A stretch of 64,000 nucleotides of DNA from Calliopum simillimum (Eukaryota > Arthropoda > Insecta > Diptera > Lauxaniidae), in the NCBI GenBank assembly GCA_951812925.1, contig OX638372.1, forward strand, positions 11,003,410 to 11,067,409, in the 5' to 3' direction. The notes below the pieces were generated by a model that ran no database searches, was not told the origin of the DNA, and was given only the letters and a program-made list of their open reading frames with translations. The translations under genes and the position numbers were made by a program. Shown in pieces: positions 1 through 64,000 of this stretch (position 1 is its first letter; each line of letters opens with the position of its first letter).

Positions 1-11
1 TAAAAATTACA

Positions 12-84
12 GCAGCAGCACGAATACTTGCTCAATGTTACGAACAACAATTCCTTTGAGGATACACCATGCGATAGTTACTTG
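12..84 (+). CDS. Possible internal exon of an unidentified host gene
   Basis: Seen: a tract ending in cagcagcag (a plausible tandem 3' splice site) is followed by an open frame reading QQHEYLLNVTNNNSFEDT and then PCDSYL. It stops exactly at ttg|gtatgt, a good fly 5' splice site at 85. The frame holds an N-glycosylation sequon (NVT) and one cysteine, so an extracellular segment is conceivable. The exon is 70-73 bases long and cannot be named. If real, the following tens of kilobases are probably intron of the same gene. Chance remains a serious alternative because only one short exon is visible. Confidence 0.3.
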
Positions 85-1800
85 GTATGTATCCTTTATT
101 CCCTCGACTGCAGTATGAAAATTAACTTTTACTGTTTAAACGAGCCTGTCAGTTTGTAATGCGAAACCCTTTGCCAGTTAAAAAAAAAGGTTGGTTGCTT
201 ATCCTTGTAATAAACAGCGTGTCCTTTAACACGTTTCAATTTTTATTTTAATTTTTTTTAATAAATGCACTCACTGTTAAGGGCAGACAAAACACTGAGA
301 CTGAGCAATTTGGACTAAAGTGAACTGAACTGGACATGGTCGTCAGTTTAAGTGGCTTCATATGCGGCTTTTGTGTTAATTTCGTTTGTGTGAGTTTTTC
401 AGGGTTTTTTTTATTAATTTTTTGGTAAGATGAAAAAATGAGGCAGGTTTTTGGGTACCTGATTTTTGTATAAAAAGCAATTTCTACATAAAATTTGGCC
501 ATTTCTTTTTATAAAGTTCATTATGTCATTGCTTATTCTCCAACAAAATGGATTATTTGATTTTATTTTAACTATTTTAGTTAAATTTACTACTTAATGT
601 TTTTGGTTAAAACTTTTTGAGTCAACTTTTTTCCATGATAATAAGTATCAACACACATAGGAATTTTAATCCGCTCCTTTTTATATTTTTTTCATTTTGG
701 AAGGCAGATGATTTTTTCTCCCATTTACATAGGTTGTTTTTGTTGTTGTCCATTCATCAGCTGCATACATTCTTGAATAATTAAAGCAGTTTCTGATTAC
801 CATCGCTGCGTTGTCATCGTTCATCGTTGCTGTTGGTGCGCATTCCTCCACATCATCAGCAGCACCATCGCCATCATCATCATCACATCGACCGTCGTCT
901 TCCAATCTGCTCTCTAATTAAATGACCGTGTAACGACGAATGAAGGACACACACGTACACATGGCGACAGTGGTTTGTTGTTTGCGTGTATGTGTCTGTG
1001 TCTGTGTTAACGGTTTGTTTAACGTTATGACAGTAGCGGTTGGTTTGTTGTTGCTGCTGTTGTCGTTGTTGTTGTGTGGTAATTTAAACTGATTTTGATG
1101 TTGTTACCTGCTGCTGATGTTGTTGCTGTTGTTATTTTTGCGGTATTGTTTGTTGTTGCTGTCGTCGCCATTGATGGTCAAGGTATTTTAGTTGGAAGCA
1201 ACAAAAATACAACAAAAATAGGAAATTATCATGAAAAAAATATTTTGAGGACATATAAAACATGTACCTATCCAAATTAAAGGCATTTGCACACTGCGAT
1301 ATGTTTAATTGGTGTTACTGAAGCTTCCGCTTTAAGCTTTCCGCAGCATCAATGGAAATTTTATAAAAACTCTCCAGTAACAGCGTTACGGTCTCCGATA
1401 TATTCTCTTGAATGATTGTTGTCACAAACCTTGCTGTGTAATGGATAAGTTTGCCTTGCCTATAAAAAGATGAAGAACCCATACCAATCCTCTTAGCTAC
1501 AACCAGCCAGCGGTTTTGCTCGCCGGTGGCCAGGGATTCGGCTACAAAAATTTATAAAAGAAAAGAACGGCCTTTTGGTTAAATTCAAAGTCACGGGTTG
1601 GAGTTTTATGAATTTACTTCATTTTTATTTCTTTATTCGGTTTCTCTCAACATATTTAAAACACGTCTCTCTACTCCCCATCACTCTCTGCTCGTGTTCA
1701 TCACTCTTTCCATCGGTAGTCGTGGCCTAGTTGAGTGTAATAGTGGCTAGTTGCCTCGCTCTCACCTAACGCAATGGTTTTCTCTTAAGCGCGTATACTC
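85..1800. other. Non-coding, intron-like DNA with TTG/TGC-rich simple sequence
   Basis: No supportable gene. Short open frames at 248-502, 681-905 and 1095-1280 are low-complexity: the second reads through a cat/atc-rich tract, the third through (ttg)n/(ctg)n microsatellite around 1040-1160. The tract at 1480-1800 is richer in G+C than its surroundings and runs into the repeat cluster that follows. Confidence 0.6.
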
Positions 1801-1813
1801 TAACTAAGAGTAG

Positions 1814-2207
1814 CTGATATCGTACCGGGCTACTCACACCTACCGCAATGGTATTCCCTAGTCGTAATTAGCTGATATCGTATACGTATCGGGCTGCTGC
1901 GGAGAAAGAGAGAGGACACACCAGCGATCAACAGATTTATTATCAGGCTTGATCGTGAGACTGTGAACAGCTGACTTACTATCGGGCCACCCACGTCTAA
2001 TGTGGTAGTTCTCTTTTCCCCACCGAGCACTATCACCCTATACTATGCTGACGCAATTGACTACAATACCCCTCATTCCGCTCACTACTCTGCTATTTGC
2101 AAACCCGGCTCTATCTGAGACTAATAACTGATATATTATCGGGCTACTCATTTATGCGACCTCTCACCCTTGTACTAACCACAGGCAACTGATTTATTAT
2201 CGGGCTA
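1814..2207 (+). repeat. Cluster of six dispersed ~20-bp direct repeats
   Basis: Variants of ctgatttattatcgggcta occur at about 1814, 1872, 1932, 1971, 2128 and 2189, all in the same orientation, spaced 40-157 bp apart. The spacers do not resemble one another, so this is not a plain tandem array. The block is richer in G+C than its surroundings and may be part of a transposable element or a regulatory cluster. No coding potential was seen. Confidence 0.6.
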
Positions 2208-2210
2208 GGT

Positions 2211-4580
2211 ATGTTTAGTGGTGCGGTCTCAACGATACTACGCCCCACTACTACTTTGCTTTATCAAATACTTTGTTTCCTTGCTGCTTACCGCTTTATC
2301 TGCTTCTTCTGCTTACCGCTGCTGCTGCTGTTGTTTGCCAGTCGCCGGCCATGCAAAGATTTCCCCGATTCACTGCGGTGTGTCGAAATTTATTTGTTGT
2401 TTCTTTGACAGCAAACGAATCAACTGGCAGCTGTGTGCCAAAAACAGCTGATGCGCAGTGTTACCGTTTGCATCTCTTATGTTAATGTGGTGGGGATTTT
2501 ACCCTTAACTAATTTTATGGTTATCTCTTCTTAAATGTTTACTTAATTAATACTTATAAAGTTGTTTTAATTAATATTTACACAAATTAATTATAAGCTG
2601 TTAGAAAAGAATATGATATAAAATATAATATTACGAGCAATGATTTATAGGAGGAAAACGCGGCTCCATCAACTTTCCTCCTCACAACATCAAGTTCACA
2701 ATCTAGTGAAGAGAGGACTTTCTTGTATTTCTTAGCAGAAGCAAAACCAGTTCAGAAACTGTCGATTTAGACAGAATTGCCGTAGTTTGTACTAGATATT
2801 AAGAAAAAGTTGGAAAAGTAGACACTCTTTTCAACGCCTTCTATCCGAGTCGCTTGGATGTTAACGAAAAAGAAACTCTTAAGCACTTCTTTTGTGAAAT
2901 ATCTGACTTTAAAGTGCCTTAAGCTCGCAAAGCTGCCACACACCGTTTCAATACCACTAAGCTGTAGTCTGGTAGAATGCTTTACTAATACATGCATTGG
3001 GTGGTAAAGGTTTACTCTAAAAACGAAAAACAGCTACACAACACCATTTTTCGTACCAAAAAATGTTAATCCTTAAGTGTTTATACTGGTGCACACACAT
3101 AAATAATCCTTTTATTATAGACGCTGTCACCACTGTCATGCAAAAGCAACAAACTGTGTCTCATGTCAAAGGTCAAGTGTGTAACTTGAAGTGAAAAAAA
3201 AGCAAAAATCCAACCAGACAAAGCATGACAAAAGGAAAACGACGCGCAAAAAAAGTAAGGTGTCACATTTAACAGTGGGCAAAAGTTTTTTATACGCACA
3301 GCAGCAGCCCATTCAAAATCGGTATATCAGTGCTATACATCAGCTGTGAACATGTTGAGGCTAATTGGAATTTTAACCTGTTTTTGGAGTGAGTCGTAGT
3401 CATGAATTGCAAAAGAATTCATGATACTCAGGTACTTGAGGGTAGCATGGACACACTAATCCCTACATAAAATGCTTTGCGGTATAATGAATTGCGCTTT
3501 AACTAAACAAGGAAGCGTTGGCTTGTGTTTGTAATGAAAACCAGTGAAAAAAAAAAGGAATGAGAAATGCAAATGAAGCATTTTTATTCATTTGCTGCGT
3601 TGGTCTTCCAGAAGCTTAGACTTATGAAAATGCCAAAAATATGTTAATTTTTTGTTAACAAATTAAGTGAAAATTTAATTTCATGGGATAATGTGTAAAA
3701 GTTTAACAGTGGGCTTGTGTGCAGCTTAAAGAGAAATCTGATCAATCGGAATTTCAGTGTGCGCTACAACGGTGAAGGGTTTGTAAAATTAAAGGGTTTT
3801 GACCTTAGTAAATCTAGTGTTATTTCTTACAAATGCAACGTAGTTGTTCTGTATATCACACCTTAAAATCGTTAAAACATAGAATTTTCACATAAAAAGT
3901 TTCAGCCGTATAAACCGAATAAACCTTGAAAGTTCATGTTGACCAACCATTAAACCGTTCACATCTTTTATACATTCTGACTTTATCAATGCGCTCACAA
4001 GCGTATGGCAGCCACAAAAATCTTGAATTTAAACTTTATTGCAATGCGGATTTAATTAATTTGTTTTTAATTCAATTTAACTTATTACATTTTTATTTTC
4101 ACTTGTACTGCAATGGATTTTTGTTTGTTATTTCGTTGTTATTTTTTGTATTTTTTATTTATTCTCTTTGTTTCGGTACATTAAAGGCATTTACTGCCGC
4201 CTGGCCTCTTTATTTTTTTGTATTTTTTTATTGGCTTTAGCTGTACGGATTACCAAATAATTTACATTTTTAAGTGAATATTTTGCTGCTCATTTTAACT
4301 TCACATTAAGTGGAATTTCATGTGAACGTAGTGAACTTTTGCAACATTTATTTATTGAAGTTTTTATGATCGTACTTTTATTTATTCCTTTTTTAGATTA
4401 AAAAGTATGAAGTTGTATAAACGGTTATTTTTGTAACTTCAAATTATGATGGTAATCAACATAATTCATATTTTAAAAGCTTCATAAATTACATTAATAG
4501 CTGCATTTAATATTCATCAACAATTGTGAACTTTTAATTGCAATAAAATTCATAACATGGAAAAAGTAGGTGTCATGCCA
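2211..4580. other. No gene recognised
   Basis: A+T-rich sequence with overlapping frames at 2211-2485 that are shadows of a leucine/cysteine-rich low-complexity tract (ctgctgctgctg). Nothing else has recognisable protein similarity, splice structure or repeat organisation. Confidence 0.5.
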
Positions 4581-4589
4581 TCAAAAATG

Positions 4590-5850
4590 CTTGTAGAAAA
4601 AATATCAGGCTAAAAAAAATATTATGAGATAAAATTTTTGTGCGACAAAAATATCAAGCAATAAAAATATCGTGCTACAAAAATCTCATGCAATAAAGTT
4701 TCTTGCGATAAAAATTCCATAATATTAAAATCAATTTAGATAACAATATCGTGCGATTAAAGATCCACGCAATAATAATCTCTTGTGATTTTAATTTTTC
4801 TATAAAAATATCATGCTTTAAAATTACCTGTGATAAAAATATCGTGATAAAAAATTTCACACAATAAAATTTCATAACATAAAAACTTTTTTTATACAAA
4901 AATATCATGTAAAAATCTCATGAAATAACAAACAAATATCGTGCTATAAAACTTAAATACAATAAAATTGCATGAGATAAAAATTTCACAACTTAAAAAT
5001 CGTATTCGATGACGATATTGTACGATAAAAAATTCACGTAATAATATTCTCTTGTGATATTTTTTTCTGCTATAAAAGTATCACGCTACAAAAATTTAAT
5101 GCTGTACAAATATAATGTGATAAAAATATCGTACTAAAAAAATTTCATACAAATAAATATTATAGGATAAATATTTCACAACATAAAAATCGTATTTGAT
5201 AACAATATCGTGCGGTAAAAAACTAACGCAATAATGATCTCCTGTGATATTTAATGCTGTAAAAATATTATGCGATAAAAGTATCGTACCAAATACAAAA
5301 TATTCATGCAATAAAATACCATAGCATAAATATTTCACAACATAAAAGTCGTATTAAATAGAAATATCGAGAAATTTTTATTTTTTTATTTTTCTGCAAC
5401 TCTTTTTGAAGGTATAACATCAAAATAGAAGGACCATCTCCATTGTATGCGATTTTTTGTTATAAATTCGGTTTTATTCAGTTTATTTTCACCTACAAGA
5501 TTTTTAGCACCGAGAAGTGGTCTAAGTCATTAAAAGTATTAAGCAATCTCTCTCACCAAAAATAACCAATTAAAAATTATACGATGATCTTTGAAATAAT
5601 GACTTAATGAAACAAAAATATCATGATATAAAAGTCTCATGGTGTAAAAGTGCCATGATATAAGAAATCTCATGACATAAAAGTCTCTAAAAATATTATG
5701 ATATAAAATTTCTCATGATATAAAAAATCTCATGGCATAAAAAAGTCTCATAACATGAAATCTCACATGACATAAAAATTTCCTAATATAAATTCTAATA
5801 ACACAAAAACCGCATGACAAAAACGTTTTTCCATATAAAAATGTCACTTA
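4590..5850. repeat. Degenerate A+T-rich minisatellite (unit about 12-15 bp)
   Basis: The tract is built from variants of ataaaaatatcgtgc and ataaaaatttcatgc, e.g. at 4650-4720, 4805-5000, 5090-5350 and again 5605-5850, where the form ataaaagtctcatg dominates. The block at 5365-5600 between the two halves is ordinary sequence. Units vary in length and sequence, so this is an old array. Minus-strand frames of 77-80 codons here (4675-4908, 5096-5338) are by-products of the repeat and not genes. Confidence 0.8.
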
Positions 5851-5869
5851 ATGAAAATATCTAATATGG

Positions 5870-7110
5870 CCCAAAAATATATTTTCTCACAAACGAAAAC
5901 CATCTTCAACCGAACTTTCTGCTCACCGCAACTACCCCTTCAGTTCTTTGCTAAAAACCATCAAAAAATTAAATGTCAAGCAAGCATTTTTTCAAAAACC
6001 GAAACACAAACCAAAAAAACAAAGACAACAAACAATAATACAAATAATCCAAAAGTAATTCTACTAATAGGATTCATAAAAAGGATAACACGCAGTAAAT
6101 AATGACAACACAAATTGATTGAAAATCCAAGCACGTCTACATTCAATTTACTTGTTGAACTTGGTCTCATTTCAAGAAAGGGCCAAGAAAGGACCAAAAG
6201 AAAACGCTTAAAAGCAAGAGAGCAGAAAAGAGATGGCATAATCAAAAATAAAATCATATTTTCTGTTATTGTGGCAAAATGAGATTATTAAATGGGCGCA
6301 GCAGCAAAACTCACACCAAGCAAAATTCACGTACCTACACGAAATTGTGGGAAGAAATACCAATACCAATGAATGCACGTATTAAGTGTGCTGTGTAGTT
6401 GGGTATCGATAGACAACAGTAGCAGCAACGAATTTAGTGCCATTTGAGACTTTCGTTTGTGTGAAAACGTTATGGGGGATGAAGAAGTTGAAGGAAATTT
6501 GTAGATTTAATTTTTTTTTTTTTTTTCTTACAACATTGAACTGTCTATTTGTTTGTCTGCCTGTCGAATTGTCTGCTTGAAATTTGTACCTTTTGTGGTA
6601 TTGAATAGCATACTTTTGGGCGTTCGCTCACAACCGCACATGCTACTTGGTAGATTATTGAATTGCAATATCGTGTCTGTATTGCAATTTTATACATTTG
6701 TTGTATGTTTTCTCAGTTGGTTCCCACCGCTTTGAAAATTTTTATAACAAAAAAGTGAAAGCCAAGTTTATTTTTGTACTGTAGCACGTCGCATGTTCAT
6801 TTCAGTTTTGACATTGGTTTGTATCATATCTGCTATTCAATGACAGCTTTTGTTTGCAGGATATTTAGTTTTTTTACTTCTCTTCTGTATTGAACTTTGA
6901 TATTTTCATTTATTAGTATTTCGCATTAAGAATATTAAGTATTTGCAGTACGTCTTTATGGTCTACAGGCACAAAAAATTGTGTAGTTTTATTGTCCGTC
7001 CAAAACAAATGCCATCCGGAAAGTATCAACTTTCATTACTTTTTCATTTTCATCAATTTTTTCATTGTTTTGGTTGTATTTTGATATTTGTAATTTGTTC
7101 TTAACACGGG
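5870..7110. other. No gene recognised
   Basis: A+T-rich DNA with poly-T at about 6510-6530. Short frames on both strands overlap one another and show only compositional bias (lysine/asparagine or phenylalanine/leucine). Confidence 0.5.
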
Positions 7111-7119
7111 ACAACAAAT

Positions 7120-7226
7120 TGAGAGAAAAAAATTTTGAATGTAATCTCGATAACTTTTTTTGGTTAATGTGTGATCGCTGATTCCGAATCTGGGAACCAG
7201 TTTTCTCTATCAGGTATGTGATTCCG
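7120..7226 (+). repeat. Dispersed repeat B, copy 1
   Basis: Contains aaattttgaatgtaatctcg, then ataactttttttgg, a gatcgctgattccgaatctg block, and tatcaggtatg. The same order of blocks recurs at 40132-40245 (plus) and, inverted, at 8905-9000. Confidence 0.55.
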
Positions 7227-7571
7227 GTTATCCTTACTAATTATGCAAACATGCATAATCCCCAAAAGTAGGGATAGATTCCCTGTAGTTGGCAACGTGA
7301 TTTCATTGCTTAACAAACAATGCCCCACTGCTAACAGCTGTCAAATTCTTTTCTTATATTTTGTCATTCGTTCATTAACCACCTTTGAAACAGTATTGGC
7401 TGCAAAAAATACTCATACTGAATATAGTTTAATTGTAAAATGACTTTAAAGTTTAATTTAAATACTCAACAAAGAGTTCACCATAAAATTTGTGCACCAA
7501 AAACAGTATTTGTTTCCTTTTGTGTGGGCGCTACCCAGTGTGGTATTTTTCTGTTCTACATCCCGTGGCTA

Positions 7572-8200
7572 GTTAGGTTAGGTTAGGGTGGCGGCAGTAC
7601 TGCCACACATAGACCACAAGGGTCCATAGTGATACCACAAACTCTCTTATTAAAATCTATTTATAAACTCTGGTCCTTTCTGTATGATGTTTGTCCAAAC
7701 TGAAGGATCCTGTCGGTACAGCGAATCTTTTAAAGTCACTTAGGTGAATTTTAGTGAGCTCCTTTAAGGAGTTGAAGAACGGCTGTCCAAAGCATTTTAG
7801 CCTAGCTCTTGCCAAAGCAGGACAGAGACATAAAATATGTTCAATTGTTTCCTCTTCTTCAGGCTCGTGACAGTTTATAAACCAGTTGTTCAAGACTATG
7901 CCCAATCTAAAGGCATGATGCACAATTAAACAATGACCAGTCACAATTCTGGTCAGTAAACTACACTCACTCCGAGTCAAGGATAGCATATATTTGGAAT
8001 ATTCTGCTTTGTGAAAACGAGGCCAAAAATGCTTTGTTATAGCGCTAGTAGGGGATTGTTCCCAGCGTCTGTTTGCCACTGTTAGCAATTGCGAGTTCTT
8101 CAAAGAGAAGAAATGTTGAAGCGGGGCTGGAATTTTGATGGGTTAAGCTTCTAGAAGAGCTCCATTTTTTTCTAATAGATCTGCCTTTTCATTTTCATCC
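7572..8200 (-). mobile_element. 5'-truncated non-LTR retrotransposon (RNase H to 3' end)
   Basis: On the minus strand the insert reads from the end of an RNase H domain (ENEKADLLEKNG) through a conserved CxxC...H...C segment to a 3' tail of repeated taacc. It is flanked by (c/a)gtggcta at 7564-7571 and 8201-8208, a target-site duplication. The related unit at 41 kb lacks the insert. 5' truncation and the taacc-type tail are typical of target-primed non-LTR insertions of the R1/LOA/Jockey-like groups; the exact clade cannot be fixed here. Confidence 0.85.
7657..8199 (-). pseudogene. Non-LTR retrotransposon ORF2 C-terminal fragment
   Basis: A 148-residue open frame (7657-8103) continues in the same frame, past one stop, into RNase H residues upstream. 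Motifs seen in order: WPRFHKAEYSKYMLSL, TRIVTGHCLIVHHAFRLGI, then NCHEPEEEETIEHILCLCP. The cysteine/histidine pattern is the C-terminal zinc-knuckle-like region that follows RNase H in ORF2 of arthropod non-LTR elements. Reverse transcriptase and endonuclease are absent, so it is a dead end-fragment. It ends at about 7657, close to the element's 3' tail. Confidence 0.85.
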
Positions 8201-8738
8201 AGTGGCTAAGCAGTGTCAAAGTCTTTGGGACACCAGCGATCCTCAGAGGAGGAATTTGTATGACGTGCAGGCGTTTTTTGTCTGGCAACGTACTGGCAAG
8301 GTGTTAAACTGGAGAGAAGCATACATAGCAATTTCTAATAAGTGGATTTTTTGTCAAAGATAAATGCAAGGTAATCTTTGACATTTCTGCCACGTTTCCC
8401 CAAAAAAAGAATTCTCTGGCTCCTGGTTTATGACTCAAGCCAGCGGCCAGAACACTTGCTTTAAAGTGAAAAAAAACACTGCACGGAAAAATATCACTTA
8501 AATTTTTTTTAAAAAATTACTAGATTCGAAAATTCTAAATTGATTAAAACAGTAAGGTAAAATTTACTGCAGTGGGGAGTTGTCACTATTCTGATTTGAA
8601 ATTCTGGTAAAATTTATGAGAAATAAAGTAGCAAGTACAATTTTTTTTCTCCATGTGTTTTCAGACATATTGGGTACATCCAGAAAGTAGTGTACCAAAT
8701 AGCTCGAATCTTTTCCATTATGTGTTGTTACCTTTTGA

Positions 8739-8884
8739 CTTTTCCAGTTGGATTATTTTGAGAAATCATCATAAAGATACCGCAATTCTATGTAAATGAC
8801 TACATCAAATTTTGTGTGGAGCTGAGATATATATGTTTCAATGGATGATTTCTCAAAAAGTTATGATCCAATTGGAAAAGTTAA
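8739..8884. repeat. Short inverted repeat
   Basis: gacttttccagttggatt at 8739 and its near reverse complement aatccaattggaaaagtt-like sequence near 8870, each continuing into gagaaatcatc / gatgatttctc, form arms of about 35-40 bp around a 70-bp loop. It could fold in RNA or be the core of a small foldback element. Confidence 0.5.
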
Positions 8885-8904
8885 AGAAATAGTTTAATGA
8901 TAAA

Positions 8905-9000
8905 GATTTGAGAGATTTCGTTTTCAGATTCCTAATCACCCTTCGCACATAAATCAAAAAAAGTTATCAAGATCTCATTCAAAATTTCGTGTTGTACAGT
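8905..9000 (-). repeat. Dispersed repeat B, copy 2 (inverted)
   Basis: Reverse complement shows acgaaattttgaatgagatc, ataactttttttgatt, and ggtgattaggaatctg, matching in order the copies at 7120 and 40132. Confidence 0.5.
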
Positions 9001-9414
9001 GTAATCTAAGTGCAACAAACTTTTTGGCAAAAACAAACATTTTTTTAACAATGATTCTAACTAAATTTATTGACAGTTTTGGGAAAAAATATCTCTAGCG
9101 GAAAGAGCTGTCCAGTTAGTTTTATGGCAAACGCTTTTCGTGGCTTGTTGCAACAGGTTTTTTGGTAAAATCTTTTTAAATTGAAAATCACAAAATTAAA
9201 ACTGAAATGTTAAATTCAACACGTCCTGCTTTCTTTAAAATGCCGCCAACCAAAAATAAATTAAATTCTACGTACAGTTTGCTTCTGGAATGCATTAATT
9301 AAATTTTTTTCACTACATGTGAGTCAATTCCAATAGAAATGTAAACATTTGTAATTTCAAAGTTATAGATATAGGTACAGCAGGGGTGGTCCGTTCTTTA
9401 ACATCATAACTGAA

Positions 9415-9778
9415 TTTAATTAAACTAAACTAAACTAAACTAAACTAAACTAAACTAAACTAAACTAAATTAAACTTAACTAAACTAAACTAAACTAAGC
9501 TAAACTAAACTAAACTCAACTTAACTTAACTAAATTAAACTTAACTTAACTTAACTAAACTAAACTAAACTAAACTAAGCTAAACTAAACTAAACTCAAC
9601 TTAACTTAACTAAATTAAACTTAACTTAACTTAACTAAACTAAACTAAGCTAAACTAAACTAAACTCAACTTAACTTAACTAAATTAAACTTAACTTAAC
9701 TTAACTAAACTAAACTAAACTAAACTAAACTAAACTAAGCTAAACTAAACTAAACTAAACTAAACTAAACTAAACTAC
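9415..9778. repeat. (TAAAC)n satellite with higher-order structure
   Basis: About 360 bp of taaac pentamers. Variant pentamers (taagc, tcaac, ttaac, taaat) recur as an ordered block: the marker actcaac appears at about 9514, 9594 and 9664, i.e. 80 then 70 bp apart. The array has therefore grown by duplication of 70-80 bp higher-order units with gain or loss of pentamers. It is not the TTAGG insect telomere repeat. Confidence 0.9.
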
Positions 9779-9779
9779 C

Positions 9780-11430
9780 ACATGCTTGTTTTTGAAAATT
9801 TTGTTTGAATCTGACTTTTTCTGATGGTTCACCTTTTTTTTCTGAGCTGGAATTTCATTGAAATTGTTAACTACGAGTTGGCACACCAAGGCCACAACAA
9901 AGTGAAAGTAACTGAGCTGTAATGTGCACTTTCCACAAAATGAACAGTTTGATTGAATTTCATTGGAATACATTTGGCAGATTAACACAACAAAACAAAA
10001 ATACAAACGTCAAATGTGTAAGAATTTTTAAAGTTAACAATACCTGCTGTCAGATAACCAACGGACATGATCCTGCTTTAGGCAAAAATTTTGTAACTTT
10101 TTTCCTGGTTTTTCAAATGAAATTTTTATTTTTGTGGTAAATTTAATTAATACGCTTACACGAAGCAAAAAAAAAAAACAAATGTGCATTCATATATAAA
10201 AAATATTATTGATTTAATTTCTATACCAACATTGTTATTGAAGCCATATTTTTGTGCATATCAACTGACTGACTTTGCATTTGCCGACATACGAGTACAT
10301 ACGTTTGTTCGTAATGTACCTAAAGCTATGCAATCACCCAAAATGGCATTCAGTACCTGCAGCTGTTGTGGTTTCATCGTACCTTTACGTATTTATTTAT
10401 TTTATATGAATGATTTCATTTTTTATTGTTTTTTTTTTTGGCATTGTACTGTCCATTTGTTATCATTCACCGCACTTGTTGGTTGGTTTCACTCAAATTG
10501 AATTAATTTAATTTCCCTTCGTCAACCATGCCCACTTCCCTTTTAACACTTTTTGCCTACCAAACTGTCTGTGATGGTTTTTGGGCATTTGCATTGAGTC
10601 ATATATATAAATATTTTAATTGTTAAATTCTAGTTATGAAACAACTCTTTAAGTTTCCGGAACTTTAATTTGTGCAATAAAAATTTAATTTTGCTTTTCG
10701 TCTTGAATACATTTTTTTTTTTTTTTTTTTTTTTTGTTTTATCCCAATTGCCCCCCACATTCATGTAGGTGTCTAGTGACATTTTGTCTTTTAATTGAAT
10801 TTTGATTAAATGTTCAATGTTGTTTGTAATCAAGTCCTATGAGAATTTACTTCAGTGTCCTGCTACAAATTTTGACAAGTTAAATATTTGTATGAGTTCA
10901 TGTACAATTGCTATAAGCCAATGTTATTAAATCAGGTTTTTTCTTTTATTAAATGCAGTGCTATTTGGTAGTTTACACTGAAAATTATTTGTAATACATT
11001 GTTTTGATTTATAAATCCAATGCAAATATGCTGGAACCCTTCAAACAACGGCGACCCAAGAGCAGATAACTTAATATTATGCGGCCCGCGAAGTCCATAG
11101 AAGGGATCCACCGAAAAGATTTTGTTTAAAATTAAGGAAAGTCATTTTATTTGCCTAAAAAAATCTATATACGAATTTTCTTAAAAAAATTAATTATTTT
11201 TCAACTTTACTTTGAAATGGACAAAATAATCAGCTTCAAGAAAAACAAGATTTTTGAATTATTCTTATGGCGTAAATTTCACGTGTCACGCAAGAATCAC
11301 GTGTGAACGTGATTGATTTTTCGTAAATGAGAATGAGCGTAATATAGTTTCTTAGTATACATAATTTTCAAACACAAGATACAGCGAATACACGATGCTA
11401 AAAATAATAATTTCATTGTGTTCTATGTCT
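9780..11430. other. No gene recognised
   Basis: A+T-rich. Frames at 9770-10006, 9922-10140, 10184-10501 and 10630-10833 overlap each other on both strands, lack recognisable domains and cross homopolymers (poly-T at 10710-10735). Around 11070-11095 a short G+C-rich motif gcggcccgcgaag resembles subterminal hAT sequence but no partner end was found. Confidence 0.5.
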
Positions 11431-11433
11431 AAT

Positions 11434-11920
11434 ACCCTATCCTCACTTGCCTGGTTAACCAGCCTAAAATCAGAAAATCATGATAATCACAGAACCACGT
11501 TCACACTTTTTACCTGGATTAGTCATCTATTATTTCAATGACACTTCTTTGGCGTTTACCGAATCACGACACCATTTCCACTTCTTTCAAATGTATTTTT
11601 AAATATTTCATTATTTAATTTTTTTTTTTAAACAATTGAGACGAACACATTTCTGATTTTAGCTTAAATTCGCTTTTTATTAAAAATGTTTTATTTGTTT
11701 ACATTTTGCATTTGTCAAAAGAAAAGGAAATTTCCTAATTTCCCTGGGATTTTTTGAATTTGGAGGTGCCTCCTGCCGATTTTTTGGGTTAAATGATCTT
11801 ATTATTTAAAAACTAGATAATCTTTTCCATACAAATCGAAAAGCTTTTTATATGGAAAACTATCCTGGTTAGTGCTTAATCAGCATTCATCTGTTAAACC
11901 AGGCAAGTGAGAATAGGGTT
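11434..11920. mobile_element. MITE with ~24-bp terminal inverted repeats
   Basis: Left end ccctatcctcacttgcctgg (11435) and right end, read inverted, ccctattctcacttgcctgg (ending 11919) match at 19 of 20 positions and continue into similar ttaac sequence. Internal DNA is A+T-rich without coding capacity. Target duplication is not clear, so the superfamily is unassigned. Confidence 0.75.
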
Positions 11921-11929
11921 TAATTCAAA

Positions 11930-13470
11930 CAAATTTGAAATTTCAGTGTACTTAAATACCTACACCAACACAATGTATTAAATAAAAATAGCCAATAATG
12001 AAGAAATTACGTTCGTGTAAATAAGGGTTACTTAATATTTAAAAATTTCATTACTTTCGACAAGATTGAATCGAGCGCATTAACTCCCTTACAGCCAAAA
12101 AAATGAATGAAAGGATATCAAACATTGAGCGCAACACAATATGGCAAAAACTTAAGGCAACACTACTCGTACCTACTGCAGCTTACGAAAGTACAAAAGC
12201 TGAAAAAGATACGAAAACAGTCAAAATTGTAGGGGAGAGAGGAGTGTAATAGTGGTGTATCGTGTAGTCAATGTCATATTTGTATAGCGCAATAAATTTC
12301 TTATGAAGTTCGTAATCGATTTTGACTTATTGAAACATTATGATTGAAAGACAGACATTTATGAGCAAATGACGACGACCGAGCAAGCAACTGACGTCGA
12401 AGGGTCCCAAGGGTTACAGTCAATGCACAAACACACACACACTCGCTGTGTTAGGAAAGCATAGTCAGCAGTTGTTATTAAAGAAAGTAATGTTAGGATA
12501 AGTGAATATATAGCTAAGCTGGCTGTATACCAATTTAATGTTTTCATTTTCTGCATTCGTACTGTTCAATAGATAAAATCGGACGTTTTTTCAAAGTGCT
12601 ATGTCAGCTTTAAAACCAGCCAAGTCAAGATTGTATCAAATGTTAAGTTGTGAAAAAGTACAACGGAGTAAAATAAAAAGAAAAACATCCAAAGTATGAG
12701 GGAAGCAAGTCGGTAGGATGTGATATGTGCGTGGGTTAAATCAATGGAAAAAGAAGAAAAAGGATATTGGGTTATGTTTAACAAGCTTAGAAGCAGGAAA
12801 TCGAATGGGAAGTCAAAATGGCAAAAGAAAATAAATACAGAAAGAGCGAAAAGAAATGACTTCATATAAAGTCATTGGGGATCAAATTGGGATGTAAACA
12901 CGCAGATAATGTGGTCGTATGTTTTTATTTCACATTTGGAGTTTTTCAAGTGCACACAATGGTGTATGCGTATGTGGCAAGTTCTTTCGATTTTTTTTAT
13001 GGCATTTTTGAGGTTAGAAATGGACAGTTAAACTGTCAGTTGGTAGTAAAAATATACAATTTCACAATTTGCTATCCCCTTTTTTTATATTTTATGACAT
13101 AAATATGTTTGGACAGCTTTATTAGGTGTCAACTGATTTGACAACTGCTGGGAGGGAAATTAATACCAATGAAAATATTAAAGAAAGTGGAGAGAGAGAT
13201 ATTGTTTAAATTAAAATAAATCCCACTCTTTTTGATTACTAACACCAACGCAACTATAAATGAAATGTACAGTGTTAATTTGTGGAAAAGAGCTAACTTT
13301 AAGGGATGGCACAGCGCTATCATACCACACAATAGAATGGCATGTTCACTGTTTTAGTTTGATTTCCATAAAATTTACTTTACAAATACATTTTTCCAAA
13401 AATTTTTGTTATTTTTTCAATACAACAAACAGAAAGAAATTATTTAAAAGGTTAAGTCTGCGAAAATATA
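11930..13470. other. No gene recognised
   Basis: Contains an isolated taggggagag motif at 12232 that resembles one end of the TAGGG elements described elsewhere but has no partner end, a (ca)n tract near 12430, and overlapping short frames without similarity. Confidence 0.5.
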
Positions 13471-13473
13471 GTA

Positions 13474-14778
13474 CAGGGTCCGACACTCGAAGTGTAGCCA
13501 ATTAAAAAGGCCATAAATTCTGTTTGGAATATTGCTTTTGTTTATTTCAAAGTACAGAATGTGTGAAAATAATACAAAATTCAGAATCAATTCACTTTTG
13601 CTCGATATGACCACTTTTGCCTTGACTAGGGCCTTGAGACGGTCCAAAAACGTATTGCAAGCAACCCGAATATGACTTGCCGGTATTTTGGCCCACTCGC
13701 GGACAATGGCTGCCTTCTGCGCCTCCTGACTGGTGTATCTTTTAGTTCGGATTTTGCTTTCTAAATAAGTTTACAGAAAATATTCCATTGGATTCGCGTC
13801 TGGTGAATTCGAGAGCCATTGTGTGGTAGTAATGAAGTTCGGAACGTTAGTTTTCAGCCAATCTTGGTTCACTCGAGCTTTGTGAGACGTTGCCGAGTCC
13901 TGTTGAAACTTCCATGGTCTGCTACCAAAATTTTTGTCTGCCCACGGCTTTAAAGCAGCCTTCAGAATAATTTCTTGACCATATTTTGCATTTACTTTGA
14001 CGCTAGGCTCAATGAAAACGATTGAAGAGCGCTCATCTGCGATTACAGCGGCCCAAACCATTACCTGCGGCGGGTGCTGCCTCCTGGTGGCCAATCGATG
14101 ACTCAAATTCTTGTATGAACAGTCGGTCAAGTAAACCTTATCGTTTTGAGAGTTTACGAATTGCTCAATTGGGAAAATTTTCTCGTCAGAAAACGCAATG
14201 TTCGGAAATTGACCGCTTTGGGCCAAGCGAAGCAACTCCTTCTCTTTTTAAAGACTAACTTGTTGCTGCTTGTTGCTGCGCTTGACCTTGAGCTCATTTT
14301 TCAGTATACGTCAGATGCTACGGTCGGACATTTTCAGTTCTTTTGCCATTTGATTAGCACTTCGTCGGGGATTTCGCTCAAGTCGATTTTTCACTTTTGA
14401 ACCATCTCACGTGACGTTACAGTCTGTTGATGACCACCTCCATGACGTTTTGCGATGCTTCCAGTTATTATTGTACTGTCCAGTTATTATTGTAACGAGT
14501 TATTGTGCGATAAACAAAAACTTTATTTACATTAAGGTGTTTGAGCTCACGAACAATCGCTGGTTGTGATTTTCCAGCTAAATATAAAGCAAGCACACTA
14601 TTACATTTGTAGTCCATCCTCTCCGATCCCTTTTTTGCGTTCTTTTTTGGCAAAATGCTTTTAATCGCTTGTTAACAACACTTTGAACTGTCGTTAAGCA
14701 AATTTTTAGACAGCTGGTACCAGCGGGTGAACTGCGCGAACGGTCTGAAGTTGGTTACAGTTCGAGCGCCGGACACTG
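13474..14778 (-). mobile_element. Full-length Tc1/mariner-superfamily element, DD37E type
   Basis: 1305 bp bounded by TA on both sides (13472-73 and 14779-80). Terminal inverted repeats of about 28 bp: cagggtccgacactcgaa at the left and, inverted, cagtgtccggcgctcgaa at the right, five mismatches over 30 with the TA. The transposase relic is on the minus strand. Size and TA target are standard for the superfamily. It adjoins no other element of its kind in the window. Confidence 0.9.
13510..14653 (-). pseudogene. DD37E transposase relic
   Basis: N-terminal helix-turn-helix region begins at 14653 (MPKKNAKKGSERMDYKC) and runs to RYNNNW, where a 19-bp tandem duplication (14459-14496) shifts the frame. 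A second frame loss and TGA codons follow near 14395 and 14310. The catalytic part is at 14235-13771: first D in AFSDEKIFPIEQFVN, second D in KFQQDSATSHKAR, then SPDANPMEYFL. From the second D, the glutamate of MEYF lies 38 residues on, giving the DD37E spacing. A TAA replaces the residue after MEYFL, and the same frame continues to the C-terminus (ESKIRTKRYTSQEAQKAA). Clearly inactive. Confidence 0.9.
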
Positions 14779-14779
14779 T

Positions 14780-16270
14780 ATACTGACAAAATGTTTGTGC
14801 ATACTCCTAGGCTGCATGCAAAACATATAAATGCTTCATACGAAAATGTATGATTCATTTGTCTTACGAAAACTAGGTTGTTATTGATCCTCACGGCGAA
14901 AAGTAGGCCATTTTACCAAGAATTGAGGAGCATTATCTACAGAAAGCTATATTATTAGCAAATTAATTTTTTTTTTTTTTGTGAGTTGTAAGTTTTTTCA
15001 CACTAAAATTGTAGCATACACTAAGGCACTGTAATGCCAACAATATTTCTTATACGCCGAATAGCTACAGCTTGAAATTTAACCTTCATTACAACTGCAA
15101 ACTGCCACACCCGCGGCTACCGCTGACTTGAGCTTTGTTTTGTTTTACTTTTCGCTAGCTATGCGCCGTTGCATTTTCATTTTCGCTTTTGCCAGGTGCC
15201 ACACAACGCCTAAAAGCGCGCAACAGAAAATTAGACGCAACACAGCACAAAAAATATAAATAATAATCAGCAGCAGCAGCAGTGGCATCACAATCAGAAT
15301 CATACGGCACGCTGCGTTTGCCGGATGTTCATTATTATTGTGAGTACTTTTTCTTACTTATACTACTATTTATTTGTTTCTACTGCTTTTTGCAAAAAAA
15401 AAGAAAGAACTAAAAAAAAAAATAATAATTTTCCTTTTCGCTACTACATTCATTATTTTGAATTTAATTCACATTTCAACGCGCCTTTCCGTTTCATATT
15501 TTTAATATTTTGCATGCGCATTTGTGCTCTCTATTACGCTTTATTTCTGCGCCTAAAAGTTGCTTACAGTTTTTTCCTTTCTTTTCTTTATTTTTGTGTT
15601 GCTCGCAACAGGATGTAGCAGATAGGTAGCGTAAAAAGATTGCAAAAAACAAACATAAAAAATGCTGCATATTTTGGAGCGCAACAAATCCGCCAACTAT
15701 GCAGTGATTAAATTCGCGCTTACACCTGCTGTTTTTTTGACGGATGAAAGCGTACTTTTTTCCAGTAGCATTATGATTCCTTTTTTTATTCTCTTTCTTT
15801 CTTAAGATTTTTTGTCAAAAAGGCAATTGAACAAAGCTTTTGAGGCATTAGAATGCTGTGAGGGTTATGCATATTTTGTTGAAAAAAAAAAACTCTTGGC
15901 CGCGGGATATTTTATAATGATATCCGGATAATATAAATAAAACTCGCGCGCACTGTCAACTAAGCTTTGCGATGACGACAATGGATTTGTGTTGGCATTA
16001 ATTTTGCTCTAATTTTCTTCAAGCAAAGCCCTCATCTACCTACAAACGACCTTTTGCATTTTGTTGTGATATTTAATTAACTTTATGAAAATTCACTGCG
16101 GGTTAGAACAAAGTGTTTGTCACAAAGTGGAAAAAAATTAATATAACCAATATACTCATTAATTTAATAAATGTAATATCAAAATTATTTTCTGCGTTGG
16201 TATTTGTGGTATTTAATAGATATGTATGAACTCAAATAGCGCAAGGCCGAATAATAAAAAAAAATCTGAA
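14780..16270. other. No gene recognised
   Basis: Contains an agc microsatellite at about 15270-15290 and A/T homopolymers. The 97-codon frame at 15325-15618 is phenylalanine/tyrosine-rich and shows no domain; I do not call it. Confidence 0.5.
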
Positions 16271-16274
16271 AATA

Positions 16275-16389
16275 TATTGGGGGTTATCGTGAATCACGAT
16301 TTCCGGGGAATTTTCTTAAACTGCAATAGAGAATGCACGGCAGTCTGAGAAAATTCTCCGGGAATATCTATTCACGATAATTCCCATTA
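16275..16389. mobile_element. Small foldback MITE, copy 1
   Basis: About 115 bp. Left arm ttgggggttatcgtgaat; right arm inverted, aatgggaattatcgtgaa; inner arms ccggggaattttct and agaaaattctccggg also pair, so nearly the whole element can fold back. A second copy begins at 63930. Confidence 0.8.
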
Positions 16390-17417
16390 TGTTTGCTACT
16401 TACTTAAATTACACAGGCACTCAAAAAAAAAGTTTTATGAACACAATACTTCTTATATGCAGTTTCATGTATTTTTTGACGCTTGATTTGACTGCATCCT
16501 CAGAATTGTCAATATACCTTCAGGATTTCTGGATATCCTTGCTTGAAGTGAAAAAACGCTGTTTTCGAGCTTAGGGCGTAGCTGCACGATTTTTAACCTT
16601 TCATTTGCACTTATTTTATGGTCAAAAATGCAATCCCCGAATTCGCAGCAGAACATCTTTGCGAAATTTCACGAAAAACATAATCCATTGAAAAATAAAA
16701 TTACTCTATCTTCTTTGGTTTTTGAGATATCTTAGCCTTAATAAGCAAAATTATACCGGTTTTGCTATTTTTTTAGCTTTATAACTAAAAAACGAAACGT
16801 TAATCATTGAAATCTGACAAATCAATTGAAAGTTCTAATCGCTTTCTTTAAAAATTATTTAAATGATGATTATTAATTTATTTTTCTCAGAGTCTTTCTT
16901 TGCGTAACCGCCCAGGATTTGACTTTTCATCTCCGATTTTTATGAAAATTGGTGGAAAGTTAGTATTTGACACACATTTAACTGTGGTAAAATGATTTTT
17001 CAAAAATTTGTAAGTTGGCGGCCATACGAAATTCGATCCAACTTTTGGATACTCACATATTTGAAAATTTATAGCTCCTCGGTTTTTTATTCGATTTTAA
17101 TGAAATTTTCACGGTTTTTGTAGAAAAGTATGAGCTTTTGAAAAAAAACAAACTGAAACTAAAACCTTTTTTATTTTTCAAAGCCATTTTGGGGCTTAGT
17201 GCAGCATTTTTTTTTTTTTTTTTTTTTTTTGAAATATTTTTATTCTAAAGAAAATTTTGTAACAATTATTTTCTGGCCCTCAAAATTGTGGTATAATTGA
17301 CGGTTATCATTATGAGTCGTTGGTGCGCGTGCGCTACTATATAAGGTTGCCACCGTCTGAACGGAATTTTTTCAGTGAACCCTAGTGAAATTTTTTATAG
17401 AATTTTTTTATAGAACA
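16390..17417. other. No gene recognised; A+T-rich interspersed repeat-like DNA
   Basis: Low-complexity sequence with phrases such as ttttgagatatcttagcc common in dipteran interspersed repeats and a poly-T run at 17205-17230. The overlapping frames at 16389-16656 have no similarity I recognise. Confidence 0.45.
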
Positions 17418-17419
17418 TA

Positions 17420-18337
17420 CAGGGTCCGCCAAATAACTTTTTTTTCTTTGAAAATTCTATAAAAAAAAACTACTAGATATTTTCCCAAATTTCTTTTTTT
17501 ATTTGAAAGTACAATCTTTCCGGTTGATAATAGAAAATAATTTCATTCAAATGGCTGCCTCGGTTGGCCATGCAGTAGCCTACACGATCGGTCCAATTTT
17601 TAAGCACATTATCGATTGTGTGCAACTGTATTTCACCAATGGCTTCACGAATATTATCCTTTAAAGCGTCAATTGTCTCTGGCTTGTCGGCGTAACACTT
17701 ATTTTTGAGCGCACCCCACAAATAATAGTCTAACGGTGTCAAATCGCAGCTCCAAGGTGGCCAAACGACATCAGCTCTGCGGCTGATAATGCGATTTTCA
17801 AAAACAGGGCGCAAAACATCGAGTGTAGCTTCGACTGTGTGGCACGTAGCGCCGTCCTGTTGAAACCAAATGTTGCCAATATCCTCCTCTTCAATTTTTG
17901 TGAACAAAAATTCGTTCAACATGGCCCGATAACGATCGCCATTGAATGTAACGGCCACTCCGAAGAAAAATGGCCCAATTATGCCTCTGGATCAAAATCC
18001 GCACCAAACAGTGACTCGTTTTGGGTGCAGCGGCTTTTCAATGTATGCGTGCGGGTTTTCTGTGCCCCAAATGCGACAATTTTGCTTGTTTACATACCCG
18101 CCAAGATCAAAATGAGCTTCATCTGAAAAGATGATTTTTTTTGGCAAAATCGGTATCTTCTGCAAGTCGATCGCAGGCCCACTTAGCGAAGCGTTGTACA
18201 AGCGTATACACAACCATATTCGTTCAGCGGAAGGATAAAACATAAATAATTATCTGTCAAACCAGACATGAGCTAAGTGTTACCATTCACGAAATAAGCA
18301 CTAGTTGAAAAAAAAAAACGTCAGATGGCGGGTCCTG
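17420..18337 (-). mobile_element. Internally deleted DD41D mariner ('rosa'-like)
   Basis: 918 bp flanked by TA (17418-19; 18338-39). Ends cagggtccgcc at left and, inverted, caggacccgcc at right. Full elements are about 1.3 kb, so roughly 0.4 kb is missing, essentially the DNA-binding N-terminus. Transposase is on the minus strand. The DD41D group is known from tephritid flies, among others, which is one clue to the host. Confidence 0.9.
17473..18243 (-). pseudogene. DD41D mariner transposase relic
   Basis: Catalytic core on the minus strand: first D in IIFSDEAHFDLGGYV, second D in WFQQDGATCHTVEATL, third in LTPLDYYLWGALKN. From second to third D there are 41 intervening residues. The frame runs from 18243 to 17473 with one TGA at 17992-17994 just after VTVWCGF. 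Upstream, a run of eight A residues (minus strand, about 18133-18140) shifts the frame relative to the expected RFAKWACDRL segment, which is readable in another frame, and another stop lies beyond it. C-terminus RVGYCMANRGSHLNEIIFYY is intact. Not functional. Confidence 0.92.
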
Positions 18338-18350
18338 TATTAGCCCACTA

Positions 18351-18514
18351 TAACCAAGTTTTTCGATAAAAGGTCAAAAAAATCCATAAGAACGGGATAT
18401 AATGGGTTAAGATGTTCCAGATAATTCTTCCATGCTTGATTTCATGTTAACCTTCTGGAACATATAAGCCAATATATCCCGTTTCTATGGTTCTTTATCC
18501 AAAAACTTGGGTTA
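18351..18514. mobile_element. Small foldback element beside the DD41D mariner
   Basis: Arms taaccaagtttttcgataaa (18351) and, inverted, taacccaagtttttggataa (18514) pair; inside them acgggatataatggg pairs with ccaatatatcccgt and atgttccaga with tctggaacat. About 164 bp, almost wholly palindromic. It lies 12 bp from the right end of the mariner. Confidence 0.7.
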
Positions 18515-18588
18515 AGGGGGGCTTCTCATGTAAAATTTTCAAAAAATCGATTTTTTTTTTTTTTTTCATAGGGAGTATATTCCCAAAG

Positions 18589-19144
18589 TTTCATGACTCA
18601 ACTCTAAATATTATGCAAAATATGATTGATTGAACCATCGCGCTCGGGTGCGCTTTGTGTGCGATTTCAAACTTTAAATCGTTTTTTCTCAAAACTATGG
18701 TTTTAAAATCGCGGTACACGATTGCGAAAAAACTACTTAACCGATTTTTGATTTCTAAAAAGTGTTTTGCAGATTATAAATTGAACAAGTGCATGAATGT
18801 CTGCAACTCCAAAAAATTCGATTTAACAATATTGAAATCACGTCTTGAAAAAAAAGTGCTATTTTTTCGTCATTTTTTGTCGAAAAATGGGGCTAAAAAG
18901 TGTATAAAATAACTTTTTTTCCACAATTTCAGACATTCATGCACTTGTTCAATTTATAATCTGCAAAACACTTTTTAGAAATCAAAAATCGGTTAAGTAG
19001 TTTTTTCGCAATCGTGTACCGCGATTTTAAAACCATAATTTTGAGAAAAAACGATTTAAAGTTTGAAATCGCACACAAAGCGCACCCGAGCGCGCTGGTT
19101 CAATCAATCACATTTTCCATAATATTTAGAGTTGAGTCATGAAA
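18589..19144. repeat. Long near-perfect inverted repeat (arms ~218 bp)
   Basis: Arm 1 at 18589-18806 and arm 2 at 18926-19144 are reverse complements with only scattered mismatches (e.g. accatcgcgctcggg against accagcgcgctcggg). The loop is about 120 bp. Markers: tttcatgactcaactc outermost, caagtgcatgaatgtctg innermost. A transcript would form a very stable hairpin. It is probably a foldback transposon; the open frame at 18655-18912 is only a by-product of arm 1. Confidence 0.88.
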
Positions 19145-19149
19145 CAATA

Positions 19150-21035
19150 TATGACATCCTGCAGGCTTAAAATCTCAAAAATCGATGATATTTAAAAAAA
19201 CAATCCACTAGGCTTGAAGCTTATAGTGAGGACAAGAGATGCTGAACTAAATTTTTTCTTACGCTTAAGGGTCCAGAACTTTTGCTGAGTTAACATTTAC
19301 AAAATGAACCACCTTGTTTTATATCACTGCTGTCATACTCAAAAGAAAAAAAGACAACACAATATCTGTCACTTGAATCGTTCACGTCTTTTTGGCATTT
19401 TCACACGCTTGAGCATCACATTTGATTCAACATCACGTTTTACAGCAAACACACACACACATACAAACAAGCACTTGTAAGTATGTATGTGTGTATAGAA
19501 AATGACGCGACAAACGACGAGGACAAAAGTAACATTAGCCAGTCGCGTGAACCCTTTTTATTTCACGTGTAACCATGCCATCATACCGCATGAGTTTATT
19601 TTGTCACAGGATATAAATCTGTTTATTCTTCTTCTTTCTATGTTATCGTAAAATATGTAAAATAGCTCAAAAAAAAAGATAGTACCTAAAGGATATGCGT
19701 AGCCTTTGCAAAAACTTTTGTAGAACTTTTCCAGAAAACCTTTAAGCATTTAAATTTAATATACAATTTCGCACTTATGCAAATATTTGACGGTTCATTA
19801 ATGCTTACCTTGACATTGTTTACATGATTTTGTCCCAAATATGGGCGGGTGCGTCTATTAAAGTGTCATTAGAGTGGATTAAAATTTGTCCACTCTCAGT
19901 CTGACATTTTAAGGAACGTGATGTTTGCTCTGTTCCTACGCTAATATCAAGTTAATGGCACTAGTAACAAAGTTCACATTGTGGTGGGTTTTATTTCTTG
20001 CCATAAATTTAATGTTTCATATAAATATTTTTGAGTTGAAAAATCAAAAAATCAATTGTTTCAGCCTGAAATTTTAAAAACCCATAATTCCAGTTGTGTA
20101 ACCATATTTTTGTATTATTATAAAGATAATCGCCCTCAAATGTTGAAACCGCAATTCTTTTGTCTGCGCAAAGTCAACGTAACCGTTCGCAGTTCACTGT
20201 CGCCAGCGTGGTATATTTTACTGTTCCAGCAACAATTCGCTATCTATAAGTTGTATGTGTTCTTTTTTTGCAATATTGGCCATTTAGTGCTACTCATGGT
20301 TTGCATCACTTCACAGGCAAAAAGTGCTTGGTTGAAGTATTATTTTAAAGCTTCATGGTTGTTGGCAGCTGTTACGAAATTTATGATAAAAGTTTTACCA
20401 AAAACGAAAAACCCCAAATGATTTTACCACACCACTTCTGTTTTCACAATCCACTTCGATTGTTTGCAGGAGCAGAGTTGGTGGCGTAGAGAGAAAGTGG
20501 TCGTGATTGCGCGTTGCCACTAAATGTGTTGAAGGTCAATGACAAAAGTTGTAGGCACATCATGCAGGAGATTGAGCAAACAAAAGTGTTTGCATTTCAA
20601 AACCGTTGAAAATTGGTGTAAAAGTGAATTCTTTTTTTATTAATTTCATATTTTTACACTTTAAAATGTTCAAATAATCACGTGGCTGGTATGAGAGAGA
20701 ATTAAAGCAATGAGAAGAGAAATAAACAAAACCATAAGTATAAAAAGCACGGGTCGTTTAACCCAATGATTATTGTACTCCTGGTATTTTTTGCAAAGCT
20801 ATTCACTAAGGTCCGGATATAGAGAAAAATTTATTTTTATCCGTTAAAGAGCTATTCGAATTTCCTGGTGGAATTTCATAAATACGATCCATAAAATGTT
20901 TTTCACATCAAATAAAAGGTTTGAAAAAAAAAAAAAAACCTGGGTATGCAGTAAGCTTTCCATATGTTTGTAGATTCAATGATAGTATTTTGAAGATTTT
21001 TTTGTAACTTTTTACAAAAAAAAAATAAATTGTTA
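19150..21035. other. No gene recognised
   Basis: A+T-rich with (ca)n near 19450 and poly-A at 20923. The 121-codon frame at 20056-20421 (MFQPEILKTHNSSC...) shows no domain or splice context; codon use is A+T-driven, so I leave it uncalled. Confidence 0.45.
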
Positions 21036-21039
21036 CGTA

Positions 21040-21913
21040 GGGTAAGGTAACCGGCTGTGGGCTGTCACCGGTTGTGGGCCACCCCTTGCATTTTTTGACG
21101 TTTATAAAATATGACAGATCTGAGTATGAGGTTATTGACAATAGACAGTATTAGTGCAAACACTGAAGTGAAAGGACGCATCTGACCCGCAGCTACAACA
21201 AAATAAAAAAAATTGACGAAAAAATTTTTAATAAAGTAATTTCTGAAGATTTTGCGAGTGTGATAAAGCCTAGTAAAATATTGCAAAGAGGTGAGTGTTA
21301 TGCATTTTTATGCAGTATTTGCGGTAAATTTTCCGATTTTATATCGAGTTTGCTCAAAATTTTTCGCCACGAGAATTTTGCCAGTCACTTAAGGGATGGC
21401 TGCCGTTATCGGTTGTGGGCCACCTTTTGAAATCGGTTGTGGGTTACCATAAAATAAATAAATCGACTTCTGTTAGCTGTCTTTTGGATGAACTTGGCCC
21501 CTTACAAGCCGCTTCACCCAAAACATCATCAAATCGCGGCCGAAAGCCAAATTGCGAATCCGATGAGGATGATTAATAATTTGAAAAAGACAAATTTTCT
21601 TGATGTTTTTTCGCCACTAGAGGCTTTATTGATAAATAAATTTTGATAATACATATTCCTTTAATGGTTTTTTTTCATAATTTTGCATTTGAAGTGGATT
21701 TTTCAGGGTGGCCCCCAACCGGTTATAAATTTTTTTTTGTCCAAAAACAAGCTCTTTACATAATTTTTTAAAAAAAAATTTTTTTTGTTGAAAAATTGTT
21801 TCTTTTTGGTTATCTACTGCCTCTAGCTTTCCATTGGTACCCACAAATGTATATTTGAATGCAAGTTACGGGCAAAAAACGAAACCCGGCCCACAACCGG
21901 TTACCTTCCTCTC
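21040..21913. mobile_element. TAGGG-type TIR element 1 (word GGTTGTGGGCCACC)
   Basis: 874 bp between TA dinucleotides (21038-39; 21914-15). Left end gggtaaggtaaccggctgtg and right end, inverted, gagaggaaggtaaccggttg. The word ggttgtgggccacc or a close variant occurs at 21050, 21070, 21407 and 21429 and inverted near 21706 and 21888. No coding frame of note. Probably non-autonomous, with the word serving as a transposase binding site (inference). Confidence 0.75.
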
Positions 21914-21914
21914 T

Positions 21915-23245
21915 ATTTAGAAGAGAAGCAACAAACAGAAAACTCATTTTGAATAATAATTTGAATAGATTTCAAGAAATCCTAAACTTAAACTCCGGTT
22001 TTTCGTGATTTTTAATGTTATATAATAGAAGAAAGAGATATTCAACAATAAAAACTGATAAAGCAGATAGTCTTTTTCTTTCAAAACTAAGGTGAAATTA
22101 TATTGTATAAACATTTTTTTCTTCTTCGAAATATCGTAAACAAGAATATCGAAAAAACGTGGGAAACTTTTTTTTTACAAATGGCGGACTCTAGCGGACA
22201 ACCTAATAGCTGTGGAAGAATATATTTTCTAAAGTTCTTGGGATAAAACTGAGTACATTTCTTTCAGTTTTTAAATTTAAAGCAGTGGTTTCCAAAGACT
22301 ATGCCCACGGGCACTTGAGATTTTGTGCTTAAAAGCTTTCCGTGTACGTATACACTCACAAATAAGCGTTCAATTGTGTCAATAGTTGTGCAGATCTGCG
22401 TCATTTGCTTGCAGCATATATAAAATATAAAAGCTTTCAGTGAGCTTTTTATACATTGAAAAATTGCGCGAGTACTGAGTTTGGTTATCACTGGTATATA
22501 GTCTCTCGAACTCAAAAAAAAGAGGCTTTTGGCTAGATTTAACATATATACCAATATTCAAGCTAAAATTCGCAATAAAACCACTAACCGATTTTGATGT
22601 TCTTAGTCTTGAAAGTTTATCACGCTTTAACTTAATATAGTACACATAAAACCATTAAAGTTTTGGATGTAAAAAAGACTGTTGAACAAAAATATCTTAA
22701 ATCATACCCACACAAAAAAACATAGCATGATGTAAAAATTGTTGTATCTTTCACAAATTTCAACCGATTTCTAGTCTGAAGATCATGTTTGAACAGTTGA
22801 TGGTTTGATTGCAGTGGAATAGTGTATTTTAAATTTAATTTTGCTTTTGCAATTGAGATATTTCAATAAAATCTGATTAAGATTGCATCATAATTCAAAG
22901 GTAAAGTTCTTAAAATGTGATAATAGTAATTTAAGTTTTTAATCTCGTAACATTAAATCCTGGTCAAAGCCCATTATTAATAAAATAAGAAATTACCGTC
23001 AATTAATGACAACCCTCTTCTTGCAATTCATTAAGCCAATTAAATCAATAGTAGTTTGTTTTTTAAATAAATAAATAATTAAGTAAATAATAAAGTCAAC
23101 ACAAGGCAGTCAGTTTAAATCACAGGGATAATAGCGTTGCAACATAAAAGCAACATTTTAATAAAATTAAATGTGGCTCAAATACAATTAAGTGCACTTT
23201 CATAAAGGCTTAAATGCGTAGATGAAGAATAATAAATACTGAAAT
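21915..23245. other. No gene recognised
   Basis: A+T-rich. A possible hAT-like left end, cagtggtttccaaagact, occurs at 22283, but no matching right end was found. Overlapping frames at 22264-22645 show no known domain. Confidence 0.45.
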
Positions 23246-23250
23246 AAATG

Positions 23251-23716
23251 CAGTGCCGGTGTTAGAGTTATCAGGCCTCAGCTGATGAAGGGCGCCAAAT
23301 TGATTCACATAAAAGTAACATATTCACATATTTTCCGATTGAGGTTATTGCAACAAAATGCACAATTGAGGAGTGGCCGTACCAAAGGGCCTAAGTAACA
23401 TTTCGTAATGTCATACTTTTTATGAGCCTAATAGTCTGTTATTTGACTGTTGTACTTTTTTCAACATAATGACATCAATTTTACAATATCAGAAAAAATT
23501 TTTGTGAAAACAGAAAACAATTTTATTAATTTCTAACAAAATGCCACCCGTTTCATATTATGACACTACTTTTGCCTCGAAATGGTACTTAGGCCTTTTG
23601 GTACGGACACTCCTCAATTCTTTTCAAATAAGTTTTACGAAAGCTTAAGCGGTTATTATAGCCATAAAAGAGCGTCAAAAATTGCATATTACTACAATCA
23701 CTAACGCCGGCCTTGA
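23251..23716. mobile_element. Possible small hAT-like element with a MITE nested in it
   Basis: Outer ends cagtgccggtgttag (23251) and, inverted, caaggccggcgttag (about 23716) resemble hAT termini, but no 8-bp target duplication was seen, so the outer call is tentative. See the separate inner MITE. Confidence 0.4.
23363..23620. mobile_element. MITE with ~33-bp terminal inverted repeats
   Basis: Left aattgaggagtggccgtacc then aaagggcctaagta; right, inverted, aattgaggagtgtccgtacc then aaaaggcctaagta. Two mismatches over 34 bp. Total about 257 bp, no coding capacity. Confidence 0.85.
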
Positions 23717-24742
23717 CTTTTTGCAACACAAAAATGCAACCAATACTTTTTGCAATAATGGCAAATTGAAAATGTCAAATGCGTCTCGTATGTATATTGG
23801 TATTGGTTACTCGACAACAGATTGACTGAATTATTAAGTAACTGACTAACAGATTGATAAAGTGATGTCATTTAAAAAAAAAAAAACAAAATCACAATGG
23901 GAGTAATTGGAAAAATTAATAAAATTTGCAATACAAACAGCTTGAGTTATTTATGACCAATATTTTTTGGTGGCAACAGCCACATGACATTAAAGGTGTG
24001 TTGTTACACATACAAATGAGTAATGTTTGTACACACTCCTACATAAGTATGTGGTAATGTTGACTATAAACATATTTGCGCATTTATTTTTTTCGATGCA
24101 TTAAAGCCAATGTTAATGAAATGAAATGCATTAAAAATTATATTCAAATACTAGAGCTCTGTTTTTTTTTTTTTTAAAAAAAAAGCTTATAAATAAATAC
24201 TATATGCAAGTAAATGTGGCGTAATCACAAGGTAAATATTTTTATTTTGGTAAAAGTCAGCATTTTAAATTAAATTAATTTAATTAATTGACATGACATA
24301 CCTTGGGGTTTTGCATTTAAACAATGACTTAAATTAAATGAAGAGAAAATATGCAGGTGCTGATTTAATTTATATTTTTTGAGTGATTAACACAGGTTAG
24401 TTAACTAATGGTTAGTAGTCATCATAAGCTTTTGAATTAAAGTTGTTAAAATTAAAATATTATATCTGTTAATTTGATTTTTCCTGCTTATATGGTATTT
24501 TTGAGCATTTTGAAATTTTGATCAACTTAACATTTTCAATTTTATCCTTACAATTCAAGCTATCATCAACTGAAGTAAAGGCGCCTCAACTCAATACAAA
24601 TATGATTAATAAGTCTCTTTTAGAAGTACATACATTTGCTTCAATAAATGATATAGTAAATCAGAAAATAATGATGGGAAAATCAAAGGTTGGATCCTAC
24701 ATTATCGTACGAGCAAACCTTAAAGTGAAATCACCCAGGGCG

Positions 24743-25266
24743 GAATAAGCAATAGGAATATATGGTTTTTCATTTCCATTATGTAGTGAAACTACCTTTA
24801 AACTTTCTTTGCTGCTATCGATAAATAAGCGCCAATCCTCTTTATCTTAAAACTCTTTCAATTCTTCAAATAGGGCAGGAACATCAAGGCAATAGCAGAC
24901 GTTTGCAGCTTTTGTATAATGTTGGGCGAAACGCTCATGTCAAGATCTATGATAGGATGATATCACGTCAGGAGCGCAGAAGTTTTTCTCCTTCATGCGA
25001 GATGTCAACCACTCTGATTTTTGTTGTGTAAGGTCAGGCATTGGTTGTGTCATAAGTGTTGGTGTTTTTTCTACTTCAAACTCACTACCACTTGCAATTT
25101 CATCTTCGGGAAATATTTGGCAAGAATGGTAGGTACTCATATTTTCGGAAAAATCTCCACAGGAAATGTTACCTGACGCTAATTCTAAAGCTGGTAACGT
25201 TACGGATTCGACCAATGGATAATCTATTTTCATAAATCGTGCAATGTCCAAGTTTTTGTTGCACAA
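24743..25266 (-). pseudogene. Fragment of a repeat-family protein common in invertebrate genomes
   Basis: The minus-strand frame opens near 25266 (MCNKNLDIARFMKIDYPL) and continues in the same phase through a TGA at about 24940 and a TAA near 24850 to about 24743. Conserved-looking pieces: EWLTSRMKEKNFCAPDVI, VCYCLDVPALFEELKEF, WRLFIDSSKESLKVVSLHNG and KPYIPIAYSALG. I associate the WRLFIDSSK...LHNGN block with multicopy, transposon-like proteins in aphids and other invertebrates; the mobile-element class is unknown to me. Two in-frame stops make this a dead copy. The open frame at 25339-25740, Cys-rich near its centre, lies just upstream on the same strand and may be an earlier part of the same relic. 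Confidence 0.6.
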
Positions 25267-25749
25267 AGGTAGCAGTCACTATCATGGTTTACAGGCTGTC
25301 GCAACCAAATCATCGGTGAAAGGAATTTGAATTTTTGCCTAATACAATAATGTCTGAAGTCCATGGCTTTTCCACATTCTGAGCTTTCTCTCCAAAGTAC
25401 TGATAATACGCAGTTTGTAGCGCGTCAAAAAACAAACGTCGCTTTCGAGACTTTTCAACAATATATTTACCGCATACAAAACAAAAGCAATTTTGACTAT
25501 TTTTACATTTAAAAACAGACAGATGTTCCGATTACCTTCGCACTGACGAATGGTACCTGGGCAGACCCCTATACATTTACATGCATTTATATGTGAACAG
25601 AGACTTCTTACAGACATCTTTTTATACCAAGCAGGTATATTTTTTACATTCCTTACCTTTCTCATTCGTTTTGGCATATAATGAACTACCTGTGTGAGGA
25701 AAATAAATCCAAAATCTATTCTAAATCGAAGGAAAAACATGTTTTTGTT

Positions 25750-26490
25750 TCGTGTGTTTTTGTTCTGTATATTGAATCATATTAAAATTGTTATAATACG
25801 AATTTCTGTAATAATTTTGAGGAATGCAAGCAAAACACATAAGCAAGTCAACAAAGAGGTTGTTTACACGTATTGGCCCCGTTGCTAGACTAGAAACAGG
25901 TGAAAATGCAAATATCGAAAACCTTTAAAAAAAGATGATCTCACTTTAAGGTCTGTAACTTTCTTATAAGTCCATAGATTTTGCTCATTAAAGGCTTAAA
26001 ACTTTTGCAATTTTCGTCTATGCTTTGCTTCTTGAGGTGATAAAAAGAGTTTTCGTAATAAAGTTCGTAAATATAAATTCATATCTCCGCAGTTAATATT
26101 TAGATGAGGTCAAAATGTATAAAAAAGTTCTTGACAATTTAATTGTCTTTCATGAAAATATAATTTTGGTCAAATCCGTCAATCCAAACGGAATTTATTT
26201 GGAATAATGATTCGTGACCTTTTTCAAAAAAAGCAAAAAAATGATTCGGCCGATATCTCGGAAACCTATCCATGAATATTTTTTTTAAATTTTTTTTTGT
26301 TGAGCTTAGGGGACCATAGCAAAAAGGAATTACACAATAAAGTCCTGGACATTTTCGGACTGTAAACTAGTGTAATTATTCCATCGTTCTAATATTCCGA
26401 ACATGCGTTGAAAAGCTACTGTCATTGTGCGTCTTGTTCAGTATATGTCATTCATTTGAAGCGTAAACAACAATAATTTTTTTCACTCAA
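25750..26490. other. No gene recognised
   Basis: A+T-rich, low-complexity sequence upstream of the mariner relic; the relic's left terminal repeat should lie somewhere in 26290-26400 but I could not fix it. Confidence 0.45.
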
Positions 26491-26492
26491 AT

Positions 26493-27065
26493 ATGTCGAA
26501 CTTTGTGCCTGAAAAAGTGTTTTTGCGGAGAGTTCTTCTTCATTACTTTAATATGAAGAAAACGGCTAGGATTAAAAATGGATCCATTACGACAACCCGA
26601 AACGCAAACATTCATATGTGAAACCCGGACAACCAGGACCTTTCCAGCCAAAGGCAAATGGTGCCAAAGTAATGCTCTATAATGCTCACAGGTGACCTAT
26701 ATCGAACACAATTGATCCGTTTAAATAGAGCCATAGCCGAGAAACAATACGGAGTCATAATTTTTCAACATGATAGCGCTCGGCCACATATTGGAAGACC
26801 GGTTAAAAACTATTTGGAAAATATTGGATGGGAAGTTTTGGCTCACCCGCCTTATAGCCCGGACCTTGTCCCGTCCGACTATTATTTATTTCGGTCTATG
26901 CAAAACTCTCTCACCGGGATACGCTTCACTTCAGAACAGGGTATCAGAAATTGCCTTGATTCATTTTTGGCCTCAAAACCGGAGCAGTTCTTTTGGCGCG
27001 GAATCCATATGTTACCAGAAAGATGGGAAAAAGTAATGGCTAAAGATGGACAATACTTTGAATAA
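26493..27065 (+). pseudogene. Mariner transposase (DD34D) with two internal deletions
   Basis: Begins ATG at 26493, MSNFVPEKVFLRRVLLHYFN, then the DNA-binding and early catalytic parts are deleted. WIHYDNPKRKHSYVKPGQ follows in a different phase at about 26580; a second deletion before 26682 removes the segment between AKVML and LTGDLYRTQ. From there 127 codons are open to the natural C-terminus: second D in VIIFQHDSARPHIGRP, third in YSPDLVPSDYYLFRSM, with 34 residues between, ending LPERWEKVMAKDGQYFE. The first catalytic aspartate (just before the KWIHYD motif) is lost, so the enzyme is dead. Confidence 0.92.
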
Positions 27066-27117
27066 TACTATTGTACATATTTTTCTTAAATAAACGTTCA
27101 AATTTTGAAAAAAAAAA

Positions 27118-27850
27118 ACACACGAATTATGTAATAGACCCAATAATAATAATATTTGGTTCCAAAAATCGATTTTTTACATTTTTCAATAACGAGATCG
27201 GAAAAAAGATTTTTTAGTCAGAAGTAAAGCATCTAACTAAAATAGTGTTTACAACAAAAAAAATGCTAAGAATTGCCCAAAAAATACGCGTGAATTTTTT
27301 CAGAATTTTTTGAGATATTTTATAATTTTTCAAAACTTGGTCAAAAAAATTCTGAAAAAATGCACACGTATTTTTCGAAGGATTTTGAGCATTTTACGTT
27401 GTGTGAAACTTTTTCGTAGATGTCTTGGTTTTGAGTATATGTAGCATTTTGCTGACGAGCTTTACAGCTGAAAACTCAATTCCAAAAATTCTGAAAAAAT
27501 TCACATGCATTTTTTGCCTACACTTACACTTTTTTCGTTAGATGTCTTGCTTTTGAGTAAGAAATACTATAAAAATATAATTTTTAAACGCCAAAATTTT
27601 TGTCAGAATTTAGTCTTTATTTCTGAAGCATCTTTGGATATCCATTTTGTAATGAAAAAAGTTATGGTTAAAAAACATGTTTTTTTTTAGGCAAAACGGG
27701 CCTTCAGTAGAATCAAAAGTGCTCCATTGGTTTTTCTCAGGATGCTAAAAAAAAAAATGATGCAAACATCGTTTTTAAGAGTCCCTCTAACTTTTAAGTC
27801 GATTTTGAGATGATTTTATTTTGCTTCGTACAAAATTGACCCGGCCTAAC
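27118..27850 (-). mobile_element. Foldback family C, copy 1 (partial)
   Basis: Right end, read inverted, ttaggccgggtcaattttgt then agagggactcttaaaaacga and ccaatggagcacttttgatt; the order matches the left arm of the 43.6 kb copy. The inner end at 27150 (ccaaaaatcgattttttac) matches the 44.4 kb region. It abuts the mariner relic. Confidence 0.65.
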
Positions 27851-30800
27851 ATACATAATTTTAATTTTCGTCTTTAAGTTCATGCCCCGCACAAAAAGGA
27901 CTTTAATTTCGCGTTTCTACATCAATAGTTGCGAACGCTTCGACTGCTTCCATTTGAGGTAGTGGTGGTGAAACAGCAATGACTTCAACGATTTTCGATC
28001 TTTTCATTAAAATGCATCACAGGGTGGGGCAACGAACGCAAGACTTTCAATGCAAAGCAAAGCAAATGCAATGAGGGTAAAGCCAAAAGCAGCAAAGACA
28101 CAAGCTTGAAAGAACAGCTGCCAAATAAAGTTTTATCATTACAAACAGCTTAGTTTTTGTCGGTGTTGTTGCTGCTGCTGCTGCTGCTTAAGATTTTCAA
28201 TTTTCATTTGTAATCACAAGTTTTAACATACCACCTACAAACACAAGCACATAAAGACAAATACATATCTGAAAGCATAAAATAGAAATGAAAAAAAAAC
28301 GAAATTTGCACATGTAAAATAAAAGTTGCTCAAACGACATGTTGCACCTTAGAGTTTGCGCTTGCATATGTGTGACTTTTTTAATTTGCATATCGTGTGT
28401 ATGACTTTATTTGTGTGTGTAAATAAACATGTGTGTAGGTGTAAGTAAAAATTAAATGTTGCCAACTGCAATGAGTGTGAATTTTTTGTTGCAATTGTTG
28501 CTGCTGCTGCTGTTGGATAATGTCGATTTTACTTTGGTTTAGTTTTTTTTTTTTTTTCTAAATTGATGTTATTTCTTCATCTTCTTCTTTTGAGCACAAC
28601 AATTGAAGTGCAATTTGGCTACAAACGTCAACATATCTTAGTGCTTTGACATTTTGGCACGCGTTGCAAGTAACATTTAAAGGTGCAACATATGCGCTGC
28701 AAGTTGCTTTTTAGTTTGTAATTTGCAAGCGCACCAAGAATGCAATTTGATGTTTTTCATCATAAAATTTCGGCATCATTTGGCTGTGGCACAACTTTTG
28801 TGCTGCATGTTGCATAAGTTTTTCAATTTACAGCTTAGAGAGTATAAAATAATTTTATAAATTTTTTTTTTTTTTTTCCTCCACTTCTATGAAAAAATCA
28901 ATGAATTTAAAGTGATACATGATGTTTCATAAAGTTTTAAATAAAATTTCATTAAATTTCAGCAGCAAACGCAAAAACCAATTTGCTACTCTTAGATGAG
29001 TTAAAGGACATAGACAAGAAAATGACAGAACACACACACAGTCCAACAAGGACATCAACCATTACAAGAGAGCAATGAAAGAGCAGAAAAGAAAAACCTC
29101 AAAAATAGAAATTAGACCATTCATTGATTGCATTTCTCAATCCCAGTATGTCCTTTGCACAATATGTTGTTTTGATTGTTGGTGATGTTCAGTTGCCGCT
29201 TCCGTTTCTTGTTACACAGACAGTCAAATGGAACATACAGAAAATTGCCACGACTTTTCGTTGACATTGTCATTGAAGTTGTACAGCGCAAAAAAAAACA
29301 AGGCAACAGTGGTGTTTTTAAGCGACAGCTTTGACAAATTTTTAAGAAATTTAAAACAAATGGTTTTTATCCCCTATTTGCTATGAAAAATTCTGAAAAA
29401 GTTTCCATTAATACCTTGAAGGACTCCAAGATTTCTAGAAAAAGCTAAGGCATAGGTTTAAAAAGTGGGTGGTGACACGCTTTCCGAAGATTTAATTTGT
29501 GATATCTCTGAAACTACTTGACGCAGATAATTGAAATTCAGTACATATGCAAAGTGCATAAAAGCAAATAATTCTCGAGGAAAAAGTTGGCGGTTCCAAG
29601 TAAATAGTCAAATAAAGAAAAATTTTGATATACTTGTGGGAAAATATCTATGGGGGAGTATAAACAAGTTTTAATTGATTAATTTCCTAGGACTGCCGAA
29701 GGTCGCCCGAAGGCTTCATAGTCAAAACAAAGTATATCTAGACAAACAATTGATGCCACGCCTACTTTTCAAATATTAGTTACACTTCCTTAATTTTTTC
29801 ATAAAAACAACATTTGAGAATCTATAGAATAAGTTGCGTACAAAAAACCGTCTTTAAAAATCATGAAAATCGACAACTTCAACACCAAGGTTTTTTTACA
29901 ACATATAATGAAAGGATATAACCCCTTCCACATTATTTGTGCCATACATTGGTACTACAACATTGCCAAATATGAACTAAATCGGTCACATCAAACTTTT
30001 TCAGCCGGTGTTCTTGGCGTGTTTTTCTTCCTAAATACTTAACTTATGCTTTCTGAATATTCGATAATCATAGAGCTCATGTCCCTCTTAAGGACAATAC
30101 TGCGCGCTTAGTTTACAAGATATCAGTGCAAAAACCGACATTTTACTCGTTAAATATCTGCTCCACTTCCAACAACTTTCAAAACGCTCCTGCAAATCTA
30201 AGCCAAAGAACGAGCATTCATAGAAAAAAATCAAAATTTCGTAATTTGTTTCAAAAATTTGTGGCTGCGGTCAAGCAACAGACTGTCAAAAGCTCTTTAA
30301 CTGAAGATTTTTTTTTGGCATTTTTTCTATTTTTCTCTCTCCACTTGTCTTCAAAGATTTTTTTATTTTCATTGTTTTATTTTAACTAAATTGTCTGACT
30401 TTCTACACTTTCGTCTCTAGTTTACTTTGTTTTTAACCATTTTGTGTTCTTTTTTTCACATTTGTCTCTTTGAACGGATATTTACTTACAGAAAAACCCA
30501 AGGCTGTGCGGGTAGTACCAAAGTTTTTTGAATCCCATTTGCTTAATGGATATTATAAATTTTTACTTTAAATTGAAACTCGTAATTTTCATTGTTGTTA
30601 TTTTCCTTATTTTTATTTTTGTTGTTTTTCTGACATCCTTTTCTTGTCTTCAGTGTTTTTCGAGAATGTCCTTTGGTATGCCACTTCATACTGAGGTTCA
30701 TTTTTGGGGCAAATATTTTTGCAAATGCGAATGACAACAAAAAAAAAAGGCATGTTCAGGATGTTTACTGCCAGTTTTAATACTTTACTTGAGCGTTGTC

Positions 30801-31140
30801 TTACTACTGGAGTTAGAGGTAGGCCAGTAGTCTGCAGAGCTGCAGCGACACATACAATCTTCAGACCAACACTTAGACAGACAGTTGGAGGACGCATTGC
30901 CACTAATTGTAATTGCGCATTCAATGTCTTGGTTGCAAGGAAATAATGATCTTTTAATGCACAAGACACATAAGTTTTGTAAGAATTTTCATCTTGTGAA
31001 AGCGTAGTAGAACTGAAGTCATTAACTTTAAAAGGGAAGTAGAGGAAAGTTTATGTTTTAGTGGAATGTTGATTTGAGCAAGAAATCGATGTGTTTAAAA
31101 AATTTACTACTATGAACTTTTACAAAATTCCTCGAACTTC
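27851..31140. other. No gene recognised
   Basis: Holds ctg/tgc microsatellites at 28155-28185 and 28498-28515, poly-T at 28540 and 28862. A tract at 29461-29770 carries gtgggtggtgacacg and gatgccacgcc phrases related to the tandem repeat at 45 kb. Short frames at 30126-30389 and 30613-30969 lack recognisable features. On the minus strand 28014-27906 a 36-codon frame (MKRSKIVEVIAVSPPLPQ...) has non-random look but is too short to assign. Confidence 0.45.
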
Positions 31141-31744
31141 TGGTAGGGTAAGCCCAGGATAGATGGCACCTATTTCTTGAACTGCTATAAAACCAGAATC
31201 AAAAGACTTTTTGAAAGGAACTAAACACAAATTTATTCTTTAATTAGTTTAAAATAAATAAAAGTGCATACTTCAACTTAATTAAAAGTTATTGTAAATA
31301 TAATATTTTGTCATTTAAAAAAAATAGTAAAAAGTATCAAACCACCCGAGACTATGGGTGATATGGCACCATATCATGGATGATTTGGCACCGTAGGCTG
31401 CTTTTAAGTTTTATTGCTAGACTTGATGCATGTTTTCGTATGATATGTAAGTACATTGATATAAAGTATTTTATGTGACCACATATGGCACATTGCACCT
31501 TGGATTCAATCATCTGATTTAGTGGTTTGTGCATAGTCTTCTCCATTGGTTGTATTTTCCGATCCAAGTTTTTATTTTGCTGTCTGACTATATTATCAGA
31601 AGGCGTTAGGATCTTCGGCTTATTTCACTTAATGTCACTAGTATTTAAAGTTTCCATAGGATTTTTTAAAATATTAGAGAAAGTTTAAATTAATCCAGTA
31701 AAAGTAAGTTGAGTGTTCTACCTGACTAATATTCTGTGATTCTG

Positions 31745-32178
31745 GAGTGACTGTACATTCAAGCGCTTCATATTTATACTCCCAAATATCTTATGCCATT
31801 TAAAGGGAATTGGGTTGATCCTTTAAACCTTCCTCCTTATGAGGATCGTTTGAAGTTACTTAAATTGCAGTCTCTAAGGGAACGCAGAGATAATGCAGAT
31901 ATTCTATATTTGCACCAACTTGTCACTGGGTCCCTTGCTGCTCCAGAGCTTTTAAACTATATTTTTTTCAATATAAATAGGAGAAGCGATCGTAATTCTC
32001 CACAATTATTTTACCAACCGGTTAGTAGAACTAATTATATGTTTTCTGCTCCTTTTAATCGCATGACAACCCTTGTCAATAACTGTGAATTTTATAATGT
32101 TAACTTGTCAAAAGGTCAACTCAAACTTAGATTGAAAAATAACTAGTTAACTATTTGTCATCACTTATTATGATTTTT

Positions 32179-32213
<35 letters not shown>

Positions 32214-32562
32214 GTAATGCATGTTTTTTGTTAGTGTTTTGTCCGAGCCAAACAGCATGCTGGGTTAATTTTTTCAAACATCCCATCTTTGATCTGTATG
32301 AATATTTATATGCAGGTGTATGAAAATACTCTTACATGTTCATGTACATATAGGCTAAAAGGGTATGTTGTGAAAGTGTGATAAAGCTACGGGATATGAA
32401 ACAAAATATAACTAATGTTAACTTGCATGGTTTTTTTATCCCTTATTTTCAAAAAAATTTTTATAAAAGCTTTAAATTTGATTTATAGCCTTTTTTGCTA
32501 ATTAGCTAAGAAGGCTATTAGCTGCAGTAGCTAAACTCGATTATTATTATTATTATTATTAA
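31745..32562 (+). mobile_element. 5'-truncated non-LTR retrotransposon tail with (TTA)n end
   Basis: Contains the C-terminal part of a reverse transcriptase ORF, a long poly-T tract (32168-32210) and a terminal (tta)7 at 32541-32562. The TTA/TAA tail is typical of I-like and some other non-LTR groups. The 5' limit is estimated from the start of recognisable coding. It interrupts an element carrying atggcacc words. Confidence 0.7.
31793..32146 (+). pseudogene. Non-LTR reverse transcriptase C-terminal fragment
   Basis: A 117-residue open frame. LPPYEDRLKLLKLQSLRERR and ILYLHQLVTGSLAAPELL match the region following the polymerase domain in arthropod non-LTR ORF2 proteins, and NINRRSDRNSPQLF then follows. 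The natural stop at 32144-32146 is followed by a short 3' untranslated part. The catalytic domain is absent. Confidence 0.8.
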
Positions 32563-32991
32563 AATGGCACCGGAACCATACTACCCTCAGTAAATTGGGT
32601 GCCATTTATTCTTTTTGATATATACCAAATAAAAATGCCACAAAACAAACAATTCAGTTCCGTTTAACATAGCACCATATAACTGTTTCAAATACCCACC
32701 ACTCTACTGTTTCTTAAAATATATTCAAAAAAACGTGACAGCACTTTCTATTCTCAACTTTTTTTTAAGCCCTACACACAAGTAATTAAAGCAACTACAG
32801 CCAAATGAACTACTCACCACAGTCTCCCACGTAACTGAATTAAACTACATAAGTATGTCTTCGGAGGGCCTAACAAAAGTTCGCTCAGTAGGTTTCATGT
32901 TATAAATTTTTAGTGAATCAAAAAATTGCGTACTATTTATTTGCTATAGTCTTACGATATATCATTTCAATTTTCAGAAAGATCTGTCAAA

Positions 32992-34995
32992 ATGGAGAGA
33001 AGAAAACGTAAAATTCGTGAAACAATGTCAGCAGATATTCCAGTGCCAACGCAGGAAGAGATTAGGTTTGCTATTCTTATTGGACTTCGACGTAAGCTCA
33101 AGCCTATGGAAATATTTAGTGCATGCCAAATAGCATTTGAAGTTAATGCGCCATCTCTTGTGACTGCTTCAAAGTAGTTCCGAAGATTCCAGACAGGTCA
33201 TTTTTCTGTGGAGGACGAACCTCGAGAAGGCCGCCCAAAATCTTTGACTAATTAGGCAAGTGTAGCGCTGGTGAAGTCTAAAATTGACAAAGATCCAAGA
33301 TTGACCCAGGAAATCATTGCTGAGGAACTGGGCTTGAATGCCATGGCTGTATAGCGAATATAAAAAAATGATCTTGGATACACGAAGAAATCTGCACGAT
33401 GGGTTCCTAGAATTTTAAATGATGGTCCAGAAGACGCACGTGTGCGTTTTGCTAAGTATTTTCTTGAAAAATTCAAAAATGGAAAGTTTAACACTTTCAA
33501 GAAAATAATAACAGGTGATTAAGCATGATTTTACAAAAACGACCCTGAAACCAAACAACAATCCATGGTATGGAGCCCAGAAGGTGTAAATCCACCTGTT
33601 AAAGCAAAGCAACAAAAGTCAGCAACAAAAGTAATGATGTCAGTTTACTTCACCAGAGGGAAAGTTGTAGCTGCTATTCCTTTGATAAAGGTCAGACGGT
33701 TACTGCTAAGTGCTATACTGTAACCTTCTTACCAAAAGTTTTCCAAAGTTTATTGGGAAAACGCCAAAAAAAGGAGCTACGCCGCTACTTTCTACATCAC
33801 GATAATGCGCCAGCGCATGCTACTGAGAAATCGACCGATTTTAATGCGCTTTCAGGCGTCGAAGAAATTCGTCCAGCACTTTATTCCCCAGATCTAGCGA
33901 CTTGTGGCTTCTGGTTTTTTCCAAAAATAAAAAAAAAAATTGAGAGGGAGAGTCTTCAACAACAATGAGGAGATAATAAATGCGGTTGATGATGAAATTG
34001 TAAAACTGCAAAAAGCCGATTTTGAAGACTGTTTATCAAGATGGATTTATCGACTTCAAAAATGTAGGGGAAAGTGGGGAATCGTGGGCCATGGGGAATC
34101 GTGAGACACCGCCACCTTTTGACAGTATGTCGAGATAAATAGTTAAATGCAACTGTAATCGTTTTCTCTTAGCCTCAACTTATTTTTACATTGGTTGTTG
34201 ACAAACGTACGCGTTTTATTTGCTTTGTACAATACGCGCCCAAAAAAAAGTATCTGCAAAACTTTTTTTGCGTGTTTGATTTCCATTATTCTTGGACAAA
34301 TTGCTACAACAAAACACAGGTAAATATGTTTTTTATTATCGTTAGACCTTTGCTTTTCAACATACAAAAGTAATTTTGCATGACACTTCAACAAGTCAAT
34401 TACACGCCGTTGTTTTGCAAAAAGTAGCTTGTGGGGAATCGTGAGCCACTTCGTGGGCCACCCGTGTTTTGACAGTTTTTGTATCAATACACATTTGTAT
34501 GTTGTGTTTATGATGTTTTGTGCAAAATGGAGGCTGTGAATCAATAAATAAAACAATAAATACATATTTTGTATCAAATTTTCACGTGCCCAAATTGCGT
34601 TTCTGATTGATCGTGCATAACCCTTCTTCTTTATTTTGTCGATTAAAATAACTATACTTGTCATTTCAACTAATTCAATAAACTGTATCATAATTGTTTC
34701 ATTTTTACTTAATTACGGCGATGGCCCACGATTCCCCACCATTTTTGAAAATCGCAAAAACACTAATTTTTTTCAAACCACGAAAAGTCGGAAAAAACAA
34801 AATAATTGTTAGAAAGTGTAATAGTCAAAAGTTACCTAACTTCATGTAGAATAACATACCATATTACAATTTGCAAAATTTTTTATTTTTTTTTTTGAAG
34901 ATATTTAACAAAATAAAAACGTTGCCCACGATTCCCCACCTTCCCCTATCAAAATAAATGGCGATTACGTTGAAAAAATACAAACAGATGAATAA
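32992..34995 (+). pseudogene. Mariner (DD34-type) transposase relic
   Basis: Starts ATG at 32992 (MERRKRKIRETMSADIPVP) with helix-turn-helix region to FRRFQTGHFSVEDEPREG. Stops occur at 33175, 33253, 33352 and 33522, with frame changes later. The last catalytic region reads HHDNAPAHATEKSTDFNA then YSPDLATCGFWFFPKIKK: the position 35 residues after the second D, normally D, is G here. The C-terminus is split by the inserted element, but RWIYRLQKC before it and IKINGDYVEK after it join in phase across a single TA and end at TAA 34993-34995. Confidence 0.9.
34067..34946. mobile_element. TAGGG-type TIR element 3 (word GGGGAATCGTGGGCC)
   Basis: 880 bp between TA at 34065-66 and TA at 34947-48. 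Left ggggaaagtggggaatcgtg; right, inverted, ggggaaggtggggaatcgtg. The word ggggaatcgtggg(cc) or gggaatcgtgag recurs at 34077, 34093, 34432, with tcgtgggccacc at 34451, and inverted at 34722 and 34923. It sits in the 3' coding end of the mariner. The minus-strand frame at 34143-34691 (182 codons) has no recognised domain; composition suggests chance. Confidence 0.88.
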
Positions 34996-35239
34996 TAAAG
35001 TTATAAATTTAAAAAATTTTTCATCTTGTTTTTTTCAACTCTACTAAGCGAACTTTTGTTAGGCCCCTCGTATATTAGAATGCTATGAAAGTATTGATAT
35101 TGATAAGGGTGCAATATCACCTGGGGATGCCATGTGTCTCGGCTTTTCTTCACCAACTTTTTTTTAATCAAAATAAAGTCAAATATGAAGCTTTTTGTTA
35201 TAGCAACTTCACAATATTTAGATTTAGTCCTCTGCACAG

Positions 35240-35400
35240 AACCTGAAGAAATGGTAAGAGATTTGGTTCGATTTCGGAAGGCCTTTTTTGAGGGCCTTCA
35301 GAAAACCTATTATTTCGAAGGAATACAGAGACTCGAAAAACGGTGGACTTAATGTATCGAGCTAAAAGAATTTATTGAGAAATAAAACACTCTGGTCGAA
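35240..35400 (+). pseudogene. Mariner transposase C-terminal scrap
   Basis: EEMVRDLVRFRKAFFEGLQK followed by YYFEGIQRLEKRWT, a stop, then CIEL in frame. The F(E)G(I/L)Q(R/K)LEKRW phrase is the C-terminal end of mariner transposases. It lies 170 bp past the 32.9 kb mariner and is a separate relic; the adjoining left part is not recognisable. Confidence 0.55.
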
Positions 35401-35449
35401 AAAATGTATGGCATTCAGAAAGTCTCGAACTTGTCAAACAGCCTTTGTA

Positions 35450-37480
35450 TCACAATTTTTTTTTTTTTAATTCTTGACATTTTGACTTAAGCTTTCCCTG
35501 GGTCTCGAGCATTGAAGTCTATTTTACCGAAAGATCTAGCGAACTGATCAACCGGTCTGAACGAGCATCCACAGTGACGCAACAGTTCGCTGGAATGAAA
35601 CATTTAAGTATTGCTAGCCCGACTGAATGGAATGTTTTCATCAAATAGCAAAAACCCATTTGTATAATGAAGTGATATAAGCCCTAAAAATCACATGGAA
35701 TGAACGGCAGAGAAAAAAGACAAATAGCCCAAAAGGAAGCTTTTTAAAACCAATTTGGGGAATTTGACCCAAATGAACTGAAATAATTTGCACGATTTAA
35801 TAAAGAATATTTGACTTTAGAGCAGCCTGTGCCAAATCAAACAGCATGTGGTGAAAAGAAAAAACAACGAGAATTCCTGAAAATATTATAGAAACTAGCT
35901 ATAATCGAAAGCAATTATCAGAAATGTCGAGGTAATAGACGCTGTGCTTATAAATTGTTCAATATTGTTTTGATTGCAGTGCGTTATGGTTAAAATGTTG
36001 ATGATAGTTTCAACTAATATAACTTATGGATCCTGTTTTAAGAAAAGTGAAATCTTGTGATAAATTTAATAAAATTATAATTAAATAAAACTTTTTCAAC
36101 AAGATTGATGTTATATTTTGCCATATTTGTTACTCCACAATAAAAATTACTTCAAATTTACAATATATACTCTTAGGTATGATGTGTACAAATTTTTTTC
36201 ATTCAAGAATTTCTATTCCAAACAATACTACTACACTCTAACAATACTTCCGCCTGCAGTCATCATAAATTTAATGCTGGTGATGTTTAATTTTCTACCA
36301 TCTGCCTACCCATATAATTTGTGAGAGGAGGGCAACTGAAAAACACACGTTTCCAAAAAAGATGGATCGTTATCTAGGAAGATAATTTTACGTCACAAGT
36401 GTAACGTAAAGGAAGGTGTAGAGGTAGAAGAAAGAGCAAGAATAAATTGCTTAAAATTTCATTAGAAGCCCTTAAGTTTGAACAAACAGAGTCTCAGAAC
36501 AACAAAAAATTCTACAAAACATACCAGCCAACATATATCAAGTCTCTTAAGAATGAAGTTGGCCGCATTAAAGTTTTTTTTTTATTATAATTTGGGCTAC
36601 AAATTAAGGTCGTATTGTTGTGCTAATGGCCACCCTCAACTTGAAGTTTGCTGCCTAAAAGTATGCAACATTTAAATTTACTAAGAAATATTTTTAAAGT
36701 AAATTCGCACGTTTGTTTTCCATATCCATAGAAAGGAAGTGGTGGGTGGAAGCTGACTGCTACTAAGCAACTGTTTTACGACGTTTGGTCTTGTCTTAAG
36801 TGTCTAAGGTGTTCGTGCGTCGTCATCTACCTTTTATACATTTGACGAAGATTTAAGTTGCTGAGGTGCTTAAAATTTATTTAGGATTTTATTATAACAC
36901 CGACGAAGGGTGATGATGACGCAATCTTTGTAATAAAAATTTAAGCATTTATAATTGTTTAGCGTTTTATGCGTTAAATAAACGTGCGGAGGTTTGAACT
37001 AGCAACTAAAAAACAGCTGGACACTTTGTGGCCTTTTAAATTTGGTAATTAAATGGTTTAAATCTTTATAAGCTGACTCTTCTTACTTAAGTTTGATTTA
37101 ATGCACAGCAGTTGGCAGTTTGGCTTAATTTAAGTAGATGCAAAAATTCTAATGAAAACTTAGAGGTCAAAGAAATTAAAAATTTATGTAAGAAAACTTG
37201 AACTTGCGCTCAAAATTATGCAATTTTTAATTAAAAAAAAAAAATATTTTAATAATTAAGTGCTGAATTGGTAAAATGTTGCTTGTAATTACTGGATCAA
37301 GTTTAAAGTTCCAATTTTCGAGTATTTCGGCTGGTATTTTTCAAATGACACGAGTGATGTTAATTTCCAACCTCTCAATCCAATTCCTCACGGATTTTAT
37401 ATAGGCACAAAAAGTCTTTGGGTGTATTTTCAAATGATTTAAGTGGCCAATCTACTAATCTAAAGCATGAAATTTTCTGT
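35450..37480. other. No gene recognised
   Basis: A+T-rich sequence with poly-T/poly-A tracts and chance frames (36118-36324, 36478-36675). Confidence 0.45.
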
Positions 37481-37514
37481 TTACCGAACCGTTTTCGTAT
37501 TAAAAGCATGGTTT

Positions 37515-37708
37515 AACGAACTACGTAGTAAGAGTGTCTTTTTGTTGGAACCAAATGCCATCGAGATTTCGATCTTCAATTTCAGGCAACATATATGTAG
37601 TTCTTTAGCATGCCGCGACGATCTGGTCTGCCTCATTTTTGTCGAAACGAGGATCGTTGATCCCACCAGCCCATAAACCACACCAAGCTATTGTTTTGTC
37701 TAGGTATA
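37515..37708 (-). pseudogene. Degenerate mariner transposase scrap (DD41D-like)
   Basis: Minus strand reads LDKTIAWCGLWAGGINDPRF, then DKNEADQIVAA, a stop, and YMLPEIEDRNLDGIWFQQ. The spacing and the phrases WCG-W-GGI and IWFQQ match the catalytic core of DD41D mariners such as the 17.4 kb copy, but the aspartate after WFQQ is replaced (KDT). No terminal repeats were found. Confidence 0.6.
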
Positions 37709-37719
37709 ATGGGATCTCT

Positions 37720-38380
37720 CAAAAATCTTTTGAATTTTTTTTTTCACCATAAAAATAAGGCAACTAATGTAGCTATTAAGCCAGAAAATGGCATAATTGC
37801 TGAACAAATTTTTTGATAGTAAATCTTTTTCAAGATTTTCAAGATCCCGAAGACTGAATAGTTGCCGTAGTATTTATTATTATTTGAAAGCTTTTCCTTA
37901 TCTTTTGTACAGCCGTTTTCCCTATCAGAATAGTTTCAAAATATTTTGAGAATTTGGCATTCCTGATTGGTTCCAAAGATTCCTCACACCTAACGTAGTC
38001 TAGGAAATGTATGTCCAGTAATAAGTAGGTGTCACGTTTTTTCTAGGCTTTCCATTAAATCCCCACTTGCCTTTTTTAATGGTTGAAAAGCCATTTCAGT
38101 GGTCTTTTGTAAATGACGGTCTTTTGTAAATGGAAGTGTTTCAATCCCCTCACTGTACTCTCTCCTTGATGACTGGACAAATCAGTGTCATCCATACTGC
38201 TGCCTAGTTCATGAATTTTAGTTTTGCGCGCTCCCAGGGTTTTAGTGTTGGTACCGAAGTTTTTAGCCCAACTAAGTTTACCTTGATGAAATGCCAAACA
38301 ATCTTATATAAAGAAATCAACCGATTTGTTTTTTTTTTATTGGAAAAGTTGTGAGGATGAGCAGTGCATGGTGTTATATT
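37720..38380. other. No gene recognised
   Basis: No supportable coding or repeat structure beyond a short tandem gtcttttgtaaatg duplication at 38101-38132. Confidence 0.4.
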
Positions 38381-38384
38381 TTTT

Positions 38385-38720
38385 TTTTTTTTAAATGGGT
38401 GGTGCTACGCCCCTTTTTGAAAAAAACGCCCTCGCGACTAAGCCACTGCATCGATTCTTACGAAATTTGGTGGGAAGATAGGGTTAGCACTAGGAAGCGA
38501 TAATATAATCATTATGTTTTTCAATGGGTTGTGCCACGCCTCTTAATGGAAAAGGCTCTCGAGTCTAAGCCACTGCATCGATTTTTATGAAATTTAGTAT
38601 GGAGAAAGGGTTAATGCTAAGGAACAATAAAATGAACATTACTCCAAGGAAAGAAATTTAAAACATTTTGTGTTTCATTGCACCCTCGGGGAAGGATATT
38701 AAAGTTTTACAGTGAACAGT
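38385..38720 (+). repeat. Degenerate tandem repeat D, two units
   Basis: Two units of about 140 bp start gggtggtgctacgcccc (38396) and gggttgtgccacgcctc (38526). Each continues to aagccactgcatcgatt and then a cgaaatttggt / tgaaatttagt phrase. Related to the larger array at 45 kb. Confidence 0.7.
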
Positions 38721-38729
38721 GCCACGCCT

Positions 38730-40125
38730 AACGAATATATATGAAGACTGCTTTTTCTTAAGTTTACAGCTGCGTATTCTCTTTCAAGTCAAATTTTTTT
38801 TTTTTAAATCTGGGGACTATCCTACGGCATAATTTTAAGCAATTAAAGCGAAATTTAATTTAATATCCATCAAACAAAAATAAAATTTTATTTTATTTTA
38901 AATTTCAAAAGTTTTTATTTGTGCTTTTTATTCTTGCTATTTAACTCTGCAATCTCTCATTAACTTTAACGAACCATAAAAACTTTTGGTCACCTTTGCT
39001 GCAGTGCTGCCATTTTTGTAGTCTGCTTTAAAAAGTTTTGCTGCATAAATTCGTCATGCTTGCAGTAAAGTTTTGTTTCGCCAGGGTTGCCATTATTATT
39101 TTTTTACTCACAGAATTTAAAAGCAGATTAAGCAAAACAGGTTGAATATAAACGTGCAGTAAAGAAAAAAATTAAGCTTACTTCAAAGGTCTGAAAGATT
39201 ACCTACTTAAAAATTTTTTAAAATTTATTTCAGTTAAATAGTCATGGCTATTGCAGAAGTCGTAGCAATTTTCTATCTTTCGCATCCATCAAACATATTA
39301 AATTAAAGCATTTGAGACAGAAGACACATACAAACTTAAGTGGAACCAAAAAGCATATTTTCATAATCACTTGCAAAGACTTTAACCCAATTTGCAACAC
39401 AAAAATTAGATTCTTACAAAAAAGTAAGGAGGAGACACCTCCTTCCCAAAGCAAAATACGACGAATAACAGGAACAACAACCTTTAATTGCAACACAAAT
39501 GACAATCATTAGAGTTGACCTTCTTAAAAGTAATTAAAAGTGACCCTCAAGGATAATGGCATGTAATTTCTCAATTCGGACGATGTAAAAGTAGATACTC
39601 ATGTGCACCAGCAGTAGCAGCAACCAAGCCACGTAGCCGAGCTGTGTAATGCAAAAACTTTTGCAAACAAATCATGAACGAAACGAATGACCAGACCATG
39701 CCAGAGCTAAGAGGTTAACTTAACCAAGTGAGCCTTTTAATGTGTCTAAAGGTATTTAACTTGGCTAAGATTCATCTTAACTGACACATTTGTATGTATG
39801 CATGCATGCTGGTTTAGATGCTCTGAGCTACTGGTCATACCACAACAACAACAGGAACTAAAATATAAACATACAAATATACATACATCCTCATATTCAT
39901 ATACAAAAGTCCATGCATAGTTAAGAAGCAAAGTGTCAAAATGTTTGGTGTAGAAATTGTTGTTATTGCTATTGTTGTTTTTGTTGCAGTGGTAATTTAT
40001 TTTGCACACGTTGACCCCCAATGGCAAAAATCATAGTGACAGTAGAAACAACAACAACATGGTGACAGTGACATGTCAAAATTCATTGTCGAAAAAGTGA
40101 CCAAAACATTTACTCACATATAGTT
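38730..40125. other. No gene recognised
   Basis: A+T-rich DNA with short frames on both strands at 39248-39512 that are mirror images of one another and a (caa)n tract near 39840 and 40045. No domain or splice evidence. Confidence 0.45.
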
Positions 40126-40131
40126 GCATTA

Positions 40132-40245
40132 GGGTGGTTCGAAAAATTGCTTAATAATTACACTTTACAAAACGAAAATTTGAATGAAATCTCAATAATT
40201 TTTCTTGACTAATTTAAGGTCGCTATTTTTGAATCTATCAGGTAT
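40132..40245 (+). repeat. Dispersed repeat B, copy 3
   Basis: gggtggttcgaaaaattg leads into acgaaaatttgaatgaaatc, ataatttttcttgac, ggtcgctatttttgaatc and tatcaggtatg, the same block order as at 7120. Confidence 0.55.
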
Positions 40246-40972
40246 GAGAACGAAGCATACGGGGTATCTCACACTTTTTTTTTTTTTTTTTTTTGAGTGA
40301 AATTGATCTGCCTAAAAGCCCATTTAAACCATTTCCATCGTACTTAATGCTTGAGAAAAAGTTTCACACATTAAACGTAGAACATTTTTTTCCTCAAGTA
40401 ACCTTTTCCCCTGACACCCTCTTATTGCCTTTTTTGGGGTATTTTCAAAGCCCGTTTTTGAGAATTTGGCCATAACATGTAAGCGATTCGGAAAACTATC
40501 ATGACCTTTTCGAGAAAAAATGTGACCCATAAAAAATAGTTGGGGTCATTAAAATATCAAAACATTGACAATGTTGCCAACTCATTGAAAAAACATGAAC
40601 AATTTTTTAATTCTTATATGAAATTAAATTTTTTGTACAAAATACTGGCGGCAACATTGTTCAGAGTCGAAGCAATGCGAAATTGCAGAAGTAATGCGGA
40701 ATTTTTGACAATGTGACAAATGTCAAACTTACACAACTCGCACTTTCGCAACGACGCAAGGGCATTGCGCACCAACGCGTGAATACCCCTACTGTAGTTA
40801 TAGTATACTAGAAAAGGCTAATTTAGTGACAAAATTAGATTTTGCTCTCTCCTTTGTGCCTCTGCTTTGTTTGCGCTCTATCTCTCTCTCCCGCGAGAAC
40901 GTATGAAATCTGCAACAATCCTGGGTTACCAATGCGTTGCAATTTGCAAGTGTTACCATATCATTAAGCTAT

Positions 40973-41557
40973 AAACCAGAAGCCTGAGAATTCCGTTTTT
41001 TGGAGGAAGCGTGGCAGAAATGTCAAAAATTATCTTACGCTTATCCTTGACCAAAAACCTTCTTATTAGGAGTTGCAGTGCATCCCTTTATCCAGATTAA
41101 CACCTTGCCAGTATGTTGCTTGAGATAACTCGTCTGCACGTCGTACAAATTCCTCCACTGAGGATCGTTTGTGTTCCGAAGACTTTGGCACTGCTTAGCC
41201 TAATGTAAAACAGGAAAAAACCAAACTGGATAGCGCCCACATGAAAGAAAACAAAAACTGTTTTGGTGCTCAAATTTTATGATGAACTTTTTATTGAGTA
41301 TTAGACTTTAATTTTTATTTATTGATTTTACAATTAAACTTTATTCGGTATGAGAATTAAAACTTTTAATTTTTATAATGCAGCCAATGCTGTTTCAAAG
41401 GTTTTTAATAAACGAAGGATAAAATGAAAGAGAAGAACAAAATAATTTGACAGCTATGAGCAGTGAGGCATTGTTTAATTCAGCAATGGAGTTGCATTGC
41501 CAACTACGGGGAATTTATCCCTATTTTTGGGGATGATGCGTGTTCGCATAAACATGT
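40973..41557 (-). repeat. Duplicated unit A, copy 2 (uninterrupted)
   Basis: Collinear, inverted, with 7232-8433 minus its insertion. It reads through the site where the non-LTR element sits in copy 1. It carries a short open frame described separately. No terminal repeats or poly-A were seen, so the way it moved is unclear. Confidence 0.75.
41066..41242 (-). pseudogene. Possible small secreted-peptide frame with in-frame TAA
   Basis: Minus-strand ATG at 41242 gives MWALSSLVFSCFTLG, a hydrophobic signal-peptide-like start, then TAA at 41195-41197. In the same phase follow AVPKSSEHKRSSVEEFVR and YWQGVNLDKGMHCNS to a double stop at 41066. Copy 1 at 7.5-8.3 kb shares the TAA and retains EEFV and ATYWQGV in the same phase. 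The length and continuity suggest descent from a coding gene of about 58 codons, but the shared TAA means both copies are non-coding now, or the two parts are read differently. I do not recognise the family. Confidence 0.35.
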
Positions 41558-41839
41558 ACAGTAGTATTTCTACTCGCACGTTTTACACTGACCTGAAGTA
41601 TTCGTTTGTGTAAAATGAAGTACACTGAAGTATTTGTTGGCATCAAGTATAATTTTGGCAATAATCGAACGTTTTAGTATCAAAATGAAATCAGTGTACA
41701 GTGAAGATTTGAGTGTTGAATTATTTTAATCAAATACTTCAGTTCAGTGTAAAATGTGAGAGTAAAAAAAAGGGCACTATATTTTGAAATGTCTTGTACA
41801 GGCTCCTAATAGGCAATAATGATAGTCTAGATAAATAAC

Positions 41840-43605
41840 AACGACTTTAAAAGTTGCAACAAAAACATTTTTTCACAACACCCTTACAAACACATACATA
41901 CACACAAAAAAGCTGTCATACATGCATAAAAGTGTTACTGTGTCGACACTTTTTGGCATTTCCTTAAGGGCCCAAAAGTTGGTATGTTGTGAATAAGCAC
42001 ACAGTATGTTGGTGGTGTCCGTTGGTCTTCAACACCCACAACAACGCATCGCTTTGCATGACACGCTTCTTCAACGAAGCACATGAAAGAGGGAAAAAAA
42101 ATCAAAAGGAATCAAAAAAGAAAAAAAAGAGTACGCCAAAACCAAAATGCAAAGAAGCAGCATTTCATTTAACATGAAAATGGAAGGGTGGGATTTAATT
42201 GACCAAGAAGAAACATAAACTTTTGTTCAACGATGCTGAAAACATTTGACCCTGATTTCATGAGTCAGCAAACAGGGTCGTTCTCAAATTGGGGTTACAA
42301 AAACAACAGCAACAATGTAGTTTTGCCGGATCGTTGCTGGTTGGTGTTGCAAATGATTTTAAATGCGTTTAAATATTTTCCGGCTACGCTAAAATTATCT
42401 TTTCTTTTTTTTTCTTTTTTTATTCTACATCACCAACATCATTGCCATACCGCTACCACTTGTTAAGTTGGAAATTATATGGGTTGTCTTCTTGGTTAGA
42501 AAAGAAGGAAGGAAATGAAAAGTTGGCAGTCTCTTGGCAAATATGTTAAGTTTACTAGGTTTATATGAAATAATCTAAGCGGTTTTGATTTTGTTACGAA
42601 GTTTGGGAACTTTGCCTCTTTTATCGAACATAAATGGTCGCAGTGGGTTGTCATTCATTGAAGATGGATGCTCTTCATTGATAGTTTAGACTACAATTTG
42701 TGAGAATGAAACCTATCAGTTCCTTGTACAAGTTTGGGCTACGTGGCACGTCTTCTCGAAAAAACCCACAATCCTGAATGTTTCTTGGTATCTTAATTAA
42801 TGAGAGGTCATTATACTGAGCATTTATTTAGCACATCTCTGTAAATTTTTATAAAAATCTGAGAGCCCAAATGCAAATTTAAAAAAATTTGATATTGAAT
42901 CGATCACATACATTTGTGTAGCTTTTGAATTGGCTATAAATGCACACATTTAAAAATTTTAAATATATTTTATGACCATGAAATTTTTGCACTAACTACT
43001 TATGCAAATTAATTGCTTCAATACAATCTGAAAAAAAAAAAATTAAATAAAGTTCATATGCTGCCTGATTGCGACAAAATGAGTTTCCGGTTGTAAACAC
43101 AAATAAACATACACTTAAATACATCGACATATACATATGTGCATCAGCGACTGCGTGTGTGCGTGACATTAATGCTGATAAGCTTTAAAGTGTATCGTAT
43201 AAAGTCAACGGAAAATAAAAAAAAAACACAAAAATTGCAGCAACATGTATAATGTGTAAATAGTTGGCAACGCTGCATATTAAAAGTGTGCTACAATAAT
43301 TAATAAAATCACAAAATTGTTTCGCGCGCCACAATGTATGCAATGATTTTTTTTTTTTTTTTTTTTTTTTGCAGTGATTTATTTTATAATAACAAATGTG
43401 TTTGTAAATGAATTGTTTTTGTTTTTTGTGAAAAATTAATTTGTGTTTTTGTTGTTGTTATAATTCACTGTTGTATTTGTTGTTCAACAAGCGGCTAATT
43501 GCTGTTAATCAATTGTTAACATTTAATGAATTGTTTTTGTGCTAAAACTGTGGATTTGTTGCGCAGAAAAAATTTAAGTTTAACTTTTAATTTTTTTTTT
43601 CTCAC
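41840..43605. other. No gene recognised
   Basis: A+T-rich, with poly-T at 43348-43370 and ttg-rich tracts near 43420-43480. Frames at 41989-42177 and 42233-42466 end in low-complexity lysine or phenylalanine runs and are not called. Confidence 0.45.
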
Positions 43606-43609
43606 ATGT

Positions 43610-44693
43610 ACATTAGACCGCGTCGATTTTGTATGAAGCAAAATAAAATCATCCCGAAACCAACTCAAAAATAAGAGGGACTCTTAAAAACGATATCTGC
43701 ATAATTTTTTATTTTTTTCATTCTGAGAAAAACCAATGGAGTACTTTTGATTCTGCTGAAGTCCCATTATGGCTAAAAAAACATGTTTTTTCGCCATAAC
43801 ATTTTTTTTTTTATTACAAAATGGACACCCAAAGATTCTTTAGGAAAAAGACTATTTTTCTAAAAAAATGTTGGCGCTTAAAAATTAAAATTTTTTTCTT
43901 GTTGATATAGATAATATTCGCATCCCAAAATCGATTTTTTTACGTTTTTCAAATACGCGGTGAAAAAAACATTTTTTACTCAAAAGCGAGGCATCTAACG
44001 AAAAAAGTTTATACGGCAAAAAATGCTTAGAATTGTCAAAAAAATACGTGTGAATTTTTTCAGAATTTTTGGATTTTTTTTTTTATTTTTTAAAAAAATT
44101 TATCAAATAAAGTTTTCTGCTGTTAAGCTCAATTTTGTCAGCAAAATGCTAGGTTTACTCCAAAACAAGGCATATATGAAAAAATTTCTCATCACAAAAA
44201 ATTTTTCAAAGAACTGGTGTGATTTTTTTCAGAATTTTTGAACTTTTTTTATATTTTATTTTGTTGACCTAATTTTGAAAAAATATAAAGCATACAAGCA
44301 TTTTTTGCCGGATATTCTTTTTTTCGAAAGTTCCCTTGCTTTTTAGTAAAAAATCGTTTTTCTAAACTCGTCATTGAAAAACGGAAAAAAATCGATTTTT
44401 GGAACCGAATTATTGTCTATAACCCCCAAAAAAAAAAAAAAAAATTTGTAAACTCCAAAATTTTATAAGAACATAATCTTTATTTCTAAAGCACTCTTGG
44501 GTATGCATATTCTAATGAAAAAAAAATGTTATGACCAAAAAATATGTTTTTTTAGCCAAAATAGGTCACCAGTAGAATGAAAAGTGCTTTCCCATAATGA
44601 AAAAAAAAAAATGATGCAGATATCGTTTATAAGAGTCCCTCTTACTTTTGAGTTGATTTCGGGATGCATCTAAATTGCGACCCGGTCTAATGT
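43610..44693. mobile_element. Foldback family C, copy 2 (complete)
   Basis: Left end acattagaccgcgtcg (43610) and right end inverted acattagaccgggtcg (44693). Long arms also share agagggactcttaaaaacga / agagggactcttataaacga and aacatgttttttcgcc / aacatatttttttagcc. About 1.08 kb. Internal paired phrases such as aaaatcgattttttt recur. No transposase frame. Confidence 0.82.
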
Positions 44694-44989
44694 ACATACA
44701 TTCGTTTTTTGCTTATATGTACCCCAGGGGAAAAGAAGCTCTTCAAAAGGCTTTCTGAAGTGCTTCTTTTACAGTCATAAGCGCTTTCGCTTCATACTTT
44801 CTTTTTCACATTGCATATCCTAGGATGCAAGCGTTCTGAAGCTTACCGCAGCCCTCTAGAAAAGGCACTTTAAAACGCTTATTTTTAATGTGGCGCTAAG
44901 TGCTGTCTCAATTAAAAAAAAAACTAGTAAGGGTGTAAAATTTGGCCTGGCCAAACATTAAATACCCTACACTGCAGTATTTTTCAAAT

Positions 44990-45860
44990 TTTGCTCATAT
45001 GGGAGGTGCTACGCCATCTTGTCCGAGTTCACCCAGTTTCTGTTCAGAACTTGAATTTATAGTTTTTAGTGTCTGAGTGAAAAACTTTTTCAGTAAAGCG
45101 TTTGAAGCTTTTGCTTATATAGGAGGTGCCACGCCCTCTTGTCCGAGTTCGTCTAGTTTTAGCTTAGAGCGTGCATTTATAGTATTTAGTATTTGAGCGA
45201 GATTTGGTTGGATTATCTCAAAAAACTGTTTCAGTATAGCATTTTGAAACTTTTGCTTATGTGGGAGGTGCCACGCCCCCTTGTCCGATTTCACCCAATT
45301 TTTGTTGAGAGCTTTCATTTATGAATTTTAGTGTCTGAGTCAAATTTGGTTCGAATATCTCAAAAAACGCTTTCAGTATAGCGTTTTTCAGCATTTGATT
45401 CCATGGGAGGTGCCACGCCTTCTTGTCCAAATTTGTTCAGTTTTTCTCAGAGTTTGCGCTTACAATTTTTAGTATTTATGCGTATTTTGGTTGCATTGTC
45501 GTGAAAAATACTCCTAAAATTGCATTTTGAATATATTTTTTGTATGGGCGGTAGGCGTGTCCGTTAACTGATTTCGCTCATTTTCAATCCCCCGAGCTAA
45601 CTTTGGTGACGAAGGCAGTGTACCAAATTTCATTGAACTATCTTGCTCAGTTTTCCCAAAAAGTGTATTTCAACACACAGCCAGCCACCCAGCCAGCCAG
45701 CCACCCAGCCAGCCAGCCAGACAGACGGACATGGCTATATCGACTCAGGAGGTGACGCTGATCAAGAATATATATACTTTTCTATATCTGCCACGCCTCC
45801 TTCTCTGCGTTACAAACGGAAGGACAAAGTGAATATACCCTGGGTGTAGGGTATAAAAAC
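44990..45860 (+). repeat. Imperfect tandem repeat D array with adjoining dispersed-repeat tail
   Basis: Four units of 120-140 bp start near 44990, 45110, 45250 and 45390, each with gggaggtgccacgcc then cttgtccgagttc and a tttagtgtctgag phrase. A divergent fifth (gggcggtaggcgtgtccg) is at 45546. Then come gtaccaaatttcattgaac, a (ccag)n microsatellite at 45680-45722, gacggacatggctatatcga, gatcaagaatatatatactt and a terminal gggtgtagggtataa. This tail is a widespread signature of interspersed repeats in higher flies (known to me from Drosophila genomes). The open frame at 45643-45849 is a by-product. Confidence 0.85.
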
Positions 45861-45865
45861 AAACT

Positions 45866-45950
45866 GACCGCGCTAGCATTCGAACCGCGGATCGTCCGAG
45901 TGATAGACTGAAGTATATAACATATTTCTACTTATAATTATAAACTTGTT
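45866..45950 (-). repeat. tRNA-like/SINE fragment with pol III B box
   Basis: Minus strand gatccgcggttcgaatgc contains a good B box (ggttcgaatgc). No full cloverleaf can be folded. Immediately follows repeat D tail. Confidence 0.3.
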
Positions 45951-46159
45951 AGACCTCTAGAGCACTAATTTACTCGTATATGATGAAAAAGTATGAAATT
46001 TGTACATAAAGAAAATGTCTCACCAAACAGAATATGATGTTTTAGTGCTTCCTACAGCATTACAAGGCATCTTTGTGTGTTCAATTACAATTCAATTAAA
46101 CAAAAACAAATAATTAAAAAGAAAGGCAAATAAGAAAAAGGGAAAGAAAAATTTAATAA

Positions 46160-46250
46160 AAAAAAATGTCTGGGGTGAGAATCGAACCCCGGTCATGCAG
46201 ACATATAATTTACCAACTTGTATAAAATTGCTTTGTAAGTTCTAGAGTGG
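46160..46250 (-). repeat. tRNA-like/SINE fragment with pol III B box
   Basis: Minus strand ctgcatgaccggggttcg then attctcaccccagaca holds a perfect GTTCGATTC B box. It resembles the 3' half of a tRNA followed by an A+T-rich tail (poly-T). The 5' half is not recognisable. Confidence 0.4.
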
Positions 46251-46259
46251 TTAAAAAAA

Positions 46260-48335
46260 TAAAATACTGCTTGTTAAAGAACTTCTGAAGTATGATGTAA
46301 TATTTTTCACAATTTTTCCATGAGTCTTCTTTTAAATGTTATTAGAAATTTACTGAAAGCCTAAAGCACTTTACTCAATTTTTATTTTTTTTTTTTTTTG
46401 TAAGAAATATATAGTAAAGTTTGGGCCGCGTAACAACTAAGAAATCTTAAGCCAAAATTTAGTACCTCAATAATAATTATCCTTAAAAAATTCTCTGTTC
46501 GATGTTTTTTTTTTTTTAAATTCTTGAAGTCCGCTTATAAAAGTTCCTCTATCTAGTCGCATACTTTACTCAATTTTTCAAAATTTGTCACTTGTACCCT
46601 TTTGCTTCTAACCCCCTCAATTAAACAAATATTTTTTTTTTTATATGTTGTTCTCTTTCTCTTCCTCTCTTTTTCAAAATACTACTCAAATATGGAAACA
46701 AACATATGTACATATCTCTCTAAACAGAATTTGATATTTGAATGTTTACTGCAGCATTACAAAAAATTTTTGAGTAAGCTCTTCTAAATTGCTATGGAAA
46801 CAAGTGCTTTAAAAGTGATTTCTCAAGAAGCGCTGGATATATTTCCCCTTGGATATGTCCATGACACACATATATACATACACACTTTAACATTCATGCA
46901 TACATACAAAACCATAACCATATCTGTCTGCTGCAATTCATTTTGTCAGAGTCGTCTGTTAATCTCTGTTACATTTATCTCACTCATTTGCTCGTTGATT
47001 TTTTTGTTTTTTTCGAAGCCTTTGTCTTGTTGCGCCGCTATATATGCAACGTTTTATTATGTGTAATAATTAAATCATTTTTATGTTGGTATTTTAAATA
47101 AATAAAAAAAATTATCTCTTTTGTCGCATAATTGAATTTTTGAGTAGCATGTTGATATACAACGTACTTGTTTTTTCTCTCATATTCTATGGCCTTATTC
47201 ATTTCAGATTTTTTAGGGGTTTTATTTATTTAAATTTATATTAATGCAATAGTTAAATAAATAAATTTAAAATTCATATAATGAAAATAACTAACTTCAT
47301 TATAATTACTATAATAAAGTGCAGTTTATTGGGGATAACTTACTATATATTTATTTCTTTATTTTTCTGTTCGAATTGTGAAGGAATATTTTTTTTTTTG
47401 TCTATATTTGATATTGTCTCTACTTTATACGCTGCTTATATTGTGCACTATTTATTTCTCTATTGCTGTATTGTATTTTTGTCTTAATGTTGTCGTTAAG
47501 CTGCAAATTTTGTTGTTGACTTTTTCACTGATATTGTGGCTTATGATAAAAAATAAAAAAAATCGAATGACTTACTATAAGTTTTTTTTACTATAGAAAA
47601 AAAAAACAAAATATTGTCACTAGTACCCACCGTATGATTATGTTTTTGTTATTATGTTTTTTTACTTTTTTTATACTGTGCTTTTGGGTGGTTATTACCT
47701 GCAAAGAACCTACATACTTACATACATATCTGACAAATTGTTGTCTCTTCGTCTTTGTCAAATGAAAATTGCTTTTCCACTTGACAAACGCAGATAAATA
47801 GGGATAATAATAATTGCAGTGCGGTTTTTTTTTTCAAAGCATTTCCTCCTTTTTCATTTTTCTCTCTGCCGTTTGTCAACATTTTGTCTTTTGGTTTTGC
47901 TGCAGTTTTAATTGCATTTGAGAATTCTATGCCTTGGGGGAGATGTTGCCAAAAGGTGGACTTTTGCACGCTTGATTGCATTGAAATGGCCCATCAGTTT
48001 GTGTTGTGTTGGGGATGGATGGTTGCAAAAAAATTGCTTTAACTTTACTGTTTGTAAATAAGTTACCTTTGATGATGCTTTATGAACTGGTAATCAACTG
48101 GGTCATGTAGTTCACTATAATGGCTTTGTGGTATATACTTAGTTTAGTTATTAATAATGTAAACAATTAGGTATATTTTTATCTGTATTGTCTGAACTCA
48201 GTTGTTTTTTATAATTTTTGTTGAACTGAAATGGTGTTGGTAGCACTTCTTGAGAAGTCATACCTTCAAGTTTTTTCTTTTCTATAAACTACAGCCCTCT
48301 TACTGTTAGTGATTTCTGTTCCTAGTTTCTGTCAG
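46260..48335. other. No gene recognised
   Basis: A+T-rich. Several phenylalanine/isoleucine-rich frames (46794-47066, 47281-47596) overlap in different phases, which argues against coding. The minus-strand frame at 47718-47981 has no recognisable domain. Confidence 0.45.
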
Positions 48336-48340
48336 ATTTA

Positions 48341-48810
48341 AAGAGTGATCCAATGCGAGATCCCTTTTCCAACTGGTTTGTTTTGACAGCTGTTAAGTGT
48401 CATATGGCTTGTCCATATGACATTTGTGTTAAGTATTTAATACAACTCAATCATAAATAGACTTACTCCAACACAACGTTTATTAATTGTGAAAACTTAC
48501 TACCAAAATCAGTCATCAGTTAGAGAATATTTTAGAGTTCTTTAACATCATTTTGGCATTTATGAGCATCCAACTGAGCTCGCATTATTCAAGGAATACC
48601 AACCGATATGTTTGAAAGAATTGTCGAAAATTGGACCCATAGAATGAACCATTTAAGAGCTAGTCGTGGGCAACATTTCAACGAAATAATTTTTAAACAT
48701 TAAGTTGTAGGGACCGAACTATCATTCCAAATAAAGATTTGCATCAATACATTGATTTTTATGTATTTTATTTAGAAAACAAACTAGGGAGCTCTTATTG
48801 GATCACCCTT
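48341..48810 (+). mobile_element. MITE-sized deletion derivative of a mariner
   Basis: 470 bp flanked by TA (48339-40; 48811-12). Left aagagtgatccaatgcgaga; right, inverted, aagggtgatccaataagagc. Only the last part of the transposase is kept. An internally deleted mariner that could have been mobilised in trans. Confidence 0.85.
48590..48703 (+). pseudogene. Mariner transposase C-terminal fragment
   Basis: Reads IQGIPTDMFERIVENWTHRM then NHLRASRGQHFNEIIFKH and TAA at 48701-48703. The W-x-x-R...SRG-HxNEIIF phrase is the C-terminus found in DD41D-like and related mariners, compare the 17.5 kb copy. Catalytic residues are absent. Confidence 0.85.
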
Positions 48811-48819
48811 TATAAGCTA

Positions 48820-50360
48820 TATTGATAAAATTTGGCAGGCAGGTGCTGAACATAAACACCATATACTGGCCGAACATAGCATAATCAGATAAATTTCACG
48901 CCTTCTTTTTAAATATTGTATTATATATAAGTCTTCGAAATGTTGACACACTTTGAATAATCCCTGCAGGCAAACAAACTAGTTCAAGCATAATTCATTA
49001 ACTAGTCCTCTAACAACCAGTACTAATCCGACTTCAACCCTTTTTACATATAAGCAACTGTTGTTATTGTGTGTTGATGTCCTACGAAATTTCAATTGAC
49101 CCCTTCTGCATTACGCTTACACCAGTCCGGGGCTAGTTGTGGTATGAAGTAGTAATTTAGAAACTAATCTTGAGCCAGTGGTATGTAGTCAACCTATAGT
49201 AACATTTTTTTTCTTGATTCGAAATTTTATTTTCTTAAAATAAATTAAACCAAATTAAATTAAATTCTTAACAGCATTAACAAAAATGAATTCGTTAATT
49301 TCATTCCTTTTCACAATTCATTTTGACACAGAATTCAAATGATACAAAAAACAAATTATTTCAAAAGCAAAAAACGAAAATGGAAATTTGTTTTCATCAC
49401 TTTTCAAATTTTTTTTCCCCTACAAAATACAAACTGATATCAAACTGGCCCCCACTGCATCTCTTTTTCACTAGTTGCGGTCTAGTACTAACTGTGAACT
49501 AGTATTTTTTGTAGACTATCTCATATTTTTACTGCAGGGACTCTACGACCGAACATAATATATTATTTCAGAGTTTCCCTTCTAGTAAGACCCCTGTTTT
49601 TACCTGTTCAATAGTTATTTCATTCTGCTCTATTTTCATTTTTCAAGCTTTAAGTGGAGTGCTTGATATAAACTCAAGCATCGAAATCTGTTCAAATTTT
49701 ATTTAATAATTTTTCAAACTATTTCAAGTATTTACATAACATCTATCATAATTTTAACATAATTAAAAAAAAAAATAACATTCAAGGTTACAAAATATTC
49801 CTGCAGAAAATAGGTCAAACAAAATATATGTATATGTATACATTTTACACTAACAAAATACAATTTTAAAGCTTTTGCAAATTAAAGAAAAACTATCAAA
49901 AAAAAACACAAATTAACGCAATTAATTGCAGCAAATTGTTTATAATTATTGCATGAATTTATGCGCAAACACGCAGTTACCACATGACCTTTATTGCCAA
50001 AAATCGTTGGAACAACGTCATTCATTCAAAAAATACAAAATAAAACAAAAACCAAAATAAAGGAGGTTGGCAACGCATACTTAAAAACGTAGTGTAAACA
50101 AATTTATTTAAATAACAGCTTTTCACGCAGTTCATAAATTTTAAATTCGCTCATTAAACACTGCCACACGAGCACACACATACATATATATAGAGTACAC
50201 AGTTTATACACGTGAAGAAATGCTTTCTATAAAAGTGATCGAAATTTAACAACGGCAGTTTTCCAATTATGGTGCTGGTAATTTCATGATTTTGCGTTGG
50301 AATTTTAGCACAGTATTCAACATTAAATTGTTGTTCAAATAATTGAAAAAAAAAAAATTT
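48820..50360. other. No gene recognised
   Basis: A+T-rich with no supportable coding structure. Confidence 0.45.
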
Positions 50361-50365
50361 CTTTT

Positions 50366-50438
50366 CCTCGAGCAGAAATTGAACCCATGATCTAACTTGA
50401 ATTAAGAAATTGCAAAATCCACTAGGAAATACTGCTCC
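50366..50438 (-). tRNA. tRNA-derived pseudogene or SINE head
   Basis: 73 nt on the minus strand. Acceptor strands ggagcag and ctgctcg pair at six of seven positions; cctagtgg resembles an A box, and ggttcaattt sits where a B box and T loop belong. An anticodon stem aattt/aagtt can form. The D and T stems are poor, so it is a relic rather than a working tRNA. It lies inside a chance frame at 50154-50492. Confidence 0.35.
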
Positions 50439-50973
50439 TTCAAATAAATATGTTTTATTGCTTCTAACGTTCTTTGGTTTTATGTTCAACAAAAAACAAA
50501 CACATCAGTACAGTTCTGTCGAACATCTTAATGCATTGCATTATCCCTCAAATTAAAAAAACATCATGAACAAAGTCAATTTATTTTTAATCTAAAAATT
50601 GGCTTGAATCTATTTAGAATTTTAGGACCTGTTATGTGGCCATAATGAGCGATTTAGACTTTTAACCCTTTCCCAGATACGATTTTTCTGAATCATTCCG
50701 AAAGGTACCCCGTAATATATATACTATTTCCGAAATGTGTGCCCTTCCGTATATAAATGGAAATCTCTTTTTCCCCGAAATTTTCAGATAAAACGACCTC
50801 CGGACAGCCCCTCATGTCAAAATTTTCTTCCACCACATTTGGTTATAGAATATGAAAAAACAATTTTCTGAAAATCGGGGACTATTTTCGGATATGCCCA
50901 TACATGATATATTTAGCCGTAGTGAGCCTTTTTTTGGAAAACAGGTGCATGGTTTTTTGCTACTTGTTATAAT

Positions 50974-51500
50974 TATTAGGAGTCTGCACAAGACATCTTG
51001 AAATATAGTGTATATCTTTTTACCCGTACATTTTACACTAAACTGAATTATTTAATGCAAAAATTCAAGATTCAAATCTTCACTGTGCACTACTGATTTC
51101 ACTGAAGTACATTGAAGTACACTATCTTTTTTACCAGTGTCAAAAAATGATTCTGATTCTAACAAATACTTCAGTGTATATACAAATACTTCAGGTCAGT
51201 ATAAAATGTGAGAGTGGAGAGAAAGAGACGGTGAACAAAAAAGAGGCACAAGAGAGAGCGAAAAACTACTTTTGCCATTAAAGTAGCGTTTTGTAGAGTG
51301 CACCTCAACTACTGTATATGCACTAAAATGAACTGAAGCAATTCAAACAAGTCAGATCTTTACAGCATTCATTTTTTTACCTTACATATCCAAGCACTAT
51401 CAAAACATTTACATGCGACACTGAACTGAAGTATTTGATAATAAAAAACAAGTAAAAGACATAACGTATCGTGTAAAGAAATGTCTTAAAACTCCAATAA
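50974..51500. mobile_element. MITE family E, complete copy
   Basis: Left ttattaggagtctgcacaag; right, inverted, ttattggagttttaagacat. Inside, the phrase acttcagtgta / tacactgaagta is repeated in both orientations. A second, split copy lies at 40.8-41.8 kb. Confidence 0.65.
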
Positions 51501-51509
51501 GACATCTAG

Positions 51510-53450
51510 TTACACCTTGTGTGTTATGGAATATTTTTAATTAAGGGTTTTGGGATTAATTTAGTTCAGTGAGAAAAATCGAACATTCAAACATTGTCCA
51601 ATAGAATCCAACAACATGAAATGATGGAACTTTTAGGGGCCCAGATGTATAATCTTCGTCACATAAGATCTGCTGTGATGATTTTAATTAATTTTCAATT
51701 GGATGAGATAATTTTTTTTGCCAGTGTAGATATACAATCATATAACTTCTCCATGCATGTAACTCAACACCTCGCCAGCATATAAATCAGCGCATAATTG
51801 TTACGCTGCCAATGTTGCCACTTATTTTGGCCCCTATGCCTGTTTGTACGAATTTTGTCCTTTCATGCTTCTAATCGTACGTGTACAAATTGCGCACTGA
51901 TAACATTTTGTACGAGTAAGTGCGTATGCAAATTGTAGCCACCATGCTGCATTAAATTTATTAATGAGTTCTCGTTTTAATTTTGCATATGAAATCGCAT
52001 TTATTTAGTTAAATTTAAATTATGGGCTATGATTTTATTTCAAATTTTTCCACTGCCATTTTGAGCTTTGAATATGAATATGTGTGTGTGTGCATATGTA
52101 TGTATGTATGCATAATAATAATAAAATATGTTTGCTATGCGCCATAAATATTTGATGTTAATTAACATATTTGTTGCCATTGTTATATTGCCATTTGCCA
52201 TTTTAAATGTGTTGATTTTTGACGATTTATTTAAGTGGGCTCGTTTTAATCTTTTTTTAATGTTTTGTTCATTTAAAATATAGTGGATGAGGCCAACTTT
52301 GACTTTTATTCAATATAATTTTATTTTTTATTATATCATTTTTATTTTATTCAATTTTCCGCCTTGAATGGACAATATCTCCAAAACTACAAAGCTTACG
52401 GAGAAATAAATTTCAGCAGCTCAAAATCCATTTAAGACCTTGAAAGATTTAAAATAGAAATTGAAAAATTTTTCCAAATCCCGATATCTCATGAACGGTC
52501 AGTCGGACGAAAAAAGTGTTTGTTGAGATCATCATAGAGAATTGCATGTTCTACAAAACGAATGAAAAGGTGTTGTTTTAGGAAAAACCGTTTCGGAGGT
52601 ATTTAGCAAAAGCTGTTTTTTTTTAAATATTAGAATTGTCAAAAAATATCTCTAAAACTATGAGTTCTACGTAAATAAAATCTGTGTAAAGTCGTACAAA
52701 CAATTTCATACTGCTATGATCTGGGTCTCGATTATCGCCAAGACTACTATTTAGTCTGGGTCAATTATAATTCGTAGATGTATCACGCCTTTTTTTAACA
52801 TAAAATCTTCTCTAAATTCGAAATTTAGCATCTAAAAAACCGATTTGCTTTGAAAAAAAAGGTTTGGAAATTTTTAATACTCAACCATCTTGAAAAATTT
52901 TTTGATGACCAAGACCAAGACCGAGGCCAAGACTTAATGCTCAAAGCAAAGGCTCAATATCAATACCCAGACCAAATCCATGACTTCATTTGTTCATGAA
53001 CATTTCATAACGATTAACACCGAGAAAATGTATTTGAAAAAGCCACAAATAGTGATGAGCAAAATTAGTCTTGGTAATTTTTCGACTGAGATCAAGATTG
53101 CTATGGTCTGGGTTCCTCATCACTAATCAAATGAACAATGATTAGCTTGTGGCTGCGGCATAGCAGCCTTAGTCTTGATCATGGTTTGCTCATCACTAGT
53201 TAGGAACCTACCTTAGCCGTAAGATAAGGTCACGTAAAACATACTTACTATATGGATTCTCATAAAAGACACGGAAAACCATTAAGAATCAACTTATTTC
53301 CATTACCAACTCATTTAGAACAGTAAGCAATACCGGGATGATTAGGATATCACATAAAAATATGAAAGTTTGAAAACCACATGGATTAAAGAAACTGTAA
53401 AAAATTTAAGGACCTACGAATTCCGTTAGAGCTACTCACGCGAACTAATA
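51510..53450. other. No gene recognised
   Basis: Contains gt/atgt simple sequence at 52080-52110 and a 52360-52760 tract of phrases such as caatatctccaaaactac that resemble common dipteran interspersed repeats. The 63-codon frame at 51594-51785 is not supported. Confidence 0.45.
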
Positions 53451-53459
53451 TGATTTTAT

Positions 53460-53800
53460 TGTGTACGGATGATATAAAATACGTCCACCACTTCGTCACG
53501 CTGCAGGATACCAACGACAACTGAAATCATCAACATCTTCAGACACAACGAACAATAGCCGAGTGCAACTCAAATGAAAAATTTCTGCAAAGGAGCAAAA
53601 ACGAGTGAAAGCTCTCCTGCACCTAAACATACTCGTATCTAATGTACTATGCGCATCGGCGCATAATACGAGTAACTCAAAAAACCGGCAGCCGGTGCTC
53701 GTTGCTGAGAGATAAACAAAACGTCACTCGACAACTGCACCGCTTTCCCCTATAAATGTAAAGTGCGTCCTGCGTCCTTTGTGAAACTCAAATTTAGTGG
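53460..53800. promoter_or_regulatory. G+C-richer island with a TATA-like box
   Basis: Sequence at 53490-53750 is clearly less A+T-rich than its flanks, contains cgcatcggcgcataat and ccggcagccgg palindromic tracts, and ends in cccctataaatg at 53750. This could be a core promoter of a host transcript or a solo long terminal repeat. No start codon with a convincing frame follows; the frames at 53763-54085 are homopolymer-driven. Confidence 0.25.
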
Positions 53801-53809
53801 GTGGTGCCA

Positions 53810-55660
53810 AATCAAAAACGTAGTGCCGTTGTTTTTGGGTTTTCTTTTTTTTTTACTTTTGCTTTTTTTCTTATTTGCTACTGTTGTTGTTTTTGCTTTT
53901 ATTATTTTTGTTGTATTTTTTCGTGTTGTTGTTGCCATTCCCTGTCATTCGAAATTTTATGGCGTTCCTGCTGCAGCTGCTGGCCATTTTTCTTTTATGT
54001 TCTTCGGCTGCCTTCGGGTGGAAATGCGAGTGAGCGAGCACCCTCTTCATTACATTATGTATTAGAAATCTTTGAGTTACTATAACGGGATTGGAATAAA
54101 TTAAATGCCGCAAACACGCACACACACACAAACACATACAGTTACTGTTATTTTATTTACTTACTTTTGTGTATGTAGTAATCGCATTGGCAGTGGTAAA
54201 TAAGCGCCAATATTTTTGTTGTTGGCCTTAAAGTTTTGTCCTTTTATTGCTGTTGTTGTTGGTTTTACTGTTGTTTTTGTTATACGGGGTCATGGGCCGC
54301 ACCAAACTGAATAACGTACCTACGTGACAAAATCGTGCGGTGAACCACAGTAATAAATCGGACAATCCGAAATAGTGTGAAACACCCTGTAAATGAATTA
54401 ATGAGCAACCCCTTCAACGCTCAGAAATCCTGTAGGCAGGTTCTTTTTTGTAGTTTTTTTGGAGCGCATTTAGTAGTTGCATATGAGCGTTTAAAAAAGT
54501 ATCTAAAAAGGTGAAAGCAATCTACCTTGGAGATCGAGACATATTTATGTAGTAAGGTGTGCGGGAAATTGTTGAAAATATTGGAAAAGTAACACTTTAA
54601 GATGACCTTTAAAATTATTACGTTCTTTTGCAATATTATTCCTACACAAAGAAAACAATTTGATTAATGGCGAAGAATTCAATTAAAAAAAAAATAACAA
54701 TATAGCATAGTTTTAGGCCATGAGCTTAACTTCCATTTCCGTTTTTTGCACTGAAGTCTTAAATTCGCTGTGCTTGTTCAATTTCAACAATTTAAGGAAA
54801 CTTCTTAGAGATGAGTTTTATGATTTTTTACGAGCTTTAATTTTATGAAGTGTCCTTGGCACCTTAGGGTGGTAGAAAGTGAGATATTAGAACTAGTCAA
54901 AAATAAAATCTCAGATAAATTACCTCTATGAATGAGAAGTATCGTATATCGAAACATTTACAACGATAAAGTATGTTTGATGACGTCAAATGGCGGAGCT
55001 ATAGTAAAAAAATCAAGCAGCTACACCCTACTTGTTTTCTTTGTATGGCTGTCGATACTATCCTTTGTACATGCGAATTTCCACGAAAACTTAACCTTTC
55101 TGTCGCACCCGATAGTTTTGGCATCAAAATAGACGTTTGTTTCGGCGATCACTTTCTCATTCAAGCCATTTCTCTTTACAGCTGGATCTGGGAGGCAAAT
55201 CTGGAGAACAGGATGAAACTGAATTAATTTATTTTATCCATCGTTTTCATCGATTTGTGACACGGTGCCCGGACAAAGACATACATTTTGTAGTTTAATT
55301 TTAGTCAGTTTAATGTCAAATGATCGAAACTGAATGTTTTAAACTGTTAATGACCGTTATTGGCAAATCAAAATCAATCACATATATCCGTTTTAACTGT
55401 AAAACAATTGTGAATTACAGTTAATCTGGAAAAAACGGTAAATCAATTTTTGACTGCGAAACCATTTGGTTAATTGTGAGTTACAGTTAATTGAAAAAAG
55501 TTTTTTGTCAGTTGACTGTAATTTTTGACTTTTTGTAGCAATGAATTGTAAAATACAGTAAAAAACAATATAAACCACAATGTCCAATTCAAATCAATGT
55601 AAAAGTAATGGGAATCTTTTTTACATGGTTTTACATATTTTTTTTTTTTTAGTGTAGTGG
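53810..55660. other. No gene recognised
   Basis: T-rich tract (53840-53940), (ca)n at 54115-54140, and A+T-rich DNA with inverted tracts of ttacagttaat around 55415-55490. No domain-bearing frame. Confidence 0.4.
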
Positions 55661-55663
55661 CAT

Positions 55664-55699
55664 GGTTCCATTACAATCAGTGGTTCCATTACAATCAGT
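55664..55699 (+). repeat. Perfect 18-bp tandem duplication
   Basis: ggttccattacaatcagt occurs twice in direct succession. Confidence 0.9.
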
Positions 55700-55799
55700 G
55701 GCCAACACGTACGCAAAACTTCGTTTTTATGTAGTGGCACAGTACCCATATGACTGCAGAAGTAAAACTAAAACATTGTTTTGCGTTCATATTAGTATG

Positions 55800-56130
55800 T
55801 TACGGAGCTTCGGTTCCGGTTCTGGTTCCGAAAGGTCGGAACTTCTGATTGATTTTGATCTTTGACTTAGACTTCGGCTCCGAAAGTTTTGAATAGGAAG
55901 TTATAACGGATGTTGATTGAAAATATGCACTGTTGAATTGTTGTTGAAAAGTAAAGAAAGGAGAAAATCAATGAAATTTCTCATAATAACTTTTATTTCC
56001 GACTTCGGCACCGATTCCGGTTACAACTCCGAAAATTTAAATTTTAAAATCACTGGAATAAAAAATTTGGGGATCGGGAAAATATTGGAGGGAATTCCCA
56101 TAAATCTCGAGACGCTTCGGGGAGGTAATG
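55800..56130 (+). repeat. Ttccgg-rich degenerate minisatellite
   Basis: cttcggttccggttctggtt, acttcggctccgaaag and acttcggcaccgattccgg are short-period variants spread over 300 bp. Frames at 55662-55865 and 55917-56138 translate the repeat (SFGSGSGSERSE) and are not called as genes. Confidence 0.5.
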
Positions 56131-57881
56131 GGAACTAGTCAATCATCACCTGACGGTTATAGAAATCTAGTCAAGTGTCAAGCTACCGTAGGGGGGTTGG
56201 TTGGTGTCAATATTACCAACGTCAACGATGGAAGAGTTTTGTGGAAGCCTTATGCTCTGAAAGGGAGTAAAGAAAACAAAGAAAAGGTAGTACCTTAACC
56301 AGAGATTCTTAACCCTTGTGCCGTAAGATTTTTAAGGTGTGCTACCACTGCCAGAAAGCAAGGTTCAAAGCGTAGCTTGTCTAAGTATTACTGGGGCTTT
56401 TTAAACAACAGCCACTGCAGCACTGAAACGCTTCTTCAGCTTGAACCACTTAATATTTTTTTCAGAAGTTTGATACTATACTTTAAGAATTGGGTTTCTA
56501 GAAATTAAAAGTTTTGGTCACAATAGTACTTTACTTCAATTTATGGATTGTGATGCAATTAGTGTTACCGACTATCTCCTACCAAACTTTATTTTCCCAA
56601 CAAACTTACAGTTAGTAACACCTAAAAGGAATAATTAGGCTCCTTTAAATATACACTGATAGGTCGCAACTGAATATACATAGGTACTGGTTCAAGAAAT
56701 AATTCCTAGCCAAATCGTAGAGATAGGGACAAACGAAAAGAGCTAAAATATTGCTGATGGATTAGCTAGGAAAAGATAAAACCAGAACAGCCTTTTGGCT
56801 GACCTTTCAATAAAAAACCCATTAACGTTATCAAGGTAAAAATCGAAAGTAAATATATTCAGCCTGCTAATAATAGATAGTCAAATCTACAAACTTGCAA
56901 GCATATTAGATCAATTTGGCCATCCTAAAATATTAATCGTACTTAATTTTTAATAGCAATGGAGAAACACAATGTGCATATCTTAATTGGTGATACTAGG
57001 GGAACTAATGCTATTGTGGTATAGCTAATGCTTAGGTGGAATTTGAAAGAGAACCGTTAGATCAATTTATTCTGATCACTGAAGTATTGGCTACAGAATA
57101 TATTTCAATTAAATGTGTGCAATTTCATTAAAAAAAGTTAATGAGCAAAATCTGAAAAAAGTCAAAAAAGCTGTTTTCAAAAAGTTAGCAGGTAATATGG
57201 TATGTATGGTAGGGCAATGTGGTATATATACTTATTAGTAGATACTTGTAAAGTGGGCTGATAATGTAGTACATACATAAGTCGGGTAATGTGGTATACT
57301 TAACCATACAACCAAATATAAAGTTTGAAAGGTATGAAATAAGTTCATAATAACATTTACATTGGTTCTCAAACTCATAGTTTTTATTAAAAAATAAACA
57401 GCAATCAAATAATGTTAAGAATAACAAGAAGTATTCATATAACACATTAGCGAACTCCGATTATACCACACTGGCCAATTTTTAGAAATTACAAAATTGT
57501 AAAAATATAATGGGAAACTTTGTGAATTTATACAGTTAAACACTTATTGCGCAATATTCAGCACTTATTTACTTTAATTGAATATAAATAAAACTTCCAC
57601 AGAAAGCAACTTATTCTTAACACTCAAATCCACATCATGGGTAAAATTTACCCATGCGAAGTTTGTTTTCGTAATAATTCGCTAAAAAACGAACAAAGAA
57701 ACGAAGTAAGCACATGTAAATTACCTCACTGTATTCTGCTTTTGTTGTGGGCTTTGTCGCCAACGGTCGTCGTCGGTTGTTGGAGTTATAGCGTTTTAAT
57801 TTTTTTTTCGGGTAAATTTTACCCATGTTGTGGACTTATGTAAGTTTTTTTTTTTTTCGTTTTGATTGAAAATAGTAAATA

Positions 57882-58186
57882 ATGGCGCGAAAAAGAGTAA
57901 AACATGACGACGAAATAAATAAAATTTTGAAAAGAATTGAACTCTTATTGTTTCAACCAAAGCTAAAAAGCAGATGCCAAATCATACAGCTTCGAAAAAG
58001 TTTGAAGGAGCTTATAATGAAAATTTTTCGTACTTTTAGTCCACTCTGAAAACAACCAATGTTGTACTGGAAAAACCTGTCAGATGTTTTTAATGTCCGG
58101 CAAAAAAAGACCGAAAAACTAAAAATGTTTGAATTTGTTGTAAAAAACCTTTTTGTTCTGAGCATAGGGCTATGATTTGCAGTACA
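57882..58186 (+). pseudogene. piggyBac-type transposase, internally deleted
   Basis: ATG at 57882 gives MARKRVKHDDEINKIL, like the acidic N-terminus of piggyBac proteins. The DDD catalytic region is missing, and after a frame change the C-terminal cysteine-rich domain appears: PVRCF-stop-CPAKKDRKTKNV-stop-ICCKKPFCSEHRAMICSTC (58074-58186). The C-x2-C, C-x2-C, C-x2-H and C-x2-C pairs match the cross-brace zinc finger of insect piggyBac transposases. Inactive. Confidence 0.8.
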
Positions 58187-58329
58187 TGCACATCCTTATT
58201 TGTTTTATTTTTTTGGTACTTTTTTATGATCTTGTATAAAAAATTTTTAAATGTTATTTAATTGAATTGATAATAATATAAAAATACTTTAATTTATTTA
58301 TATAAAAAATGTAGTTTCTTACAAAAATC

Positions 58330-58743
58330 ATTAGGGGTATTCACGATCTAGAGTAACGTCCTGAGTAACAGAGTAACAGGGTAACAGTGCACAACCACAA
58401 CAACAAAATATACGTAAGTTACTCTGTTACTCTTTTAATCTTTTAGTCAAGCTATTTTCTAGTGTAAAATAATCTTACACTTTTGCCTTTTTTATTATTT
58501 CTATAGAAACGTTTGAACTTGTTTATGATTGAGAGGCAATTTTCGTTCATCAAAAATAAAAATTTGAATGAGAGCAAAATATTTATTTAAAACAATTTTT
58601 TTTTTGTTGGCAGCTAAAATTATTTTGAGAAACAAAAAGCAAATATACGTGCAAAGTATTGAGTATGCTCACTATTTAGAGTAACTGAGTGCACTTTTAC
58701 CCTGTTACTCAGCTCGTTACTCCAGATCGTGAATAACTCTAAT
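58330..58743. mobile_element. MITE with ~29-bp terminal inverted repeats
   Basis: Left cattaggggtattcacgatc then tagagtaacg; right, inverted, cattagagttattcacgatc then tggagtaacg. Internal gagtaacag phrases are repeated. It lies between the piggyBac remnant and the misato stop codon and may sit in the misato 3' untranslated part. Confidence 0.85.
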
Positions 58744-58851
58744 GAATATTTTTTGTTACGTTAGTGAAAGCATGTATTAGCTTAATTTAAGTCTTTTGAA
58801 TGTTTGCATTTCATTTTGCTTCTTGCTACATCGTCTATTTGTTCTATACGG

Positions 58852-59762
58852 CTACAATTCAAAATTATCCTCATAATTATCCTTAAACAATAACAAATTT
58901 TCCAATGCATCGACATAGTCATCCTCCTCTAGGCCAGCTCCCGCGAAACGATGCAATTTAGCAATTTTTATACGTTTTGCTTCACGATGTAAAACTTCCA
59001 CAGTATCAGCCAACTTGCTCGTAGACTGTACTGTTGCCAATGTCGGTACAGTGCAGACTTTTTTTGAAGGTGCACGCTTCTCAAACGATGTCAAGAAACC
59101 ATCCACATTTACAACATCCTCAAACATTTCACATGGGAATGGTATACGTGTTGGCATTGCTGATGCTATAGAGGTCACATGCGACATGCTAGCATGATTG
59201 GCACACTGCAGGTACAGTTGCAACATTTCTGAAACGCTATTGCATTTGTAAGCGGCCATACGCATTTGTAGCTTCGCTTGCTCTAATGGACGTTTGAGAC
59301 GATTGCTCGGAATGCCACGTACACACAGCGATTGTATAATGTAATCGATACCAATACTGCAATTCGGTGTTAATTGTGTAAAAAGACTACCTTCATATTT
59401 ATCCAGACAATCAATGAGATCTTCATTATGTTGCATTGCAAATGGCAACGCAAGCGCACCAGCTGCAAGTTTTCGTCCATAATTTGTGAGATCGCCACAG
59501 AATCCACCGAGTGAGTTTGCTGCGGGTGCATCTTTAAGACGATAACGCATTGAAATGGTATCAAGATATGCAGCCAATATACTAGATGTTTGATAAAGAT
59601 TATCGGCTTGATAGTTGAGTGCACGCAGCTCACGTGGTGCACCCAGCTGTCGCCAGACACGATCTTTAGTGCAGAGTGGTACAAAGAGTGATGACTGCTC
59701 GATGAGTTGATTAAAAGTTAAGGCACTGTTTACAACACGTATGGAGTCGGTCATGGGTTCAT
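58852..59762 (-). CDS. mst: Misato C-terminal exon (partial gene copy)
   Basis: Misato is a tubulin/FtsZ-related protein; it is known in flies for spindle and tubulin-complex functions and in vertebrates as MSTO1 for mitochondrial morphology. The exon's first base is 59762, after a good acceptor ctcttccaccag on the minus strand. The frame then runs open through about 302 codons to TAG at 58852-58854. Recognised Misato segments: EQSSLFVPLCTKDRVWRQLG, YQTSSILAAYLDTISMRYRL, FCGDLTNYGRKLAAGALAL and RIPFPCEMF. The C-terminus is acidic (EEDDYVDALENLLLF). The N-terminal tubulin-like half is not in the window; full proteins are about 570 residues. No frameshift or stop. It is enclosed by transposon ends, so it may be a captured copy rather than the resident gene. 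A polyadenylation signal on the minus strand is seen only inside the neighbouring MITE (aataaa at about 58587). Confidence 0.9.
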
Positions 59763-60574
59763 CTGGTGGAAGAGAAATATTGGAAAAAAGTGATTATTAG
59801 TTTGGTTTATGAGCAAAAACTAAGTTTCAAAGGAGTCAAACGAATTATGGGATTGATTGGTGAATAATTCGTAAAAGTAAATTCCAACAAGAGGTCATAA
59901 CACCTCCATTACAAGCTGTTCCGAAATCCATGCGACTTCAGTTACTTTTCGTTTCGAAAGATTTTTGATGGAAACGACACGTTTAAAACTATAAGGATCT
60001 TTTTAGTGGAGAGAAACACGTTATACGAAAAACTTATCATTAACGAAATATTCTAAAAAAAACCCGGAAAAATTATTTTGATCAAAAAGCTTTCCAATCG
60101 AAAAGTAATTGAAATCGCACAGATTCTGGAACAGGCATTTAAAAGTATTATTTGTAAAGTGTTCTGTCACAAGAAATCAAGAAAAAATAAATTTTTACAG
60201 TTCTCTGTCCTATGTAAACATATCTATACTTGTAATCGATATACTGACAGAGTAACTTACTCTGAAGTGGTATTGTACACGGTGAAGGGTAGGTATTAAA
60301 TTTTTACCAAGGGTCAAAACTAAGCAGCTTATAAGAATATTGTATCAATTTACCGGTATTTTCGAAAAGCACGCTTTTGGGCGCAAATACTGGAACCGCG
60401 AAATGAATTAATGTAAAAATTATTTATTTTCAAAGTTTTCTTAAAATATATGTAAAAAACACCAGATATAGCTTATTTTCCTTTCAATTCGCCTTGGTTT
60501 TAGATTGTTAAGGTAGAAATAACTAAGTTTCGTTAAAAATTTGGGATACTGACCAATACAGAATGTTTTTAAGT
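59763..60574. other. Probable misato intron remnant
   Basis: Minus-strand sequence upstream of the acceptor at 59763-59764. No further misato exon is visible here or to the right end of the window. The plus-strand frame at 60078-60299 lacks features. Confidence 0.45.
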
Positions 60575-61204
60575 TATGGGTAAAATTTACCCATGATGTG
60601 GACTTGTGTTGCTAAAAATATGTTGGGGAGATGAGGGTTAACAAAATTTTGTTGCGAAAAACGCGGAAAAAAATCCGACCACGCGCGACTTAAGTTTCGC
60701 TCAACTGACAGCGGAAAAGTTTTGTATGGTGCATGACAGCTACACATTCCTAGTTTTTCATGTTTTATGACAGCATAAAACATGTGACGACCACAGGTTC
60801 TTATCCATATCGGAGATATGCGAATATACCACATTGAAAAACTATACCACAATAGCACCAGTTCCCCTACTAAACATTGCTCCATGGGAAACCATTCATC
60901 TCTTGTGTTTCTTCAATATAAGCGATCTTTGTAGGAGTTGTAAAGACCCTGATATGGAGGAAACAGTTCTTCATTTCTTTTGCAAGTGTCCAGACGTAGA
61001 ATAGACTTTGGTCAATTCAATTTTAGACCTCTTGACTCACCGTTTGAAGTGCTGTCTTAAATCTATATGGAAGTATTTATGAACATCCATATGGTTCCCT
61101 TAGACTTTCTTTGTTAAAGCTGTCTGCGTCGGCTACATAATGGGCCCAACTCTGAGGCACAAGTTTATGATGACAACATTGTCATCTAACCTAACTTAAC
61201 CTAC

Positions 61205-61836
61205 ATAAATCATTAAACCAAATAAAATTATCGTAAAATTTTTCTTATTGTTAATGTGCCGCCAAATTTTTCAATTATTTAAAATGTGCCCTGACGAAAA
61301 AAGGTTGGAACCACTGGCATAAGCCATTAATTCACATAATTGCGCTAAGCCCTATGTCGATTTCGTTATAAATGCAGAATTTTTTTGAGAAAAGAAAACG
61401 CTACTAGTATGTGTTGCAATGCAATTGTTGGCCAATTTTAAAATTTTAGAGTAATTTCAAACGACCACTTGGATTTGAAAAGTTTGCCACTTGTTCTTAT
61501 TTCCATTAAGTATTTCTTCCCATTTTTCCGAAAATTCTTATTTTTTTGATATTCTTCAAATTAGTTACGCAGCGAAAAAACTCTATGCTGGCAATGCTAC
61601 CACTGTTGTGGTTGTTTATTGTGTGCGTTTTTTGACAGCATCATTTTTTACGGAATATTGAAATTTCTCTTAAACGCAGGAAAGTCAAAATAAAAACACT
61701 TTTTTCAGTATTTGTTTACAAATAAAATCTGCAATTTTTGGAAAATTTTAAAAATTTAATTATTCCGTGTGTTAAGGTGAATATTGCGAATGAAATAAAA
61801 TTGAAGCCCAATTTAAAAATCAAGGAACTCAAAATT
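61205..61836. promoter_or_regulatory. Upstream region of the 61.8-63.5 kb gene
   Basis: Between the non-LTR tail and the first ATG of the next gene. It includes the possible hAT end (to 61316) and A+T-rich DNA. A host promoter must lie here if the gene is active, but I see no unambiguous TATA box or initiator. Confidence 0.3.
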
Positions 61837-63481
61837 ATGCAAGTGGATTGCAATTGCAAAAAGAACTGTACCTACAATCATCGTATCAAGGAGATTCGCG
61901 AATACATCGAGAGGAGCGGCCACTGATTTCCAATCTTGTGGAATAGCTGTATCTGTAGCTGTAAAAGAGTACAGGCAAACAGAATTAGTTCCGCACGAAA
62001 TTTTAAGAAAACATCTCAAATGTCCAATATAAAAGATGGTAAGTTTATGAATAAAGCTTCAAGCTGAAGGCTTCAAAAAGTGCATTTTCTGTTGTAATCA
62101 AGTGAATCGAATTTTATATGCGATTGAGAAAAGCCCAATTCTTTCAAAACTTTTCATGTTTTAGTTTAATGCTTTAAATCCTTTTCCTTTCATAGAAGCA
62201 GTAAAGAAAGCTGCAGCAAAATCTGCGGATAAAACCAACAATGCAACACAAAAACATTCCGTCTCACCTCCCTTTCATATAGGAAACACACTATTTCACA
62301 ATAAACGTCTCAGGCAAAAACGTGCAAAGTTTCTTACGTTGCGTAAAGCCTCTAGACGCCGTCAAAAGACTGAACGTCGTAAAAAGCGTCTATCTGCACT
62401 TAAAGCAGATGTAACTATTGATTTGCTATCAGATGATGAACCTACAGCAACAGTGGTTACTCCCGTAATCAAAAAATTGACACAGAAAAAGCCTCAGAAA
62501 CCGGTATTCCAATCAGAGCCGCCACTTCTAATACCACTTCAAACTTCAAAAGAGTTAATACAACAAAACACACAATCGAATCCAACTGCGCTACCACAAG
62601 TTATTCTCTTTCCCGCTAATATACAAATATCGCAGGTGCCTAACATAACGCTTATTCCAGTGCAGCCATTAAATGCAAATGCAACAACTGCAGTAACAAA
62701 ATCGAAGAAAAACAAACGGAAAACGCACCCACAAAAGCGTCCACAACCAACACTGATCACTGAAAGTATTGTACTTACAGATGATGATAGTAATATAGAC
62801 TTCAATCACATACAACCTCCAGCAGCATCTACACCATTACCTACTGTATCCGTATCCCCAATTATGCCTGTTACAAAACAACCAATTATCACATCGGTCA
62901 CATCGACGGCACCACCACCTTTAGTTCCACTACTTAGTGCCCAAGTAGATGAAGAAGTTTCCGTTTCACTTGTTCCACGCTCAAAAGCGACTGGTACTTG
63001 TGGACCGTCACACAATAAAAATTCACTTTTTCCAATGCTACCAGATGAAACAACTGTACATACTGTTATTGCCAATCGTATCTATGAATTATCGCTTACA
63101 AAACTGCGTGAAGGATTAGCCTCATGCGGTATACCCGAATTCGCTGATGAACGTAAAACTGGTACTGCATCAATACGACGAAAAAAGAATTTTGTACCTC
63201 CCATAGTGACACCACCGCCAGTACCAATTTCATTAAAGTTATCAAGCGATTTAAGTATATCATTGATCTCAGATGATGACGATGATGATGTCGCTAAAAC
63301 GACATCACATAAACAGCACTTTAACAGATCAAAGTTAAGCACAAGCGCACAAAGACACCAACAACAAAATATACAATTAACAGTGCAACATTTGCCACCC
63401 CAACAGGTGGTATCGTTGCCATTGATATCGGCGTCAAGAGATGTTACGCATCAGAAGCCGCGTAAACGAAAACTGGGTTGA
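61837..63481 (+). CDS. Two-exon host gene, probable nuclear protein with SIM-like motifs
   Basis: Exon 2 (62196-63481) follows tttcctttcatag and is open to TGA at 63479. Exon 1 ends at 62038 before gtaagt; splicing joins ATG TCC AAT ATA AAA GAT G with AA GCA in phase. Starting at the ATG at 62020 the protein has 434 residues. It is basic and low-complexity: RRRQKTERRKKRL near residue 55, many P/T/S, and a C-terminal RKRKL nuclear-localisation-like end. Three hydrophobic-acidic motifs resemble SUMO-interaction motifs: IDLLSDDE, SIVLTDDDSNID, ISLISDDDDDD. One non-repetitive stretch, VIANRIYELSLTKLREGLAS, predicts helix. Upstream in the same phase from ATG 61837 lies MQVDCNCKKNCTYNHRIKEI, 29 codons to a TGA at 61924, then LWNSCICSCKRVQ; see findings. 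I do not recognise the family. Confidence 0.75.
62039..62195 (+). other. Intron of the 61.8-63.5 kb gene
   Basis: 157 bp from gtaagt to a pyrimidine-rich ttcctttcatag. Phase 1 intron; size typical of fly short introns. Confidence 0.8.
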
Positions 63482-63747
63482 TTACCGCTTATAATGCGTA
63501 GGCGAAGATTTTATTTAAATTTTTTGTATTTTCAATTATGCATAGAATTACGAGAAAACTTTTTTTAAATTTTAAAAATTAAATTTCGGTTAAGCAAAAC
63601 AAAACAAACATACTTTAAGTTACATTTGCAATTCCTTAATACAGATTGCTTTAAAATTTATTTTTTAATGAATTTGTAATTTAAATTTTTTAAGCCCCCA
63701 ACACAAAGCTAAATCATAGGTACAAAAATCATATATTTATAGTATTA

Positions 63748-63753
63748 AATAAA
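63748..63753 (+). terminator. Polyadenylation signal
   Basis: aataaa 267 bp after the stop codon of the preceding gene; a second aataaa lies shortly after (about 63765). Confidence 0.5.
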
Positions 63754-63929
63754 ATCAGTGATATAAATAAAATTGCATGTGGAAATTTAATTTTAAAACT
63801 ACGAGTGACAATCGCAAGTGGGGGTTGTATTGAAAGAATTTGCACAACACTGAGAATGTGTAAAACTACTTTAAAAGAATGTAATTTAAAATGAGAATAT
63901 ATAAATTGATATTGAGAATTAAATTCATA

Positions 63930-64000
63930 TTGGGGGTTATCGTGAATCAAGATTCCCGGAGAGTTTTCTTAAATGCACGGCGGTCTGAGAAAATTCCCCG
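63930..64000. mobile_element. Small foldback MITE, copy 2, cut by the window end
   Basis: ttgggggttatcgtgaat, then attcccggagagttttct and acggcggtctgagaaaat, match the 16.3 kb copy in order. Confidence 0.85.

Follow-up and report, generated by a model that had tools for sequence, protein, structure and literature searches.

A 1,664-bp piece of the misato gene was found inside nested mobile elements in a stretch of 64,000 nucleotides of Calliopum simillimum DNA (contig OX638372.1; hereafter the window), and it is probably a very young partial duplication of that gene, produced by templated repair inside a transposon, rather than a gene transported by one. The nested structure is real. From the outside inwards it comprises a decayed retrotransposon relic, a TA-flanked element (56999-60867) and a TTAA-bounded piggyBac-like unit (57617-60641), within which a third small element (58334-58739) and the misato piece (58741-60404, minus strand) are located. 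The nested insertions described in the initial annotation are borne out, the TTAA unit lying in the TA element and both having end-matched sisters elsewhere in the genome, where the outer element occurs without the TTAA unit and the TTAA unit without misato. That first reading overlooked the third element, the 51-bp remnant of the penultimate exon and its donor site, the entire intron, and the full-length gene lying 22 kb off.

The relic, a putative non-LTR retrotransposon, was recognized by motif on both sides of the outer element, on the plus strand, with a left part at 56900-56998 (frame ..EKHNVHILIGDT) and a right part at 60868-61010 (frames KHCSMGNHSS.. and CRSCKDPDMEETVLHFFCKCPDVE). Joining the outer flanks in silico reconnects a reading frame (..ILIGDT + KHCSMGNHSS..), as had been claimed, with a frameshift before ..CRSCKDPDMEETVLHFFCKCP. 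The outer DNA transposon itself has 26-bp inverted ends (56999-57024 and 60842-60867), both of which were found against a chance expectation of 0.00. In the search for its sisters, 40 of 1840 first-look candidates were scored, the window itself plus 39 further loci at 88-92%. Of nine sisters read, seven are of full length, measure 852-855 bp and carry TA at either end, and all nine alignments span the point where the window holds the TTAA unit; this empty site reads TTAA in two of the nine (L055 and L057). Without the TTAA unit the outer element measures 848 bp, as first stated. No sister of it turned up in the window or the surrounding 130 kb, which leaves the sisters of 874 and 880 bp cited alongside unconfirmed.

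The non-autonomous piggyBac-like unit carries TTAA at both ends (57617-57620 and 60638-60641), and its arms (57617-58333 and 60402-60641, 717 and 240 bp) align with 19 full-length sisters. These were recovered by scoring 40 of 190 first-look candidates and reading 29 loci (L012-L040), of which 19 passed and 10 failed the full-length filter; one of the sister alignments shows 25 of 26 loci, the anchor not being found in L023. All 19 full-length sisters have TTAA at both ends and unrelated flanks, and measure 980-997 bp. For the closest of them, 9 of 954 and 10 of 957 positions disagree with the window arms, and three substitutions are private to the window arms relative to the 19. Members of the piggyBac superfamily have ends beginning CCC/CCY with inverted repeats; here the termini are TTAACCCTC (right) and TTAACACTC (left), with a 34-bp inverted repeat near the ends at 91%. 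Also, TTAACCCT is present in three of the four transposase loci read.

The misato segment matches the complete gene and runs from the last 51 bp of the penultimate exon through the full last intron and the terminal exon into 111 bp of 3' flank, microhomology leaving a few bases of uncertainty at its edges. The coding part of the terminal exon (58855-59762, minus strand) consists of 302 codons and a split codon in open frame, with the stop TAG at 58852-58854 and the acceptor CAG at 59763-59765, both checked in the letters; the minus-strand open frame runs from stop to stop over 58852-59793. An open 302-codon misato exon with its acceptor does lie between TTAA ends, as initially reported. Relatives of the exon frame are misato proteins, the best named match being from Pseudolycoriella hygida (57% identity, 97% query coverage). 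The window exon alone gave no Pfam match, a PF14881 search that detected the parent gene missed it, and a PDB sequence search returned 0 matches. The intron (59763-60353, minus strand; donor GT at 60352-60353, likewise checked in the letters), which also separates exons B and C of the gene, harbors a small inverted-repeat element (59916-60136, 59-bp arms, 81% complementary) that is shared with the parent and is matched at many places in the genome (query positions 1176-1396). Exon B, the penultimate one, contributes its final 51 bp (60354-60404, minus strand), with which the segment begins. With this remnant and the terminal exon as its only coding sequence, the window copy is incomplete and most likely makes no misato protein, since the 5' exons are absent.

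A full-length misato elsewhere in the assembly, which the initial annotation had proposed to look for, was located 22.3 kb to the right of the window copy on the same chromosome, in inverted orientation. Two of its domains score above the Pfam cut-offs, Misat_Tub_SegII (PF10644) with 30.1 bits (cut-off 26.5) and Tubulin_3 (PF14881) with 89.3 bits (cut-off 30). Its 5' exons are indeed found a short way past the window, but they run on the other strand and have a terminal exon of their own, which rules out the window exon as the sole misato terminal exon, spliced to those 5' exons. On this count the initial annotation survives the refutation that it had itself proposed. The segment aligns in inverted orientation with C5:11086140-11088011 in two parts, one of 1214 bp at 99.75% and one of 459 bp at 100%. 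Among the 40 of 1015 candidates scored in the genome search with this segment there was no other full match, leaving one copy besides the parent, and the genome yielded two occurrences of the terminal exon, one in the complete gene and one in the window. In addition, 500 bp of parental 3' flank have no second match in the genome, so that duplication through flanking repeats is not indicated. The parental block is interrupted by 200 N at C5:11086599-11086798, within an arm of the intronic inverted-repeat element; that this gap falls inside the duplicated block is a counterpoint to the repair reading.

Copy and parent differ, over the comparable sequence, at positions 58744, 58775 and 58783 only, all no more than 43 bp from one edge (P = 3.5e-5 for such clustering under uniform placement, a value that varies with the left-edge alignment). 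The 313-residue frame is 100% identical between the two. It had been noted that the exon has stayed open; it is open, yet this carries no weight as an argument given the identity with the gene. Selection as the cause was rejected, there being no divergence to measure, and the open frame reflects youth.

A poly-T segment of 27-39 bp, kept in all 19 aligned sisters, is absent from the window unit. At the capture point ~36 bp of ~991 bp have been lost and short microhomology is present, as in break repair. The presence of the intron indicates that the copy was not made from spliced mRNA, and a retrocopy is ruled out. We infer the order of events, the break and a DNA rather than an RNA template as follows. 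The outer TA element would have inserted into the retrotransposon relic, and the ~1 kb non-autonomous piggyBac-like unit subsequently into the outer element at TTAA. The unit would then have been broken at its internal poly-T tract, with loss of ~36 bp, and the gap filled with 1.66 kb copied from misato, located on the same chromosome at a distance of 22 kb, presumably guided by microhomology of 1-3 bp (up to 7 bp in an alternative reading of the left junction). The third TA element would have reached the left junction by a separate insertion, either preceding or following the fill. A unit older than its cargo is weakly suggested by 3 private substitutions in 957 bp versus 0 in 1620 bp (P = 0.051, 19 sisters).

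The third element, M3, is a MITE (58334-58739) with ends GGGGTATTCACG.../...CGTGAATAACTC and TA beside it at 58332-58333 and 58740-58741. Forty of 983 first-look candidates were scored, the window among them. The family size is ~412 bp, the window copy having a private 6-bp deletion and 0 substitutions relative to sisters L043 and L044, a comparison that uses these two and the deletion and leaves out L042, L047 and L049 (3 of 11, in the wrong register). TA occurs on both sides in 10 of the 12 measured sisters (12 of 14 loci, L067 and L068 being left out). Under the target preference derived from 10 sisters, the joined sequence scores 2.03 and two unfilled forms -0.98 and -0.36, which favours a misato fill before M3 insertion; among the 205 TA sites of the unit, the one in the joined sequence ranks 12th. 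Against fill first, M3 directly abuts the junction, which would fit a break having occurred where M3 ends. Sister L018, an unfilled unit, carries a different element at this very spot, so that the spot draws insertions without any fill, which likewise counts against fill first. A search for M3 joined straight to the right arm, with no misato between them, gave no match. The left arm-M3 junction gave 20 pattern matches, the window and 19 others; the 3 of these 19 that were read are not TTAA units. M3 may have inserted either before or after the fill. As a counterpoint to repair, the coincidence of the left junction with the end of M3 needs a second event or chance.

A possible but unlikely reading is that a piggyBac-like cassette with gene cargo has just been born here, whose splice-ready terminal exon could spread as a mobile exon. 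Both TTAA ends are kept, the cargo includes the acceptor, the full frame and 3' flank, and the 119 PF13843 matches in the genome include many uninterrupted piggyBac-type transposase frames. If this were true, the three clustered changes would be the footprint of error-prone copy initiation. The same ends and transposase frames, together with an insertion site that is whole in the sister outer elements, would also suit a unit that picked up misato at the gene itself or at some other place and moved here afterwards, cargo included, by transposition. We regard this as distinctly unlikely, since there is one loaded copy only, 22.3 kb from its source, whereas multicopy Pack-TIRs of frog and alligator lay far from theirs, as described in the part of PMC8277862 drawn on here. 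Moreover, other TTAA units with the same cargo, proposed earlier as a check, were not encountered among the 29 sister loci read (0/29), the third element was found in no other TTAA unit (0/29 of these loci and the 3 read of 19 further pattern matches), and the ends of the unit were seen at none of the four piggyBac-type transposase loci read. Of the original proposal that the exon was captured and moved by the element, it stands that a duplicate of a resident gene, open in frame, lies inside the TTAA unit; that the element carried it there is unsupported, given the single copy, its source in cis, and the loss and microhomology at the capture point.

There is only a slight chance that the window copy, or the 3' half of the parent, is a mis-join or mis-placed haplotype in the assembly. 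The identity of the frame between the copies would fit this, as would the sole N run in 130,000 bases sitting in the duplicated block of the parent, where the contig ends overlap by 9 bp, while 134,843 other fetched bases lack N runs. However, the window is gap-free and both junctions re-enter the same TTAA element in correct order and orientation, so that an artefact would need two reciprocal false joins. Also, the 459-bp duplicated part, the 5' exons and the window copy share one gap-free stretch.

Equally doubtful is an older capture that gene conversion, acting across the 22 kb between the inverted copies, has kept identical to the parent. Conversion tracts could end in the 43 bp at one edge that hold the only three differences, and the arms of the unit have three private substitutions, but conversion would have to extend to only a few bases short of the opposite edge, and the nearest unit sisters differ by only ~1%, which leaves little time. 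Reverse transcription of unspliced misato pre-mRNA into a break, as a class 2 templated sequence insertion, is highly improbable, for although such insertions with microdeletion and microhomology are known in human cells, the 1,664-bp insert with its unspliced intron compares with experimental inserts of 73-414 bp in the account of PMC5110952, and a source in cis favours a DNA template.

The locus illustrates the pickup of gene pieces by mobile DNA, and is no demonstration that the misato piece ever moved. Donor gene, empty element, lost segment and exact edges are all readable at one locus, making it testable, in living insects, whether gene capture needs transposition or only repair. For annotation purposes, the window exon is neither a second misato gene nor part of the first. 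The survey of Pack-TIRs, in the portion of PMC8277862 used here, lists none in insect reference genomes, and the misato case would add an insect example to Pack-TIR-like captures.

Several known systems resemble this arrangement, as far as the cited portions of the respective papers describe them. Polymerase theta end joining in Drosophila (PMC2895639) shares microhomology, templated filler and breaks at fly transposons, its fillers being templated and sometimes mismatched, but these are short and flank-templated, unlike the 1.66 kb copied here from 22 kb away. Turmoil-1 transduplication in C. elegans (PMC2572040) likewise places exon and intron pieces of host genes in an animal DNA transposon, although there the terminal repeats hold the fragments, which occur as several partial copies, and the misato piece is internal and present once. 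Class 2 templated sequence insertion polymorphisms (PMC5110952) also have a break patched from another locus, with microdeletion and microhomology; they are human, shorter in experiments, not specifically in transposons, and thought to be RNA-templated.

The closest correspondence is with single-copy Pack-TIRs (Tan et al. 2021, PMC8277862), in the terms given in the part of that paper used here. Their source is on the same chromosome in 59.8%, microhomology has a median of 2 bp and the lost segment a median of 4.6% of the element; the source is <15 kb away in 56.9% of cases, a range outside which the 22.3 kb found here falls. Shared features are one parental copy, a TIR transposon, a single copy, a same-chromosome source, microhomology, a small internal loss from the element and a retained intron. 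The differences are the piggyBac-like host unit, the third element at one junction and the gap in the parental locus. As the definition of PMC8277862 demands, the ends of one TIR transposon flank the segment on both sides, a single best parent of similar length exceeds the required identity of at least 90% (99.75-100%), and the whole last intron marks a non-retrocopy. The same source asks that the 100 bp around the parental copy be free of transposons; here the 500 bp of 3' flank are without another genome match, and the 5' side consists of misato exon B and its intron. It also asks for a gap-free parental locus, as a quality filter by which its pipeline discards gapped cases, and the 200 N here lead us to call the case Pack-TIR-like for as long as the gap persists. 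The misato fill is best read as a single-copy, Pack-TIR-like duplication, of a kind already known in animals.

The initial annotation placed a misato exon inside stacked mobile elements, and this nesting is borne out by the element ends, by sister copies elsewhere and by the reading frame of the outermost layer, which is rejoined when the insert is omitted. The assembly searched comprises 690 Mb in 334 contigs, the window being C5:11003410-11067409. Four layers are nested, a relic enclosing an outer element, which encloses a TTAA-bounded unit, which in turn holds a third element and the misato segment. The relic, which from its motif we take to be a decayed non-LTR element, has a frame (..ILIGDT) that ends at 56998 and resumes (KHCSMGNHSS..) at 60868, with a frameshift before CRSCKDPDMEETVLHFFCKCP. 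The outer element (56999-60867), with 26-bp inverted ends (56999-57024 and 60842-60867), is a member of a large family, with 1,840 first-look candidates retrieved; 39 of the 40 scored were other copies, 88-92% identical over the tested stretch. Of the nine sisters read, seven span the complete element (852-855 bp) and have TA at either end; all nine alignments run through the site interrupted in the window copy, and in two (L055, L057) that site is TTAA.

The piggyBac-like unit inside the outer element (57617-60641) has TTAA at both ends. Through its right arm 29 sister loci were retrieved, 19 of which passed the full-length filter; these measure 980-997 bp, have TTAA at both ends in every case and lie in different flanks. 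Against the window arms, the closest of them show 9 differences in 954 positions and 10 in 957; relative to the 19, three substitutions are private to the window. An AT-rich/poly-T tract of 27-39 bp preceding AATGAATTAATG is kept in all 19 and absent from the window unit, where the third element and the misato segment occupy its place; about 36 of about 991 bp were lost there.

The misato segment (58741-60404, minus strand) matches, in inverted orientation, C5:11086140-11088011, identity being 99.75% across one stretch of 1214 bp and 100% across another of 459 bp. This source is a complete misato gene, whose joined exons, those further upstream left out, give a 509-residue frame with Misat_Tub_SegII and Tubulin_3 domains. 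The captured piece takes in the final 51 bp of the penultimate exon, the intron in full (591 bp) with its donor and acceptor sites, and the terminal exon, and extends 111 bp past the stop. The terminal exon was found at two places in the genome, the gene and the window copy, and no third full match to the segment was found among the 40 scored of 1,015 candidates in a DNA search of the genome. The other scored matches were repeats of a small intronic element and one 70-bp match to the penultimate exon, which belongs to an older, decayed copy of the misato 5' half (C5:77066833-77067817, at 77.07 Mb; L065:34-1018). That copy, 66 Mb from the gene, is about 87-88% identical, carries deletions in its coding part and stops in the last intron, about 40 bp from its start. 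The window exon is up to 74% identical to unnamed protein entries; among named Diptera the values are 57% (Pseudolycoriella), 55% (Megaselia and Bradysia) and 50% (Anopheles farauti), and for two beetles 43-44%. A 438-codon open frame at 62165-63481 (plus strand), with no Pfam match, is probably part of a neighbouring gene.

At the right junction ..GCGAAAT is followed by GAATTAATG, AAT being common to source and unit. The left junction, past the third element and its TA, reads ATGAATATTTTTTG in the window versus AATGAATAATATTTTTTG in the source, and allows two readings: microhomology of 1-2 bp accompanied by a loss of 3 bp, or a longer match extending through AATGAAT. Window copy and source differ at three positions (58744, 58775, 58783), all within 43 bp of the left edge, the other 1.62 kb being identical; under random placement such clustering has a chance of 3.5e-5, the count varying with the alignment chosen for the edge.

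The third element (58334-58739; TA copies at 58332-58333 and 58740-58741) is one of a family whose members measure about 412 bp; 40 of its 983 first-look candidates were scored, and TA stood on both sides in 10 of 12 sisters measured. It shows no substitution relative to two sisters (L043, L044) and one private 6-bp deletion. Target preference in the family extends beyond TA: all ten sisters with two-sided TA carry T two and four bases past the right-hand TA (58334-58739, L042-L052). The pattern of left arm plus third element gave 20 matches, namely the window, three that on reading were not TTAA units and 16 known by pattern alone, and no place in the genome showed the third element fused directly to the right arm with misato missing. 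The joined sequence CATTAATGA scores better against the preference of the ten sisters than either unfilled form, which would fit better with the third element landing after the misato fill. On the other hand, this CATTA/poly-T spot is occupied in one unfilled sister unit (L018) by a different element, about 0.88 kb long (L018:575-1455; ends GGGTGCTATT.../...AATAGCACCC), which would speak against that order, and a break at the end of a pre-existing third element would explain why it sits at the junction.

Most likely, the segment arose as single-copy Pack-TIRs do, which Tan et al., in the text available, explain by transposition-independent gap filling (PMC8277862). A break at the poly-T tract would have been followed by a small loss and by copying from misato via microhomology; single copy, a source 22 kb off on the same chromosome, small poly-T loss, microhomology and a kept intron are all features of single-copy Pack-TIRs, the medians given by Tan et al. 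being 2 bp of microhomology and 4.6% of the element lost (PMC8277862). Counting against gap filling is a run of 200 N (C5:11086599-11086798) in the last intron of the complete gene, inside the duplicated block. The contig ends there overlap by 9 bp (AAACGAAAA), and the gap falls within an arm of the intronic element, a repetitive inverted repeat (flanks about L001:2290-2540). No other N run occurs in the joined 130 kb, nor any in a further 134,843 bases retrieved, so its position is not likely due to chance. The duplication does not rest on sequence beyond the gap alone, as the window copy shares a gap-free stretch with both the 5' exons and the 459-bp part; both junctions of that copy lead back into one and the same element. 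It is possible that the TTAA unit transported the exon, as initially annotated, yet nothing speaks positively for it: misato sequence and the third element were present in 0 of the 29 sister units, and the source lies 22.3 kb away. In a test of whether the unit is older than its cargo, private changes number 3 in 957 for the unit arms versus 0 in 1620 for the misato segment (P = 0.051), and those in the arms could predate the arrival of the unit at this site.

Because it is without misato 5' exons, the window copy is most likely silent; its frame has indeed stayed open, which youth explains. It could serve as a terminal exon if transcription comes from the right. The TTAA unit could be mobile if a matching transposase is present; the piggyBac-type transposase domain has 119 genomic matches, many in uninterrupted frames of up to 726 codons, and the ends of the window unit were absent from the four transposase loci read (L070-L073). 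Three of these four have TTAACCCT ends, and piggyBac elements may have been recently active in this genome.

Duplication of gene fragments into DNA transposons is already known, in animals from Turmoil-1 (PMC2572040), and this is one more case. In the text available, Tan et al. report no Pack-TIR in insect reference genomes among 100 animals and discard parental loci containing gaps (PMC8277862); a literature search of partial coverage found no later insect report. As one of the published criteria is a gap-free parental locus and the present locus holds a gap, the case is Pack-TIR-like, short of a confirmed member. At small scale, transposon breaks in Drosophila are described as repaired by end joining with templated, occasionally mismatched filler (PMC2895639). 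As far as the published descriptions available go, the window case works like single-copy Pack-TIRs (PMC8277862) and like the class 2 templated insertions of humans (PMC5110952).
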